From NCBI GenBank assembly GCA_012797845.1, contig JAAZOH010000039.1:1-42007 (forward strand): 42,007 nt of DNA. Reading direction: 5' to 3'. This DNA comes from Candidatus Beckwithbacteria bacterium. Lineage in GTDB: Bacteria > Patescibacteriota > Microgenomatia > UBA1400 > UBA1449. This document shows positions 1 through 42,007 of the stretch, piece by piece. Numbering within the stretch: the first letter of the stretch is position 1; each line of letters begins with the position of its first letter. Both the position numbers and the translations under genes were made by a program. A model generated the notes under the pieces. It saw nothing but the letters and a program-made list of their open reading frames with translations, was not told the DNA's origin and did not search any database.

Positions 1-270
1 CTGAGGCACTCGGCAACACATGTTTTTCATCGGACAAAACCGAACTTGGGAAATTTCTCTAATGGCTGAGATTTTTTTCCAGATATTGGAAAACAACCTG
101 AAAAAGATTCAGGAAAAGCTCTTATTTATTTTTTAAAAAGTGCTTGTGGTTGTTGGGTGTCTCGGTTTTGATTTTTTAAAAACGTATTTTTAAAAAACAG
201 GAAATAGAAAACTTGGTAACAAAAAAGAACCTTGGTAGAATATTTAAATTATTAAAATGCAAAATATGAT
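1..270. other. Left-edge region without a confident gene
   Basis: No gene can be supported here. Reading frame 3 on the plus strand is open from the edge for about 19 codons to a TAA at 60-62 and could be the tail of a gene lying outside the window, but it is too short to identify. Two hairpins follow: TTTTCCA (75-81) pairs with TGGAAAA (87-93), and CCTGAA (97-102) pairs with TTCAGG (108-113). A T-rich tract follows at about 119-136. Together these could end transcription of an upstream gene. Confidence 0.3.
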
Positions 271-423
271 ATGTCGCAAGCTAAAGAAAGTGATGCCTTA
301 AGTAGTTTGGATTTTTGGACAGATGTAAACCCTAGTTCTGCGGGACAAACCCCTGATTGGTACATAGAGGCGCGAAGAACTCAGGATTTACAGGATGCAC
401 AGCAAACAAGCGATGCAAGCTAA
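271..423 (+). CDS. Small acidic hypothetical protein (50 aa)
   Basis: An ATG-to-TAA frame of 50 codons, polar and acidic, with no membrane segment or Cys. I do not recognise it. It starts MSQAKESDALSS and contains a DFWTDVNPSS stretch. It converges with the phosphohexomutase gene, which ends 21 bases away on the other strand. AT-rich, TAGAAT-like promoter sequence lies about 30 bases upstream; there is no clear Shine-Dalgarno site, which is common in this window. The even, protein-like composition supports a real gene, but it could be a chance frame. Confidence 0.4.
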   Translation: MSQAKESDALSSLDFWTDVNPSSAGQTPDWYIEARRTQDLQDAQQTSDAS

Positions 424-444
424 GGCTATAAAAACATCTGCATA

Positions 445-1866
445 TTAATCCAAGGCATCAGTATTGACACCACTGGCAAAGTCAATCTCTTTGTATCTTT
501 GTAAAATTTTCTTTATTTCTACTTTGAGTTTGTCATATTCAGTCTGTTCTTTAGCTTCGAATTTGACGGTAATATAAGGCCCATTTTGCGAGGCTCTAAC
601 GATAATCATGGCAGTTTTAGTATCAGCCCGAATACCGTCAATGCTGACATACGAAGCTTGAGGCATTAATTTTTTAACCTCATCTGTGATTTCATTAGCA
701 ATAAGCTCAAACTTGCGATCATCAGGGCAGCCAAATTTGATTTCCGGACTGGAAATATATTTGGGTAAACTATCAACCGCTTCAGCTAAAGTCTGGTTGG
801 TATTAGCTAGATAGGATAATAAACGTAAGCTGGCAACTGCACCATCATCATGGCCCATAAAATTATCCATGAAGAAAAAGTGACCGGATAGTTCACCGCC
901 AAAAGGAGAGCGTTCTTCTTTGACTTTTGCTTTGATAAATGAGTGACCAGTTAGCCACATAACGGGTTTACCGCCAGCAGCTGTGATGACATCATCAACC
1001 TGTTTTGAACACAGAGTGTTGTAAATAATTGGACTGCCAGGTAAATGTTTGATCACGTCTTTGGCAAAAAGAGATACCAAATTGTCATTCCAAACCGTGC
1101 GGCCTTTATTGTCTACGATGCCTAAACGGTCACCATCAGCATCATAAGAAAAACCAGCGTCAGCTTTAGCTTTTAATATGCCCTCACTGAGTCGTTCCAG
1201 GTTTTCCCGCTCAGTCGGATCGGGGGTACCGCTAGGAAAATTCCCATCCAGCTTAGTATTTTGCTCAATGACGGTATGGCCTTGAGCTCGTAATAATTTA
1301 GGGATAAAAGCTCCGGGAGTGCTATTGCAAGTATCAACGACAATGGTATATTTTTTACTAACTGGAATTAGGTTTAGTAAATATTTTTCATAGGCCGGAT
1401 AGACATCATCCTGACGGACACTACCTTTTTGATCCCAGTCCTCAAATTCTTCTTCCTGAGCTAGTCTTCTAATTTCCTGAACTTCTTCTCCGATTAGGGT
1501 ATCTGAATAGCCCACTCCCAATTTAAAACCGTTGTATTCTTTGGGGTTATGAGAAGCTGTGACCATAATCCCAGCTTTACTCAGGTAGTGGTAGCTACTA
1601 AAGTAAATAATTTGCGATAAGGTCAGACCAATATCAATAACTTCAAAACCACAGTCAACTAGTTGTTTAATGGCAGTAGCATGAATTCTGGGTCCGCTTA
1701 AACGATTGTCATGACCAATAGTAACCCGACGGATTTGCCGCCTATACAAAAAAGTGGCATAAGCTTTCATGATTAGCTGGACATTTTCATCAGTTAGTTC
1801 TGTTTCGGCGATAGCCCTGATATCGTAGCCGCGGAAAATATGGGAAGGAACATTGTTTTTAGGCAT
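445..1866 (-). CDS. Phosphomannomutase/phosphoglucomutase (alpha-D-phosphohexomutase)
   Basis: Interconverts hexose 6-phosphate and 1-phosphate, probably mannose and/or glucose, in the cytoplasm. This feeds nucleotide-sugar synthesis together with galU at 27.5 kb. The phosphoserine loop TASHNPKEYNG is near residue 105, the Mg-binding DADGDR near residue 240, the sugar-binding GGELSGH loop near residue 325, and the phosphate-binding domain 4 sequence RADTKTAMIIVRASQNGP near the C-terminus. All four domains are present at normal length (473 aa). I chose the ATG at 1866; a TTG four codons upstream (1878) would give 477 aa but has no better ribosome site. Sequence alone cannot separate PMM from PGM specificity. 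holA lies upstream on the same strand, 70 bases away. Confidence 0.93.
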   Translation of the reverse strand: MPKNNVPSHIFRGYDIRAIAETELTDENVQLIMKAYATFLYRRQIRRVTIGHDNRLSGPRIHATAIKQLVDCGFEVIDIGLTLSQIIYFSSYHYLSKAGIMVTASHNPKEYNGFKLGVGYSDTLIGEEVQEIRRLAQEEEFEDWDQKGSVRQDDVYPAYEKYLLNLIPVSKKYTIVVDTCNSTPGAFIPKLLRAQGHTVIEQNTKLDGNFPSGTPDPTERENLERLSEGILKAKADAGFSYDADGDRLGIVDNKGRTVWNDNLVSLFAKDVIKHLPGSPIIYNTLCSKQVDDVITAAGGKPVMWLTGHSFIKAKVKEERSPFGGELSGHFFFMDNFMGHDDGAVASLRLLSYLANTNQTLAEAVDSLPKYISSPEIKFGCPDDRKFELIANEITDEVKKLMPQASYVSIDGIRADTKTAMIIVRASQNGPYITVKFEAKEQTEYDKLKVEIKKILQRYKEIDFASGVNTDALD

Positions 1867-1936
1867 ACATATTTCCAAACCAAACCCAGGGTCTATGAAA
1901 ATAGATCCTGAATCAAGTTTAGGATAATAACGTGTT

Positions 1937-2623
1937 TTACAGTTGTGCTAGCCAGATAGCTAAATGCCAAGCCAAAGGCATGATAGTTTGGCCAGTCTTA
2001 ATAGACTTATCAATCATGTAGAGTTTTCGATAACTTGTCAAGAGTTCGTCTTTGTTAAAGGCTTGCGCTTGTTTTTGCCATTTCCCTAGCATCCAAGGAG
2101 CGCCACTGACTTTTTCACCTTCAGCTAGTAAAAGTAACAGTCTAATTTGTCTCACAATCATAGCAAAAATAAACTCAGCTGGTTCATTGATAAGAGCAGT
2201 TTCTAGGGTTTGCAAGGCTTGAGATTTGGTTTGGGGAGTGATTTGTTCAACTAGTTTAAAAATAATAACTGGGGTTTTAAACTCCTTTACTTGAGTTTTG
2301 GCCGGTAAGTTGCGTTGCAAAATTTTGCCAATCGGTTTTTTTTCCCAAAAAATCAAACCATCATCAGCTTCATATTTTTTGAGCCAAGCAAAAATTCGTT
2401 CCAATTCAGCAGATTTAAGTCGGCTAAATAAATTTTCAATAATGACTAGTTTTTCGCCACCAAATAAAGAATTGGAAGTCAGATTTTGAATCAAGTCAGT
2501 TTGATCAAGTTTAGTGCCATCTAGCCAAATACGTTCGACTCCATTTTTTTTGGCTTGATCAGTTAAATTCTTGAGAAAATTGCGCGAAGCTAGTTGGTAG
2601 TCACCATGAAGCAGATAAATCAT
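1937..2623 (-). CDS. holA: DNA polymerase III delta subunit
   Basis: Clamp-loader delta subunit, which opens the sliding clamp. The N-terminus MIYLLHGDYQLA matches the family's start (a degenerate P-loop region); then SLFGGEKLVIIENL, the segment expected at the end of strand 2, and a C-terminal helical collar region with IVRQIRLLLLLAEGEK around residues 158-173. At 228 aa it is well short of the ~330 aa typical of well-studied bacteria, which I associate with reduced CPR versions. It sits between the phosphohexomutase and the secreted glycosidase, all on the minus strand. Identity rests on overall family pattern, since delta is poorly conserved. Confidence 0.82.
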   Translation of the reverse strand: MIYLLHGDYQLASRNFLKNLTDQAKKNGVERIWLDGTKLDQTDLIQNLTSNSLFGGEKLVIIENLFSRLKSAELERIFAWLKKYEADDGLIFWEKKPIGKILQRNLPAKTQVKEFKTPVIIFKLVEQITPQTKSQALQTLETALINEPAEFIFAMIVRQIRLLLLLAEGEKVSGAPWMLGKWQKQAQAFNKDELLTSYRKLYMIDKSIKTGQTIMPLAWHLAIWLAQL

Positions 2624-2665
2624 AGTAACAGCAGCATAGGAGAAAATTGAAGTTTTGGCAAGGAT

Positions 2666-3793
2666 TTAAAAGCCAAAGAGGCGATGAAGCTCAGCTTTAA
2701 ATTGTTCCTGAAAATCAGAAGAAGGGGACTCCGGGGGAACATAACTACTTTCTCCCAAAACTTTGGTAGTAGTTTTTTTAGCCTGATTACTGGTAGCTAG
2801 TTTGGGCTGACCGGCTGATTTTTTGATATCAAACAAAGCTTGGTATTGTGGTTTTGGTTTTTTATCTTTGTCTAAAAGTGAAAAAGGAGCAAAAGGGCCA
2901 TCACCGGCAAAAAGAGTAAAAGGGGTAACAGTAATAATTTCCTTCTTATCCCAGGTAGTGAGAAAGGCGCCTTTGAGATAATCAGCTACTACTTGGTCAC
3001 TAAGTTTTTCATTACTCCAACCGGTTTCAGTAATAAAAACTGGCAAGTTGGGAGCGCCTAAAGTTTTAATAAAATCAAGTTCATAATTAAAACTGTTAAT
3101 ACTTGATTCGTGATTATCAGTTGGCTTGCCGGAAAAACCCGGGTTTGGATAGCTGTGAGAGGCCCAGCCATCAAGTTTTTTAAAAACTTGCGGTTGAGAA
3201 AGGTACATGCGGTACAGGTAAGTTTTCCAATTCATGTGCTGACCATCAGTGGGAGCAGCCATGTCTAGGCCAGCTGCCATGACAAAAAAGTTTTGATTGC
3301 GTTTTTTAAAAGTCTCAATAGTTGAGCTTAAGACATCAGCATAATCACCAGGATTTACCTGACCACCCCATTCTGTAGCATGATTGGTTTCGTTGTAGAT
3401 AACGACATAACGGTTTTGAGTGGGCCAGTCTAAATCATTTAAAAAATTGGCAAAATCAATCTGGTCAAAAAAAGTCGGGTGAGACCAACCACCTCCCTCC
3501 ATAGTAGTGGCTAAACGGATGATGGGAATAATTTTCAGGTTTTTAGCCTTATGCATAAAATCATTCCATTTTTCGCGGTCTCGATCATCGGAGCGAATTG
3601 GAACGGTCACATAGCCCCAGGAACCACCATTGCTATTAACCAGTTTAGCTGCTTCTTCCAGTTCATCAGCATCAAAAATATGGACACCAAAACGGTTATT
3701 ACTAATATCTTGAGGGTTAGTAATGGCAAAAACCTGATTAGTAAAAAAAATAGTCAATAATGCTACAATAACAATATATTTAAAAATATTCAT
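2666..3793 (-). CDS. Secreted clan GH-A glycoside hydrolase-like protein
   Basis: Probable extracytoplasmic glycosidase with a TIM-barrel fold. Residues 1-23 form a signal peptide or anchor (hydrophobic, ending VFA). The clan GH-A signatures are visible: the likely acid/base Glu135 in VIYNETNH after strand 4 and the likely nucleophile Glu256 in VFITETGWS after strand 7, with HSYPNP between. After about residue 320 the chain becomes a low-complexity Lys/Thr/Ser/Pro tail ending in a short helix, perhaps for wall attachment. The substrate is unknown. The start ATG is followed directly by the signal peptide. Catalytic residues look intact, so it is probably active. Confidence 0.8.
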   Translation of the reverse strand: MNIFKYIVIVALLTIFFTNQVFAITNPQDISNNRFGVHIFDADELEEAAKLVNSNGGSWGYVTVPIRSDDRDREKWNDFMHKAKNLKIIPIIRLATTMEGGGWSHPTFFDQIDFANFLNDLDWPTQNRYVVIYNETNHATEWGGQVNPGDYADVLSSTIETFKKRNQNFFVMAAGLDMAAPTDGQHMNWKTYLYRMYLSQPQVFKKLDGWASHSYPNPGFSGKPTDNHESSINSFNYELDFIKTLGAPNLPVFITETGWSNEKLSDQVVADYLKGAFLTTWDKKEIITVTPFTLFAGDGPFAPFSLLDKDKKPKPQYQALFDIKKSAGQPKLATSNQAKKTTTKVLGESSYVPPESPSSDFQEQFKAELHRLFGF

Positions 3794-3824
3794 ATCTCTA
3801 TTGTAGCAGGGAAAGGCAAGTAAA

Positions 3825-4127
3825 ATGAAAGAACAGATTGGTGAATTTGATAGAAACTTTATTTTCAGAACAGCTGTTAGAGAAATTGTTAACAGGCAAA
3901 TTTTTGCTGGTTATGTTGATTGTGTAACTTTGTTACAGATGCTTGATGAGGGAAATAATGAAGAGCAAGAAAAAAAAGAAAGTATAAGAAGGGAGTTGGT
4001 AAATTACCTTGATTGGATTGATCCATTAAAAGAAGCCTTGTTAAAATCAGCTGACTTTTGGCAGTTTTATGGAGAGCATATAAATGAAATCTTAGCCCAA
4101 GAACTTGATATAGAAAAAGCAGCCTAA
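3825..4127 (+). CDS. Hypothetical acidic helical protein (100 aa)
   Basis: Not recognised. The 100-residue chain is predicted helical and acidic, with no membrane segment; features include [19 protein letters not shown] near the N-terminus and a Trp-containing [24 protein letters not shown] segment (in two parts) near the C-terminus. A purine-rich GGGAAAGG lies about 10 bases upstream of the ATG, and a TATTGT-like box lies near 3800. It is divergent from the glycosidase gene, and its stop overlaps the last 4 bases of convergent ruvB, which favours a genuine, tightly fitted gene. Confidence 0.7.
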
Positions 4128-5116
4128 GAATTCTGCTTGATTCCTAAATATTCAAAAGCCTTTTTAGTAGCCACTCGGCCTTGGCGAGTCCGTTTGACCA
4201 TGCCCAACTGCATCAGATAGGGTTCAGCTACTTCTTCGATAGAAGCAGCATCATCAGCCATAGTGGTAGCTAGAGTTTCCAGACCCACTGGACCGCCGCT
4301 ATATTTTTGGCATAGGGTTTGTAAATAAATCCGGTCAGAGTGATCAAGACCCAAATCGTCTATTTCTAAAACCTGTAAAGCTTTATCTAGGATAGCTAAG
4401 TCAATTGTTTTCAAGCCATCAACTTGAGCAAAATCCCGAACCCGTTTTAAAAGCCGATTAGCGATTCTAGGAGTTTGCCGGGCTCTTTTAGCTAACTCCC
4501 TAGCTGCAGCTTCATCAATAGCCAGTTTTAAAATCGAGGCTGAGCGGCTAATAATTTTGCGCAAATCGGTCTCATCATAAAACTGCAGTTTATACACAGC
4601 TCCAAAGCGGTCTCGTAAGGGAGAGGCAATCGCGCCAATCCGAGTCGTAGCGCCAATAATGGTAAAGTGAGGCAGGTCAAGTCGCAACGTCCTGGCAGCT
4701 GGACCTTTGCCAACTACGATATCTAAACAAAAATCTTCCATGGCTGGATAAAGAGTTTCTTCCACGGTTTTATTAAGTCGGTGGATTTCATCGATAAATA
4801 AAATGTCGCCTTCTTGGAGGTTAGTCAAAATGGCAGCTAGATCACCTGATTTTTCGATAGCTGGTCCGGAAGTAATTCTGATTGAAACTCCCATTTCTGA
4901 AGCGATCACGTTAGCCAGAGTAGTTTTTCCCAATCCGGGTGGGCCGTAAAAAAGAGTGTGATCAATGGGTTCGCCACGTTTTTGAGAAGCAGCAATTAAA
5001 ACTTCCAAATTTTTTTTAATCTGATTTTGACCAGTAAAGTCAGAAAGACGCTTAGGTCTTAATGTGTCTAATAATGGCTCGGTTGATGCTTGAGGTTTAG
5101 TCTGTTTTTTTGGCAA
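4124..5116 (-). CDS. ruvB: Holliday junction branch migration DNA helicase RuvB
   Basis: Hexameric AAA+ motor that drives branch migration with RuvA; RuvC then resolves the junction. Seen: [12 protein letters not shown] at the N-terminus, Walker [10 protein letters not shown] (about 59-67), Walker B/DEIH box in [10 protein letters not shown] (about 105-114), sensor 1 GATTR (about 156-160), and the winged-helix C-terminal [10 protein letters not shown]. Length 330 aa is normal. The only plausible start is a TTG at 5116, since no ATG or GTG precedes the conserved N-terminus and an in-frame stop lies six codons upstream. No Shine-Dalgarno site precedes it; instead there is an AT-rich heptamer repeat array. 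It lies just downstream of ruvA. Confidence 0.97.
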
Positions 5117-5173
5117 GCTAAAAGCTAAAAGCTAAAAGCTAAAAGTTTTTACTTTTTACTTTTTACTTTTTAG
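5117..5173. repeat. Heptamer tandem repeat array between ruvA and ruvB
   Basis: The whole 57-bp ruvA-ruvB spacer is repeat. GCTAAAA occurs four times (5117-5144), then GTTTTT, then ACTTTTT three times (5151-5171). The two halves are imperfectly complementary, so the mRNA could fold into a long A-U-rich hairpin just before the TTG start of ruvB. Copy number is likely to vary by slippage. Confidence 0.9.
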
Positions 5174-5746
5174 TCACTTTCCCAATGTTTGTAAGGCTAG
5201 CTTTATTTGTTGTGACTCGGGGAGAGTAGTATCAATTTCTTTTAAAACTTTAATAATATCCCGCTTTAAAAAGCCAAAGCTTTGCAAGGCCATAATAACG
5301 TCTTCGGAAAATGAAGCCTCCTCTTGTTTTAAATCTAATTCTTGGGTGCTACCAATTTTGTTTTTTAGCTCAATAATGATTTTTTGAGCATTCTTTTTGC
5401 CTAGACCTTTAATAGTTGTGAAAAAATTCAAATCGGCCTGAATAATAGCTGTTCTGATTTGTTCAACATTACCTGCCGAAAGAATTGATAAAGCAATTTT
5501 GGGGCCCACGCCAGAAACCTCAATAATGGCCATAAAGATAGCTTTTTCTTCTTGCAAACTGAAACCATATAATTTGAGTTGATCTTCCCGAACGTGAGTG
5601 TAGACAAATAGTTCTAGCTCTTGATCCGCCTGGGTGCTTTGAATAATTTGACTAGGGCAAGTGAGTTCATAACCAACGGAATTGACATTAAGAATTAGTG
5701 TTTGAATTGACTTGGTAAGTATCTGACCTTTAAGATAGCCAATCAT
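5174..5746 (-). CDS. ruvA: Holliday junction branch migration protein RuvA
   Basis: Tetrameric junction-binding partner of RuvB. The OB-fold N-terminus MIGYLKGQI is clear. The two helix-hairpin-helix motifs are in SGVGPKIALSIL (about 79-90) and IKGLGKKNAQKI (about 113-124). The acidic pin, usually EED or similar, lies near HVREDQLKLYG. The C-terminal domain III (about 145-190) follows a short linker and would contact RuvB. Length 190 aa is normal. The stop is TGA. It is the first gene of ruvA-ruvB and is divergent from the glycosyltransferase at 5783, leaving only 36 bp for both promoters. Confidence 0.96.
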   Translation of the reverse strand: MIGYLKGQILTKSIQTLILNVNSVGYELTCPSQIIQSTQADQELELFVYTHVREDQLKLYGFSLQEEKAIFMAIIEVSGVGPKIALSILSAGNVEQIRTAIIQADLNFFTTIKGLGKKNAQKIIIELKNKIGSTQELDLKQEEASFSEDVIMALQSFGFLKRDIIKVLKEIDTTLPESQQIKLALQTLGK

Positions 5747-5782
5747 ATATTACCACTATACAAGAAGATTTTTAAAAGTAAA

Positions 5783-7435
5783 ATGTTTAAATCGTGGTGT
5801 GATACTATGATGATACGCATGAAAGATCGAGAAAACCTCTCATTACTTAAAAAATATTTAGACTGGATAATAGTGGGGTTAATTGTAGTCGCAGCTTACT
5901 TTTTACTTTCACCTCAAATCACTAAACCTTTTTATGGGCACCATGATTTTAATAGTAATATCTGGACGTTGATTGCCAAGAATAATCTTAAAGATGGTTT
6001 ATTTTGTACCAAATTTGCTCAGAGCACAGCTTATTGGCCGGTGCAAAATTGCCAACACCGCTTTTATATGAATACGCCCTCATTGATGTCTTGGGTGGTA
6101 ACTGGTTTTTATGCTTTGTTTGGTTTGGGTGAGTGGGTGGGCCGTTTACCTTTTGCCCTGCTTTCAACAGCTACAGCAATTTTGCTTTATTTTTTGGTGA
6201 AAAGACTGTATTCGTGGCGAGAAGGGGTTGGGGCTAGTTTTTTTATGATGGCAACACCAATGTTTCGCTATTTTGGCAAACTCATGACTCATGATGTGAT
6301 TGCTTTGTTTGGTACTATTTTAGCTTTGTATTTATTTGTTTTATGGTTACAAAAGTCTAAAAATATATACCTTTATGCTTTATGGGCCACAGCTTTTTTG
6401 CTTGGTCTCACAGCTTGGATGGCTTACCCATTTTTTCTAGTATTGGCGGTATATACATTTATTGTTTATCGAAAAAAGTTTTTTTCAGTTTTACCAACCA
6501 TCTTTATTTTAATTGCTACTTTTATAGCTCATCAGGTTCATATTAGATTGGCAGAAGGAGTTTGGAAAGCTGGGGAACTTTTCCAGCAATTTGCAGTCCG
6601 GACCAATTTAAGCTCAATTGTTGTGGTTTCTGAGGCCAAACAAGCTACGGCTGTATCTTTTTCTTTAAATCAATTTGTAGCACGGATTTTTGAATGGCTT
6701 AACAAGCTTTATACGTTGCCATTAGTTTTACTGGCATTAGCCTTTGGCTGCTTACTTATTTACAAACTATATAAAAAACAAAAGATTGGTTTTGCTGAGC
6801 AAATCATAGCTGTATTTGGCATTTTTGGTTTGATAAATATTTTGGTTTTTAGTGAATATGTGTATATTCATGATTTTTTGACTATCTATTTGGCGCCTTT
6901 TTTAGCTATGACCGCTGTTTATGGTTTGCAAAAACTTGCACAATATGCTGATATTGGCGCTGTCGAACAATGCATTATCGCTGTTTTTGGAATAATTGCC
7001 GTCTTCTTTTTAGGTAATTCGTACGCTCGAACCCTGCTTAACTCCAATCAAAATGAAGGTTTTTATTACCTGTCTTATATTATCCGCGACCAAGGTTTAG
7101 ATAAAGCCTATTTGATTGAATCCAAAACCTATAGTGACCGCTATCCGATTTTATGGAATTATGATTATGGAGTTCGGCAGCTAGCCGGCCGTTATGATAA
7201 TTTGGCAAGTTTTAAAAAAGATCAGCAAAACATCGAAAAAGAATTTGACTCTCTTATTTTTTCTTATAACGAGGAAATGGACCCTGCCTTGGTTAAATAT
7301 TTGGAAAAAACATACAATCGGGAGACTGCCAACATTTTGATTAGTAAGACTTTTCAACAAGAGAAACGGGTAATTTACTTTTTATATGATCTTCATAGTC
7401 AAAATACAAAAAATGAGCTAAGCTATGGATTTTAA
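5783..7435 (+). CDS. GT-C fold membrane glycosyltransferase (ArnT/PMT-like)
   Basis: Probable integral-membrane transferase moving a sugar from a polyprenyl-phosphate carrier onto a surface acceptor. It has about 11 hydrophobic segments from residue 27 onward. The first extracytoplasmic loop carries the acidic/His motif FYGHHDFNSN near residues 50-59, in the position where GT-C enzymes hold the catalytic Asp. A soluble C-terminal part (about 425-550) follows the last membrane helix. I kept the ATG at 5783, but ATGs at 5807 and 5819 are possible starts because the first 12 residues are not typical. Its last 11 bases overlap the next gene, a second GT-C protein, so the two are probably translated together. 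Confidence 0.8.
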   Translation: MFKSWCDTMMIRMKDRENLSLLKKYLDWIIVGLIVVAAYFLLSPQITKPFYGHHDFNSNIWTLIAKNNLKDGLFCTKFAQSTAYWPVQNCQHRFYMNTPSLMSWVVTGFYALFGLGEWVGRLPFALLSTATAILLYFLVKRLYSWREGVGASFFMMATPMFRYFGKLMTHDVIALFGTILALYLFVLWLQKSKNIYLYALWATAFLLGLTAWMAYPFFLVLAVYTFIVYRKKFFSVLPTIFILIATFIAHQVHIRLAEGVWKAGELFQQFAVRTNLSSIVVVSEAKQATAVSFSLNQFVARIFEWLNKLYTLPLVLLALAFGCLLIYKLYKKQKIGFAEQIIAVFGIFGLINILVFSEYVYIHDFLTIYLAPFLAMTAVYGLQKLAQYADIGAVEQCIIAVFGIIAVFFLGNSYARTLLNSNQNEGFYYLSYIIRDQGLDKAYLIESKTYSDRYPILWNYDYGVRQLAGRYDNLASFKKDQQNIEKEFDSLIFSYNEEMDPALVKYLEKTYNRETANILISKTFQQEKRVIYFLYDLHSQNTKNELSYGF

Positions 7436-7781
7436 AGTTATGCCAACCATGTCCTTTGGTAAATATCTTCTTTTGGTGGTTCTTTGTCTTGCAACTTTCT
7501 TACTTTCTTACCGCTTGCTGCAAATCAGAAGTCATTCTATGCATTTTGTTGACGAAGAAGATCATATGGTGTTTGCCAGCTATATGAATCAGGGTTATCG
7601 TTTGTACACTAATCTGTCATCAAATCATCAACCTCTTGTTTATGTCTTATCTCAATATACGCAAAAACTGCACCCTCCAGAAAATCTCCTAATGTTGATT
7701 AAAGGCCAACGTCAGGCAGTGTTTCTTTATAGTTTGGTTTGGTTGCTGGTATTTATTACATTTTTCCAGCTTAAAGGATGA
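7425..7781 (+). CDS. GT-C membrane glycosyltransferase, N-terminal part before in-frame TGA
   Basis: Residues 1-118 of a second GT-C type transferase. One membrane helix (about 11-28) is followed by the loop FVDEEDHMVFASYMNQG, whose acidic pair sits where the catalytic Asp of GT-C enzymes is expected, and then by NHQPLVY. Translation stops at TGA 7779-7781. The same frame then continues open without any other stop to 8963, giving a 513-codon unit in total, so this is the front half of a gene interrupted by one nonsense codon. A TGG to TGA change would explain it. The start overlaps the upstream transferase gene by 11 bases. Confidence 0.7.
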   Translation: MDFKVMPTMSFGKYLLLVVLCLATFLLSYRLLQIRSHSMHFVDEEDHMVFASYMNQGYRLYTNLSSNHQPLVYVLSQYTQKLHPPENLLMLIKGQRQAVFLYSLVWLLVFITFFQLKG

Positions 7782-7832
7782 TTACTTTGTTTTTTCTTAG
7801 AAGCTTTTAAATACCTGTATTTAGGTAATTTA

Positions 7833-8963
7833 ATGTTGGCTGAAAGTTTAGCTGTGTATCCACTGGCTTTTATTGCAATGATTGGCTTGCAATACTTATT
7901 TAATCAAAAGCCACCTTCGGTCGCTGCCAGTATTGTGGTTAGCTTGAGTAGTTTTTTAGTTTTTTTTACCCTAGTGCCGCTTTGGCCGCTTTTAGCAGTA
8001 TTGCTGCTTACTCTTATTTTTTCGCTTAAAAAACCAGGCAAAATGATCTATTTACTAGTTCCGGGAGTTTTAGCTACCTTATTACTTTTTCTATTTATTT
8101 CACCTATAGATTGGTATCGGGAAACAGTTTTTAACAATATTGTCTATGCGATTCCAGAACTGAACGAAGTTAAAGGTTTGTCTGACTGGTTGGGCTTGGC
8201 GCTTTTTCCTTTTTTAGCTCCTTTTCAGGGCTTGAAAATCAATACCTTATTTATGAGCTATTTACTATCTGGGATAGTCTTGGCCACTGTTTTATTGGTA
8301 AGTAAAGATAAGAAAAATTTCAGTAAAGCAATTTTTGTTTTTTTCTGGCTTTTTTTGGCTAATACCCGTAGTACTAATGTTTCAGGAACTTTTTATGATG
8401 GTTTTCATCTTTTACCTTGGTTGGGGCTAATGATTGCAGTTTTTATTTTTATGCTTAGTAAAGCTTTAACAATTACATTCCGATTTGCCAAAGTAGTAAG
8501 CGCTGTTTTTTTAGTGCTTGGCCTATCGTTGCTTATCAATCCCCAAATGCCAATATATTGGCGATCTGATCCAGCTTATGAATACTATGTGAATTACTCT
8601 AACTTTGAGGATATCAATTTTGCTATTGCCCAATTTGCTAAAAAAAGTGATCGCCTGGCGGTTTTTACCAATGAATCGCTGATATACTGGCAGGCTGGGG
8701 TCAAACCAGCTACCAGACAAATTGTGTACTATGCCTGGGAAGAAAAAGTTCCTGACCTTAAAAAAGATCAAGATATCTTACTTTCAAGTCAGTTGCCAGA
8801 AATTATCTATGGTAGTAATCACCAGGATCTTTTAAAAAAGAGGTATCAAAATGTCTTAAAAAACGGGAATCCAACTGAACTTTTTGTGCTAAGTAAGCGA
8901 GCTGCTATGATTAATAAAAAGGAAAAAGAAGCTTTGGCTACGAGAGGTTTTAGTTTGAACTAG
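7833..8963 (+). CDS. GT-C membrane glycosyltransferase, C-terminal part after in-frame TGA
   Basis: The continuation, in the same frame, of the gene starting at 7425. The frame is actually open from 7782 (reading LLCFFLEAFKYLYLGN), and the ATG at 7833 is merely the first Met after the stop; it has no ribosome site of its own. About 7-8 membrane helices are followed by a soluble C-terminal segment from about residue 235 on, rich in aromatic residues. The absence of any further stop or frameshift over 376 codons argues that the lesion is very recent, is read through, or is a sequencing error. Function as for the upstream GT-C gene. Confidence 0.7.
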   Translation: MLAESLAVYPLAFIAMIGLQYLFNQKPPSVAASIVVSLSSFLVFFTLVPLWPLLAVLLLTLIFSLKKPGKMIYLLVPGVLATLLLFLFISPIDWYRETVFNNIVYAIPELNEVKGLSDWLGLALFPFLAPFQGLKINTLFMSYLLSGIVLATVLLVSKDKKNFSKAIFVFFWLFLANTRSTNVSGTFYDGFHLLPWLGLMIAVFIFMLSKALTITFRFAKVVSAVFLVLGLSLLINPQMPIYWRSDPAYEYYVNYSNFEDINFAIAQFAKKSDRLAVFTNESLIYWQAGVKPATRQIVYYAWEEKVPDLKKDQDILLSSQLPEIIYGSNHQDLLKKRYQNVLKNGNPTELFVLSKRAAMINKKEKEALATRGFSLN

Positions 8964-9028
8964 GTTTTTCCATTTTTAAATAAAGTCACTATATATTTTA
9001 AAGTAATACATAATTAGGAAGAATTTTC

Positions 9029-10984
9029 ATGAAACAGAGATTAACAGCTTTAGATGGCTTAAGGGGTTTTGCTGCTTTTTCGGTCTTTCTTTCTCATAGT
9101 AATTTTGACATTAAGCTTTTTAGCTCTTTTCCTGTGTTGGTTTATCTTTTTAAATTTTTGCAGGTTGGCCCTAATTCGGTCCAAATCCTATTTGTTTTGT
9201 GTGGCTTTTTAATGGCTTATTTGTATTCAGAAATTCCCGACATAAAAATTTTTTATCAAAAAAGATATACCCGGATTTTTCCGGTTTTTGCAGTTATTTG
9301 CCTAGGTTTATTTAGCATGAGCCTTTTCAGACAATATAATACTTGGTTTGGGCGATTAATCTCCCTAGCTTTGATAGCTCTACTTTATAGTGGTTTATGG
9401 ACATTAATAAGAAAACTAGACAAATCCTATCGTATTGGCAAAATTATTTTCTGGTTTTTTATACTGCTACAAATTGGCACCCTGCTTTTTGATATCTATA
9501 TTATTCCTCATTTTACTAGTTACTCAGAAATAATCATGCCACCTCTGGCAAAGAATGTATTTACTTTTTTGACAAACCTTACTTTAAGCACACCATTTAT
9601 TAAAAACTTTTCCGGATATTATGGTCATTTTTGGAGCTTAGCGCCTGAGGTGCTGTTTTATCTGCTTTTCCCATTGGTGGTTTTACCTTTACTTTTTCTC
9701 ACCAAAAAAAAGTCATCGCTAGGGCCAATAGTGCTTCTTGTCATTATTAAAATTTTATTTGATCTGGATAAAGCCAGTTTTGCTTTCAATTCTTTAAGCG
9801 GTGTTCATTTTGGTCGAGGGACAGGCTTTTTATTTGGAGTATTAGTTGGGCATATATATCAAAACAAAGGTTATTTGTGGAAAAAAATTGAAAAAATATT
9901 TTCTCTACCTTTTGTTAATATCTTGCTACTACTGGCTTTTATTTTCATTCAAATTTCTGATGATTTGATCCGTCATGGTGCTAGTTACCAAATGCAAAAT
10001 TGGTATTACTTAGTTTCTAGCTTTGTTATTGCCTTGCTTATTTTTGCAGCCATTATTCCCAAGACATTAGTGTGCCGGATTTTTTCTCATAAAATACTGA
10101 TTTTTTATGGCTTAATTAGCTATTCTCTTTATCTTATTCATCCTATGGTGATTGAAAGTGCTGTCCAGATGTTTGACAAGCTAATGCCGTTTACTCTTAG
10201 TCAACAGCTGGTAAACTTGGGCCATTTGCTTATTTCTTTGCCTTTATCTACTGCTGTAGCTTTTGGCCTTTATTACCTAATTGAAAGATTGTATTTTACA
10301 GGTAAAGTTAAAATAAAGGCTATCCCAATAAGTAAACTTCAAAACAAAACATATTCTAAAAGTAGTATTGTTCTTGGATTTTTGATTGTTTGTTTTTTGA
10401 CTTTTTTTATATATAGCGGTTCGTATGCTCCAAGTTTATTGGTGTATCGTCATAAAACTTCTGACAACTTTTTAAAGTTTAATGGTGAGCAGACACTGCT
10501 TAATAATAAAATCCAAATTCCGTTTCAGGCAAAAGAAGCTAATTTAGCAATCATTTACTTTACTATGCGCTATAGTAAGGATGCCTATCAAACTGCTCAC
10601 TATAAAAAAGAGCCTGCTACTTTAGTGTTCCGGCTTTTGGATTCTGAAAAAAAATTGATCTTTGAATCTAAACGTAGTGCTTATGACATTGAAGGTGAGC
10701 CTCATTTTCCCTTTGCTACGCCACTGCTATCTGATTCGGCTGGCAAGCATTATTATGTTCAGTTGGAGCTACTGCATGGAGATAAGAATGATCAGGTTTT
10801 GGCAAACCTTTCTCATTCCGGTATGGTTAGCGCTTATAAAATTACTAAAAATGAACTGATAAAAAAACCATACATGTATGTGTTAAATCGATTCTTTTTT
10901 GTTTTGCAAAATCCAGATGCTCTATTTGTTTTGGCTTTTGCCGGCTTAGTTTCGTTTGCTTTAATAGTAGTAAAAAAAACTTAA
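9029..10984 (+). CDS. Acyltransferase 3 family membrane protein with C-terminal extracytoplasmic domain
   Basis: Probable O-acyltransferase of surface glycans (OatA/WecH/NolL type). The family signatures are clear: LTALDGLRGFAA at the start, the catalytic-type His23 in FLSHSNFD, the Arg-containing YTRIFPVF, FWSLAPEVLFYLLFPL with its Glu, and SYSLYLIHPMV. About ten membrane helices run to residue ~425. Another helix (about 450-468) is followed by an approximately 150-residue outside domain predicted beta-rich (475-625), and a final membrane helix at the C-terminus. The tail is not an SGNH domain, the usual fusion partner. An AGGAAG ribosome site lies 7 bases before the ATG, one of the few good ones here. 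It follows the GT-C pair and probably modifies their product. Confidence 0.85.
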   Translation: MKQRLTALDGLRGFAAFSVFLSHSNFDIKLFSSFPVLVYLFKFLQVGPNSVQILFVLCGFLMAYLYSEIPDIKIFYQKRYTRIFPVFAVICLGLFSMSLFRQYNTWFGRLISLALIALLYSGLWTLIRKLDKSYRIGKIIFWFFILLQIGTLLFDIYIIPHFTSYSEIIMPPLAKNVFTFLTNLTLSTPFIKNFSGYYGHFWSLAPEVLFYLLFPLVVLPLLFLTKKKSSLGPIVLLVIIKILFDLDKASFAFNSLSGVHFGRGTGFLFGVLVGHIYQNKGYLWKKIEKIFSLPFVNILLLLAFIFIQISDDLIRHGASYQMQNWYYLVSSFVIALLIFAAIIPKTLVCRIFSHKILIFYGLISYSLYLIHPMVIESAVQMFDKLMPFTLSQQLVNLGHLLISLPLSTAVAFGLYYLIERLYFTGKVKIKAIPISKLQNKTYSKSSIVLGFLIVCFLTFFIYSGSYAPSLLVYRHKTSDNFLKFNGEQTLLNNKIQIPFQAKEANLAIIYFTMRYSKDAYQTAHYKKEPATLVFRLLDSEKKLIFESKRSAYDIEGEPHFPFATPLLSDSAGKHYYVQLELLHGDKNDQVLANLSHSGMVSAYKITKNELIKKPYMYVLNRFFFVLQNPDALFVLAFAGLVSFALIVVKKT

Positions 10985-10988
10985 TAAA

Positions 10989-11006
10989 AAGCTTGATGAC
11001 AAGCTT
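10989..11006. terminator. Perfect hairpin after the acyltransferase gene
   Basis: AAGCTTG (10989-10995) pairs with CAAGCTT (11000-11006) around a 4-base loop, five bases after the stop codon. There is no T-tract on the plus strand, so it may stabilise or trim the mRNA 3' end rather than terminate; on the minus strand it is followed by TTTTATT. Confidence 0.35.
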
Positions 11007-11123
11007 GGAAATTATTGTTATAGTAACTCAGCCTCATAAGCTAAAAATTATTAATCTAGTCACAAGCTGATTGATCGGATATATGATACATATTGTGTCG
11101 CAATCCCTTTTTCAGATTTTTAT

Positions 11124-11807
11124 ATGAAAGGTAGTGCTAAACCCGCAACTAGTAAGAAAAAAACTAAAAAGGAAACAGTTAAAGTTGTTCCTGAGGTTGT
11201 AGCTAGTGAGAAACCTACTCCAAAACCGATTAATAACACCTATATTGTCATTGCTTTGGTGGTAGTGGTTTTGCTTGGAGCTGGTTTAATGCTTAAAAAC
11301 CAACTCATTGTAGCTACAGTTAATGGTCAAGCCATTACTCGTTGGACGCTAATATCCGAGCTGGAAAAACAAGGCGGTAAACAAACCTTGGAATCATTAG
11401 TGACCAAATCTCTAATTGCTCAAGAGGCTGTCAAAGAAAACATAACTGTTTCTGAGGATGAGGTAAATGTTGAGCTTGCTAAAATTGAAAAAAGTGTAGC
11501 TGATAGCGGTCAAAACTTTGAAGAATTACTGACTGCCCAAGGTCTTTCAAGAGCAGATTTGGCTGAACAAATTCGGATTCAAAAATTATTAGAAAAATTG
11601 GCTGGTAAGGATGTCAAGATTACTGATGCTGAGGTTGATAAATATATGACAGATAATGCCGACAGTTTGCCTGAAAGTACTGAACCAGCTAAGTTACGAG
11701 CTCAAATCAAAGAATCTTTGTTGCAGGATAAAATTTCTCAAGCTGTGCAGGCTTGGTTGGAAAGTGTCAAAGAAAAAGCTGACGTCAAGTATTTCTTAAA
11801 TCTTTAA
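11124..11807 (+). CDS. Membrane-anchored SurA N-terminal domain protein (chaperone-like, no PPIase domain)
   Basis: Probable extracytoplasmic chaperone. A Lys-rich cytoplasmic head (residues 1-38) is followed by one membrane helix (about 42-58). Then comes a SurA/PpiC-type N-terminal domain: VATVNGQAITRWTLISELE (VNG-I pattern), a helical region with LVTKSLIAQEAVKENITVSE, and a C-terminal helix with LLQDKISQAVQAWLESVKEKADVKYFL. The parvulin catalytic domain normally inserted between these parts is absent, so isomerase activity is not expected. The 227-aa length is typical of such short anchored versions. Its stop overlaps the 3' end of convergent purF by 4 bases. Confidence 0.8.
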   Translation: MKGSAKPATSKKKTKKETVKVVPEVVASEKPTPKPINNTYIVIALVVVVLLGAGLMLKNQLIVATVNGQAITRWTLISELEKQGGKQTLESLVTKSLIAQEAVKENITVSEDEVNVELAKIEKSVADSGQNFEELLTAQGLSRADLAEQIRIQKLLEKLAGKDVKITDAEVDKYMTDNADSLPESTEPAKLRAQIKESLLQDKISQAVQAWLESVKEKADVKYFLNL

Positions 11808-13366
11808 TTTTTAGGATTATATTGGCACGACTTGCTAAATACCCCACTTGTATTAATACCAGTGGGGTAATTGTTAGTAAAGCAAGCCCCGCAAAATCCA
11901 GCATGCTTATATAACATTCCAGGGGTTGTGCCTTTAAGTTCATGGAGGCCATTGGCCGCAGTAATTAATTGCTTATGGCTTACGAAGCGTAAACTGTTGC
12001 ACCCGATTTCCTGACGCATTTTTTCAATATTGCCTTTACAACGATTAGCAATTAAGTCGTCACTATTGGGAAAATCAATGCCCATAAAACACGGAGCGAT
12101 GATAGGTGGGCAACCAACTCGGACATGGATTTGCTCAGCCTTGGCTTTGCGCAATGCTTTAACAATTTCTTTAATAGTGGTTGAACGGACAATTGAATCA
12201 TCAATAATCACCACTTTTTTACCAGCAACAACATGTGGATCAGGGCGATGTTTTAAACTAGCCCGACCATTGCGATCAGTGGGGTGAATAAAAACCCGTC
12301 TAGCTGCATAATTGGCAATCAAACCAGCTTTAGGAATAAAAGTATTTATATAATCACCAAGTTGGTCTTTGTTAATACCTAATTTTTGCCAATGTTGGGC
12401 AACATAGCTAATCATAGCTTGAGCATAGCCTTCGACATAAATATTGCCAGAGTGTTGAATGGGAATAGTTACTTCTGGGAAAAACCCAGCCTTGATATCA
12501 TCTTGAGCTAGACATGCTCCTAAAGTCCTTCTTGTTTGGGCTACTGAATGTTTAAAAAAATAACTATCAGGAGCAGCAAAATAAATTTGCTCAAAGATGC
12601 AGCGAGCAGTAGGAATACCATTTTGGTTTCTTTTGGATTTTTTTCTATCATCAATAAAAAAAGTTTTGACCCGATTGTCGTCAATAGTAATTCCTTCGCC
12701 TGGAGCAATTTCCCGAATCATGTTAACTCCAGCATTAGAAAAGAAATTATTCTCAGAAGCTACAATATAGCCATGTTGTGGAATTTCTCCCAAAATCAAG
12801 GGATGAAAACCCCAGGGATCACGGTAGGCAAAAAGCTGCCGATTGGCAGGGCTAATGATAATAAAATTAGCTGCACCCTCAGTATTTTCTAAAGCATGAC
12901 GGATTCTGGTTTCAATGCTACGGCCCTTGCTGGAAAGTAAATATTTGAAAAAAATATCAGTGTCACTTTGAAAGTTTTTGCTAAGTGGAGTGTTAATTTT
13001 TTTTGCTAATTTTCGAGCATTAGTAATATTGCCGTTGTGAACTAAAATAAAGTCAGCGCTGGAAAAAGGTTGGTTGGCATCAGGATCGCCTGAGGTTGAG
13101 TAGCGAGTATGTCCCAAGCCAATAATAGGGCTTTTGTTGTCAATTTGTCTTGCTAAACTACCGTCTTCAAAAAGTCGTTCCACCGGGCCATCTTCACGGC
13201 GAATGAGCGTTAGCCCGTCACTAGAAAGGATATAGGCTCCACTACCTTCCTGGCCGCGATGTTGTAAGCCGTAAAGGCCTTGAAGAAGAAGCTTATATAA
13301 AAGGGCACTATTTGGTTTTTTGAGATAAATACCTACCAAGCCACAATGTTCTTTTGATTCTTCCAT
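11804..13366 (-). CDS. purF: Amidophosphoribosyltransferase PurF
   Basis: First committed step of de novo purine synthesis: PRPP plus glutamine gives 5-phosphoribosylamine. The Ntn glutaminase Cys is Cys8 in EHCGLVGIY; a seven-residue N-terminal stretch would have to be removed, as in propeptide-bearing PurF. Glutamine-site residues GHTRYSTSG (85-93) and HNGNI (110-114) follow. The PRPP-binding loop VVIIDDSIVRSTT is at 385-397. Cysteines at the four places used by the B. subtilis enzyme to bind a [4Fe-4S] cluster are present: Cys256, Cys426, Cys492 and Cys495 (CGACFTNNYPTGI). Length 520 aa is slightly long. No other pur gene is in the window. Confidence 0.96.
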   Translation of the reverse strand: MEESKEHCGLVGIYLKKPNSALLYKLLLQGLYGLQHRGQEGSGAYILSSDGLTLIRREDGPVERLFEDGSLARQIDNKSPIIGLGHTRYSTSGDPDANQPFSSADFILVHNGNITNARKLAKKINTPLSKNFQSDTDIFFKYLLSSKGRSIETRIRHALENTEGAANFIIISPANRQLFAYRDPWGFHPLILGEIPQHGYIVASENNFFSNAGVNMIREIAPGEGITIDDNRVKTFFIDDRKKSKRNQNGIPTARCIFEQIYFAAPDSYFFKHSVAQTRRTLGACLAQDDIKAGFFPEVTIPIQHSGNIYVEGYAQAMISYVAQHWQKLGINKDQLGDYINTFIPKAGLIANYAARRVFIHPTDRNGRASLKHRPDPHVVAGKKVVIIDDSIVRSTTIKEIVKALRKAKAEQIHVRVGCPPIIAPCFMGIDFPNSDDLIANRCKGNIEKMRQEIGCNSLRFVSHKQLITAANGLHELKGTTPGMLYKHAGFCGACFTNNYPTGINTSGVFSKSCQYNPKN

Positions 13367-13674
13367 TGATGTGTTTTCAAGTAAAAATTAAATTTTAACT
13401 CTGTTGTCAAAATAACAGAAACATTATAAGACTGCAATAGGATGGTTGCAGCTATAAATCAAAATAACTATCTTTTATAGGATCAGAAAATGTATTATGA
13501 TAAATAATAGTAATTCCAGAATCCCTCGCATTGTAATGATGTTAGCTTGGAACATAAAGTATTAATCACCAATCTGGAAAGGCTTATCAAATAAAAGGGG
13601 TTTAGGTGAGTGCCTGCGCAGTAAAGGGTAAGCAAAATAGTTTTATAAAAAAGATAATAGAATAATTATTAGGT
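13367..13674. other. 308-bp intergenic region between purF and a hypothetical gene
   Basis: No gene is supported in this stretch; the frames are short. Its left end carries the probable purF promoter and a palindrome (see the entry at 13423). The rest is AT-rich except for a GC-richer patch near 13595-13630 containing CTGCGCAG. I see no tRNA and no strong terminator. Confidence 0.5.
13423..13451 (-). promoter_or_regulatory. Probable purF promoter with palindrome in the -35 region
   Basis: On the minus strand a perfect TATAAT (13428-13423) lies 57 bases before the purF ATG. Immediately upstream, CTGCAA and TTGCAG form a perfect 6-bp inverted repeat with an 8-base centre (13432-13451), covering the place where the -35 hexamer should be. 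That hexamer (CTGCAA) is poor, so the repeat may be a regulator site. The regulator is unknown. Confidence 0.4.
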
Positions 13675-14142
13675 TTAAGAATGATCTTCTTGTACTGACT
13701 TTAGAATTTCTGATGCCATCTTTATTGCTTTAGACATAGTAGCTAGGTTTGCTTTGATATCTGTGTGCGTAAGAGTTTGCATCTTTTTCTCTTTTAAATC
13801 CCAAAAAATTATTCCAGTTTCATTTGGGTTTTCATTTATTCCGATCAGGCTGTGTTTTGTTTGGTTTACTATTTTATTTACATTATGTAATAGATGTAAT
13901 AATTTTGAGAGTTTGGGATGAGATTTTTTATTGTCGCGGATTATTCTGATAAAAGTACCAACCATACTGTCTTTTGGTAGCCCAATTCCCAGCTCTATAA
14001 AACAGGTTATGAGAATTAGGATAAGAGAATTAGTCAACATTATCACGTTAGTAATATATTCAGAAGCTCTCTGAAAATAAGCATCGTATTCACCGCGATA
14101 AGTATTTGGATCAATTTTTAGGAAGGTATAGTGGTCATTCAT
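13675..14142 (-). CDS. Hypothetical helical protein downstream of tRNA-Lys (155 aa)
   Basis: Not recognised with confidence. The chain is mostly alpha-helical, with a hydrophobic stretch ITNVIMLTNSLILILITCFIE (about residues 30-50, given here in overlap) that could be a buried or membrane helix. A VNKIVNQTKHSLIG segment (about 89-102) faintly recalls the Arg/Lys-His motif of HEPN-like helical proteins, but the canonical Rx4-6H is not met. It starts only 10 bases after the 3' end of tRNA-Lys on the same strand, so it is probably read from the tRNA promoter. A gap of about 300 bp separates it from purF. Confidence 0.65.
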   Translation of the reverse strand: MNDHYTFLKIDPNTYRGEYDAYFQRASEYITNVIMLTNSLILILITCFIELGIGLPKDSMVGTFIRIIRDNKKSHPKLSKLLHLLHNVNKIVNQTKHSLIGINENPNETGIIFWDLKEKKMQTLTHTDIKANLATMSKAIKMASEILKSVQEDHS

Positions 14143-14152
14143 GAAGTTAATG

Positions 14153-14225
14153 TGAGCCAGCTGGGACTCGAACCCAGGACACCCTGCTTAAAAGGCAGGT
14201 GCTCTACCAACTGAGCTACTGGCCC
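14153..14225 (-). tRNA. tRNA-Lys (anticodon TTT)
   Basis: Full cloverleaf on the minus strand. The acceptor GGGCCAG pairs with CTGGCTC (one G-U), with discriminator A at 14153. The anticodon loop is CTTTTAA on a 5-bp CCTGC/GCAGG stem, and the T-loop is TTCGAGT on CTGGG/CCCAG. CCA is not encoded. It would read AAA/AAG and is a typical substrate of wobble-uridine modification by Elp3. Confidence 0.97.
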
Positions 14226-14267
14226 GATTATTCAATTGTAGCTTGAATCTACCAATTGAGACAAGTT

Positions 14268-14276
14268 ATTATACCA
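14268..14276 (-). promoter_or_regulatory. Extended -10 promoter of tRNA-Lys
   Basis: On the minus strand, TGGTATAAT (TGn plus perfect -10) lies 42 bases before the tRNA 5' end. No good -35 is needed with an extended -10. The intervening leader contains a D-arm-like 13-mer. Confidence 0.6.
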
Positions 14277-14300
14277 GCACAATAGTATATCAACAAATAT

Positions 14301-14780
14301 ATGAATATTCTTGGCATTGATCCTGGTTATGGCAGAGTAGGTTGGGGGGTTATTAGCAAAGATGGCAGTAAGACAAAGTATATTGACTGCAGCTGCTTCG
14401 AAACTAAAGTGGGCTTACCTTTTGCTCGCAGACTCGAGCTTATTTATGTAGAAATTACCACTATTATCAAAAAATTCGAGATTGAAGAAGTGGCGATCGA
14501 AAGTTTATTTTTTAATACCAATGCTAAAACAGCTATTTTAGCTGCTCATGCTCGGGGGGTGATAGTTTTAGCTGGAGTACAAGCTGGACTGCCGGTTTTT
14601 GATTACACACCTTTGCAAGTCAAGCAAGCCTTGCTTGGCTATGGTCGGGCTGAGAAAAAACAGGTTCAAACTATGGTGCAGTTTCAACTTCAACTCAAAG
14701 AAAAAGTTAAACAAGATGATGCCGCTGACGGCCTAGCAATTGCCCTGACGCATGCCTTTACCAATCAGAAGTTGCAATAA
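14301..14780 (+). CDS. ruvC: Crossover junction endodeoxyribonuclease RuvC
   Basis: Holliday junction resolvase, an RNase H-fold dimer that cuts symmetrically and works with RuvAB (encoded at 4.1-5.7 kb). The N-terminal MNILGIDPGYGRVGWG contains catalytic Asp7; Glu67 is in EEVAIESLFF; the C-terminal acidic pair is in QDDAADGLAIALTHA (Asp140 and Asp143). Length 159 aa is normal. Separation from ruvAB is common. It is divergent from tRNA-Lys and lies 27 bases before the sortase gene, with which it may be co-transcribed. No Shine-Dalgarno site is visible. Confidence 0.96.
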   Translation: MNILGIDPGYGRVGWGVISKDGSKTKYIDCSCFETKVGLPFARRLELIYVEITTIIKKFEIEEVAIESLFFNTNAKTAILAAHARGVIVLAGVQAGLPVFDYTPLQVKQALLGYGRAEKKQVQTMVQFQLQLKEKVKQDDAADGLAIALTHAFTNQKLQ

Positions 14781-14807
14781 GTTTACTTTTTTGCGCACAA
14801 TAGATAT

Positions 14808-15926
14808 ATGTTTAGTAGTATTAAAAAAATCGGACTTTTTTCCTGGAAACAGATTTTGCTGATTAATGTAATTTTGATTGTCATAATTTTGACAGTCTAT
14901 GGTTTTATTTTTAATTCTGAAGTTGGTAGGTATAACTCTAAAACTGTAAAGCTGGCTCAAAACCCAGTTGCTTCACCGACTCCAACTCCGACTCCTAAAC
15001 CGACTCCAATTCCGACTCGTATTATCATTCCTAAGATTAACGTGGATACCCAAGTAGTTCAGGTTGGTTTTGACGCCGAAACCGAAGAAATGGAAGTGCC
15101 TGAAGATGCGTCTCAAGTTGGTTGGTATATGTTTGGTGATGCTCCGGGCAAGTTAGGTAGCAGTGTTTTTAGCGGCCACTTGGATGTGCCAGGCGGTGCG
15201 CCAGCGGTTTTTTATAATCTTCGTAATCTACAAATTGGCGATACCTTTGAAGTTTATAACGATCAAAATGAAGTTTTGATTTATAAAGTTATCGAAGCTA
15301 CAGATTATCCTTTGGACAATTTTCCTAAAGAAAAAATTTATGGTGAGCGGGATATTTCCCAAGTAGCTTTGGTAACTTGCTCAGGTTACTGGAATCCGGC
15401 GGCTCAACTTTATTCTCATCGGCGAGTAGTGATTGGCCAGCTCAATGCTTTAAATCAGCTGGCTGCAGTTAGTGTGCGAGAAGCTAAATCTGAGCAATAT
15501 TGGCAAGAGCCTTTTGCTGAAGCTATTTATCCCCGAGTTGAAGAGGCGATTGGGCCATATCTACGTAGCGAAGTGATTGACGGTATGATGACTATTTTTC
15601 TAGCTAGTGATGGTCAGGATTTTCAAGCTATCCAATTTGATCTTCTGGCTCAAAATACATTAAGTAAACAAGATATTATTATTAGTCAAAGTTTTGATAG
15701 TTGTGAGATAGAAGAAAAAAGCAATGGCCTTAGGGTAACATTATTTGATGTAAACCAAGATGAAAATGATCAATCGTTTAACTCTCAAAATAACGAGGTT
15801 AAAATTGCTGCCTTGCCAGTTAGTATCGGATTTATAAAAATAGAAAACGTTTTAGTTTGGGTAAAATCTAAAGAGAGTAAAACGCTTACAACTACGTATA
15901 TTTCAGCTATTAATCAGGGTGAATAA
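14808..15926 (+). CDS. Sortase with long C-terminal extension
   Basis: Membrane-bound transpeptidase that links proteins to the surface or to each other. One membrane helix (residues 15-35) is followed by a Pro/Thr stalk (PTPTPTPKPTPIP, 57-69) and a sortase beta-barrel (about 70-212). The active-site triad is in place: His124 in FSGHLDVPGG, Cys191 in ALVTCSGYW, and Arg205 or Arg206 in YSHRRVV. The SGHLD/TCSG pattern is closest to class E/F-like sortases. Residues 213-372 form an extra domain of mixed composition that I do not recognise. No sorting-signal substrate is evident in this window. It probably follows ruvC in one transcript. Confidence 0.9.
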   Translation: MFSSIKKIGLFSWKQILLINVILIVIILTVYGFIFNSEVGRYNSKTVKLAQNPVASPTPTPTPKPTPIPTRIIIPKINVDTQVVQVGFDAETEEMEVPEDASQVGWYMFGDAPGKLGSSVFSGHLDVPGGAPAVFYNLRNLQIGDTFEVYNDQNEVLIYKVIEATDYPLDNFPKEKIYGERDISQVALVTCSGYWNPAAQLYSHRRVVIGQLNALNQLAAVSVREAKSEQYWQEPFAEAIYPRVEEAIGPYLRSEVIDGMMTIFLASDGQDFQAIQFDLLAQNTLSKQDIIISQSFDSCEIEEKSNGLRVTLFDVNQDENDQSFNSQNNEVKIAALPVSIGFIKIENVLVWVKSKESKTLTTTYISAINQGE

Positions 15927-15955
15927 GTCAAGCTGTTTTCCTGGGATTTTTTTTG

Positions 15956-15961
15956 TATAAT
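15956..15961 (+). promoter_or_regulatory. -10 box of tRNA-Glu
   Basis: A perfect TATAAT, 38 bases before the tRNA-Glu 5' end, preceded by a T-rich run. This places the start of a transcript likely to include tRNA-Glu and the membrane-protein gene directly behind it. Confidence 0.55.
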
Positions 15962-15999
15962 ATCATGGTCAAAATTAGCTTTTTGACAATTGAAAATTT

Positions 16000-16071
16000 G
16001 GCCCCTTCGTCTATCGGTTAGGACATGAGGTTTTCATCCTCAAAAGGCGGGTTCGATTCCCGCAGGGGTCA
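16000..16071 (+). tRNA. tRNA-Glu (anticodon TTC)
   Basis: The acceptor GGCCCCT pairs with AGGGGTC (one G-U); the anticodon loop TTTTCAT sits on TGAGG/CCTCA; the T-arm is GCGGG TTCGATT CCCGC; the discriminator is A at 16071. No CCA is encoded. The next coding gene starts only 9 bases later on the same strand. Confidence 0.97.
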
Positions 16072-16079
16072 CAAAGAGT

Positions 16080-16814
16080 ATGAGTAAACAAAATAACGAC
16101 TTCTTTCAACCAATAATTTCAGTTTTTGGTTTAGCAATATCCATATTAACTACTTTGCTTCCATTGTTTAATCAAAATTTTGTTACAAGACTTTTTATAA
16201 ATAAAGAATTAATAAAACCTTTCTCTTTTATTGCTTTCACTATAGGCATTGCGATTGTATGGATTATTTGGAATTTTCATCCATATCCATATATAAATAT
16301 TTGGAAGGTGAAAAAAAATGATCTTATTAGTTATAAAATAAGGTTACAAACACACCATATATTGTGGTTGTTAGTTTTGCTAATAATATTCTTTTCTTCA
16401 TCATTTTTCTACATAGGCTTAATAGCATTCAATAAGGAACCAATTATTATCTGGTTGTCAATTTTACAATCATTGCTTTATATGTTTTTCTTCTTAACTT
16501 TAATTTCAATTTTTGCATTTTTATTCATACAGAGCAAAATGAGGTTTGAAAATAAAGAAAATCAAAGCAATCTTCCTTTTATCGTTTTTGAAACACTAGA
16601 TAAAAATCGGTTAGTTAAACCTGGAATTGAGGTTTATGAAAATATATTGATTTCCTTTCAGGATGCTCAACGATATGAATTGCAACCAAATATATATAGA
16701 AAATTCAAAGTTATTACACAGCCAAAGAAAAAAGAAGTGCTTGAATTTATAACAAGTATGGATGGTAAGGAAATAGTTAAAATTCTAAAGAAGGAGAGCT
16801 TAAGCGAGCATTAA
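16080..16814 (+). CDS. Hypothetical four-helix membrane protein (244 aa)
   Basis: Not recognised. Four hydrophobic segments (about residues 11-30, 47-65, 91-113 and 121-147) are followed by a soluble, Lys-rich C-terminal part of about 95 residues containing LPFIVFETLDKNRLVKPGIE. The ATG is 9 bases after the end of tRNA-Glu, so its mRNA is probably part of the tRNA transcript and would be nearly leaderless after tRNA 3' processing. Codon use is AT-richer than in the neighbouring housekeeping genes, consistent with acquisition next to a tRNA. Confidence 0.65.
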   Translation: MSKQNNDFFQPIISVFGLAISILTTLLPLFNQNFVTRLFINKELIKPFSFIAFTIGIAIVWIIWNFHPYPYINIWKVKKNDLISYKIRLQTHHILWLLVLLIIFFSSSFFYIGLIAFNKEPIIIWLSILQSLLYMFFFLTLISIFAFLFIQSKMRFENKENQSNLPFIVFETLDKNRLVKPGIEVYENILISFQDAQRYELQPNIYRKFKVITQPKKKEVLEFITSMDGKEIVKILKKESLSEH

Positions 16815-16823
16815 TATAAGTAT

Positions 16824-17705
16824 ATGTTGCCTTATGTGGGTTTATCACTTTTAGCAGCGTTTGCGTTTGCTTTTTCAAGTATTAGCCAAAAACTGGCTAG
16901 CAAGCATGGTATTGTCAATCATTGGGTCTTTTTGGTTTACTACTATTTGACCTATGTGCCTTTTTTGCTGATGATTCCGGTTTTGTTTCCAGTCAGTTTT
17001 CCTAGTGGGAATTGGCTTTTGATTTTTCTGTATGCTCTGGCTTTTTTTGTTGGTAATATTTTTTTCACTACTGCTATTTATAAAGTTGATGTTTCGACTT
17101 TTGCACCTTTTTTCCAGCTGCAATCAGCCTTTATTGCTATTTTAGCTTTTGCTTTTTTAGGCGAACGCTTTAGTTCTATTAATTACCTTCTGATTGCAAT
17201 TATGATTTTGGGCTCAATTTTGGTTTCCATGGATGAAAAAATGTCTATCAAAAACTACTTTAGCCTGGCTACTTTTCTAATTATTTTGCAGCAAATTTGT
17301 CATGCCTTATCTAATTTAGCGGCTGGCACTGCATTAAAGACGCTTAACTCTTTTACTTTTATGTTTTGGGGTGATTTGATCAGTATGTTTTTTGTCCTAG
17401 CTCTAATTCCGATAATTGGCTTTAAAAATTTTAAAATTCCTTTTGCTAAAATCAAACCGCTGTTTGCTAGTGGTCTTTTTTCAACTATTGGTGCGCTTTC
17501 TCTTTTTAGTGCCTTTGCCTATAATGTGACTTTATCTTCGGCTTTATCACTACTAACTTCACCAATTGTGCTGATTGTTAGCGTTTTAGCTTCATGGAAA
17601 CTGCCGGATTTGCTAGAAAAACATACACTGCGAGTTTATGGTATTAGAGCTATTGGAGTTTTGCTCATTTTGGCTGCAGCTATAAAACTGGCTTTAGTGA
17701 GCTAA
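16824..17705 (+). CDS. EamA/DMT superfamily transporter
   Basis: Ten hydrophobic helices in two halves of about 140 residues, each an EamA repeat: the first ends near QSAFIAILAFAFLGERFS (about 100-117), the second near SALSLLTSPIVLIVSVLASW (about 234-253). The Glu in FLGERF at the end of helix 4 is characteristic. It probably exports or exchanges a small metabolite; the substrate cannot be told. Length 293 aa is normal. It starts 9 bases after the preceding membrane-protein gene with a TAATATAAG box just before the ATG, and converges with the ABC exporter gene, whose stop is 1 base away. Confidence 0.88.
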   Translation: MLPYVGLSLLAAFAFAFSSISQKLASKHGIVNHWVFLVYYYLTYVPFLLMIPVLFPVSFPSGNWLLIFLYALAFFVGNIFFTTAIYKVDVSTFAPFFQLQSAFIAILAFAFLGERFSSINYLLIAIMILGSILVSMDEKMSIKNYFSLATFLIILQQICHALSNLAAGTALKTLNSFTFMFWGDLISMFFVLALIPIIGFKNFKIPFAKIKPLFASGLFSTIGALSLFSAFAYNVTLSSALSLLTSPIVLIVSVLASWKLPDLLEKHTLRVYGIRAIGVLLILAAAIKLALVS

Positions 17706-17706
17706 C

Positions 17707-19473
17707 TTACTCTAGCTCCCACTCTTTCAAAAGCTCCTGTTGGCCGGATTGGATTGCAAAGAGTGAAGCATAGAGACCTTTTTTGGCAAGCAGTTGCTCA
17801 TGATTGCCCATTTCTAAAATCCCACCATCACCAAGTACGATAATACAATCTGCTTTTTGGATGGTTGATAAGCGGTGAGCGATGATGATACTAGTACGGC
17901 CTTTGGTGATCTTTTCCAAAGCTTGTTGGATAAGCATTTCTGAGTGACTATCTAAAGCACTGGTAGCCTCATCCAAAACCAAAATGGGTGGGTTTTTCAA
18001 AATAACTCGAGCTAAGCTTAAGCGCTGTTTTTGGCCACCGGAAAGGGTGACACCCCGTTCGCCAATTTTAGTTTTATACCCTTTAGGTAGAGCTTTGATA
18101 AACTCATGAGCATGAGCCACCTGGCAAGCTATTTTCATTTGAGCCAAGGTAGCTTTAGGGTTACCGTAACGTAGGTTTTCCTCAATAGTTTCGGCAAAAA
18201 GGTATGGCTCTTGAGTGACGAAACCGATATTACGGCGCAAGGCTTTTAGATCAATTTTTTTAATATCATGACCGTCAATCAAAATCTTACCTTTTTGGAC
18301 ATCATAAAAACGATTAATAAGATCAGCCACCGTAGTTTTACCGGCTCCGGATTTACCAACCAGAGCACAGGTTTGACCAGGAGTAATGTCAAAGCTCACT
18401 TTGTCAAAAACCGCAGCCCCTTTAGCATAAGCAAAACTGATGTGATCAAAAGTGATGCGGCCACTAATCTCATTGAATGGTAGTGGGTGTTTTGGCGAAA
18501 CAATATCCGGCTTTTGATCTAATATCCCAAAAAACTCCCGGGCGCCAATTTGAGCCCGCTTAGCTTCCCAAAAGACCCAATTGAGTAACCAGAGCGGTTC
18601 TCTAATAATGTAAATATAAGACAGGACTAAGACCATAGTTCCCAAAGAAAACTGGCCTTTAAAGGTCAGATAGACAACCCAAGCATAAACCACCCAAATC
18701 CAGGCTTCTAAAAATAGATCAGTAAAGACAAAAATATTATGGTTACGCTCAGCTTTTTTACGAATAGTAAATATTTTTTTATTAAATTTTTGTAGCCGTT
18801 TTAGCTCAAAGGCTTCGGCTACAAAAGATTTAATAATTTTGGCTGAGGAAATAGTTTCCCAGAAATGACCATATTGATTGTCATAAAGCAAGTTTTCACT
18901 ATGCTCCAACTTTTCATTTTTGCGGAAGCGCCAATAGTTAAACAAAGCTACGGGAATAAAAACCAGTACAATTGATAATCCAATCCAAAAATTAAAATTC
19001 ATGACAATAATCAAGCCAATAATGGCAGCGACCAGATTTGGCAAAAAGTGCATGCCGGAATTATTGATAATCTGGGTAATTTGAGTACTACCGCGGTCAA
19101 GTTGGCTCATGAGTTGGCCAGACTGTTTTTCATTGAAATACCGTTGGGACAGAGATAGTAAGTGTTCAAAGCCTTGTTCTCTTAAGGAAAACCTAAGCTT
19201 GTAAGTAAATAAGGTAGCTAAATGCCAAGAAAACCTATTTACTAAAACATTGAGCAATTTAACGACCAGATAAATTCCTAGGAACAAAACAATGGTTTTG
19301 GGGATAGTTCCTTGATAATTTTGACCTTGATTAACGATGGCGTCGGTGATTTGTTTGAGCACAATCGGCTCAGCCTGGCTTAATCCGGATATGACCAAGA
19401 TTAACAAGCTAATGACAACAATCTGTTTCCAGTAAGGTAGCGCCAGGTTTGCTATGCGCTTAAAATAGTTCAT
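17707..19473 (-). CDS. ABC-type exporter, fused membrane and ATPase domains (MsbA/LmrA-like)
   Basis: Half-transporter acting as a homodimer or heterodimer, probably exporting lipids, drugs or peptides. The six-helix membrane domain spans residues ~1-320 and the ATPase domain ~340-580: Walker A GKSGAGKTT, Q-loop FVTQEPYLF, signature LSGGQKQRL, Walker B ILVLDEATSALD, and the H-loop His in IIAHRLST. Length 588 aa is normal and all ATPase residues look intact. The gene is preceded on its strand by a promoter and a terminator-like hairpin (19567-19635), so expression could be controlled by attenuation. Confidence 0.93.
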   Translation of the reverse strand: MNYFKRIANLALPYWKQIVVISLLILVISGLSQAEPIVLKQITDAIVNQGQNYQGTIPKTIVLFLGIYLVVKLLNVLVNRFSWHLATLFTYKLRFSLREQGFEHLLSLSQRYFNEKQSGQLMSQLDRGSTQITQIINNSGMHFLPNLVAAIIGLIIVMNFNFWIGLSIVLVFIPVALFNYWRFRKNEKLEHSENLLYDNQYGHFWETISSAKIIKSFVAEAFELKRLQKFNKKIFTIRKKAERNHNIFVFTDLFLEAWIWVVYAWVVYLTFKGQFSLGTMVLVLSYIYIIREPLWLLNWVFWEAKRAQIGAREFFGILDQKPDIVSPKHPLPFNEISGRITFDHISFAYAKGAAVFDKVSFDITPGQTCALVGKSGAGKTTVADLINRFYDVQKGKILIDGHDIKKIDLKALRRNIGFVTQEPYLFAETIEENLRYGNPKATLAQMKIACQVAHAHEFIKALPKGYKTKIGERGVTLSGGQKQRLSLARVILKNPPILVLDEATSALDSHSEMLIQQALEKITKGRTSIIIAHRLSTIQKADCIIVLGDGGILEMGNHEQLLAKKGLYASLFAIQSGQQELLKEWELE

Positions 19474-19566
19474 ATATTTTATATAACTGATTTGTAGCTA
19501 AAAATTGGGTTTCGAACCGGAGGATAAGGACGAAAAGCTAAGGTGTTTTTCCAGAATTTTGGGCGC

Positions 19567-19612
19567 AAAAAATCCCCAGTTCAATGGGTTATCAATTGAA
19601 TATGGATGGGGA
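19567..19612 (-). terminator. Terminator-like hairpin in the leader of the ABC exporter gene
   Basis: Read on the minus strand, TCCCC (19612-19608) pairs with GGGGA (19577-19573), and inside it TTCAAT (19600-19595) pairs with ATTGAA (19585-19580); six T residues follow at once (19572-19567). This is the form of an intrinsic terminator. It lies 94 bases upstream of the exporter ATG and about 18 bases downstream of a TATAAT, so it would either end a short RNA of roughly 55-60 nt or act as an attenuator. Confidence 0.55.
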
Positions 19613-19629
19613 AATTCCAGCCTGACGCT

Positions 19630-19635
19630 ATTATA
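19630..19635 (-). promoter_or_regulatory. -10 box for the leader RNA / ABC exporter
   Basis: A perfect TATAAT on the minus strand (GGGTTATAATAG). The -35 region is weak. It reads toward the hairpin at 19567-19612 and the exporter gene. A plus-strand TATAAT (19647-19652) and a TAAAAT (19688-19693) nearby could serve tRNA-Arg in the other direction. Confidence 0.45.
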
Positions 19636-19715
19636 ACCCAAGTTTTTATAATTTGCACCCCTTATTGAAGAAAAAGATAATAAAAGCTAAAATGCAGTTT
19701 GTAGGTTTAAGCTAT

Positions 19716-19787
19716 GCGCTCATAGTTTAATGGATAGAACAAGGGCCTTCTAAGCCCTCGATGGAGGTTCGATTCCTCCTGGGCGCA
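19716..19787 (+). tRNA. tRNA-Arg (anticodon TCT)
   Basis: The acceptor GCGCTCA pairs with TGGGCGC; the anticodon loop CTTCTAA sits on AGGGC/GCCCT; the T-arm is GGAGG TTCGATT CCTCC; the discriminator is A. No CCA is encoded. It reads AGA. A small unrecognised gene follows 42 bases downstream. Confidence 0.97.
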
Positions 19788-19829
19788 CAACCTAAACTGT
19801 TAAAAACAAAAATTTACAGTTATAAATAT

Positions 19830-20180
19830 ATGGGTGTCGAAATAAAATTTGAGGATTGTTTAATTGCTATTGATGATCAAGGTGTTGTTGATGCCTTGTG
19901 TGTTTTGCTGAAACCAACAGATCGAAATAATATAGTGGCTGATAGGGAAAGAAGACTTTATGCTGCTAGAATTATAGATGAATTTACATTACAACAACCT
20001 GGAGAAATAGGTCAAGCGATAAGTCAATATTTGGCTGGTGATACCTCTTTGTGTCCACGCTCAACAAGACTTGACCCAAATAGAATAGATCAACGCCATG
20101 AAAGTCATACGTATCCAATCCACCCCGGTTCACCTGGGGCTGGAACAGGTTCTCAAAGAAAGAGTAATTATAGATATTGA
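19830..20180 (+). CDS. Hypothetical protein downstream of tRNA-Arg (116 aa)
   Basis: Not recognised. I chose the ATG at 19830 because the longer frame would begin inside tRNA-Arg. The N-terminal ~80 residues (MGVEIKFEDCLIAIDDQG...) look like a folded, acidic alpha/beta or helical domain. The last ~35 residues are Pro/Gly/His/Arg-rich and probably disordered. A TATAAA lies just 3 bases before the ATG, so the message is likely to start further upstream, perhaps with the tRNA. It ends in TGA and converges with the Ca2+-ATPase gene 10 bases on. Confidence 0.6.
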   Translation: MGVEIKFEDCLIAIDDQGVVDALCVLLKPTDRNNIVADRERRLYAARIIDEFTLQQPGEIGQAISQYLAGDTSLCPRSTRLDPNRIDQRHESHTYPIHPGSPGAGTGSQRKSNYRY

Positions 20181-20190
20181 ATTTTATAAT

Positions 20191-22812
20191 TTAGGATTTG
20201 ATTCCCAATTTATTAATCGCTTCCAAAATTTTGATCTGCTGTGATTTTTTATACACATCCATTACAATCACCACAAAAATAGATGAGAACAGGGCGAAAA
20301 CCCAATTGGCTAGCTCGATCTGGGTGGTGCCAAAAACCTGGCCCAAGGGTGAGTAAATCAAGATAATTGTTAGTAAAACAGAAATAGCTGAAGCGTAAAT
20401 CAAAGTAATATTGGTTAAAAAAGGAATGTGGTTCATAGGGTAGCGGAAGGAACGGAAATTGAAAGCGTTTAGAATTTGGAAAAAGATAAGCGTTACCATA
20501 GCCGTAGTTCGAGCCACCACTAAACCTTGATCAAAAATTTTTAAACTAAAAATAAAAACCAATAGAGTAAGTCCGCCCATAGTTGTGGCAGCTATGATAA
20601 GTTGTTTAACGAGCTGTCTATTAAGCAAACCGGTGTGCTTTTTAACTTTACTTTCCATAACGTCTAAAGAAGCCGGGTTAAAACCTAGAGTAATAGCTGG
20701 TAAATTATCAGTCACTAAATTCATAAACAAAATTTGCAACGGTAGGAATGGAGTTGGTAGGCCAATAACTACAGCTAAAAACATAATCATCAGCTCAGAG
20801 CTATTGCACGATAGCTGGTAAGTAATGAATTTTTGGATATTGTTAAAAATAGTCCGGCCTTCTCGAATAGCTTTCACAATGGTGCTAAAGTTATCGTCTT
20901 TAATAATTAAATCAGCAGCTTCGCGGGAGACATCAGTACCAGTTTTACCCATGGCAATGCCGACATGGGCTTCTTTAATAGCCGGAGCATCATTGACCCC
21001 ATCACCAGTCATAGCCACTATTTCACCTTGTTTTTTCAGAGCGGCCACAATTCTGATCTTGTGTTCTGGTTTAACCCGGGAAAAAATAGCAGTTTGAGCA
21101 ATCATAGCCTCCAGCTCGGTATCGCTAAGTTGCTCTAAATCTGCTCCAGTTAAAACTTCACCTTTGATGCCGACTTGGTGGGCAATACGCTGGGCAGTTT
21201 CTGGGCTATCGCCAGTAATCATCTTAACGGCAATACCAGCTTTATGGCAGGAAGCAATAGTTTTGTGGACATATTTTCTGGGTGGATCAATCAAGGCAAT
21301 AAAGCCCAGAAAAGTTTGACTTTTTTCAGCTTGAGACAGACTAAGTTTTGGTAAAGTTTTAGTAGCCAGAGCCAAAACCCGCATCCCAGTTTGAGCTAGG
21401 GTTTTATCTTGAGCAATAAGCACCTCTTTTTGTTTTTGGCTCAAGCGTTTAGTTTTGCCGTCTTTTAATATAAAATTACAATTTTTCAAAACTACTTCTG
21501 GGGCGCCTTTGCTAAAAACTTGATATTGTTTGTCTTGCTTACCAATTACAGTCATCAATTTTCGAGCCGAAGAAAAAGGGATATCAGCACTTTTTTCAAA
21601 GTCAAAACTTTCTTTTTGCAAATTAGCTTTTAAGCCCAAGGCTAATAAAGCTGATTCAGTAGGGCTGCCATTTATTGTTGGTATTGTCTCGTTTTCTTGT
21701 TTAGTAGCAACAGCTTCATTGCAAAGCAAAGCAGCTTGTAGAAGTTGGTATAGCTGAGGATGATTGGCGAGTTTAATTTTTTTAGATTTATACAAAATTG
21801 AGTCAGTGATTTCATAGCTTTTACCAGCGATTAAGATTTGTTTGACTGTCATTTTGCCAGTAGTTATGGTCCCAGTTTTATCTGAACAGATAACCGTAAC
21901 TTCACCTAAAGTTTCGATAATCGACATCCGGTTAACAATAGCGTTTTGCGCTGCCATGCGATAAGCGCCTTTGCCAAGGGTTGAAATCAAAACCATAGGG
22001 AAACCTTCTGGGAAAGCTGAAACCGAAAGGGCGATGACCACAATCAAAGTCTCAACAATGGTGTGGTAGCTGAGGCTTTCGGCCCGTACAATCATCAAAA
22101 AACCCACAATCGAAGATACGATCAGAGCAATCAGAGCCATTTTTTTAGCAATTTGGTTGACCCGTTTTTGTAAGGGGAGTTCTTTCTCGGCAGTCGAAAT
22201 TAGCTTGGCGATTTTGCCAAACTCGGTATTCATGCCAGTGTGAAGTACGGAAGCCAATCCAGTCCCACTCATAATAGTAGTGCCCATAAAAACCTGATTA
22301 AGTTTTTTGAGTTTGTGTCCAGGCCTGCAAGGAATTTTAGTAATCTCCTTAGATTCCCCGGTTAGCATGGCTTCATTAATTGTTAAATTAGCAGCTTCTA
22401 AAATCTGGCAATCGGCTGGGATTTTTTCGCCGGTTCTCAACTTGACAATATCATCAGGAACTAGTTCTTGAGCTGGAATTTCCTGTTCGCGCCCGTCTCT
22501 AATTACAATGGTTGTTGGCATGACCATTTTCTTGAGGGCTTTAATGGCTTTTTCAGCTTTAAACTCCTGAATAAAACCAACTACTGTAACCATGATAATC
22601 ACAGCCACGATGGTGTAGGCAGTCAAGGCTTCATCAACTAAAAAAGAGGTGAAAGCACCGATAACCAGTAGAAAAATGACAAAATTACCACTGATTTGAC
22701 GCAACAGAATTTCCAAAGGTGAAACTTTGTTGAGTTGAGAAATTTCATTAAAGCCAAAGCGGGATAATTTTTCCTGGGCTTGGGCAGTGGTCAGTCCAGT
22801 ATAAGCTTTCAT
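20191..22812 (-). CDS. P2A-type Ca2+-transporting ATPase
   Basis: Integral-membrane pump, probably extruding Ca2+ (SERCA/PMCA-like). Seen in order: an N-terminal cation-ATPase domain (GLTTAQAQEKLSRFGFNE), actuator motif AMLTGESKE, M4 motif SAFPEGFP (SERCA has PEGLP), phosphorylation site CSDKTGTIT, hinge TGDGVNDAPAIK, M5 SCNSSELMIMF with the Asn/Glu pair, and M6 NLVTDNLPA with Asn-x-x-Thr-Asp. These match the Ca2+-coordinating residues of P2A pumps. The ATG at 22812 (873 aa, start MKAYTGLT) fits the family better than the upstream TGT-flanked extension of 16 hydrophobic residues. A TATACT box ends 4 bases before this ATG. Confidence 0.92.
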   Translation of the reverse strand: MKAYTGLTTAQAQEKLSRFGFNEISQLNKVSPLEILLRQISGNFVIFLLVIGAFTSFLVDEALTAYTIVAVIIMVTVVGFIQEFKAEKAIKALKKMVMPTTIVIRDGREQEIPAQELVPDDIVKLRTGEKIPADCQILEAANLTINEAMLTGESKEITKIPCRPGHKLKKLNQVFMGTTIMSGTGLASVLHTGMNTEFGKIAKLISTAEKELPLQKRVNQIAKKMALIALIVSSIVGFLMIVRAESLSYHTIVETLIVVIALSVSAFPEGFPMVLISTLGKGAYRMAAQNAIVNRMSIIETLGEVTVICSDKTGTITTGKMTVKQILIAGKSYEITDSILYKSKKIKLANHPQLYQLLQAALLCNEAVATKQENETIPTINGSPTESALLALGLKANLQKESFDFEKSADIPFSSARKLMTVIGKQDKQYQVFSKGAPEVVLKNCNFILKDGKTKRLSQKQKEVLIAQDKTLAQTGMRVLALATKTLPKLSLSQAEKSQTFLGFIALIDPPRKYVHKTIASCHKAGIAVKMITGDSPETAQRIAHQVGIKGEVLTGADLEQLSDTELEAMIAQTAIFSRVKPEHKIRIVAALKKQGEIVAMTGDGVNDAPAIKEAHVGIAMGKTGTDVSREAADLIIKDDNFSTIVKAIREGRTIFNNIQKFITYQLSCNSSELMIMFLAVVIGLPTPFLPLQILFMNLVTDNLPAITLGFNPASLDVMESKVKKHTGLLNRQLVKQLIIAATTMGGLTLLVFIFSLKIFDQGLVVARTTAMVTLIFFQILNAFNFRSFRYPMNHIPFLTNITLIYASAISVLLTIILIYSPLGQVFGTTQIELANWVFALFSSIFVVIVMDVYKKSQQIKILEAINKLGIKS

Positions 22813-22836
22813 GAGCAGTATAAATAGGATACCTGA

Positions 22837-22845
22837 TGCTATAAT
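22837..22845 (+). promoter_or_regulatory. Extended -10 promoter for the gene at 22872
   Basis: TGCTATAAT, a TGn-extended perfect -10, ends 26 bases before the ATG at 22872. It overlaps the start region of the divergent Ca2+-ATPase gene. Confidence 0.55.
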
Positions 22846-22871
22846 GCTTTTAAAGTACACATTTTATTTTT

Positions 22872-23222
22872 ATGCCTAATAGCGATGAGTCAATGGAGTT
22901 TGGTGAGCAGATTCCGGCAGGACAGCCGGTATCTAATGCTCACTTAACTTTGCAAAAAGCAATTGATTTGGGTGAGTATAAAGTTGAAGTTTTAGGGATG
23001 TTTGAGGAGTGGCATCGCCTAAGTCGTCATGCTCAGTTTGAACTGATTAAAAAGGCTATTGATAATCGTCGCAAACAATTATGGCAGCATTGGGCAGAGC
23101 TTAATAACCAGCTAAATTTTAGTAAAAAACCCTATTTACAACCAGCCCTTGATAATGTTCATGCTCAAATTAAGCAATTAGAGTCTGATAATGAACAACT
23201 GTATATCGAATACTCGACTTAG
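22872..23222 (+). CDS. Hypothetical helical protein upstream of typA (116 aa)
   Basis: Not recognised. The chain is polar and helical, with two likely coiled-coil segments: EVLGMFEEWHRLSRHAQFEL (about 38-57) and DNVHAQIKQLESDNEQLYIE (about 94-113). It has no membrane segment or Cys. It begins 59 bases from the divergent Ca2+-ATPase start, with its own extended -10 box, and ends 61 bases before typA on the same strand, where a second promoter-like TACAAT occurs. A role with the GTPase is possible but is inferred from position only. Confidence 0.65.
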   Translation: MPNSDESMEFGEQIPAGQPVSNAHLTLQKAIDLGEYKVEVLGMFEEWHRLSRHAQFELIKKAIDNRRKQLWQHWAELNNQLNFSKKPYLQPALDNVHAQIKQLESDNEQLYIEYST

Positions 23223-23283
23223 TTTTAGACTGTTTTTCTTCCTTAATTAGCAGTACAATACTTCTTTCTACTAAAAAACTAGT

Positions 23284-25110
23284 ATGGATCAAAATAAACT
23301 TAGAAATATCGCTATTATTGCTCACGTTGACCATGGTAAAACTACCTTGGTTGATAATGTGCTCAAGCAAGCTCATGTCTTTGAGTCGTACCAGGCTGAA
23401 ATGCAGCAAACTACGATTTTGGATAGTAATGACTTGGAGCGGGAACGCGGTGTCACCATTTTAGCTAAAAATACAGCTGTGATGTGGCAGGACTATAAGA
23501 TCAATATTTTAGATACACCAGGCCATGCTGATTTTTCTGGGGAAGTGGAACGGGTTTTAAATATGGCTGATGGCTGTTTGCTTTTGGTTGATAGCGCTGA
23601 GGGGGTTTTATCTCAAACCCGTTATGTCTTATCTCTGGCTCTTAAACTAGGTCTGACGCCGATTGTGATCATTAATAAAATTGACCGCAAAGATCAGCGC
23701 ATCAAAGAAGTCTTGGAAGAAATTAACAATCTTTTCTTAGAATTAGCTTCTGATCCAGCTCAGCTGGAATTTCCAGTACTTTATGCGATTGGTAAAGATG
23801 GTGTGGCCGGATTTTCCTATGAAATTCAAGGAGAAGGATCAGCTACTATTACTGATAGTCAAAATCTGTTTCCGCTTTTTAAAGTGATTACTGAAGTTAT
23901 ACCAGCTCCACAAGGGGATAATCATGGCCCATTCCAGATGCAGGTGACTAATCTTGACTATGATGGCTATAAAGGCCGTTACATCATTGGCCGAATTGCC
24001 CGGGGTAGCATTAAAACTAATCAAGCCTTGGCCATTATGCGGAATGAACAAAAAATTGGACAGGCTAGGGTAGAGTATTTATTTAATTATTACGGCTTAT
24101 CAAGACAGGAAATTGAAGAAGCCGAGGTGGGTGAAATTGTAGCTCTCACTGGATTTTCGCAGGTCAAAATTGGTGACACTATTTGTGATGTGGAACATTT
24201 AGAAGCCTTACCGTCTTTGGAAATTACCGAACCCACCATGCAAATTCAGATTAGCGTGTCGACTTCGCCGTTTGTAGGCCAGGATGGTGAATTTACCACT
24301 TCCAGGCAAATCAAACAAAGACTGGAAAAAGAATTGGAAAGCAATGTGTCTCTTCGCCTTAAGCCTGGTCCAACTGGTGAAAGCTTTATTGTTTCTGGTC
24401 GGGGTGAGTTGCATTTAGCAATTTTAATTGAAACTATGCGCCGGGAAGGTTTTGAATTTAGTGTGGGTCGGCCAGAAGTAATTTACAGGCAAAAAGATGG
24501 ATCTAAAACTGAGCCATATGAGTTAGTTACGATTGATGTGCCAGAGTCTCACGCAGGAGTGGTGATTGCAGCTATGGGCCAGCGTCGGGGTGAAATGGTC
24601 AATATGCAACAAACCAGCACCGGGACCCGTTTTGACTATAAAATTTCGACGAACAACTTGATTGGCTTTCGCAGTCAGCTGCTGACTGAAACTTCTGGGC
24701 TTGGAGTTATCAATAGCTTGTATTTAGGTTATGAAGCAGTAGGTGAAGCACTTATTAATCCCCGCAATGGGGTGTTTGTAGCCATTGAACAAGGTAAAGC
24801 TACTGCTTATAGTATTGCCAATGCTCAAGAACGGGGTACAACTTTTGTAGCGCCGGGAACTGATGTTTATGCAGGTATGATTGTAGGGTTGTCTAGTAAA
24901 AAAGATGATATGGGCATTAATATTATTAAAGGCAAAAAATTGACTAATATGCGCAGTTCTACGGCTGATATTGCGGTCCATATTGCTCCACCCGTTTACA
25001 TGTCTTTAGAGCAATGTTTAACCTTTTTGGCTGCCGATGAACTGCTAGAAGTAACCCCCAAACATTTGCGACTGCGCAAAAAAGAGCTTAATGCTAAACA
25101 TGTCCGGTAA
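23284..25110 (+). CDS. typA: Ribosome-associated GTPase TypA/BipA
   Basis: Translational GTPase of the EF-G/LepA group, which binds the ribosome and aids assembly and stress adaptation. G1 is AHVDHGKTT (13-21), G2 lies around RERGVTILAKNT, G3 is DTPGHADFSG, G4 is NKIDRK, and G5 is near LYAIGKDG. Domains II, III and V follow, and the C-terminal domain unique to BipA is present (EALINPRNGVFVAIEQGKA and DIAVHIAPPVYMSLEQ regions). Length 608 aa is normal. The start ATG has no Shine-Dalgarno site; a TACAAT box lies about 30 bases upstream. Confidence 0.97.
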   Translation: MDQNKLRNIAIIAHVDHGKTTLVDNVLKQAHVFESYQAEMQQTTILDSNDLERERGVTILAKNTAVMWQDYKINILDTPGHADFSGEVERVLNMADGCLLLVDSAEGVLSQTRYVLSLALKLGLTPIVIINKIDRKDQRIKEVLEEINNLFLELASDPAQLEFPVLYAIGKDGVAGFSYEIQGEGSATITDSQNLFPLFKVITEVIPAPQGDNHGPFQMQVTNLDYDGYKGRYIIGRIARGSIKTNQALAIMRNEQKIGQARVEYLFNYYGLSRQEIEEAEVGEIVALTGFSQVKIGDTICDVEHLEALPSLEITEPTMQIQISVSTSPFVGQDGEFTTSRQIKQRLEKELESNVSLRLKPGPTGESFIVSGRGELHLAILIETMRREGFEFSVGRPEVIYRQKDGSKTEPYELVTIDVPESHAGVVIAAMGQRRGEMVNMQQTSTGTRFDYKISTNNLIGFRSQLLTETSGLGVINSLYLGYEAVGEALINPRNGVFVAIEQGKATAYSIANAQERGTTFVAPGTDVYAGMIVGLSSKKDDMGINIIKGKKLTNMRSSTADIAVHIAPPVYMSLEQCLTFLAADELLEVTPKHLRLRKKELNAKHVR

Positions 25111-25158
25111 GGTTTAAGCTTAAATTCCAAAATTACAGATCTGCTAAAATATCAGAAT

Positions 25159-27078
25159 ATGCGAGAAAGGGAGAAATTTAATCCATATATAACTGATACA
25201 TTAAGAAAACTTTTAGATAATCCTCAAGTTAAAAAAGGTTTTGATAGCTTGGTTCAAACAATAGCTGATCATATACCCGACTATACCTTAAATGTCGCTC
25301 CAGACTTTCTAATTGATTTTAGTAGGAAAGTTCCAGAATCTTTGGAGATATCTGGTCAACAAGTTGCCAAGGAGGGGTTGCTTAGCTCTTTGAATCTTAT
25401 TCATAGAATGGTTGCTTATCAACAAATAATGTTTGATTTAGACAAATTCAGAGATATGATTATGGATCAAGTTCCTCGTGGTATTACTGGAGATCTGGCT
25501 ATTGAAACACAAGCTGATCATATAGCTACAGCTTTATTTTTTTCAATTGGCGTTGAAAGCGAAATAGCTAAATATACCGGAGTAGTAACAACAAGATTGG
25601 GAGAAGTCTCCTTTACTACTTTTTTAAGTTCAAAAGATTTGAAAGAAGAAGATTATTTACGCTTTTTTATGATTGCTTCGCTTGTCAGATCTGATCAATT
25701 TTTAGTTGACCATCGTAAGACTTTTTTTGCTTCTAGATTAGATGAGCACTACAACCCTCTTGTTGATACGACAGAGGTCAATGATTATGATAAGCATTTG
25801 GCGGTTGGGTTGGGCGCACTATTTGAATTATCCAAACAATTTGAAAAAAAAGAAGGTATCTTAGCTGAATACTTAGCAACGCAAAATATTCCAAACTATC
25901 AAATAGAAGTTTTAATTTTTATCTTAAAAAAAATAACATCATTTAGAAAAAGAACCCATACTAGCTTAATAAAAGGGGAATTTAATGAAGAAAAAAATAC
26001 CATAAAAGCATTGCAGATTTATTTATCAAATGGCACACTATCCACCCAAAAAGAATTACTTGAATATTTGGGATTAGTTGGACAAGATGCGATTACTAAG
26101 ATGTTTGTTATAGCTACTAAAGACAGATCTTCTTCACCATTATATCGAGTTGTTGCTAGATCAATTCTAGATGTTATTGATTTGTTTGACGGATCTTTTT
26201 TTAGGGAACAAGAGCTCTCTACCTTGATCAGTTTGCTAGAAACTGACGGAGATGTGATTGATAAAAATGAATTATTAGAAAAAATAAATATAGCTAAAAG
26301 TTTAAAAAGGCTAGGAGGTGAACATGTTGTGGAAATTAGTGACGATGATTTGCAAGTAAAAATAGTTTTTCGCTCAGCTGATGCAAGTTGTTTTGAGATG
26401 AGAGTTCAAATTGAAGGTAGGTCTTGCCAATTTAATGTTGATATAAAAAATAATTTATTTAGACACAATATTATTCTTTTATTAAGCGAACAAGGAGAAA
26501 CTATCCTTCAAAATTTGGTATTGCAGTTGGTTGATAAATGGTTGGATAGCTTTATTGAGCAAGCTCAAGAAGAAAGGGATGAAAGACTATCTCGGGGGCA
26601 AGCGCTAGTAATTTCACCTTCAAAAAAACCGAGGATGCAAAAAAACCCAAGAAGAGCTGATCGTGGGCCAGGAGAATTTCCTAACACTACTAGACATAGG
26701 GCTATAAGTCTAATTAGAGACTCTTCAGATACTACTTTAATAGAAGAAACAAAGGAGCATCAAGTTCATGGTTTAAGAATTACATATGATGTGCGAGAAA
26801 TATGTAAAGCAATAAAAGATAAAAGATTAAGTGGTTTAATAATTGAAGCTTTGGCTTTATTAAATAGTGATGAGTATGAAGGACAATTTCCTATAAAAAA
26901 AATACCATCAATCAAAGGAGGTAAATTTAAGAACATGTTTAGATTAAGTTTCAGAGATATAACAGGAGCAAATTCAGAAATAAGCCATCTCAGAGCTATA
27001 CTTAGATCGAGGAAATCATCAAAAGGCCAAATGGTATTTTACATTGAAAAAATTGGAAATCATGATGATGTGTATTAA
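25159..27078 (+). CDS. Large protein of unknown function with RelE/ParE-like C-terminal domain (639 aa)
   Basis: The N-terminal ~480 residues are soluble, mainly helical and not recognised. A basic, probably disordered linker follows (about 487-530, Lys/Arg/Pro-rich, KKPRMQKNPRRADRGPGE). The last ~95 residues resemble a RelE/ParE toxin: an alpha-helical hairpin with KAIKDKRLSGLIIEALALLN, then PIKKIPSIKGGKFKNMFRLS (the usual 'L-G...yRlR' strand), and a terminal FYIEKIGNHDDVY that matches the family's closing 'IghRkdvY' strand. No antitoxin gene adjoins it. The TAAAAT box at 25145-25150 ends only 8 bases before the ATG, so the mRNA may be leaderless. It could be a toxin-fold domain used for RNA or ribosome binding rather than a toxin. 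Confidence 0.7.
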   Translation: MREREKFNPYITDTLRKLLDNPQVKKGFDSLVQTIADHIPDYTLNVAPDFLIDFSRKVPESLEISGQQVAKEGLLSSLNLIHRMVAYQQIMFDLDKFRDMIMDQVPRGITGDLAIETQADHIATALFFSIGVESEIAKYTGVVTTRLGEVSFTTFLSSKDLKEEDYLRFFMIASLVRSDQFLVDHRKTFFASRLDEHYNPLVDTTEVNDYDKHLAVGLGALFELSKQFEKKEGILAEYLATQNIPNYQIEVLIFILKKITSFRKRTHTSLIKGEFNEEKNTIKALQIYLSNGTLSTQKELLEYLGLVGQDAITKMFVIATKDRSSSPLYRVVARSILDVIDLFDGSFFREQELSTLISLLETDGDVIDKNELLEKINIAKSLKRLGGEHVVEISDDDLQVKIVFRSADASCFEMRVQIEGRSCQFNVDIKNNLFRHNIILLLSEQGETILQNLVLQLVDKWLDSFIEQAQEERDERLSRGQALVISPSKKPRMQKNPRRADRGPGEFPNTTRHRAISLIRDSSDTTLIEETKEHQVHGLRITYDVREICKAIKDKRLSGLIIEALALLNSDEYEGQFPIKKIPSIKGGKFKNMFRLSFRDITGANSEISHLRAILRSRKSSKGQMVFYIEKIGNHDDVY

Positions 27079-27084
27079 ATTTAC

Positions 27085-27516
27085 TTACAAAAAATCTTGC
27101 AATAAGCTCTCAGCCTTTAGTTGAGTAGCAGGAACTCTAAAAATATACTGACGCCAAAATAACCTATCATCTAATCCAATTTCTGGTTTTATAAGCATTA
27201 TTTCCAGTAGATCAACTTGTTTAGAGTGAGTAATTCTGAAAACTTGACAAACTGAGCCCTCCAGTAAAGCAATGGGTCTTAAGTCTCGTATAAGTGCTAC
27301 ATTGCACTCTAAAACTTCCTCGCCAAAGTTAATGGTAGTAGTTTTGGGAAAAACTTCGTTGCTATCATATAAATCTTCTATTTGGCTGACTAAAGAGGAA
27401 ATGTAGGTAATTTCAAATACCGCTTCGTCTCTGAATGAAAACTCGCCCTTGATATCTAATATAAGTAATTCAAGTTCTTTAACTTCACTATAGAGAAGCT
27501 CAGGGTTGACCTGCAT
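27085..27516 (-). CDS. Hypothetical protein overlapping galU (143 aa)
   Basis: Not recognised. The chain is acidic and probably alpha+beta: a helical N-terminus (MQVNPELLYSEVKELELLIL) and several hydrophobic strands (ITYISSLVSQIEDLY, VCQVFRITHSKQVDLLEIML). Its start overlaps the 3' end of galU by 17 bases on the same strand, so it is the second gene of a galU operon and likely to be translated by coupling. It converges with the RelE-tailed gene, 6 bases from its end. A link to UDP-glucose metabolism is possible only by position. Confidence 0.68.
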   Translation of the reverse strand: MQVNPELLYSEVKELELLILDIKGEFSFRDEAVFEITYISSLVSQIEDLYDSNEVFPKTTTINFGEEVLECNVALIRDLRPIALLEGSVCQVFRITHSKQVDLLEIMLIKPEIGLDDRLFWRQYIFRVPATQLKAESLLQDFL

Positions 27517-28384
27517 GTTCTATTTTAGCTTTGAAGTATTCTTTTATTGCTTCGCCAATTTCCGGATCTTCAAGCATAAAATCAACTACAGTTTTATGAT
27601 AAGCTAATTTGTTACCAGTGTCTTGAAAGCGGCCATCTCTGATTTCAACAGCTAAACATTGCTGCTGTCTGCAAAGCTGATTAATGGCGTCAACCAGCCA
27701 TAGTTCGCCGCCTTTGCCGGGTTGTAAATTTTCTAAAATAGGAAACACATCTGGTGTAAAAAGATAGGCTCCGGAGACCATGATATCGGAGGGAGCGTTT
27801 TCAGCGCCAGGCTTTTCCACGATTTCTTTCAAGGTAAAAACATTATCCTCAAATGGTTCTAGTCGGCCAATACCAGCATGTTTCTTTTGTTCATCATTGA
27901 CTTTGATGGCAGCAAAGGTGGGACATTGGTGAGCGTTAAAAACGTCAAGGCATTGTTTAAGTCTTGAAGGTTGAGCCCAAGTAAATTGATCCCCCCAAAC
28001 CACTACAAAAGGCTCATTGCCGACTGCTCGGCGTGAAGAAATAACTGGAGTAGCATTGCCATACGGGCCTTTTTGGCGGATATAAATAAAATCTGCCATG
28101 TCAGCAATTTTACGAATTTCTGCGAGCTGCTGTTGCTTACCGGCTTTTTCTAGCTGGTCTTCTAGAAGTGGAGCATAGTCAAAATGATCCTCTATTGAGC
28201 GTTTGCGGCTATCGGTCACAATAATAATTTCTTCAATGCCAGCCTCTACGCACTCTTCAACCACATACTGAATCACTGGTTTATTGATAATGGGCAACAT
28301 TTCTTTTGGCATGGCTTTAGTCCAAGGTAAAAAACGGGAGCCAATGCCAGCGGCTGGAATGATAGCTTTTTTGATTTTAGACAT
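27500..28384 (-). CDS. galU: UTP--glucose-1-phosphate uridylyltransferase
   Basis: Makes UDP-glucose for surface glycan synthesis. The N-terminal nucleotide-binding loop AAGIGSRFLPWTKAMPKEML (about 11-30), IINKPVIQYVVEE, the glucose-phosphate site region GPYGNATPV, FVVVWGDQF (metal Asp), EIVEKPG (sugar-binding Glu-Lys), and the C-terminal FQDTGNKLAYHKT all fit the family. Length 294 aa is normal. The loop WGDQF replaces the more common LPDD/GDD but keeps the Asp. It ends in TGA within the next gene. With the phosphohexomutase at 0.4-1.9 kb it would complete the path from glucose-6-P to UDP-glucose. Confidence 0.95.
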   Translation of the reverse strand: MSKIKKAIIPAAGIGSRFLPWTKAMPKEMLPIINKPVIQYVVEECVEAGIEEIIIVTDSRKRSIEDHFDYAPLLEDQLEKAGKQQQLAEIRKIADMADFIYIRQKGPYGNATPVISSRRAVGNEPFVVVWGDQFTWAQPSRLKQCLDVFNAHQCPTFAAIKVNDEQKKHAGIGRLEPFEDNVFTLKEIVEKPGAENAPSDIMVSGAYLFTPDVFPILENLQPGKGGELWLVDAINQLCRQQQCLAVEIRDGRFQDTGNKLAYHKTVVDFMLEDPEIGEAIKEYFKAKIEHAGQP

Positions 28385-28410
28385 AATTTTGCAAATTATT
28401 AATAGTCATA

Positions 28411-28794
28411 TTATAGCAACTTCCATTCTTTATAAATATGTGGTACTGGCTCTGTTTCAGTCCCCAAATTTAAAACAGTTTCACCTCTTTCAATTAGGCC
28501 GCAAATAATTAATATTCTAAGCAGTTGTTCTTTGTTTTTTGGTCTCATTCCGGTTAGATCTTCCATAACTCCATAAATACCTACTAATGAGGCATGGTTA
28601 TCATTTGTATGTGCTTTCCCGGATAATAAATATGAAATATGAAAAGGTTCTAATCCCATATAATTAGCTAGAATTTTGCTTAATAGAGGTTTACCATATG
28701 GGTTTAATGTTTCTAATATCAATTGAATTAGCTCTATTTGTGGGGAAGTGAAAAAACTCTCAGCTCTTAGCTGAGATCCATCCTCTTTTCTCAT
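28411..28794 (-). CDS. Hypothetical protein (127 aa), possibly DNA-binding
   Basis: Not recognised. It is predicted all-helical and soluble. The middle part, LLSKILANYMGLEPFHISYLL followed by SGKAHTNDN (given in parts; about residues 37-66), has the spacing of a helix-turn-helix in which a recognition helix follows MGLEPFHIS, but I cannot confirm this. It lies between the ABC-2 permease gene (36 bases upstream on the same strand) and galU (26 bases downstream), so it may belong to either transcription unit. Confidence 0.6.
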   Translation of the reverse strand: MRKEDGSQLRAESFFTSPQIELIQLILETLNPYGKPLLSKILANYMGLEPFHISYLLSGKAHTNDNHASLVGIYGVMEDLTGMRPKNKEQLLRILIICGLIERGETVLNLGTETEPVPHIYKEWKLL

Positions 28795-28830
28795 GGTTGC
28801 TATTATAAGCTATATAGGCAGGTATATTTC

Positions 28831-29577
28831 TTACAGCTCAATTTTGCTAAATAGGTAGCTAGCAATAGCTAGAGTAGCTACTGAAAAAGCTATTAAAATA
28901 GCGCTATTAAAAAGTAAGGGGCTATTAAAGGAATTGAGAAGTAAAATCCGCAGGGCTGTAACCCCATAGCTTAGCGGATTAGCGTTTGTAATGACTTGAA
29001 CCGTGTAAGGTAAATTGGTAATAGGAAACAAGGCTCCAGAGAAGAAAAATAAGGGCATAGCTAGATAACTCATGATCAGCTGAAACCCATGAAAATCTTT
29101 CATAGTGCAAGCTATAGCTGTACCTAAGCTAGTAAAAAATAAGCCAATTAAAAACATAATAAATAAAGCTAGTGGCAGATAAAGTAGATGACTTGGCCTA
29201 AAGCCCATCAAAAGTGTCAGAAAAAATATTAAAACTCCCTGAATAGTAGCAATAGTAGCGCCACCTAAACATCGGCCTAAAATAATCTCAAATCGGGAAA
29301 CTGGAGCTACAAAGGTTTCTTTTAAAAAACCAAACTGACGATCAAAAATCAGTTCCACTCCGGCAAAAATAGCCGTAAACATAATGCCTTGAGCCATAAT
29401 GCCCGGAGCAATAAAATCAATATAATTGCCTTGACCAGACCGAGCATATAAAGAACTAAAGCCCATCCCAAAAGCCAGCATAAAAAGAATCGGTTGGCCT
29501 AAAGAACCAATAATTCTAGAAGGAGTTCGGATATAGCGTTTGATTTGGCGGAGCCAAAGAATATAAATAGCAATCAT
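28831..29577 (-). CDS. ABC-2 type transporter permease (DrrB-like)
   Basis: Membrane component of an ABC exporter paired with the ATPase gene 2 bases upstream. It has six hydrophobic segments. Typical ABC-2 signatures are visible: the elongated loop with GSLGQPILFMLAFGMGFSSL near the start, FLKETFVAPVSRFEIILGR (amphipathic coupling helix), and the late FFFSGALFPITNLP...NPLSYGVTALR pattern before the last helix. Length 248 aa is normal for DrrB-like exporters of drugs or lipids. The real cargo is unknown. Confidence 0.92.
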   Translation of the reverse strand: MIAIYILWLRQIKRYIRTPSRIIGSLGQPILFMLAFGMGFSSLYARSGQGNYIDFIAPGIMAQGIMFTAIFAGVELIFDRQFGFLKETFVAPVSRFEIILGRCLGGATIATIQGVLIFFLTLLMGFRPSHLLYLPLALFIMFLIGLFFTSLGTAIACTMKDFHGFQLIMSYLAMPLFFFSGALFPITNLPYTVQVITNANPLSYGVTALRILLLNSFNSPLLFNSAILIAFSVATLAIASYLFSKIEL

Positions 29578-29579
29578 AG

Positions 29580-30389
29580 TTAATTTCTATTTTGACGTTG
29601 CATACGCATCATAGTTTGCATATGAGTTTCACCATTTTCTGGTCTAATTTGCCGGCCAGTTAATTTTAAAAAGACATCTTCCAAAGTTTTACCATGATAG
29701 CTGCGCTTCAAATTATCAGCCGTATCAATAGCTATTAACTCTCCATGATCAATGATGCCAATTCTATCGGCATAACGCTCAGCCTCTTCCATATAGTGGG
29801 TGGTGAAAAAAACAGTAGTTTTTTGTTTGTGATTCAGTTTTTTAATATAATCCCAAATCTTATTTCTAGTTTGAGGATCGAGGCCCAGTGTTGGTTCATC
29901 TAAAAAGAAAATACTAGGATTATGAAGTAAACCTCGGGCAATCTCCAAGCGGCGTTTCATGCCACCAGAAAAAGTTTTGACGAGACTTTTTTGTCTATCG
30001 GCTAAATCAACCATTTCTAGAAGTTCTTGGATTCTTAGCTTGCGAGTTTTATTTGGTAATCCATATAAGACTCCATGAAAATCCATGTTTTCATACGCAG
30101 TTAGTTCTTCATCAATGCTGGAATCCTGAAATACAATCCCAAATGATTTTCTAACTTGGTTTTCTTGTGTTTGGGGATTAAAACCATCTACTAAGACTTG
30201 TCCCGAAGTGGGATTGCTTAATGTAGTTAGTATTTTAATAGTAGTAGTTTTGCCAGCGCCATTAGGGCCTAAAAAAGCAAAAATCTCTCCTTTTTTGACA
30301 CAAAAATTAAGCTGATTTACGGCTGTAAAATTTTTGAATTTCTTAACTAGATTAGAAACTAAAATAGCGCAATCTGGATTTTTTGACAT
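29580..30389 (-). CDS. ABC transporter ATP-binding protein (DrrA-like)
   Basis: ATPase that powers the ABC-2 permease encoded 2 bases downstream. Walker A is GPNGAGKTT, the Q-loop is in GIVFQDSSIDEELTAYEN, the signature is FSGGMKRRLEIARGL, Walker B is IFFLDEPTLGLD, and the switch His is in FFTTHYMEEAERYADR. The C-terminal ~40 residues after ALEDVFLKLTGR-type sequence (TLEDVFLKLTGRQ) are the usual DrrA tail. I chose the ATG at 30389 over a TTG two codons upstream. Length 269 aa. It is transcribed away from the histone-like gene; about 250 bp of promoter region lie between them. Confidence 0.93.
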   Translation of the reverse strand: MSKNPDCAILVSNLVKKFKNFTAVNQLNFCVKKGEIFAFLGPNGAGKTTTIKILTTLSNPTSGQVLVDGFNPQTQENQVRKSFGIVFQDSSIDEELTAYENMDFHGVLYGLPNKTRKLRIQELLEMVDLADRQKSLVKTFSGGMKRRLEIARGLLHNPSIFFLDEPTLGLDPQTRNKIWDYIKKLNHKQKTTVFFTTHYMEEAERYADRIGIIDHGELIAIDTADNLKRSYHGKTLEDVFLKLTGRQIRPENGETHMQTMMRMQRQNRN

Positions 30390-30540
30390 AGACAAATTGT
30401 AGTCTTTATTACTAGTTATGTAAATAAAATATTAAACGACATTGGATAGTTAAAACACAAAACAAAAAAGCACATAAAATAGTGATAAAAAAACTGATTT
30501 ATTTATCAAAAATGCTTATAAAATAAGTTTTTATTAAAGA

Positions 30541-30568
30541 TTGACAAGTTATGTAAAAAGCCTATTAT
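30541..30568 (+). promoter_or_regulatory. Strong sigma-70 promoter of the histone-like gene
   Basis: Perfect -35 TTGACA (30541-30546), a 16-base spacer and -10 TATTAT (30563-30568). This is the best canonical promoter in the window. It gives a leader of about 65 nt that ends in an exceptional ribosome site, AAGGGGGTGAT (30623-30633), 6 bases before the ATG. Confidence 0.75.
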
Positions 30569-30639
30569 TATTTATTAAGCTGATATTTTCCTTTATTTTT
30601 CAGTCAAAATTACCTTCTTTATAAAGGGGGTGATACCTA

Positions 30640-30786
30640 ATGCCTGCCAAAAAAACTGCCAAGAAAAAACCTGCTAAAAAACCAGTTAAGAAAGTCGTCA
30701 AAAAAGTCAAAAAAACAGTAAAAAAGGCTGTTAAAAAAACCGTTCGTAAAGTAGCTAAGAAAAAGCCTGCTAAAAAGAAAAAATAA
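30640..30786 (+). CDS. Lysine-rich histone H1-like DNA-binding protein (48 aa)
   Basis: A 48-residue protein made almost entirely of Lys, Ala, Val, Pro and Thr, starting MPAKKTAKKKPAKKPVKK and ending PAKKKK, with one Arg and no acidic residue. PAKK and VKK repeats are typical of eukaryotic H1 tails and of bacterial H1-like proteins, so binding DNA or RNA is the likely role. Its control sequences are the strongest in the window: consensus promoter, near-perfect anti-SD match just before the ATG, and a 13-bp terminator 38 bases after the stop. It must be made in quantity. It is divergent from the DrrAB-like ABC genes. Confidence 0.88.
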   Translation: MPAKKTAKKKPAKKPVKKVVKKVKKTVKKAVKKTVRKVAKKKPAKKKK

Positions 30787-30824
30787 AATACTTCAGAACG
30801 TACGTTTTTAAGTGAAGGTTTAAA

Positions 30825-30853
30825 AGGCGGTTTGGATTTTATCCAAGCCGCCT
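30825..30853. terminator. Bidirectional terminator between the histone-like gene and the P3A ATPase
   Basis: A 13-bp stem (one G-U) with a 3-base loop: AGGCGGTTTGGAT pairs with ATCCAAGCCGCCT. A-rich sequence precedes it and T-rich sequence follows, so it can serve the plus-strand histone-like gene and the minus-strand ATPase gene, which ends at 30875. Confidence 0.85.
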
Positions 30854-30874
30854 AATTTATTGAAAAACCTGATG

Positions 30875-33247
30875 TTATCTACTGTTTAGTTTTTTGTAAA
30901 AAAGTTGCTTGGATAATTCGCTAAGTTGCATCCAAAGTAAGCACCAAAGCCAGGTTAGACCAATCCAAAGCAGCGAAATTTTAGCTGGCATAAAAAGGCC
31001 AGTAGCTGCCAGAATAGTAGCAATAAGTTGAGTGATCGAGGTAGTTATGATTACCGGCAAACTAGGTAAATAGCTAAACCAAATCTTTTTAGTGCGGGCT
31101 ACATAAACCAAAAGATGGCCGCCGATGGTTAATTTAAGAAAATAAATAGTTTGAATATATTCCCAAGAAAGATGGGCATACTGAGTAAGGATTAAAAAAA
31201 GAAGCAAGCTGTTAAATACTCCCACCAAACCAAATAAAGTACTAAGAGCAAAACGATGTTTAAGCTTATCTCTTTGAATCTTAAGGCTCACTCTCACGCG
31301 ATCAAAGGCTAGGGAAATAATAGGAATATCATTTAAAATAGCCAGTAAAATCAGCTGAATGGGAGTAAGCGGATAGGTATGATACCAAACTCCTAAAATA
31401 AGAATGGTGATAATAAGGCGCAGACTTTCAGAAATCCGATAGACAGAGTAGGAGTAGAGTCTGGCAAAAATTTTCTTACTTTCAAATAAAGCATCTTTGA
31501 TAACCGAAATCCCATTGCTGAGCAAAACAATATCGGCAGTAGCTTTTAAAATATCCACAGCATTGGCAACGGCAATGCTGATGTTAGCAGCTTTTAAAGC
31601 CGGCAAATCATTGATGCCATCGCCAGTTGAGGCCACGGTAAAATATTTTTTGGCTGCAACCACTAGCTCATATTTATCTTTTGGTAGGATCTCAGCAAAG
31701 GCAGCTGTAGTTGTAAAAACTTCTGCTTTTAATTTTTTAAGACCAATAGCTTCCAGTTCTGATTTAGCTACAATAGTATGTTTGCCAAAACGAAGTTGGC
31801 TGGCAATTTCCTGAGCAATGGCCCTGTTATCGCCAGTGACCATAGTCATATCAATCCCATTGTGTTTGAGATAGTTAGCTACGCTAGCAGCTTCTGGCCT
31901 TAAGCGATCGGAAATAGCTAAAATACCCAGGAGTTGGGCTTTGTGTCGGCTTTTTAGTTTAGTGTTTTTAGCCAGAGCTACAGTACGATAGCCCCGCCTG
32001 GCTAGATTATTAATTTCCTGCTCAAATTGGTGGCGTTGATTATTTGTTAATTTACACAGCTTAGCTACAACTTGCGGAGCCCCAAATTCTAAAGCAAAGG
32101 TTTTGCCTTTCATTTTGACAGCTGTGGTGCTATGTTTGCGATCAGAATCAGCGGCCGTAAAGTGGAGGATGGAGGCTTCGTCTTTACTGATGTGAAGATG
32201 ATGACTTTTGCGAAACACAGCTTGGCTAATAATTGAGTTGGGGTCTTCTTGGCAAGCTAGTTTGGCCAATGATAAAACAGTAGTAATGTTTGTTTTGCCA
32301 AATGGTGTAACGCTATGAATCGTAATACTATTGGTTGTTAGGGTTCCGGTTTTATCGGTCAAAAGCAAATTAACATTGGCCAAATCTTGCAACGAGGATA
32401 AGCGGCGCACCAAGACTTGTTTTTTGCTCAGCTCAACCACGCCCAGCTCAATAATTAAAGTCATGACTGTGGGGAGGCTAATAGGCACTCCGGCAATCAC
32501 CAAGGATAAATCCAGGGTCAAAATTTCCAAAATAGGAGCTTGATGGAGAAGAAGGACTATAGTTAGTAACAGTAAAGCTGCAAAGCTAACTAAGGTTAAA
32601 AATCTGGAAATAGTTAGAATATCTTTTTCTAGTAAGCTTTGTTTGTTGATTTTTTCAACAGACAAAAGAGTTTTGCCAAAATAAGTGCGGCTGCCAGTAG
32701 CTACCACTTCTATTAAAGCCCAGCCGCTAATGACATAAGCGCCGGAAACTACCTGGTCTCCGCTGTTTTTTTCTTTGGGGAGAGATTCGCCAGTGACAGC
32801 TGATTCGTTAAGCTCAAATTTATAAGCCTCAGTGACTTTGCCATCAGCTGGAATGACTGAGCCTACACTAACTTTGACTAAATCACCTGGCACTAGCTCT
32901 CTGGTGCTAATAGCTTGCCACAAATGATCTCGTAGGACTTGCAGTTTGGTTTCCAGGCGGTGATTGAGTTTTTGTATAGCAGTATCAGCTTTGTGTTCCT
33001 GCCAGGCAGTAATAATCTGATTTAGCAGAAGAAGTAGAAGGATAAAATAGGCATCAAAAATTTTGTGGCTAAAAAAGGATAAGCCCGAAGCAGTCAGCAA
33101 CATTAAAGAAATAGGGGAGATAAAACGCTTTCCGTATTTAACTAAAAATGAAACTTTTTTGGCGGCAATTTCATTGTAACCATAAATCGTTAGTCGTTGA
33201 GCAGCTTCTTGACTGGTTAAGCCAGAAGAAGGAGGTGGTGCAGGCAT
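30875..33247 (-). CDS. P3A-type plasma-membrane H+-ATPase-like pump
   Basis: P-type ATPase of the proton-pump class. Seen in order: N-terminal GLTSQEAAQRLTIYGYNEI, actuator ESAVTGESLPKEK, M4 GVPISLPTVMTLIIELG, VLVRRLSSLQDLANVNLLLT leading to the phosphorylation site TDKTGTLTTN, MVTGDNRAIA, hinge TGDGINDLPALK, M5 ISESLRLIITIL, and M6 AILNDIPIISLAFDRV. The M5 Arg and M6 Asp are the residues that plant and yeast proton pumps use. At 790 aa it lacks the long regulatory C-terminus of plant pumps. It may energise the membrane or drive the CaCA exchanger encoded 212 bases upstream on the same strand. Confidence 0.9.
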   Translation of the reverse strand: MPAPPPSSGLTSQEAAQRLTIYGYNEIAAKKVSFLVKYGKRFISPISLMLLTASGLSFFSHKIFDAYFILLLLLLNQIITAWQEHKADTAIQKLNHRLETKLQVLRDHLWQAISTRELVPGDLVKVSVGSVIPADGKVTEAYKFELNESAVTGESLPKEKNSGDQVVSGAYVISGWALIEVVATGSRTYFGKTLLSVEKINKQSLLEKDILTISRFLTLVSFAALLLLTIVLLLHQAPILEILTLDLSLVIAGVPISLPTVMTLIIELGVVELSKKQVLVRRLSSLQDLANVNLLLTDKTGTLTTNSITIHSVTPFGKTNITTVLSLAKLACQEDPNSIISQAVFRKSHHLHISKDEASILHFTAADSDRKHSTTAVKMKGKTFALEFGAPQVVAKLCKLTNNQRHQFEQEINNLARRGYRTVALAKNTKLKSRHKAQLLGILAISDRLRPEAASVANYLKHNGIDMTMVTGDNRAIAQEIASQLRFGKHTIVAKSELEAIGLKKLKAEVFTTTAAFAEILPKDKYELVVAAKKYFTVASTGDGINDLPALKAANISIAVANAVDILKATADIVLLSNGISVIKDALFESKKIFARLYSYSVYRISESLRLIITILILGVWYHTYPLTPIQLILLAILNDIPIISLAFDRVRVSLKIQRDKLKHRFALSTLFGLVGVFNSLLLFLILTQYAHLSWEYIQTIYFLKLTIGGHLLVYVARTKKIWFSYLPSLPVIITTSITQLIATILAATGLFMPAKISLLWIGLTWLWCLLWMQLSELSKQLFYKKLNSR

Positions 33248-33361
33248 ATTCTAGACTTTTTTAAAACAAAGAAACACACACTAACTTGTCTTTTTGGTAA
33301 TTTTCAGTGTCAGATAACACCTCAAGTACGGTTAGTACTATCGGTATTATCTTCCTAGAAA

Positions 33362-33390
33362 ATTACACAAAAATTCTTCGTTTTTGTAAT
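33362..33390 (-). terminator. Possible terminator after the cation exchanger gene
   Basis: CAAAAA (33368-33373) pairs with TTTTTG (33381-33386), extended by ATTA/TAAT with a 2-base bulge. On the minus strand a short T-run follows the stem. It lies in the 212-bp gap between the exchanger and the P3A ATPase. AT-only pairing makes it weak. Confidence 0.35.
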
Positions 33391-33459
33391 ATTTTTTATT
33401 TTAAAAAAGTCTAGTTTTAGTATACGCCTAGTGCTAACGGCTCTCAAAAGTAAAAGAGG

Positions 33460-34587
33460 CTAAAGGTAGTTTTTAAGCTTGGAGATTTGCTGGATTAAAG
33501 TGGTATTGGCAAAAAGCATCAAAACAAAAATGATAATCAAAGCCTCACTGCCTAGGAAAATTCCGCCTAAAATAGCAATAAAAGCTGCGCCAGTGGTAGT
33601 CACAATATTATCCATAGCCACGCCAATGACCGCATCAGCCAGTCTCCCCGAAGCATGAACCGTAAAGTTGTGAATCACAATCATTTCACCCAAACAGCCG
33701 ATCAAGCCGGTTGCGACTCCGCTTACAACATAGGGAATGTGGGCAATTTCGGAAAAATGGCTGACTACTTCAATTAAGCTTTCTGCAGCCAGTAAGATAA
33801 CAATGGCTGCTATTGCCAAGTTAAGCCAGATAATAATCGTTTTTTTGCTGGAATACTCATTGCTTTCTTTCTCTTTGGTCTCATGATGGCTTTTGCGAAA
33901 ATAAAACAGCACGCCAATGCTTAAGGCTAAAACAATAAAACCAATTGGCCTGGTTAGTTGATATAAATCACCAGTGATCCCAACTGGCACATTGCTGACT
34001 TTACCAAAAAGGACCATGCCCAAAGCTACGGTTGTTGTCAGCATAGATAATAAAACTAAAATAAAAATAGCATCATCAATTTGTTTTTTGGGTGGTTTGT
34101 TTTTATGGTGAGTAATAGGAGTGACAATACCTCCTTGGATAATTTTGGGAAACATTAATACTTTTTTATCACTACTATTGGCTAGGTTTTGGCGCCACAT
34201 ACACCAGGAAGCATGAAAAATGTTGTAAATATTAGAACCAAAAGTAGTACTGGCAGCAATAATAGCTAAGTTGATAGCTCTAATAGGGTCAGCAGCTACA
34301 GCTTGTAAGCTCAAGATAGCTGAAACTACCCCAATAACCATATCGGGAAAAGCGGTTCCCAATGATTGCAGCAAGCCTCCAGCTAGGCCAGTACGGTCTT
34401 TTAAAACAGCCGTAGTTTTTTCGATCATGCTGGCAGTTTGTAAAATAAGGTAGATGCCTAAAACAAAGACTACAAACATGGCTGCGGCCTGAAGCCATGA
34501 ATTTTCTTGCTTAATGAGCGGTAAAAGAAGATATCTAGTTACAAAGCCAATTGCAATCAGACTAGGTATATAGAATGGATTTTTCAT
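33460..34587 (-). CDS. Ca2+/Na+ (cation) exchanger, CaCA family
   Basis: Secondary transporter exchanging Ca2+ (or another cation) for Na+ or H+. About 10-11 helices are arranged in two halves. The inverted alpha-repeats are clear: alpha-1 GGLLQSLGTAFPDMVIGVVS (about 70-89) and alpha-2 ATGLIGCLGEMIVIHNF with GRLADAVIGVAMDN (about 292-330). The Gly-x-Ser/Gly-x-Glu/Asp pattern carries the acidic ion ligands; Asp replaces Glu in alpha-1. A charged cytosolic loop with KSHHETKEKESNEYSSKK separates the halves. Length 375 aa is normal. It begins 1 base after the lipoprotein gene's stop, and so forms an operon with it. Confidence 0.85.
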   Translation of the reverse strand: MKNPFYIPSLIAIGFVTRYLLLPLIKQENSWLQAAAMFVVFVLGIYLILQTASMIEKTTAVLKDRTGLAGGLLQSLGTAFPDMVIGVVSAILSLQAVAADPIRAINLAIIAASTTFGSNIYNIFHASWCMWRQNLANSSDKKVLMFPKIIQGGIVTPITHHKNKPPKKQIDDAIFILVLLSMLTTTVALGMVLFGKVSNVPVGITGDLYQLTRPIGFIVLALSIGVLFYFRKSHHETKEKESNEYSSKKTIIIWLNLAIAAIVILLAAESLIEVVSHFSEIAHIPYVVSGVATGLIGCLGEMIVIHNFTVHASGRLADAVIGVAMDNIVTTTGAAFIAILGGIFLGSEALIIIFVLMLFANTTLIQQISKLKNYL

Positions 34588-34588
34588 C

Positions 34589-35341
34589 TTAGTTTTGTGG
34601 TGCTAAACCAGTACAGCGCCAGTTGACTTCCGTGTGCTCATCTTCATAAATGACACAAGCTGGGTTGCAGCCAGGTTTATCGCCATCAATATCAATCCAC
34701 CAAGTTTGGCTATTTTCATTATAAAACCTTTGTTGGGTCAATGTCCCAGCCTGTTTGCATTGTGTGCTACTTTCTGCAATCTGAATTGCTTCTTTTTCGG
34801 ATAAAGCTCCATTTTCACCATTACTAAAATGTTGAGGGAGTGGAGCACAAATAATAGTAATAGTGCTCACATCATCTTTGCTTAAAACTATGCTACAAGC
34901 AATTTGATCTTTGCTAACTTTAAGGTTTTGAAAACTAGGAGAACTATTACTGGTATTGAAAGGATCGATACTAAAACCTTGACTTTCTAAGTAGCTTTGA
35001 GCGGAACTAAACAAACCATCCAGTGTATCTTCATCAGTAGCTTCATAAATACTGAAACCTTCTCCTTCTAGAGTGATGGTGCTTTCTTGAGTGCTCCAAT
35101 CCAAAGATTGCTCGCTGAGGCTAGTTTTTTGACTGCTTAGATTTTGAAGGCGAGTTAAAACAGTTTTATAATCTGGAGCTTGGGCTTGAGGAATGGTAGT
35201 AGGAACACTGAGCTGCTCAGCTTGATCTTGAGTACTTGTTTTAGTGTTTGAATTGGACTGTTTTGCATTCTGAGTGCTTGATTGATTAGTACAGGCAAAT
35301 AATAGTAAAGCTAAACTAAAAATGAGAATAGTCTTTTTCAT
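34589..35341 (-). CDS. Putative lipoprotein (250 aa)
   Basis: Exported protein with a lipobox: hydrophobic residues 4-16 followed by LLFAC, Cys17 being the probable lipidation site. A Ser/Thr/Gln-rich spacer (18-55) is followed by a folded domain with four further Cys in the C-terminal third (CKQAG, PGCNPACV, WRCTG), which could form disulfides. The end, WWIDIDGDKPGCNPACVIYE, resembles the 'xWWIDxD...kpGCnPaCvV' segment found in small PepSY-like/secreted domains, but this is from memory. It is co-transcribed with the cation exchanger gene, whose start is 1 base beyond its stop. Confidence 0.78.
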   Translation of the reverse strand: MKKTILIFSLALLLFACTNQSSTQNAKQSNSNTKTSTQDQAEQLSVPTTIPQAQAPDYKTVLTRLQNLSSQKTSLSEQSLDWSTQESTITLEGEGFSIYEATDEDTLDGLFSSAQSYLESQGFSIDPFNTSNSSPSFQNLKVSKDQIACSIVLSKDDVSTITIICAPLPQHFSNGENGALSEKEAIQIAESSTQCKQAGTLTQQRFYNENSQTWWIDIDGDKPGCNPACVIYEDEHTEVNWRCTGLAPQN

Positions 35342-35417
35342 ATGGCAATAACTTTATTAACCTTACTAGTAAAGGCATGTAAGGGTTTTTTGTCAAGAGC
35401 AAAGCGAAAGCTTGGAA

Positions 35418-36047
35418 TCAAAGTTTGGAAGATTTAGAGGCAATTAGCAAATAATAATCATAACCTTCATTGTTTTCAAAAAGCTCAACTATAAAGCCAA
35501 TTTTGGCTAAAAGAGCCAAAACAGTTTGATCATCCGGAAAGGAAGAAATTTGGTTTTCAATTAGTTTTTTACTATGGTGTAAACAGATTGATGATCTGGA
35601 TTCATTATGGCAAATAATTAGCTTGCCCTTTGGTTTTAAAGCCTTATAACAATTAGTCAAAGCCTTTTTTTTGTCGGCAAAGTGAGGAAAAGTATTAAAA
35701 ATAACAATCTTATCAAATAGCTGGTTTTGGTGGTAATTGTGAATATCAATATTAATAAAAGCAATATTGGGAAATTTTTTGAGTTTTGACTGAGCTTTTT
35801 GAATCATTTTTGGAGAAAAATCCAAGAAAACCAAGCTGCCTTTTGAGCCAATTTTTTTGATAATAAAAGGAGAGAGATCGCCAGTGCCACCGCCAAGTTC
35901 TAGAACAGTATCGCCTTTTTTAAGTCGCCAAGTTTTAAGGAGGGACTCTAATTTTTCTCGCTCGGTTTTGTTGTAGGTAAATTTGTTGCTATAGGTCTGG
36001 GCTAGCTTGTCAAAAGTGGTTTGAGATAAGAGCTGTCGATTGAACAT
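35418..36047 (-). CDS. Class I SAM-dependent methyltransferase
   Basis: Rossmann-fold methyltransferase, 209 aa. Motif I is TVLELGGGTGDLSPFI (about 44-59), the motif II acidic residue is in LVFLDFSPKMIQKA, and motif III lies around FDKIVIFNTFPHF. The overall layout resembles UbiE/arsenite- or small-molecule-type enzymes; the N-terminal FDKLAQTYSNKFTYNKTERE is typical of UbiE-like family members. The substrate is unknown. It ends in TGA, showing that TGA is a stop in this genome. A possible protein of quinone or lipid methylation, but no pathway partner is nearby. Confidence 0.85.
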   Translation of the reverse strand: MFNRQLLSQTTFDKLAQTYSNKFTYNKTEREKLESLLKTWRLKKGDTVLELGGGTGDLSPFIIKKIGSKGSLVFLDFSPKMIQKAQSKLKKFPNIAFINIDIHNYHQNQLFDKIVIFNTFPHFADKKKALTNCYKALKPKGKLIICHNESRSSICLHHSKKLIENQISSFPDDQTVLALLAKIGFIVELFENNEGYDYYLLIASKSSKL

Positions 36048-36101
36048 ATAGTTTCTCGATTTACAAACTTCACTTGTTTTTAATTTGTATTAAAGTAATA
36101 A

Positions 36102-36110
36102 TGTTATAAT
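36102..36110 (+). promoter_or_regulatory. Extended -10 promoter of the Doc/partner gene pair
   Basis: TGTTATAAT, a TGn-extended perfect -10 that ends 21 bases before the ATG of the small basic gene. No ribosome site is evident. Confidence 0.6.
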
Positions 36111-36131
36111 CTATTTCTAATTCTAATACAT

Positions 36132-36272
36132 ATGAAAACAGAAAGCGCACAAAGCCGAGCAATTAAACAATATACCAAGAAAAATACAAAAAAAGCTAAA
36201 GAGATTAAAAAAGCTGTCAAACGAGGTGTGAAGCAGTATAGAGAAACTTTTAGAAAATTAGCTTATGCCTAA
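36132..36272 (+). CDS. Small basic protein, candidate antitoxin/partner of Doc (46 aa)
   Basis: A 46-residue frame running from an ATG 21 bases after an extended -10 box to a TAA that overlaps the next start. It is Lys/Arg-rich and helical (MKTESAQSRAIKQYTKKN at the start, VKQYRETFRKLAYA at the end). The overlap of 8 bases with the Doc/Fic gene, in another frame, is the arrangement of translationally coupled toxin-antitoxin pairs with the antitoxin first. It is not Phd-like in size and lacks the Fic-inhibitory (S/T)xxxE(G/N) motif. So it is either a reduced antitoxin, a nucleic-acid-binding regulator, or a leader peptide. Confidence 0.72.
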   Translation: MKTESAQSRAIKQYTKKNTKKAKEIKKAVKRGVKQYRETFRKLAYA

Positions 36273-36696
36273 GAGGGAATGGCTTGATTTAGATGATTTT
36301 GAATATCTTTGTTTTAACTTAGCTAGAGAGTTAATGACATTTGGTGAACCAATCCCTGATTTTTGCACAAGAAATAATGAGTTATTGGAATCTTCATTAG
36401 CCGCTCCTAGGCAAACTTTTTCAGGAAAATTATTACATCCAACCTTGGTTGATCAAGTTGTAGCTTTATTTTATTCTCTAATTAAAAATCACCCATTTGA
36501 AAATGGAAATAAAAGAATAGCTGTAATGGCTATATTGGTCTTTCTTCATGGGAATAATAAGTGGATAAGCATAAAACCATCTTCTTTGTATGAAATGGCT
36601 ATTTTTGTATCACAGTCGAAACCAAATGAAAAAGACACTGTTTATAGTAGAGTCAAAAATAAGATGAAGCCTTTTATTATCAATAGGGATAAGTAG
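36265..36696 (+). CDS. Doc-type Fic domain toxin
   Basis: Fic-fold enzyme; Doc proteins phosphorylate EF-Tu and stop growth. The active-site motif HPFENGNKR is at residues 76-84, with catalytic His76 and the Asn that distinguishes Doc (HxFxN..NKR) from AMPylating Fic (HxFx(D/E)GNGR). Gly81 in place of the usual Ala is a mix of the two. The helical core with HPTLVDQVVALFYSLIKNH before it fits the family, as does the length of 143 aa (Doc is about 126). Its ATG lies within the last codons of the small basic gene, so the two are coupled. A plasmid- or element-derived stabilisation module or a chromosomal stress switch is likely. Confidence 0.88.
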   Translation: MPKREWLDLDDFEYLCFNLARELMTFGEPIPDFCTRNNELLESSLAAPRQTFSGKLLHPTLVDQVVALFYSLIKNHPFENGNKRIAVMAILVFLHGNNKWISIKPSSLYEMAIFVSQSKPNEKDTVYSRVKNKMKPFIINRDK

Positions 36697-36864
36697 AATA
36701 ATGGGGTCGCCTGCCTGAAATCGACAGCTTGGCAATTCAACATATTCTACAAGCGTTTGATGATCTGGTACAGTTGGGGTTCGTAAGAGGAAGACTTTGT
36801 GAAATTCAGAATTTGACCAAACTAAAACATTCATCACTACAAGTATCTTAAATTCACTCATCAT
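36610..36864 (-). CDS. Possible small protein antisense to the end of doc (84 aa)
   Basis: A frame of 84 codons whose first 56 codons lie in the gap between doc and the next genes and whose last 28 overlap doc on the other strand. The first part, MMSEFKILVVMNVLVWSNSE then FHKVFLLRTPTVPDHQ, looks protein-like, and a TATAAC box precedes the ATG. The overlapping end reads as the complement of doc and may be accidental. It could be a decayed gene. Without it the 36697-36927 gap holds nothing else I can see. Confidence 0.3.
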   Translation of the reverse strand: MMSEFKILVVMNVLVWSNSEFHKVFLLRTPTVPDHQTLVEYVELPSCRFQAGDPIILLIPIDNKRLHLIFDSTINSVFFIWFRL

Positions 36865-36927
36865 AACTTTTCAACGTTATATCTCCCCATGAAAAATATT
36901 GAATACCTCAAGTAATTCTTGAGTAAT

Positions 36928-37656
36928 CTAGCTTCTTAAGGCATTGCAAATAGAGGTAAAGCAATCTTCCTGCATGTTACCTGGTGATAACGATACATTC
37001 TGTTTACTGTTTAATCTAATGACCTGATCATAATTTATCAACTCTGGAACGTTTTTTAACCAATGGTTTTCCATCCGAGTAATCACCACCCACACATTTC
37101 GTTTCAATCCTTCTCGTAATAAGTGAAAAGTATATTGCTGTGATGGTGGAAGTGTTTTCGGATATCTCAGCTTAATACTTCGATATGGGAACATCTCAAG
37201 ATACATAAGTTTGTGTGCTACAGCTTTCCAACCAACTACTTCACGAATAGTTCTAGTTCTTTTCCAATACCAATCCTGATTTACTCTGCCATCATCGTAG
37301 TGCCAGTAAGCTGTCTTAGGCTGGGTGTAACAAAGTGGAATCTTGTTCTCATGAAGCAAATTTTTACGATCATAGTCGAGAATTACAGAACTTAGTGAGT
37401 TAGTTTCCCACTTCATATCATGCCCTGGATTGGCTTGGAGTACCATCACTGTCGCCTTTATTGGATCGCCATAATAGGGGAAGGGTGTTATCTCGGTGCG
37501 AAGAGTATAGTCATGCAATAAACAATTTCTGATATCTTCGTCTGTTTTTTTGTTTGCTGACTTAATGAGATCTTTTGAGTACTGACCAAGCCAATCTGAA
37601 TCAGATCTCAAGATAAATGGTGCAATTAGAGGAAGATTAATCCAGGGGTTATTCAC
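36928..37656 (-). CDS. Conserved protein of unknown function, possibly uracil-DNA-glycosylase-like (242 aa)
   Basis: Member of what I recall as a widespread uncharacterised family. Pattern seen: NPWINLP at the start, PYYGDPIKATVMVLQANPGHD (given in part; the 'G-p..A.VvlL..NPG' block, about 61-80), KNLLHE, MFPYRS, LPPSQQYTFHLLREGLKRN, VVITRMENHWLKNVPEL, and near the end QNVSLSPGNM. The NPG and SPGN blocks sit where uracil-DNA-glycosylase folds place their water-activating and HPSP loops, but the link is tentative. The GTG start shares one base with the stop of the upstream gene (TAGTG), so the two are translated in tandem. Both lie in the accessory island. Confidence 0.7.
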   Translation of the reverse strand: MNNPWINLPLIAPFILRSDSDWLGQYSKDLIKSANKKTDEDIRNCLLHDYTLRTEITPFPYYGDPIKATVMVLQANPGHDMKWETNSLSSVILDYDRKNLLHENKIPLCYTQPKTAYWHYDDGRVNQDWYWKRTRTIREVVGWKAVAHKLMYLEMFPYRSIKLRYPKTLPPSQQYTFHLLREGLKRNVWVVITRMENHWLKNVPELINYDQVIRLNSKQNVSLSPGNMQEDCFTSICNALRS

Positions 37657-38564
37657 TATGAATAAATAGCAATTGGTATAATTGTTAAAATTTTTCCTTT
37701 CAGCTGTACTTTGAATTCAGGAATACTGAAGTTTTCTCCTAACTTTCCAAAGACATCAAAGAGCGATGTGAACATTTGTTTATTAAATACAGACAATGAA
37801 GATCTCTCAAGTAAATCAGCACCTTCTTGAGAAATATTTACAACCTTTCCAATTACAGTAAATGTATGACTACCAAACTCAAGTCCAGCGATATCCCTTG
37901 TGAAGTTGTCATAAATTGAGAAAAGAATAGAAAAGTTAAGTTCAGAATTTTCAAGAATTAAGGCTTTTTGTCCCTGTGAGTTAATATCATCTAAAAGCTC
38001 TTGCAATTTATTTCTCATTTTTTTCATAGGATCTAATTGCTTTTTTATTTCCTTTCGGTTCTGATTGGGAGTTAAATCGGAAAATGATGATAATAATTCA
38101 GTGGCTTTTATTAATCGAATAGTTTTCTCAAGCGAATTATTTAATGGATTTAAACTTACTATCCCACTAGCTTGAATGATTGAGCCTGTGGAAACTCTGT
38201 CAAAATCATTTTCTTTTTGCAGAGTTTGGAGCAATTTTTGATCTTCTAAAGAATTAACGAGTTTGTACAATAAAGATCCTAAAGTATGATATCTGACTTG
38301 AGAACTTTCTTGAGATTTGTTTGTACTTTTTTCTCTATCTGAATTCAATTCCGCATCAGCACCTATCTTAAAAAGATTAAAGACACTTGGTATAGAAAAG
38401 CCAGCTTTTAGATTCGCTTTTATATCAGAAGATGTTGCGTTTTCATCAACCGTTTTAACCTCTTCCATTATGCTAAACCCATCATCAATTGAGGCTAATG
38501 TGTCAAATAGCAAGTTTGAGTCAGCGTATACTGTTACAAATGGAACTTTTAATTTTTTAGTCAT
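37656..38564 (-). CDS. Protein of unknown function, first gene of a two-gene cassette (302 aa)
   Basis: Soluble, probably with an N-terminal beta segment (VPFVTVYADSNLLFDTLASI), a Gly/Ala-rich middle (KAGFSIPSVFNLFKIGADAE) and a C-terminal beta-rich domain (LEFGSHTFTVIGKVVNISQE onward). The layout recalls the DUF6414 family, which I name from memory and cannot verify. The next gene starts inside its stop codon, so the products probably act together. It lies 96 bases downstream of tRNA-His on the same strand, and its AT-rich, Ser/Asn-rich composition differs from the housekeeping genes. Two tightly coupled unknown genes beside a tRNA suggest a mobile defence-type cassette, which is inference. 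Confidence 0.72.
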   Translation of the reverse strand: MTKKLKVPFVTVYADSNLLFDTLASIDDGFSIMEEVKTVDENATSSDIKANLKAGFSIPSVFNLFKIGADAELNSDREKSTNKSQESSQVRYHTLGSLLYKLVNSLEDQKLLQTLQKENDFDRVSTGSIIQASGIVSLNPLNNSLEKTIRLIKATELLSSFSDLTPNQNRKEIKKQLDPMKKMRNKLQELLDDINSQGQKALILENSELNFSILFSIYDNFTRDIAGLEFGSHTFTVIGKVVNISQEGADLLERSSLSVFNKQMFTSLFDVFGKLGENFSIPEFKVQLKGKILTIIPIAIYS

Positions 38565-38659
38565 ACATAATCTTAGCTAGTTAATGGTAATCCAATTACT
38601 TTTACTGAGTCGATGCTCTCATATGCTTCTCTAATATTTTTTAAGTGTTTATTCCAGGG

Positions 38660-38733
38660 GGTGGCTGACGGGTTTCGATCCCGCTACCTCCGCTTCCACA
38701 GAGCGGCGCTCTACCAATTGAGCTACAGCCACC
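38660..38733 (-). tRNA. tRNA-His (anticodon GTG)
   Basis: On the minus strand, the extra 5' G (position -1) at 38733 pairs with discriminator C at 38660. The acceptor GTGGCTG pairs with CAGCCAC; the anticodon loop CTGTGGA sits on CCGCT/AGCGG; the T-loop is ATCGAAA, slightly unusual, on GCGGG/CCCGT. The encoded G-1 is the tRNA-His hallmark. Its 5' part is repeated, broken, at 38799-38854. Confidence 0.93.
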
Positions 38734-38782
38734 ATAATCTAATATGTTAAATTCTATAATTTCAAAATCTTGATAGCGCTTT

Positions 38783-38882
38783 GTCTAGCGGTAGACAAGT
38801 CTACCAATTGCCACTCAGGGAGTGGTCACCCTTTGGGTGAAGCTACAGCCATCATATAGCATTTCTAATCAAAATTAGAAAT
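38783..38882. repeat. Cluster of five palindromes next to tRNA-His
   Basis: Within 100 bp: GTCTA-GCGG-TAGAC (38783-38796), overlapping GGTAGAC-AA-GTCTACC (38790-38805), CCACTC-AGG-GAGTGG (38811-38825), TCACCC-TTT-GGGTGA (38826-38840), and ATTTCTAAT-CAAA-ATTAGAAAT (38861-38882). The third and fourth are adjacent and both have 6-bp stems and 3-base loops. The last lies just after the stop of the minus-strand Trm9-like gene and may help to end it. Confidence 0.85.
38799..38854 (-). pseudogene. Partial tRNA-His copy split by a 30-bp double-hairpin insert
   Basis: On the plus strand, TCTACCAATTG and AGCTACAGCC-A(T for C)-CA, which are contiguous in tRNA-His (about 38711-38735), recur here with 30 bases between them. 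Those 30 bases are exactly the two tandem 15-mer palindromes at 38811-38840. In tRNA terms the insert lies in the 5' strand of the D-stem, after position 12. The anticodon and T-arms are missing, so it is a broken 5' tRNA half. Confidence 0.75.
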
Positions 38883-38893
38883 TATGAGGGTTA

Positions 38894-39625
38894 TTATACC
38901 TTTTTACGGGCCAGGAGACAAAAGTTTTGACCATTAAAGATAGATAACCGGATTTGCCCCTTAGCAGCAAAGTAGAAGGTGTCTAGGCTAAAACCAGTCT
39001 GTTTGACTAAACGTAAAAATTCTCCCGGGAAAAAAGCTTTGCAAAAGCGCCAAACCCGTTTAACGGTTTTTTGACCATCAGAAACTGAATAGGGAACCCA
39101 GACAAAGCTAAAGTCGTTATACTGCAATTTTTTGCTAAGTTGGTTAAAATGATATTTCCAAAATCTGGTTTGCCAGAGGTTCCAAATCGAAAACACTGCA
39201 AAGCCATCCGCTTTAGTGTGTTTGAAGATCTGTTTCATGACTTCGTGTTGGCGATTTCGGTCCGGAATATGGTGAAAAACTCCCAGACAAAAAACCGCAT
39301 CAAATTGGCCAATGTTTTTCCAACCATCAGAGGTGGTAATATCACGAACCAGAAAGCGACGCTTGGGAAAACGTTTTTTAGCTTGATCTATTAATACTTG
39401 AGAAAAATCTATGCCTAGATAGTAAATTTTTTTACCACCTAGTTCAGTTAAAAGCCGGCCGCTGCCACAACCTACATCCAAAACCCGCATACCTGGCTTA
39501 ACTTGGGCTACAAATGGTAAAATTTCAGGCCAGAGCCGTTTTTTACGGGTTTCGGCAAAATGAAGGCCAATCGTATTATAATGGTCTTTTACCTGCTGGA
39601 CTTGTTGATACGGTGATAAAGGCAC
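38894..39625 (-). CDS. Trm9/ALKBH8-like tRNA wobble-uridine methyltransferase candidate
   Basis: SAM methyltransferase with a strongly Trm9-like N-terminus: VKDHYNTIGLHFAETRKKRL followed by WPEILPFV corresponds to the 'YdxIAxHFsxTRxxxWP.v' block of Trm9/ALKBH8. Motif I is VLDVGCGSGRLL (about 48-59), the motif II Asp is in YYLGIDFSQ, then DAVFCLGVFHHI. Trm9 enzymes methylate carboxymethyl-uridine (cm5U) at tRNA position 34 to give mcm5U, and Elp3 makes cm5U. Here the elp3-like gene is divergent, 51 bases away, which supports that job. The start is GTG (39625). Length 243 aa. A Trm112-like partner was not seen in the window. Confidence 0.78.
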   Translation of the reverse strand: MPLSPYQQVQQVKDHYNTIGLHFAETRKKRLWPEILPFVAQVKPGMRVLDVGCGSGRLLTELGGKKIYYLGIDFSQVLIDQAKKRFPKRRFLVRDITTSDGWKNIGQFDAVFCLGVFHHIPDRNRQHEVMKQIFKHTKADGFAVFSIWNLWQTRFWKYHFNQLSKKLQYNDFSFVWVPYSVSDGQKTVKRVWRFCKAFFPGEFLRLVKQTGFSLDTFYFAAKGQIRLSIFNGQNFCLLARKKV

Positions 39626-39635
39626 AATAAAACCT

Positions 39636-39671
39636 TACGTATTTTTAATATTATTATCTTTAAAATACGTA
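39636..39671. promoter_or_regulatory. Inverted repeat in the Trm9-like/elp3 divergent promoter
   Basis: TACGTATTTTTAA (39636-39648) and TTAAAATACGTA (39660-39671) form an inverted repeat with one unpaired base and an 11-base centre. It fills most of the 51-bp gap between the two divergent genes. Both arms contain a TAAAA(A/T) box, so the repeat may be paired -10 elements, an operator, or both. Confidence 0.55.
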
Positions 39672-39676
39672 TAAGT

Positions 39677-41230
39677 ATGAAAACTATCAAAGATTTATTA
39701 TACCAAGATTTAGCTAAAGCCAACTTGTCTAATTGGGATAAAACCAAGCGGCGTTGGGCTCGACAACTAGGAAAAATTCCTAGTAATACGGAAATTATTA
39801 AAGCTTATCATAGCTTGCTGACTGAGCAAAAAATTGAGCCTAATAAGGCTTTGGAGACTAGTTTGAGGGTGCGTAAGGTTCGGACTCTGTCTGGAGTAGC
39901 GCCTTTTGCGGTCATGATGAAACCCTGGCCATGTCCGGGCAATTGTATCTATTGCCCTAATGAAGCTGGTATGCCCAAAAGCTATATGAGTGATGAGCCA
40001 GCAGCGGCTCGGGCTAAGAATCTACAATTTGATCCCAAGTTGCAGGTGCAAACTAGAATCAAGCAAATGGAGGCAATTGGTCACAAGCCTCAAAAGATCC
40101 AAATTATTGTGATTGGGGCGACTTTTTCGGCATACCCTAATGTTTATAAAAAGCAGTTTATAAAAGCTATTTTTGATGCTTGTAATGGTCAGACAGCTAA
40201 AACCTTGGAACAGGCTCAAAAACTAAATGAAACCGCTACCTATCGGATTGTAGGTATGAGTGTAGAAACTCGGCCGGATTGGATTAATAAAAAAGAAGTG
40301 GTTTTGCTAAGGAAATTGGGAGTTACTAAAGTTCAACTGGGAGTGCAAAGTTTGGATGAAACAGTTTTAAAAACAATTGGTCGTGGTCATGACGTTTTAG
40401 CGGTACGAAAAGCAACCAAGCTGCTTCGAGATGGAGGCTTTAAAATTTGCTATCATCTAATGCCGAATTTACCAGGTTCAAATCCAAGGCTTGATGTCCG
40501 AGTTGCTAAGCAAATTTTTACCGATTCAGATTTCCGGCCGGATACAGTCAAAATTTATCCCTGTATTGTAGTGCCTGGAACTAGGCTGTATGAGCTGTGG
40601 CAGCAGGGTAATTACCAAAGCTATGATGACAAGATTTTAGCTAAAACTTTGATTGAAATCAAAAAATTAGTCCCCAAATATTGCCGGATTGATCGTTTGG
40701 TTCGAGATATTACCACTAGCTGGACTGCTTCAGGGACTAAAAAAACCAACATGCGACAACTGATTGCTGAGGAAATGAAAAAGCAAAACATTAGCTGTCA
40801 GTGTATCCGTTGCCGGGAAATCAAGGATCAAGTTCATGAAACTAGTAAACCTGACTTATTAGTATTGCCCATTAAAATAAGTGGAGCATCTGAATACTTT
40901 TTAAGTTTTGAAAGCAAAGACCACTTATTTGCCCTACTGCGTTTACGTTTGCCAAATAAAAATGAACTTTCTAAGTATTTTTCAGTTTTAGAAGATGCAG
41001 CTATTATTCGGGAAGTTCAAGTTTTTGGTGAGCAGATTGAATTTAGCAAACATGAAAAGCAGGCTACACAGCACAAACATTATGGCCGAAAACTAATTGC
41101 TCAGGCTGAAAAGATTGCCAAAGAACATGGTTTTTCTAAAATTGCTATTATTTCTGGAGTTGGAGTTCGTACATATTATGAACGACTTGGGTATAAATTA
41201 GAGCAGACATACATGGTTAAAAAAAATTAA
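39677..41230 (+). CDS. elp3: tRNA wobble uridine 5-carboxymethylation enzyme Elp3 (radical SAM + GNAT)
   Basis: Catalytic Elongator-type enzyme that uses acetyl-CoA and a radical SAM reaction to put a carboxymethyl group on U34 of tRNAs. An N-terminal RNA-binding region (basic, 1-70) is followed by the radical SAM domain with the 4Fe-4S cysteines Cys86, Cys90 and Cys93 in PCPGNCIYCPNE. Continuing conserved blocks are PNVYKKQFIKAIFDACNGQ, VGMSVETRPDW, LGVTKVQLGVQSLDE and KIYPCIVVPGT. The C-terminal acetyltransferase domain carries QHKHYGRKLIAQAEKIAKEH and IISGVGVRTYYERLGY. At 517 aa it is close to archaeal and bacterial Elp3. The Trm9-like gene is divergent from it. Confidence 0.96.
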   Translation: MKTIKDLLYQDLAKANLSNWDKTKRRWARQLGKIPSNTEIIKAYHSLLTEQKIEPNKALETSLRVRKVRTLSGVAPFAVMMKPWPCPGNCIYCPNEAGMPKSYMSDEPAAARAKNLQFDPKLQVQTRIKQMEAIGHKPQKIQIIVIGATFSAYPNVYKKQFIKAIFDACNGQTAKTLEQAQKLNETATYRIVGMSVETRPDWINKKEVVLLRKLGVTKVQLGVQSLDETVLKTIGRGHDVLAVRKATKLLRDGGFKICYHLMPNLPGSNPRLDVRVAKQIFTDSDFRPDTVKIYPCIVVPGTRLYELWQQGNYQSYDDKILAKTLIEIKKLVPKYCRIDRLVRDITTSWTASGTKKTNMRQLIAEEMKKQNISCQCIRCREIKDQVHETSKPDLLVLPIKISGASEYFLSFESKDHLFALLRLRLPNKNELSKYFSVLEDAAIIREVQVFGEQIEFSKHEKQATQHKHYGRKLIAQAEKIAKEHGFSKIAIISGVGVRTYYERLGYKLEQTYMVKKN

Positions 41231-41273
41231 GTAAATGTGTACAATGAAAATATTATCAATTTGTACGTAGTAT

Positions 41274-41864
41274 ATGAATGAAATTGAACAGATTTTAAAT
41301 AAAAACGAAAAAATTATTTGGGAAGGAAAACCTGAAATTATTCCCTACGCAGTTGCTTATTTATTGCCGATACCTGTTGCATTTATATTAGCTATAATTA
41401 TTTTAATATTTGTAAAATCAAGTAAACATCTTTATCTCGATACAATAAGTGTGGTATTTTTAGTCGTACCGACATTAGCAATGTTTTTCGGGGGGATACT
41501 TTCTTTTTTCTATAGATTTTTGAATTATAAATTTGTTAGATACTATTTTACTGATAAAAGAGTAATTTTCCAAAGTGGAATAATTGGCAGGGATTTTGAA
41601 ATGACCGATTATGATATGGTCAGAAGTCTTTCGGTTAATGTTAATTTACTCGATAAATTATTTGGAAAGAATTCAGGCACTATTGTCGTAGGTAATGGAG
41701 AAAATTATGATCTAACATATAATTCTTTAGAAAATATATCTAATCCTTATCAGACTTTAGAGAAATTAAAACAAATATCTCATGATATAAAAACTGATAT
41801 TTCATTTCCAAATGATTATCGACCTAAAAAGAATAAAGGGTATCAAACAAAATATCCCTCATAA
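41274..41864 (+). CDS. Membrane protein with bacterial PH domain (YdbS/YdbT-like)
   Basis: Two membrane helices (about residues 25-47 and 58-80) are followed by a bacterial pleckstrin-homology domain: YYFTDKRVIFQSGIIGRDFE (given up to 20 residues), YDMVRSLSVNVNLLDKLFGK and GTIVVGNGENYDL. The N-terminal EKIIWEGKPE is typical of the family. The C-terminal 30 residues are basic and polar. Function of such proteins is largely unknown; they are thought to act in envelope or membrane maintenance. Length 196 aa. Its promoter-like TACAAT box lies about 30 bases before the ATG. It follows elp3 by 43 bases and precedes tRNA-Arg. Confidence 0.85.
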   Translation: MNEIEQILNKNEKIIWEGKPEIIPYAVAYLLPIPVAFILAIIILIFVKSSKHLYLDTISVVFLVVPTLAMFFGGILSFFYRFLNYKFVRYYFTDKRVIFQSGIIGRDFEMTDYDMVRSLSVNVNLLDKLFGKNSGTIVVGNGENYDLTYNSLENISNPYQTLEKLKQISHDIKTDISFPNDYRPKKNKGYQTKYPS

Positions 41865-41919
41865 CTTGGAATTATTTGGTAAAATATAGTCTTAGACAAA
41901 CTCGTCTACTATTATTTTA

Positions 41920-41993
41920 GCTCCCGTAGCTCAATTGGATAGAGCGTCTGTCTTCGGAACAGAAGGTTGTGTGTTCGATTCACGCCGGGAGCA
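41920..41993 (+). tRNA. tRNA-Arg (anticodon TCG)
   Basis: The acceptor GCTCCCG pairs with CGGGAGC; the anticodon loop CTTCGGA sits on TCTGT/ACAGA; the T-arm is GTGTG TTCGATT CACGC with one G-U; the discriminator is A. It reads CGA and other CGN codons, depending on modification. No CCA is encoded. What lies downstream is outside the window. Confidence 0.97.
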
Positions 41994-42007
41994 CAAGTTA
42001 GTAGTTA

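Follow-up and report, generated by a model that had tools for sequence, protein, structure and literature searches.

A divergent Elp3 and Trm9-like methyltransferase gene pair as a probable minimal wobble-uridine modification pathway in Patescibacteria

The Elp3 locus and its surroundings

The window, i.e., the whole stretch of 42,007 nucleotides of Candidatus Beckwithbacteria DNA that was analysed, encodes on its forward strand an Elp3 of 517 amino acids with radical SAM and GNAT parts (39677..41230), which we propose to be the cm5U34 synthase. An ORF on the reverse strand (38894..39625) encodes a Trm9-like class I SAM-dependent methyltransferase of 243 amino acids, the proposed cm5U34 carboxyl methyltransferase. 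Its GTG start is supported by a genome of the same family (G086), in which the homologue starts at the same residue (MPLNTYQQ). These ORF coordinates bear out the opposite orientation and the 51 bp distance that an earlier note on this DNA had described, with the spacer at 39626-39676. Most of the spacer is occupied by an imperfect palindrome of 36 bp (39636..39671), detected in a repeat search, with 16-nt arms that are 88% complementary and a 4-nt loop. It is possible that this is a shared operator or control site, or a set of paired promoter elements, but any such role is inferred. The corresponding spacer in G086 likewise has a short inverted repeat, as judged by eye.

Using ARAGORN, we found that the window also carries tRNA-Lys(UUU) (14152..14225, reverse strand), tRNA-Glu(UUC) (16000..16072, forward strand), and tRNA-Arg(UCU) (19716..19788, forward strand), in line with the earlier note; their role as the expected substrates is inferred. 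Further tRNA genes were Arg(UCG) at 41920 and His(GUG) at 38657. Near the gene pair, Rfam gave nothing beyond tRNA-His, and a plasmid tblastn search returned no matches. Pieces matching the adjacent tRNA-His gene (16 nt at 94% and 11 nt at 100%) occur in preserved order at 38780-38856, a region that looks like a decayed tRNA-His copy. The window also holds a gene for a Fic/DOC family protein (36265-36696; 1e-13), followed by reverse-strand genes for a protein without a Pfam match (36928-37656) and a DUF6414 protein (37656-38564).

The window encodes an intact Elp3

The NCBIfam model TIGR01211 matched the window Elp3 with 526.7 bits (curated cut-off 350) over residues 24-516, through the end of the GNAT domain, and the radical SAM cysteines are C86/C90/C93, in a CX3CX2C arrangement within CPGNCIYC. 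The top PDB match was the ELP3-family structure 6ia8 (9.5e-120, residues 35-515), and the C-terminal GNAT/KAT domain is covered, since the alignment with solved ELP3-family structures reaches residue 515. Pfam gave the radical SAM parts only, with no separate GNAT call. The description of an intact Elp3 with these three cysteines and a GNAT domain therefore stands. The predicted protein meets the family criteria by its cut-off score, cysteines, and GNAT end; cm5U34 formation itself is inferred. For archaeal Elp3, in vitro formation of cm5U by the protein on its own has been reported (PMC7663514, PMC5372719).

The neighbouring methyltransferase is Trm9-like

Domain libraries assigned only generic class I methyltransferase Pfam models to the window methyltransferase, and no specific NCBIfam model scored above its own cut-off. 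Against the PDB, a single-sequence phmmer search ranked Yarrowia Trm9 (5cm2_Z) first (6.5e-12), which bears out the Trm9/ALKBH8 block claimed for this protein. Trm9 was also on top with the family profile A1 (9.5e-24; runner-up, 1.5e-14) and with a profile from a broader alignment (1.6e-29; runner-up, 6.1e-26), where the margin was smaller because a broad profile lifts methyltransferase scores across the board. An AlphaFold2 model (mean pLDDT of 92) likewise had Trm9 as its best Foldseek match (8.8e-15; runner-up, 5.9e-14), with a margin that is modest because class I folds resemble each other.

In yeast Trm9, residues R29, H115, R241, Y243, and N271 are required for tRNA binding and catalysis (PMC5372719). 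The alignment to 5cm2_Z, which takes in the counterparts of TR, HH, and RY as well as the C-terminal N, placed R27, H119, R193, and N234 of the window protein at the positions of yeast R29, H115, R241, and N271; the yeast numbering was transferred by motif via the Yarrowia chain and not from the yeast sequence itself. Across 114 family sequences these residues were conserved in 99% (R27), 100% (H119), 97% (R193), and 95% (N234), and W148 was likewise conserved, so that the Trm9-type substrate-side residues rank among the most conserved of the family. The full set of R27, H119, R193, and N234 was absent from each of seven methyltransferases of E. coli (CmoM, CmoA, CmoB, UbiG, UbiE, BioC, and Tam) and from each of six other methyltransferases of the window's own genome. 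The equivalent of yeast Y243 is probably missing from the window protein, where C195 and K196 stand in the place of the Trm9 Y and H; at the probable Y243 position, some relatives have Y and the rest have C, F, V, or H. This residue match is a more telling indication of Trm9 likeness than the margins of the fold and profile searches.

Among the 50 sequences of a phylogenetic tree, the Elp3-linked methyltransferases of bacteria formed one clade (94/88) that included two unlinked members. The best tree placed Trm9 and one archaeal sequence as sister to the bacterial family, although with a support of only 61/70, and neither CmoM (p-AU 0.32) nor UbiG (p-AU 0.25) could be rejected as alternative sister. 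At this depth, the phylogeny that the earlier note had asked for places Trm9 beside the family only weakly and does not resolve whether the two are sisters. The label Trm9-like is justified, while a shared origin in a single Trm9 ancestor is not demonstrated, and we do not call the family Trm9 because the criterion of a Trm112 partner is unmet. No ortholog of the Haloferax-type Trm9 was identified, since the Halocatena match (L309) is without the residue set and was not taken as Trm9.

The two genes are paired and co-inherited across the phylum

We collected Elp3 loci from the window's order with flanks of about 1.5 kb. The methyltransferase was present in 23 of 30 such loci, each time upstream on the opposite strand; the exceptions seen to the divergent layout were a pair with both genes in the same direction (G071, L078) and a pair that is split (G039). 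Across the phylum, among loci picked only for Elp3 and searched with profile A1, which was made from the window's order alone, the gene was directly upstream and divergent in 83/120 and in no other arrangement. The distance was within 500 bp for 79 of these 83 pairs, and the next commonest Elp3-flanking family occurred in only 19/120 loci. This recurrence across the phylum rules out a chance neighbourhood.

At the genome level, Elp3 exceeded the TIGR01211 cut-off in 137/380 phylum genomes, and nearly one-third of the sampled genomes had both genes. The methyltransferase was found in 109 of 140 Elp3-positive genomes compared to 4 of 240 Elp3-negative genomes (n = 380; Fisher p of 1e-60), using a threshold of E <= 1e-30 and a profile (A2) built mostly from Elp3-linked members. 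Since the sampled genomes share ancestry, the p-value is nominal. Of the four Elp3-negative carriers, three are 68-80% complete and belong to a family (f30) that has Elp3 in other members. More generally, the genomes are mostly draft MAGs of varying completeness, so absences are statistical and related lineages inflate p-values. Protein distances of Elp3 and the methyltransferase correlated at 0.72, with shuffles reaching at most 0.09, a correlation that includes shared species history. Adjacency, co-occurrence, and correlated distances together satisfy the neighbourhood and co-inheritance check that the earlier note had set. Its idea of a two-gene pathway in a reduced bacterium is supported as well, but nothing makes it special to the window bacterium, given that the pair is widespread. 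It was found too in Chloroflexota, in Fermentibacteria, and on two contigs labelled Deltaproteobacteria. On archaeal contigs L284 and L289 (one Nanoarchaeota), Elp3 lies 0.7-1 kb from a related, distinct methyltransferase family with HC in place of HH.

The methyltransferase was absent from 31 of the 140 Elp3-positive genomes, indicating that Elp3 does not require it.

MnmG and Trm112 are rare, while MnmA is present

MnmG was found in none of 88 genomes of the order, the window's own genome included, and the possibility that the host has MnmG was rejected on this count. In the phylum it occurred in 6/380 genomes, never together with Elp3. MnmA is the enzyme that forms s2U34, and it was present in 75/88 order genomes, again including the window's own. 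While the pathway towards mcm5U, the product named in the earlier note, is supported, the presence of MnmA makes mcm5s2U the likelier product in the Lys and Glu tRNAs.

Trm112 (PF03966) was found in 11/88 order genomes, only two of which have a real Elp3, namely G087 and the window's own genome. The match in the latter is marginal, a zinc ribbon scoring 21.5 bits (G000:C40:21648-21752); the same contig also carries two other methyltransferase matches. The statement that the pathway would run without Trm112 thus holds for 62 of 64 order genomes with a real Elp3 and is qualified by this one borderline match in the genome for which it was made. A general Trm112 partner encoded at another site was rejected, as Trm112 is nearly absent from Elp3-positive genomes, and G086, a close relative, has the gene pair without it. 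The proposed pathway is therefore not generally Trm112-dependent.

An asparagine-synthetase-like protein accompanies Elp3 in a few genomes

In 6 of the 31 Elp3-positive genomes without the methyltransferase, a protein of 260-283 amino acids with a PF00733 asparagine-synthase ligase domain, and no glutaminase domain, is encoded beside Elp3 (L166:2611-3396, L124:5210-6022, L123:5349-5780, L115:2702-3481, L227:2696-3484, and L113:2016-2864). The gene lies one gene away from Elp3 in one of the six, and one copy is cut by a contig end. A profile of this protein matched exactly those six of all 380 genomes, which represent four families, and no Elp3-negative genome. The profile was built from the Elp3-adjacent members, and the informative part is that no further copy was found. 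By hand calculation, this restriction has a chance of about 2e-7 if genomes are independent; the genomes are, however, related. Within family f56, some members have the methyltransferase and others have the asparagine-synthase-like protein instead. Twelve of the remaining methyltransferase-less genomes belong to family f40 (e.g., L196, L199, L205, L208, L214, and L216), where neither protein is found near Elp3.

Conversion of cm5U to ncm5U requires an ATP-dependent amidation of a carboxylate, and the enzyme for this step in yeast is unknown (the missing enzyme is discussed below). From gene context alone, we hypothesize that the asparagine-synthetase-like ATPase is a candidate for the amidating enzyme. 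A modular system in Patescibacteria could then be imagined, in which Elp3 makes cm5U and either the Trm112-free Trm9-like methyltransferase or, in a few lineages, the ATPase finishes the modification to mcm5U or ncm5U, respectively; we offer this only tentatively and would not yet bet on it.

Proposed pathway and alternative explanations

Gene identity, divergent pairing, co-occurrence, the lack of MnmG, the near-absence of Trm112, the presence of MnmA, and the match to Trm9 in fold and residues are direct observations. On these grounds we consider it probable that the two genes form a minimal bacterial wobble-uridine pathway, whose substrates, two reactions, product, and order of steps are inferred in the absence of activity data. 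Elp3 alone would use acetyl-CoA and radical SAM chemistry to form 5-carboxymethyluridine at U34 of, e.g., Lys(UUU), Glu(UUC), and Arg(UCU) tRNAs. Other Elongator subunits would presumably not be needed; that Elp1, Elp2, and Elp4-6 are absent is an assumption based on published work on Elp3 of prokaryotes (PMC7663514). The Trm9-like enzyme would then methylate the cm5U34 carboxylate with SAM to give mcm5U34, without Trm112, and thiolation by MnmA may convert this to mcm5s2U34 in the Lys and Glu tRNAs. The pair would thereby replace MnmE-MnmG in these bacteria. The likeliest product is accordingly worded as mcm5(s2)U34, for which activity is not shown.

It could also be hypothesized that Elp3 makes cm5U34 while its neighbour methylates another position or RNA, such as an anticodon-loop or ribosomal site, with the pairing reflecting shared regulation of translation genes. 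The tree cannot firmly place the family and one active-site tyrosine of Trm9 is probably lost in the window protein, which leaves room for this reading. We nevertheless regard it as unlikely: Trm9 is the best match by sequence and by fold, its substrate-side residues belong to the best conserved positions, and the gene tracks Elp3 specifically, which would be unexpected for a general translation methyltransferase. A role like that of CmoM, esterifying the other U34 carboxylate (cmo5U to mcmo5U) in convergence with Trm9, would involve the same chemistry, and CmoM was not rejected as sister of the family. Yet E. coli CmoM lacks R27, H119, W148, and N234, and the methyltransferase follows Elp3, the maker of cm5U, so that we give this role very little credence.

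Least credible of all is an ordinary small-molecule methyltransferase that came to lie beside Elp3 by accident in this genome; a grouping with such enzymes was one of the two outcomes that the earlier note had named as a refutation. The generic Pfam domains and the failure of all NCBIfam models to reach their cut-offs are compatible with it, but the same divergent neighbour recurs in the phylum loci while other flanks vary, the gene is co-inherited with Elp3, and the genome's other methyltransferases are without the Trm9-type residue set. The neighbourhood and co-occurrence data contradict this explanation. In addition, profile and fold searches both put Trm9 first in the PDB, and the family shares the Trm9-type residues.

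Relation to known systems

A literature search, with most subscription journals outside its coverage, found no earlier description of a bacterial Elp3/Trm9-like pair, and a review described bacterial relatives of Trm112-dependent methyltransferases as undetectable (PMC5372719). Elp3 and a Trm9-like partner are common in a very large bacterial group that mostly lacks MnmG, and eukaryote-type mcm5(s2)U may therefore be an ordinary wobble modification in bacteria. A natural Trm112-free Trm9-like enzyme would also be a simple system for enzymology, and the Elp3-linked asparagine-synthetase-like protein is a testable candidate for the cm5U-to-ncm5U step, whose enzyme is missing in yeast (PMC3110198).

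Eukaryotic Elongator (Elp1-6) forms the mcm5U34 pathway with Trm9-Trm112 in yeast or ALKBH8-TRMT112 in humans, and both this pathway and the bacterial one use Elp3 as the catalytic subunit. They also share a Trm9-type methyltransferase that has R, H, R, and N in its active site, the expected U34 substrates, and a separate thiolation enzyme for s2U, which is MnmA in the bacterial case. Unlike the eukaryotic pathway, the bacterial one consists of two genes, usually a divergent pair, in carriers almost without Trm112. In archaea, clustering of Elp3 and Trm9 has been reported, with a putative Trm9 clustered in Sulfolobus (PMC5372719), and mcm5U has been documented in Haloferax (PMC7663514). Archaeal Elp3 works without Elongator partners, as is presumed for the bacterial one; some archaeal Trm9 candidates, however, occur together with Trm112 or as a fusion with it (PMC5372719), whereas the bacterial family is mostly without it. 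The Elp3 of Dehalococcoides mccartyi, whose structure is solved, is likewise a stand-alone bacterial Elp3, from what was presented as the sole bacterial clade with Elp3 (PMC7663514). The Elp3 proteins described here belong to another phylum, exceed the cut-off in 137/380 genomes, and mostly have a methyltransferase partner. The MnmE-MnmG(-MnmC) pathway of bacteria acts on the same set of tRNAs, again at C5 of U34, but with other enzymes and another product (cmnm5U/mnm5U), and MnmG occurred in no Elp3-positive genome sampled. Finally, E. coli CmoM also esterifies a U34 carboxylate in a SAM-dependent manner, although it acts on cmo5U and does so without the residue set conserved in the Elp3-linked family.
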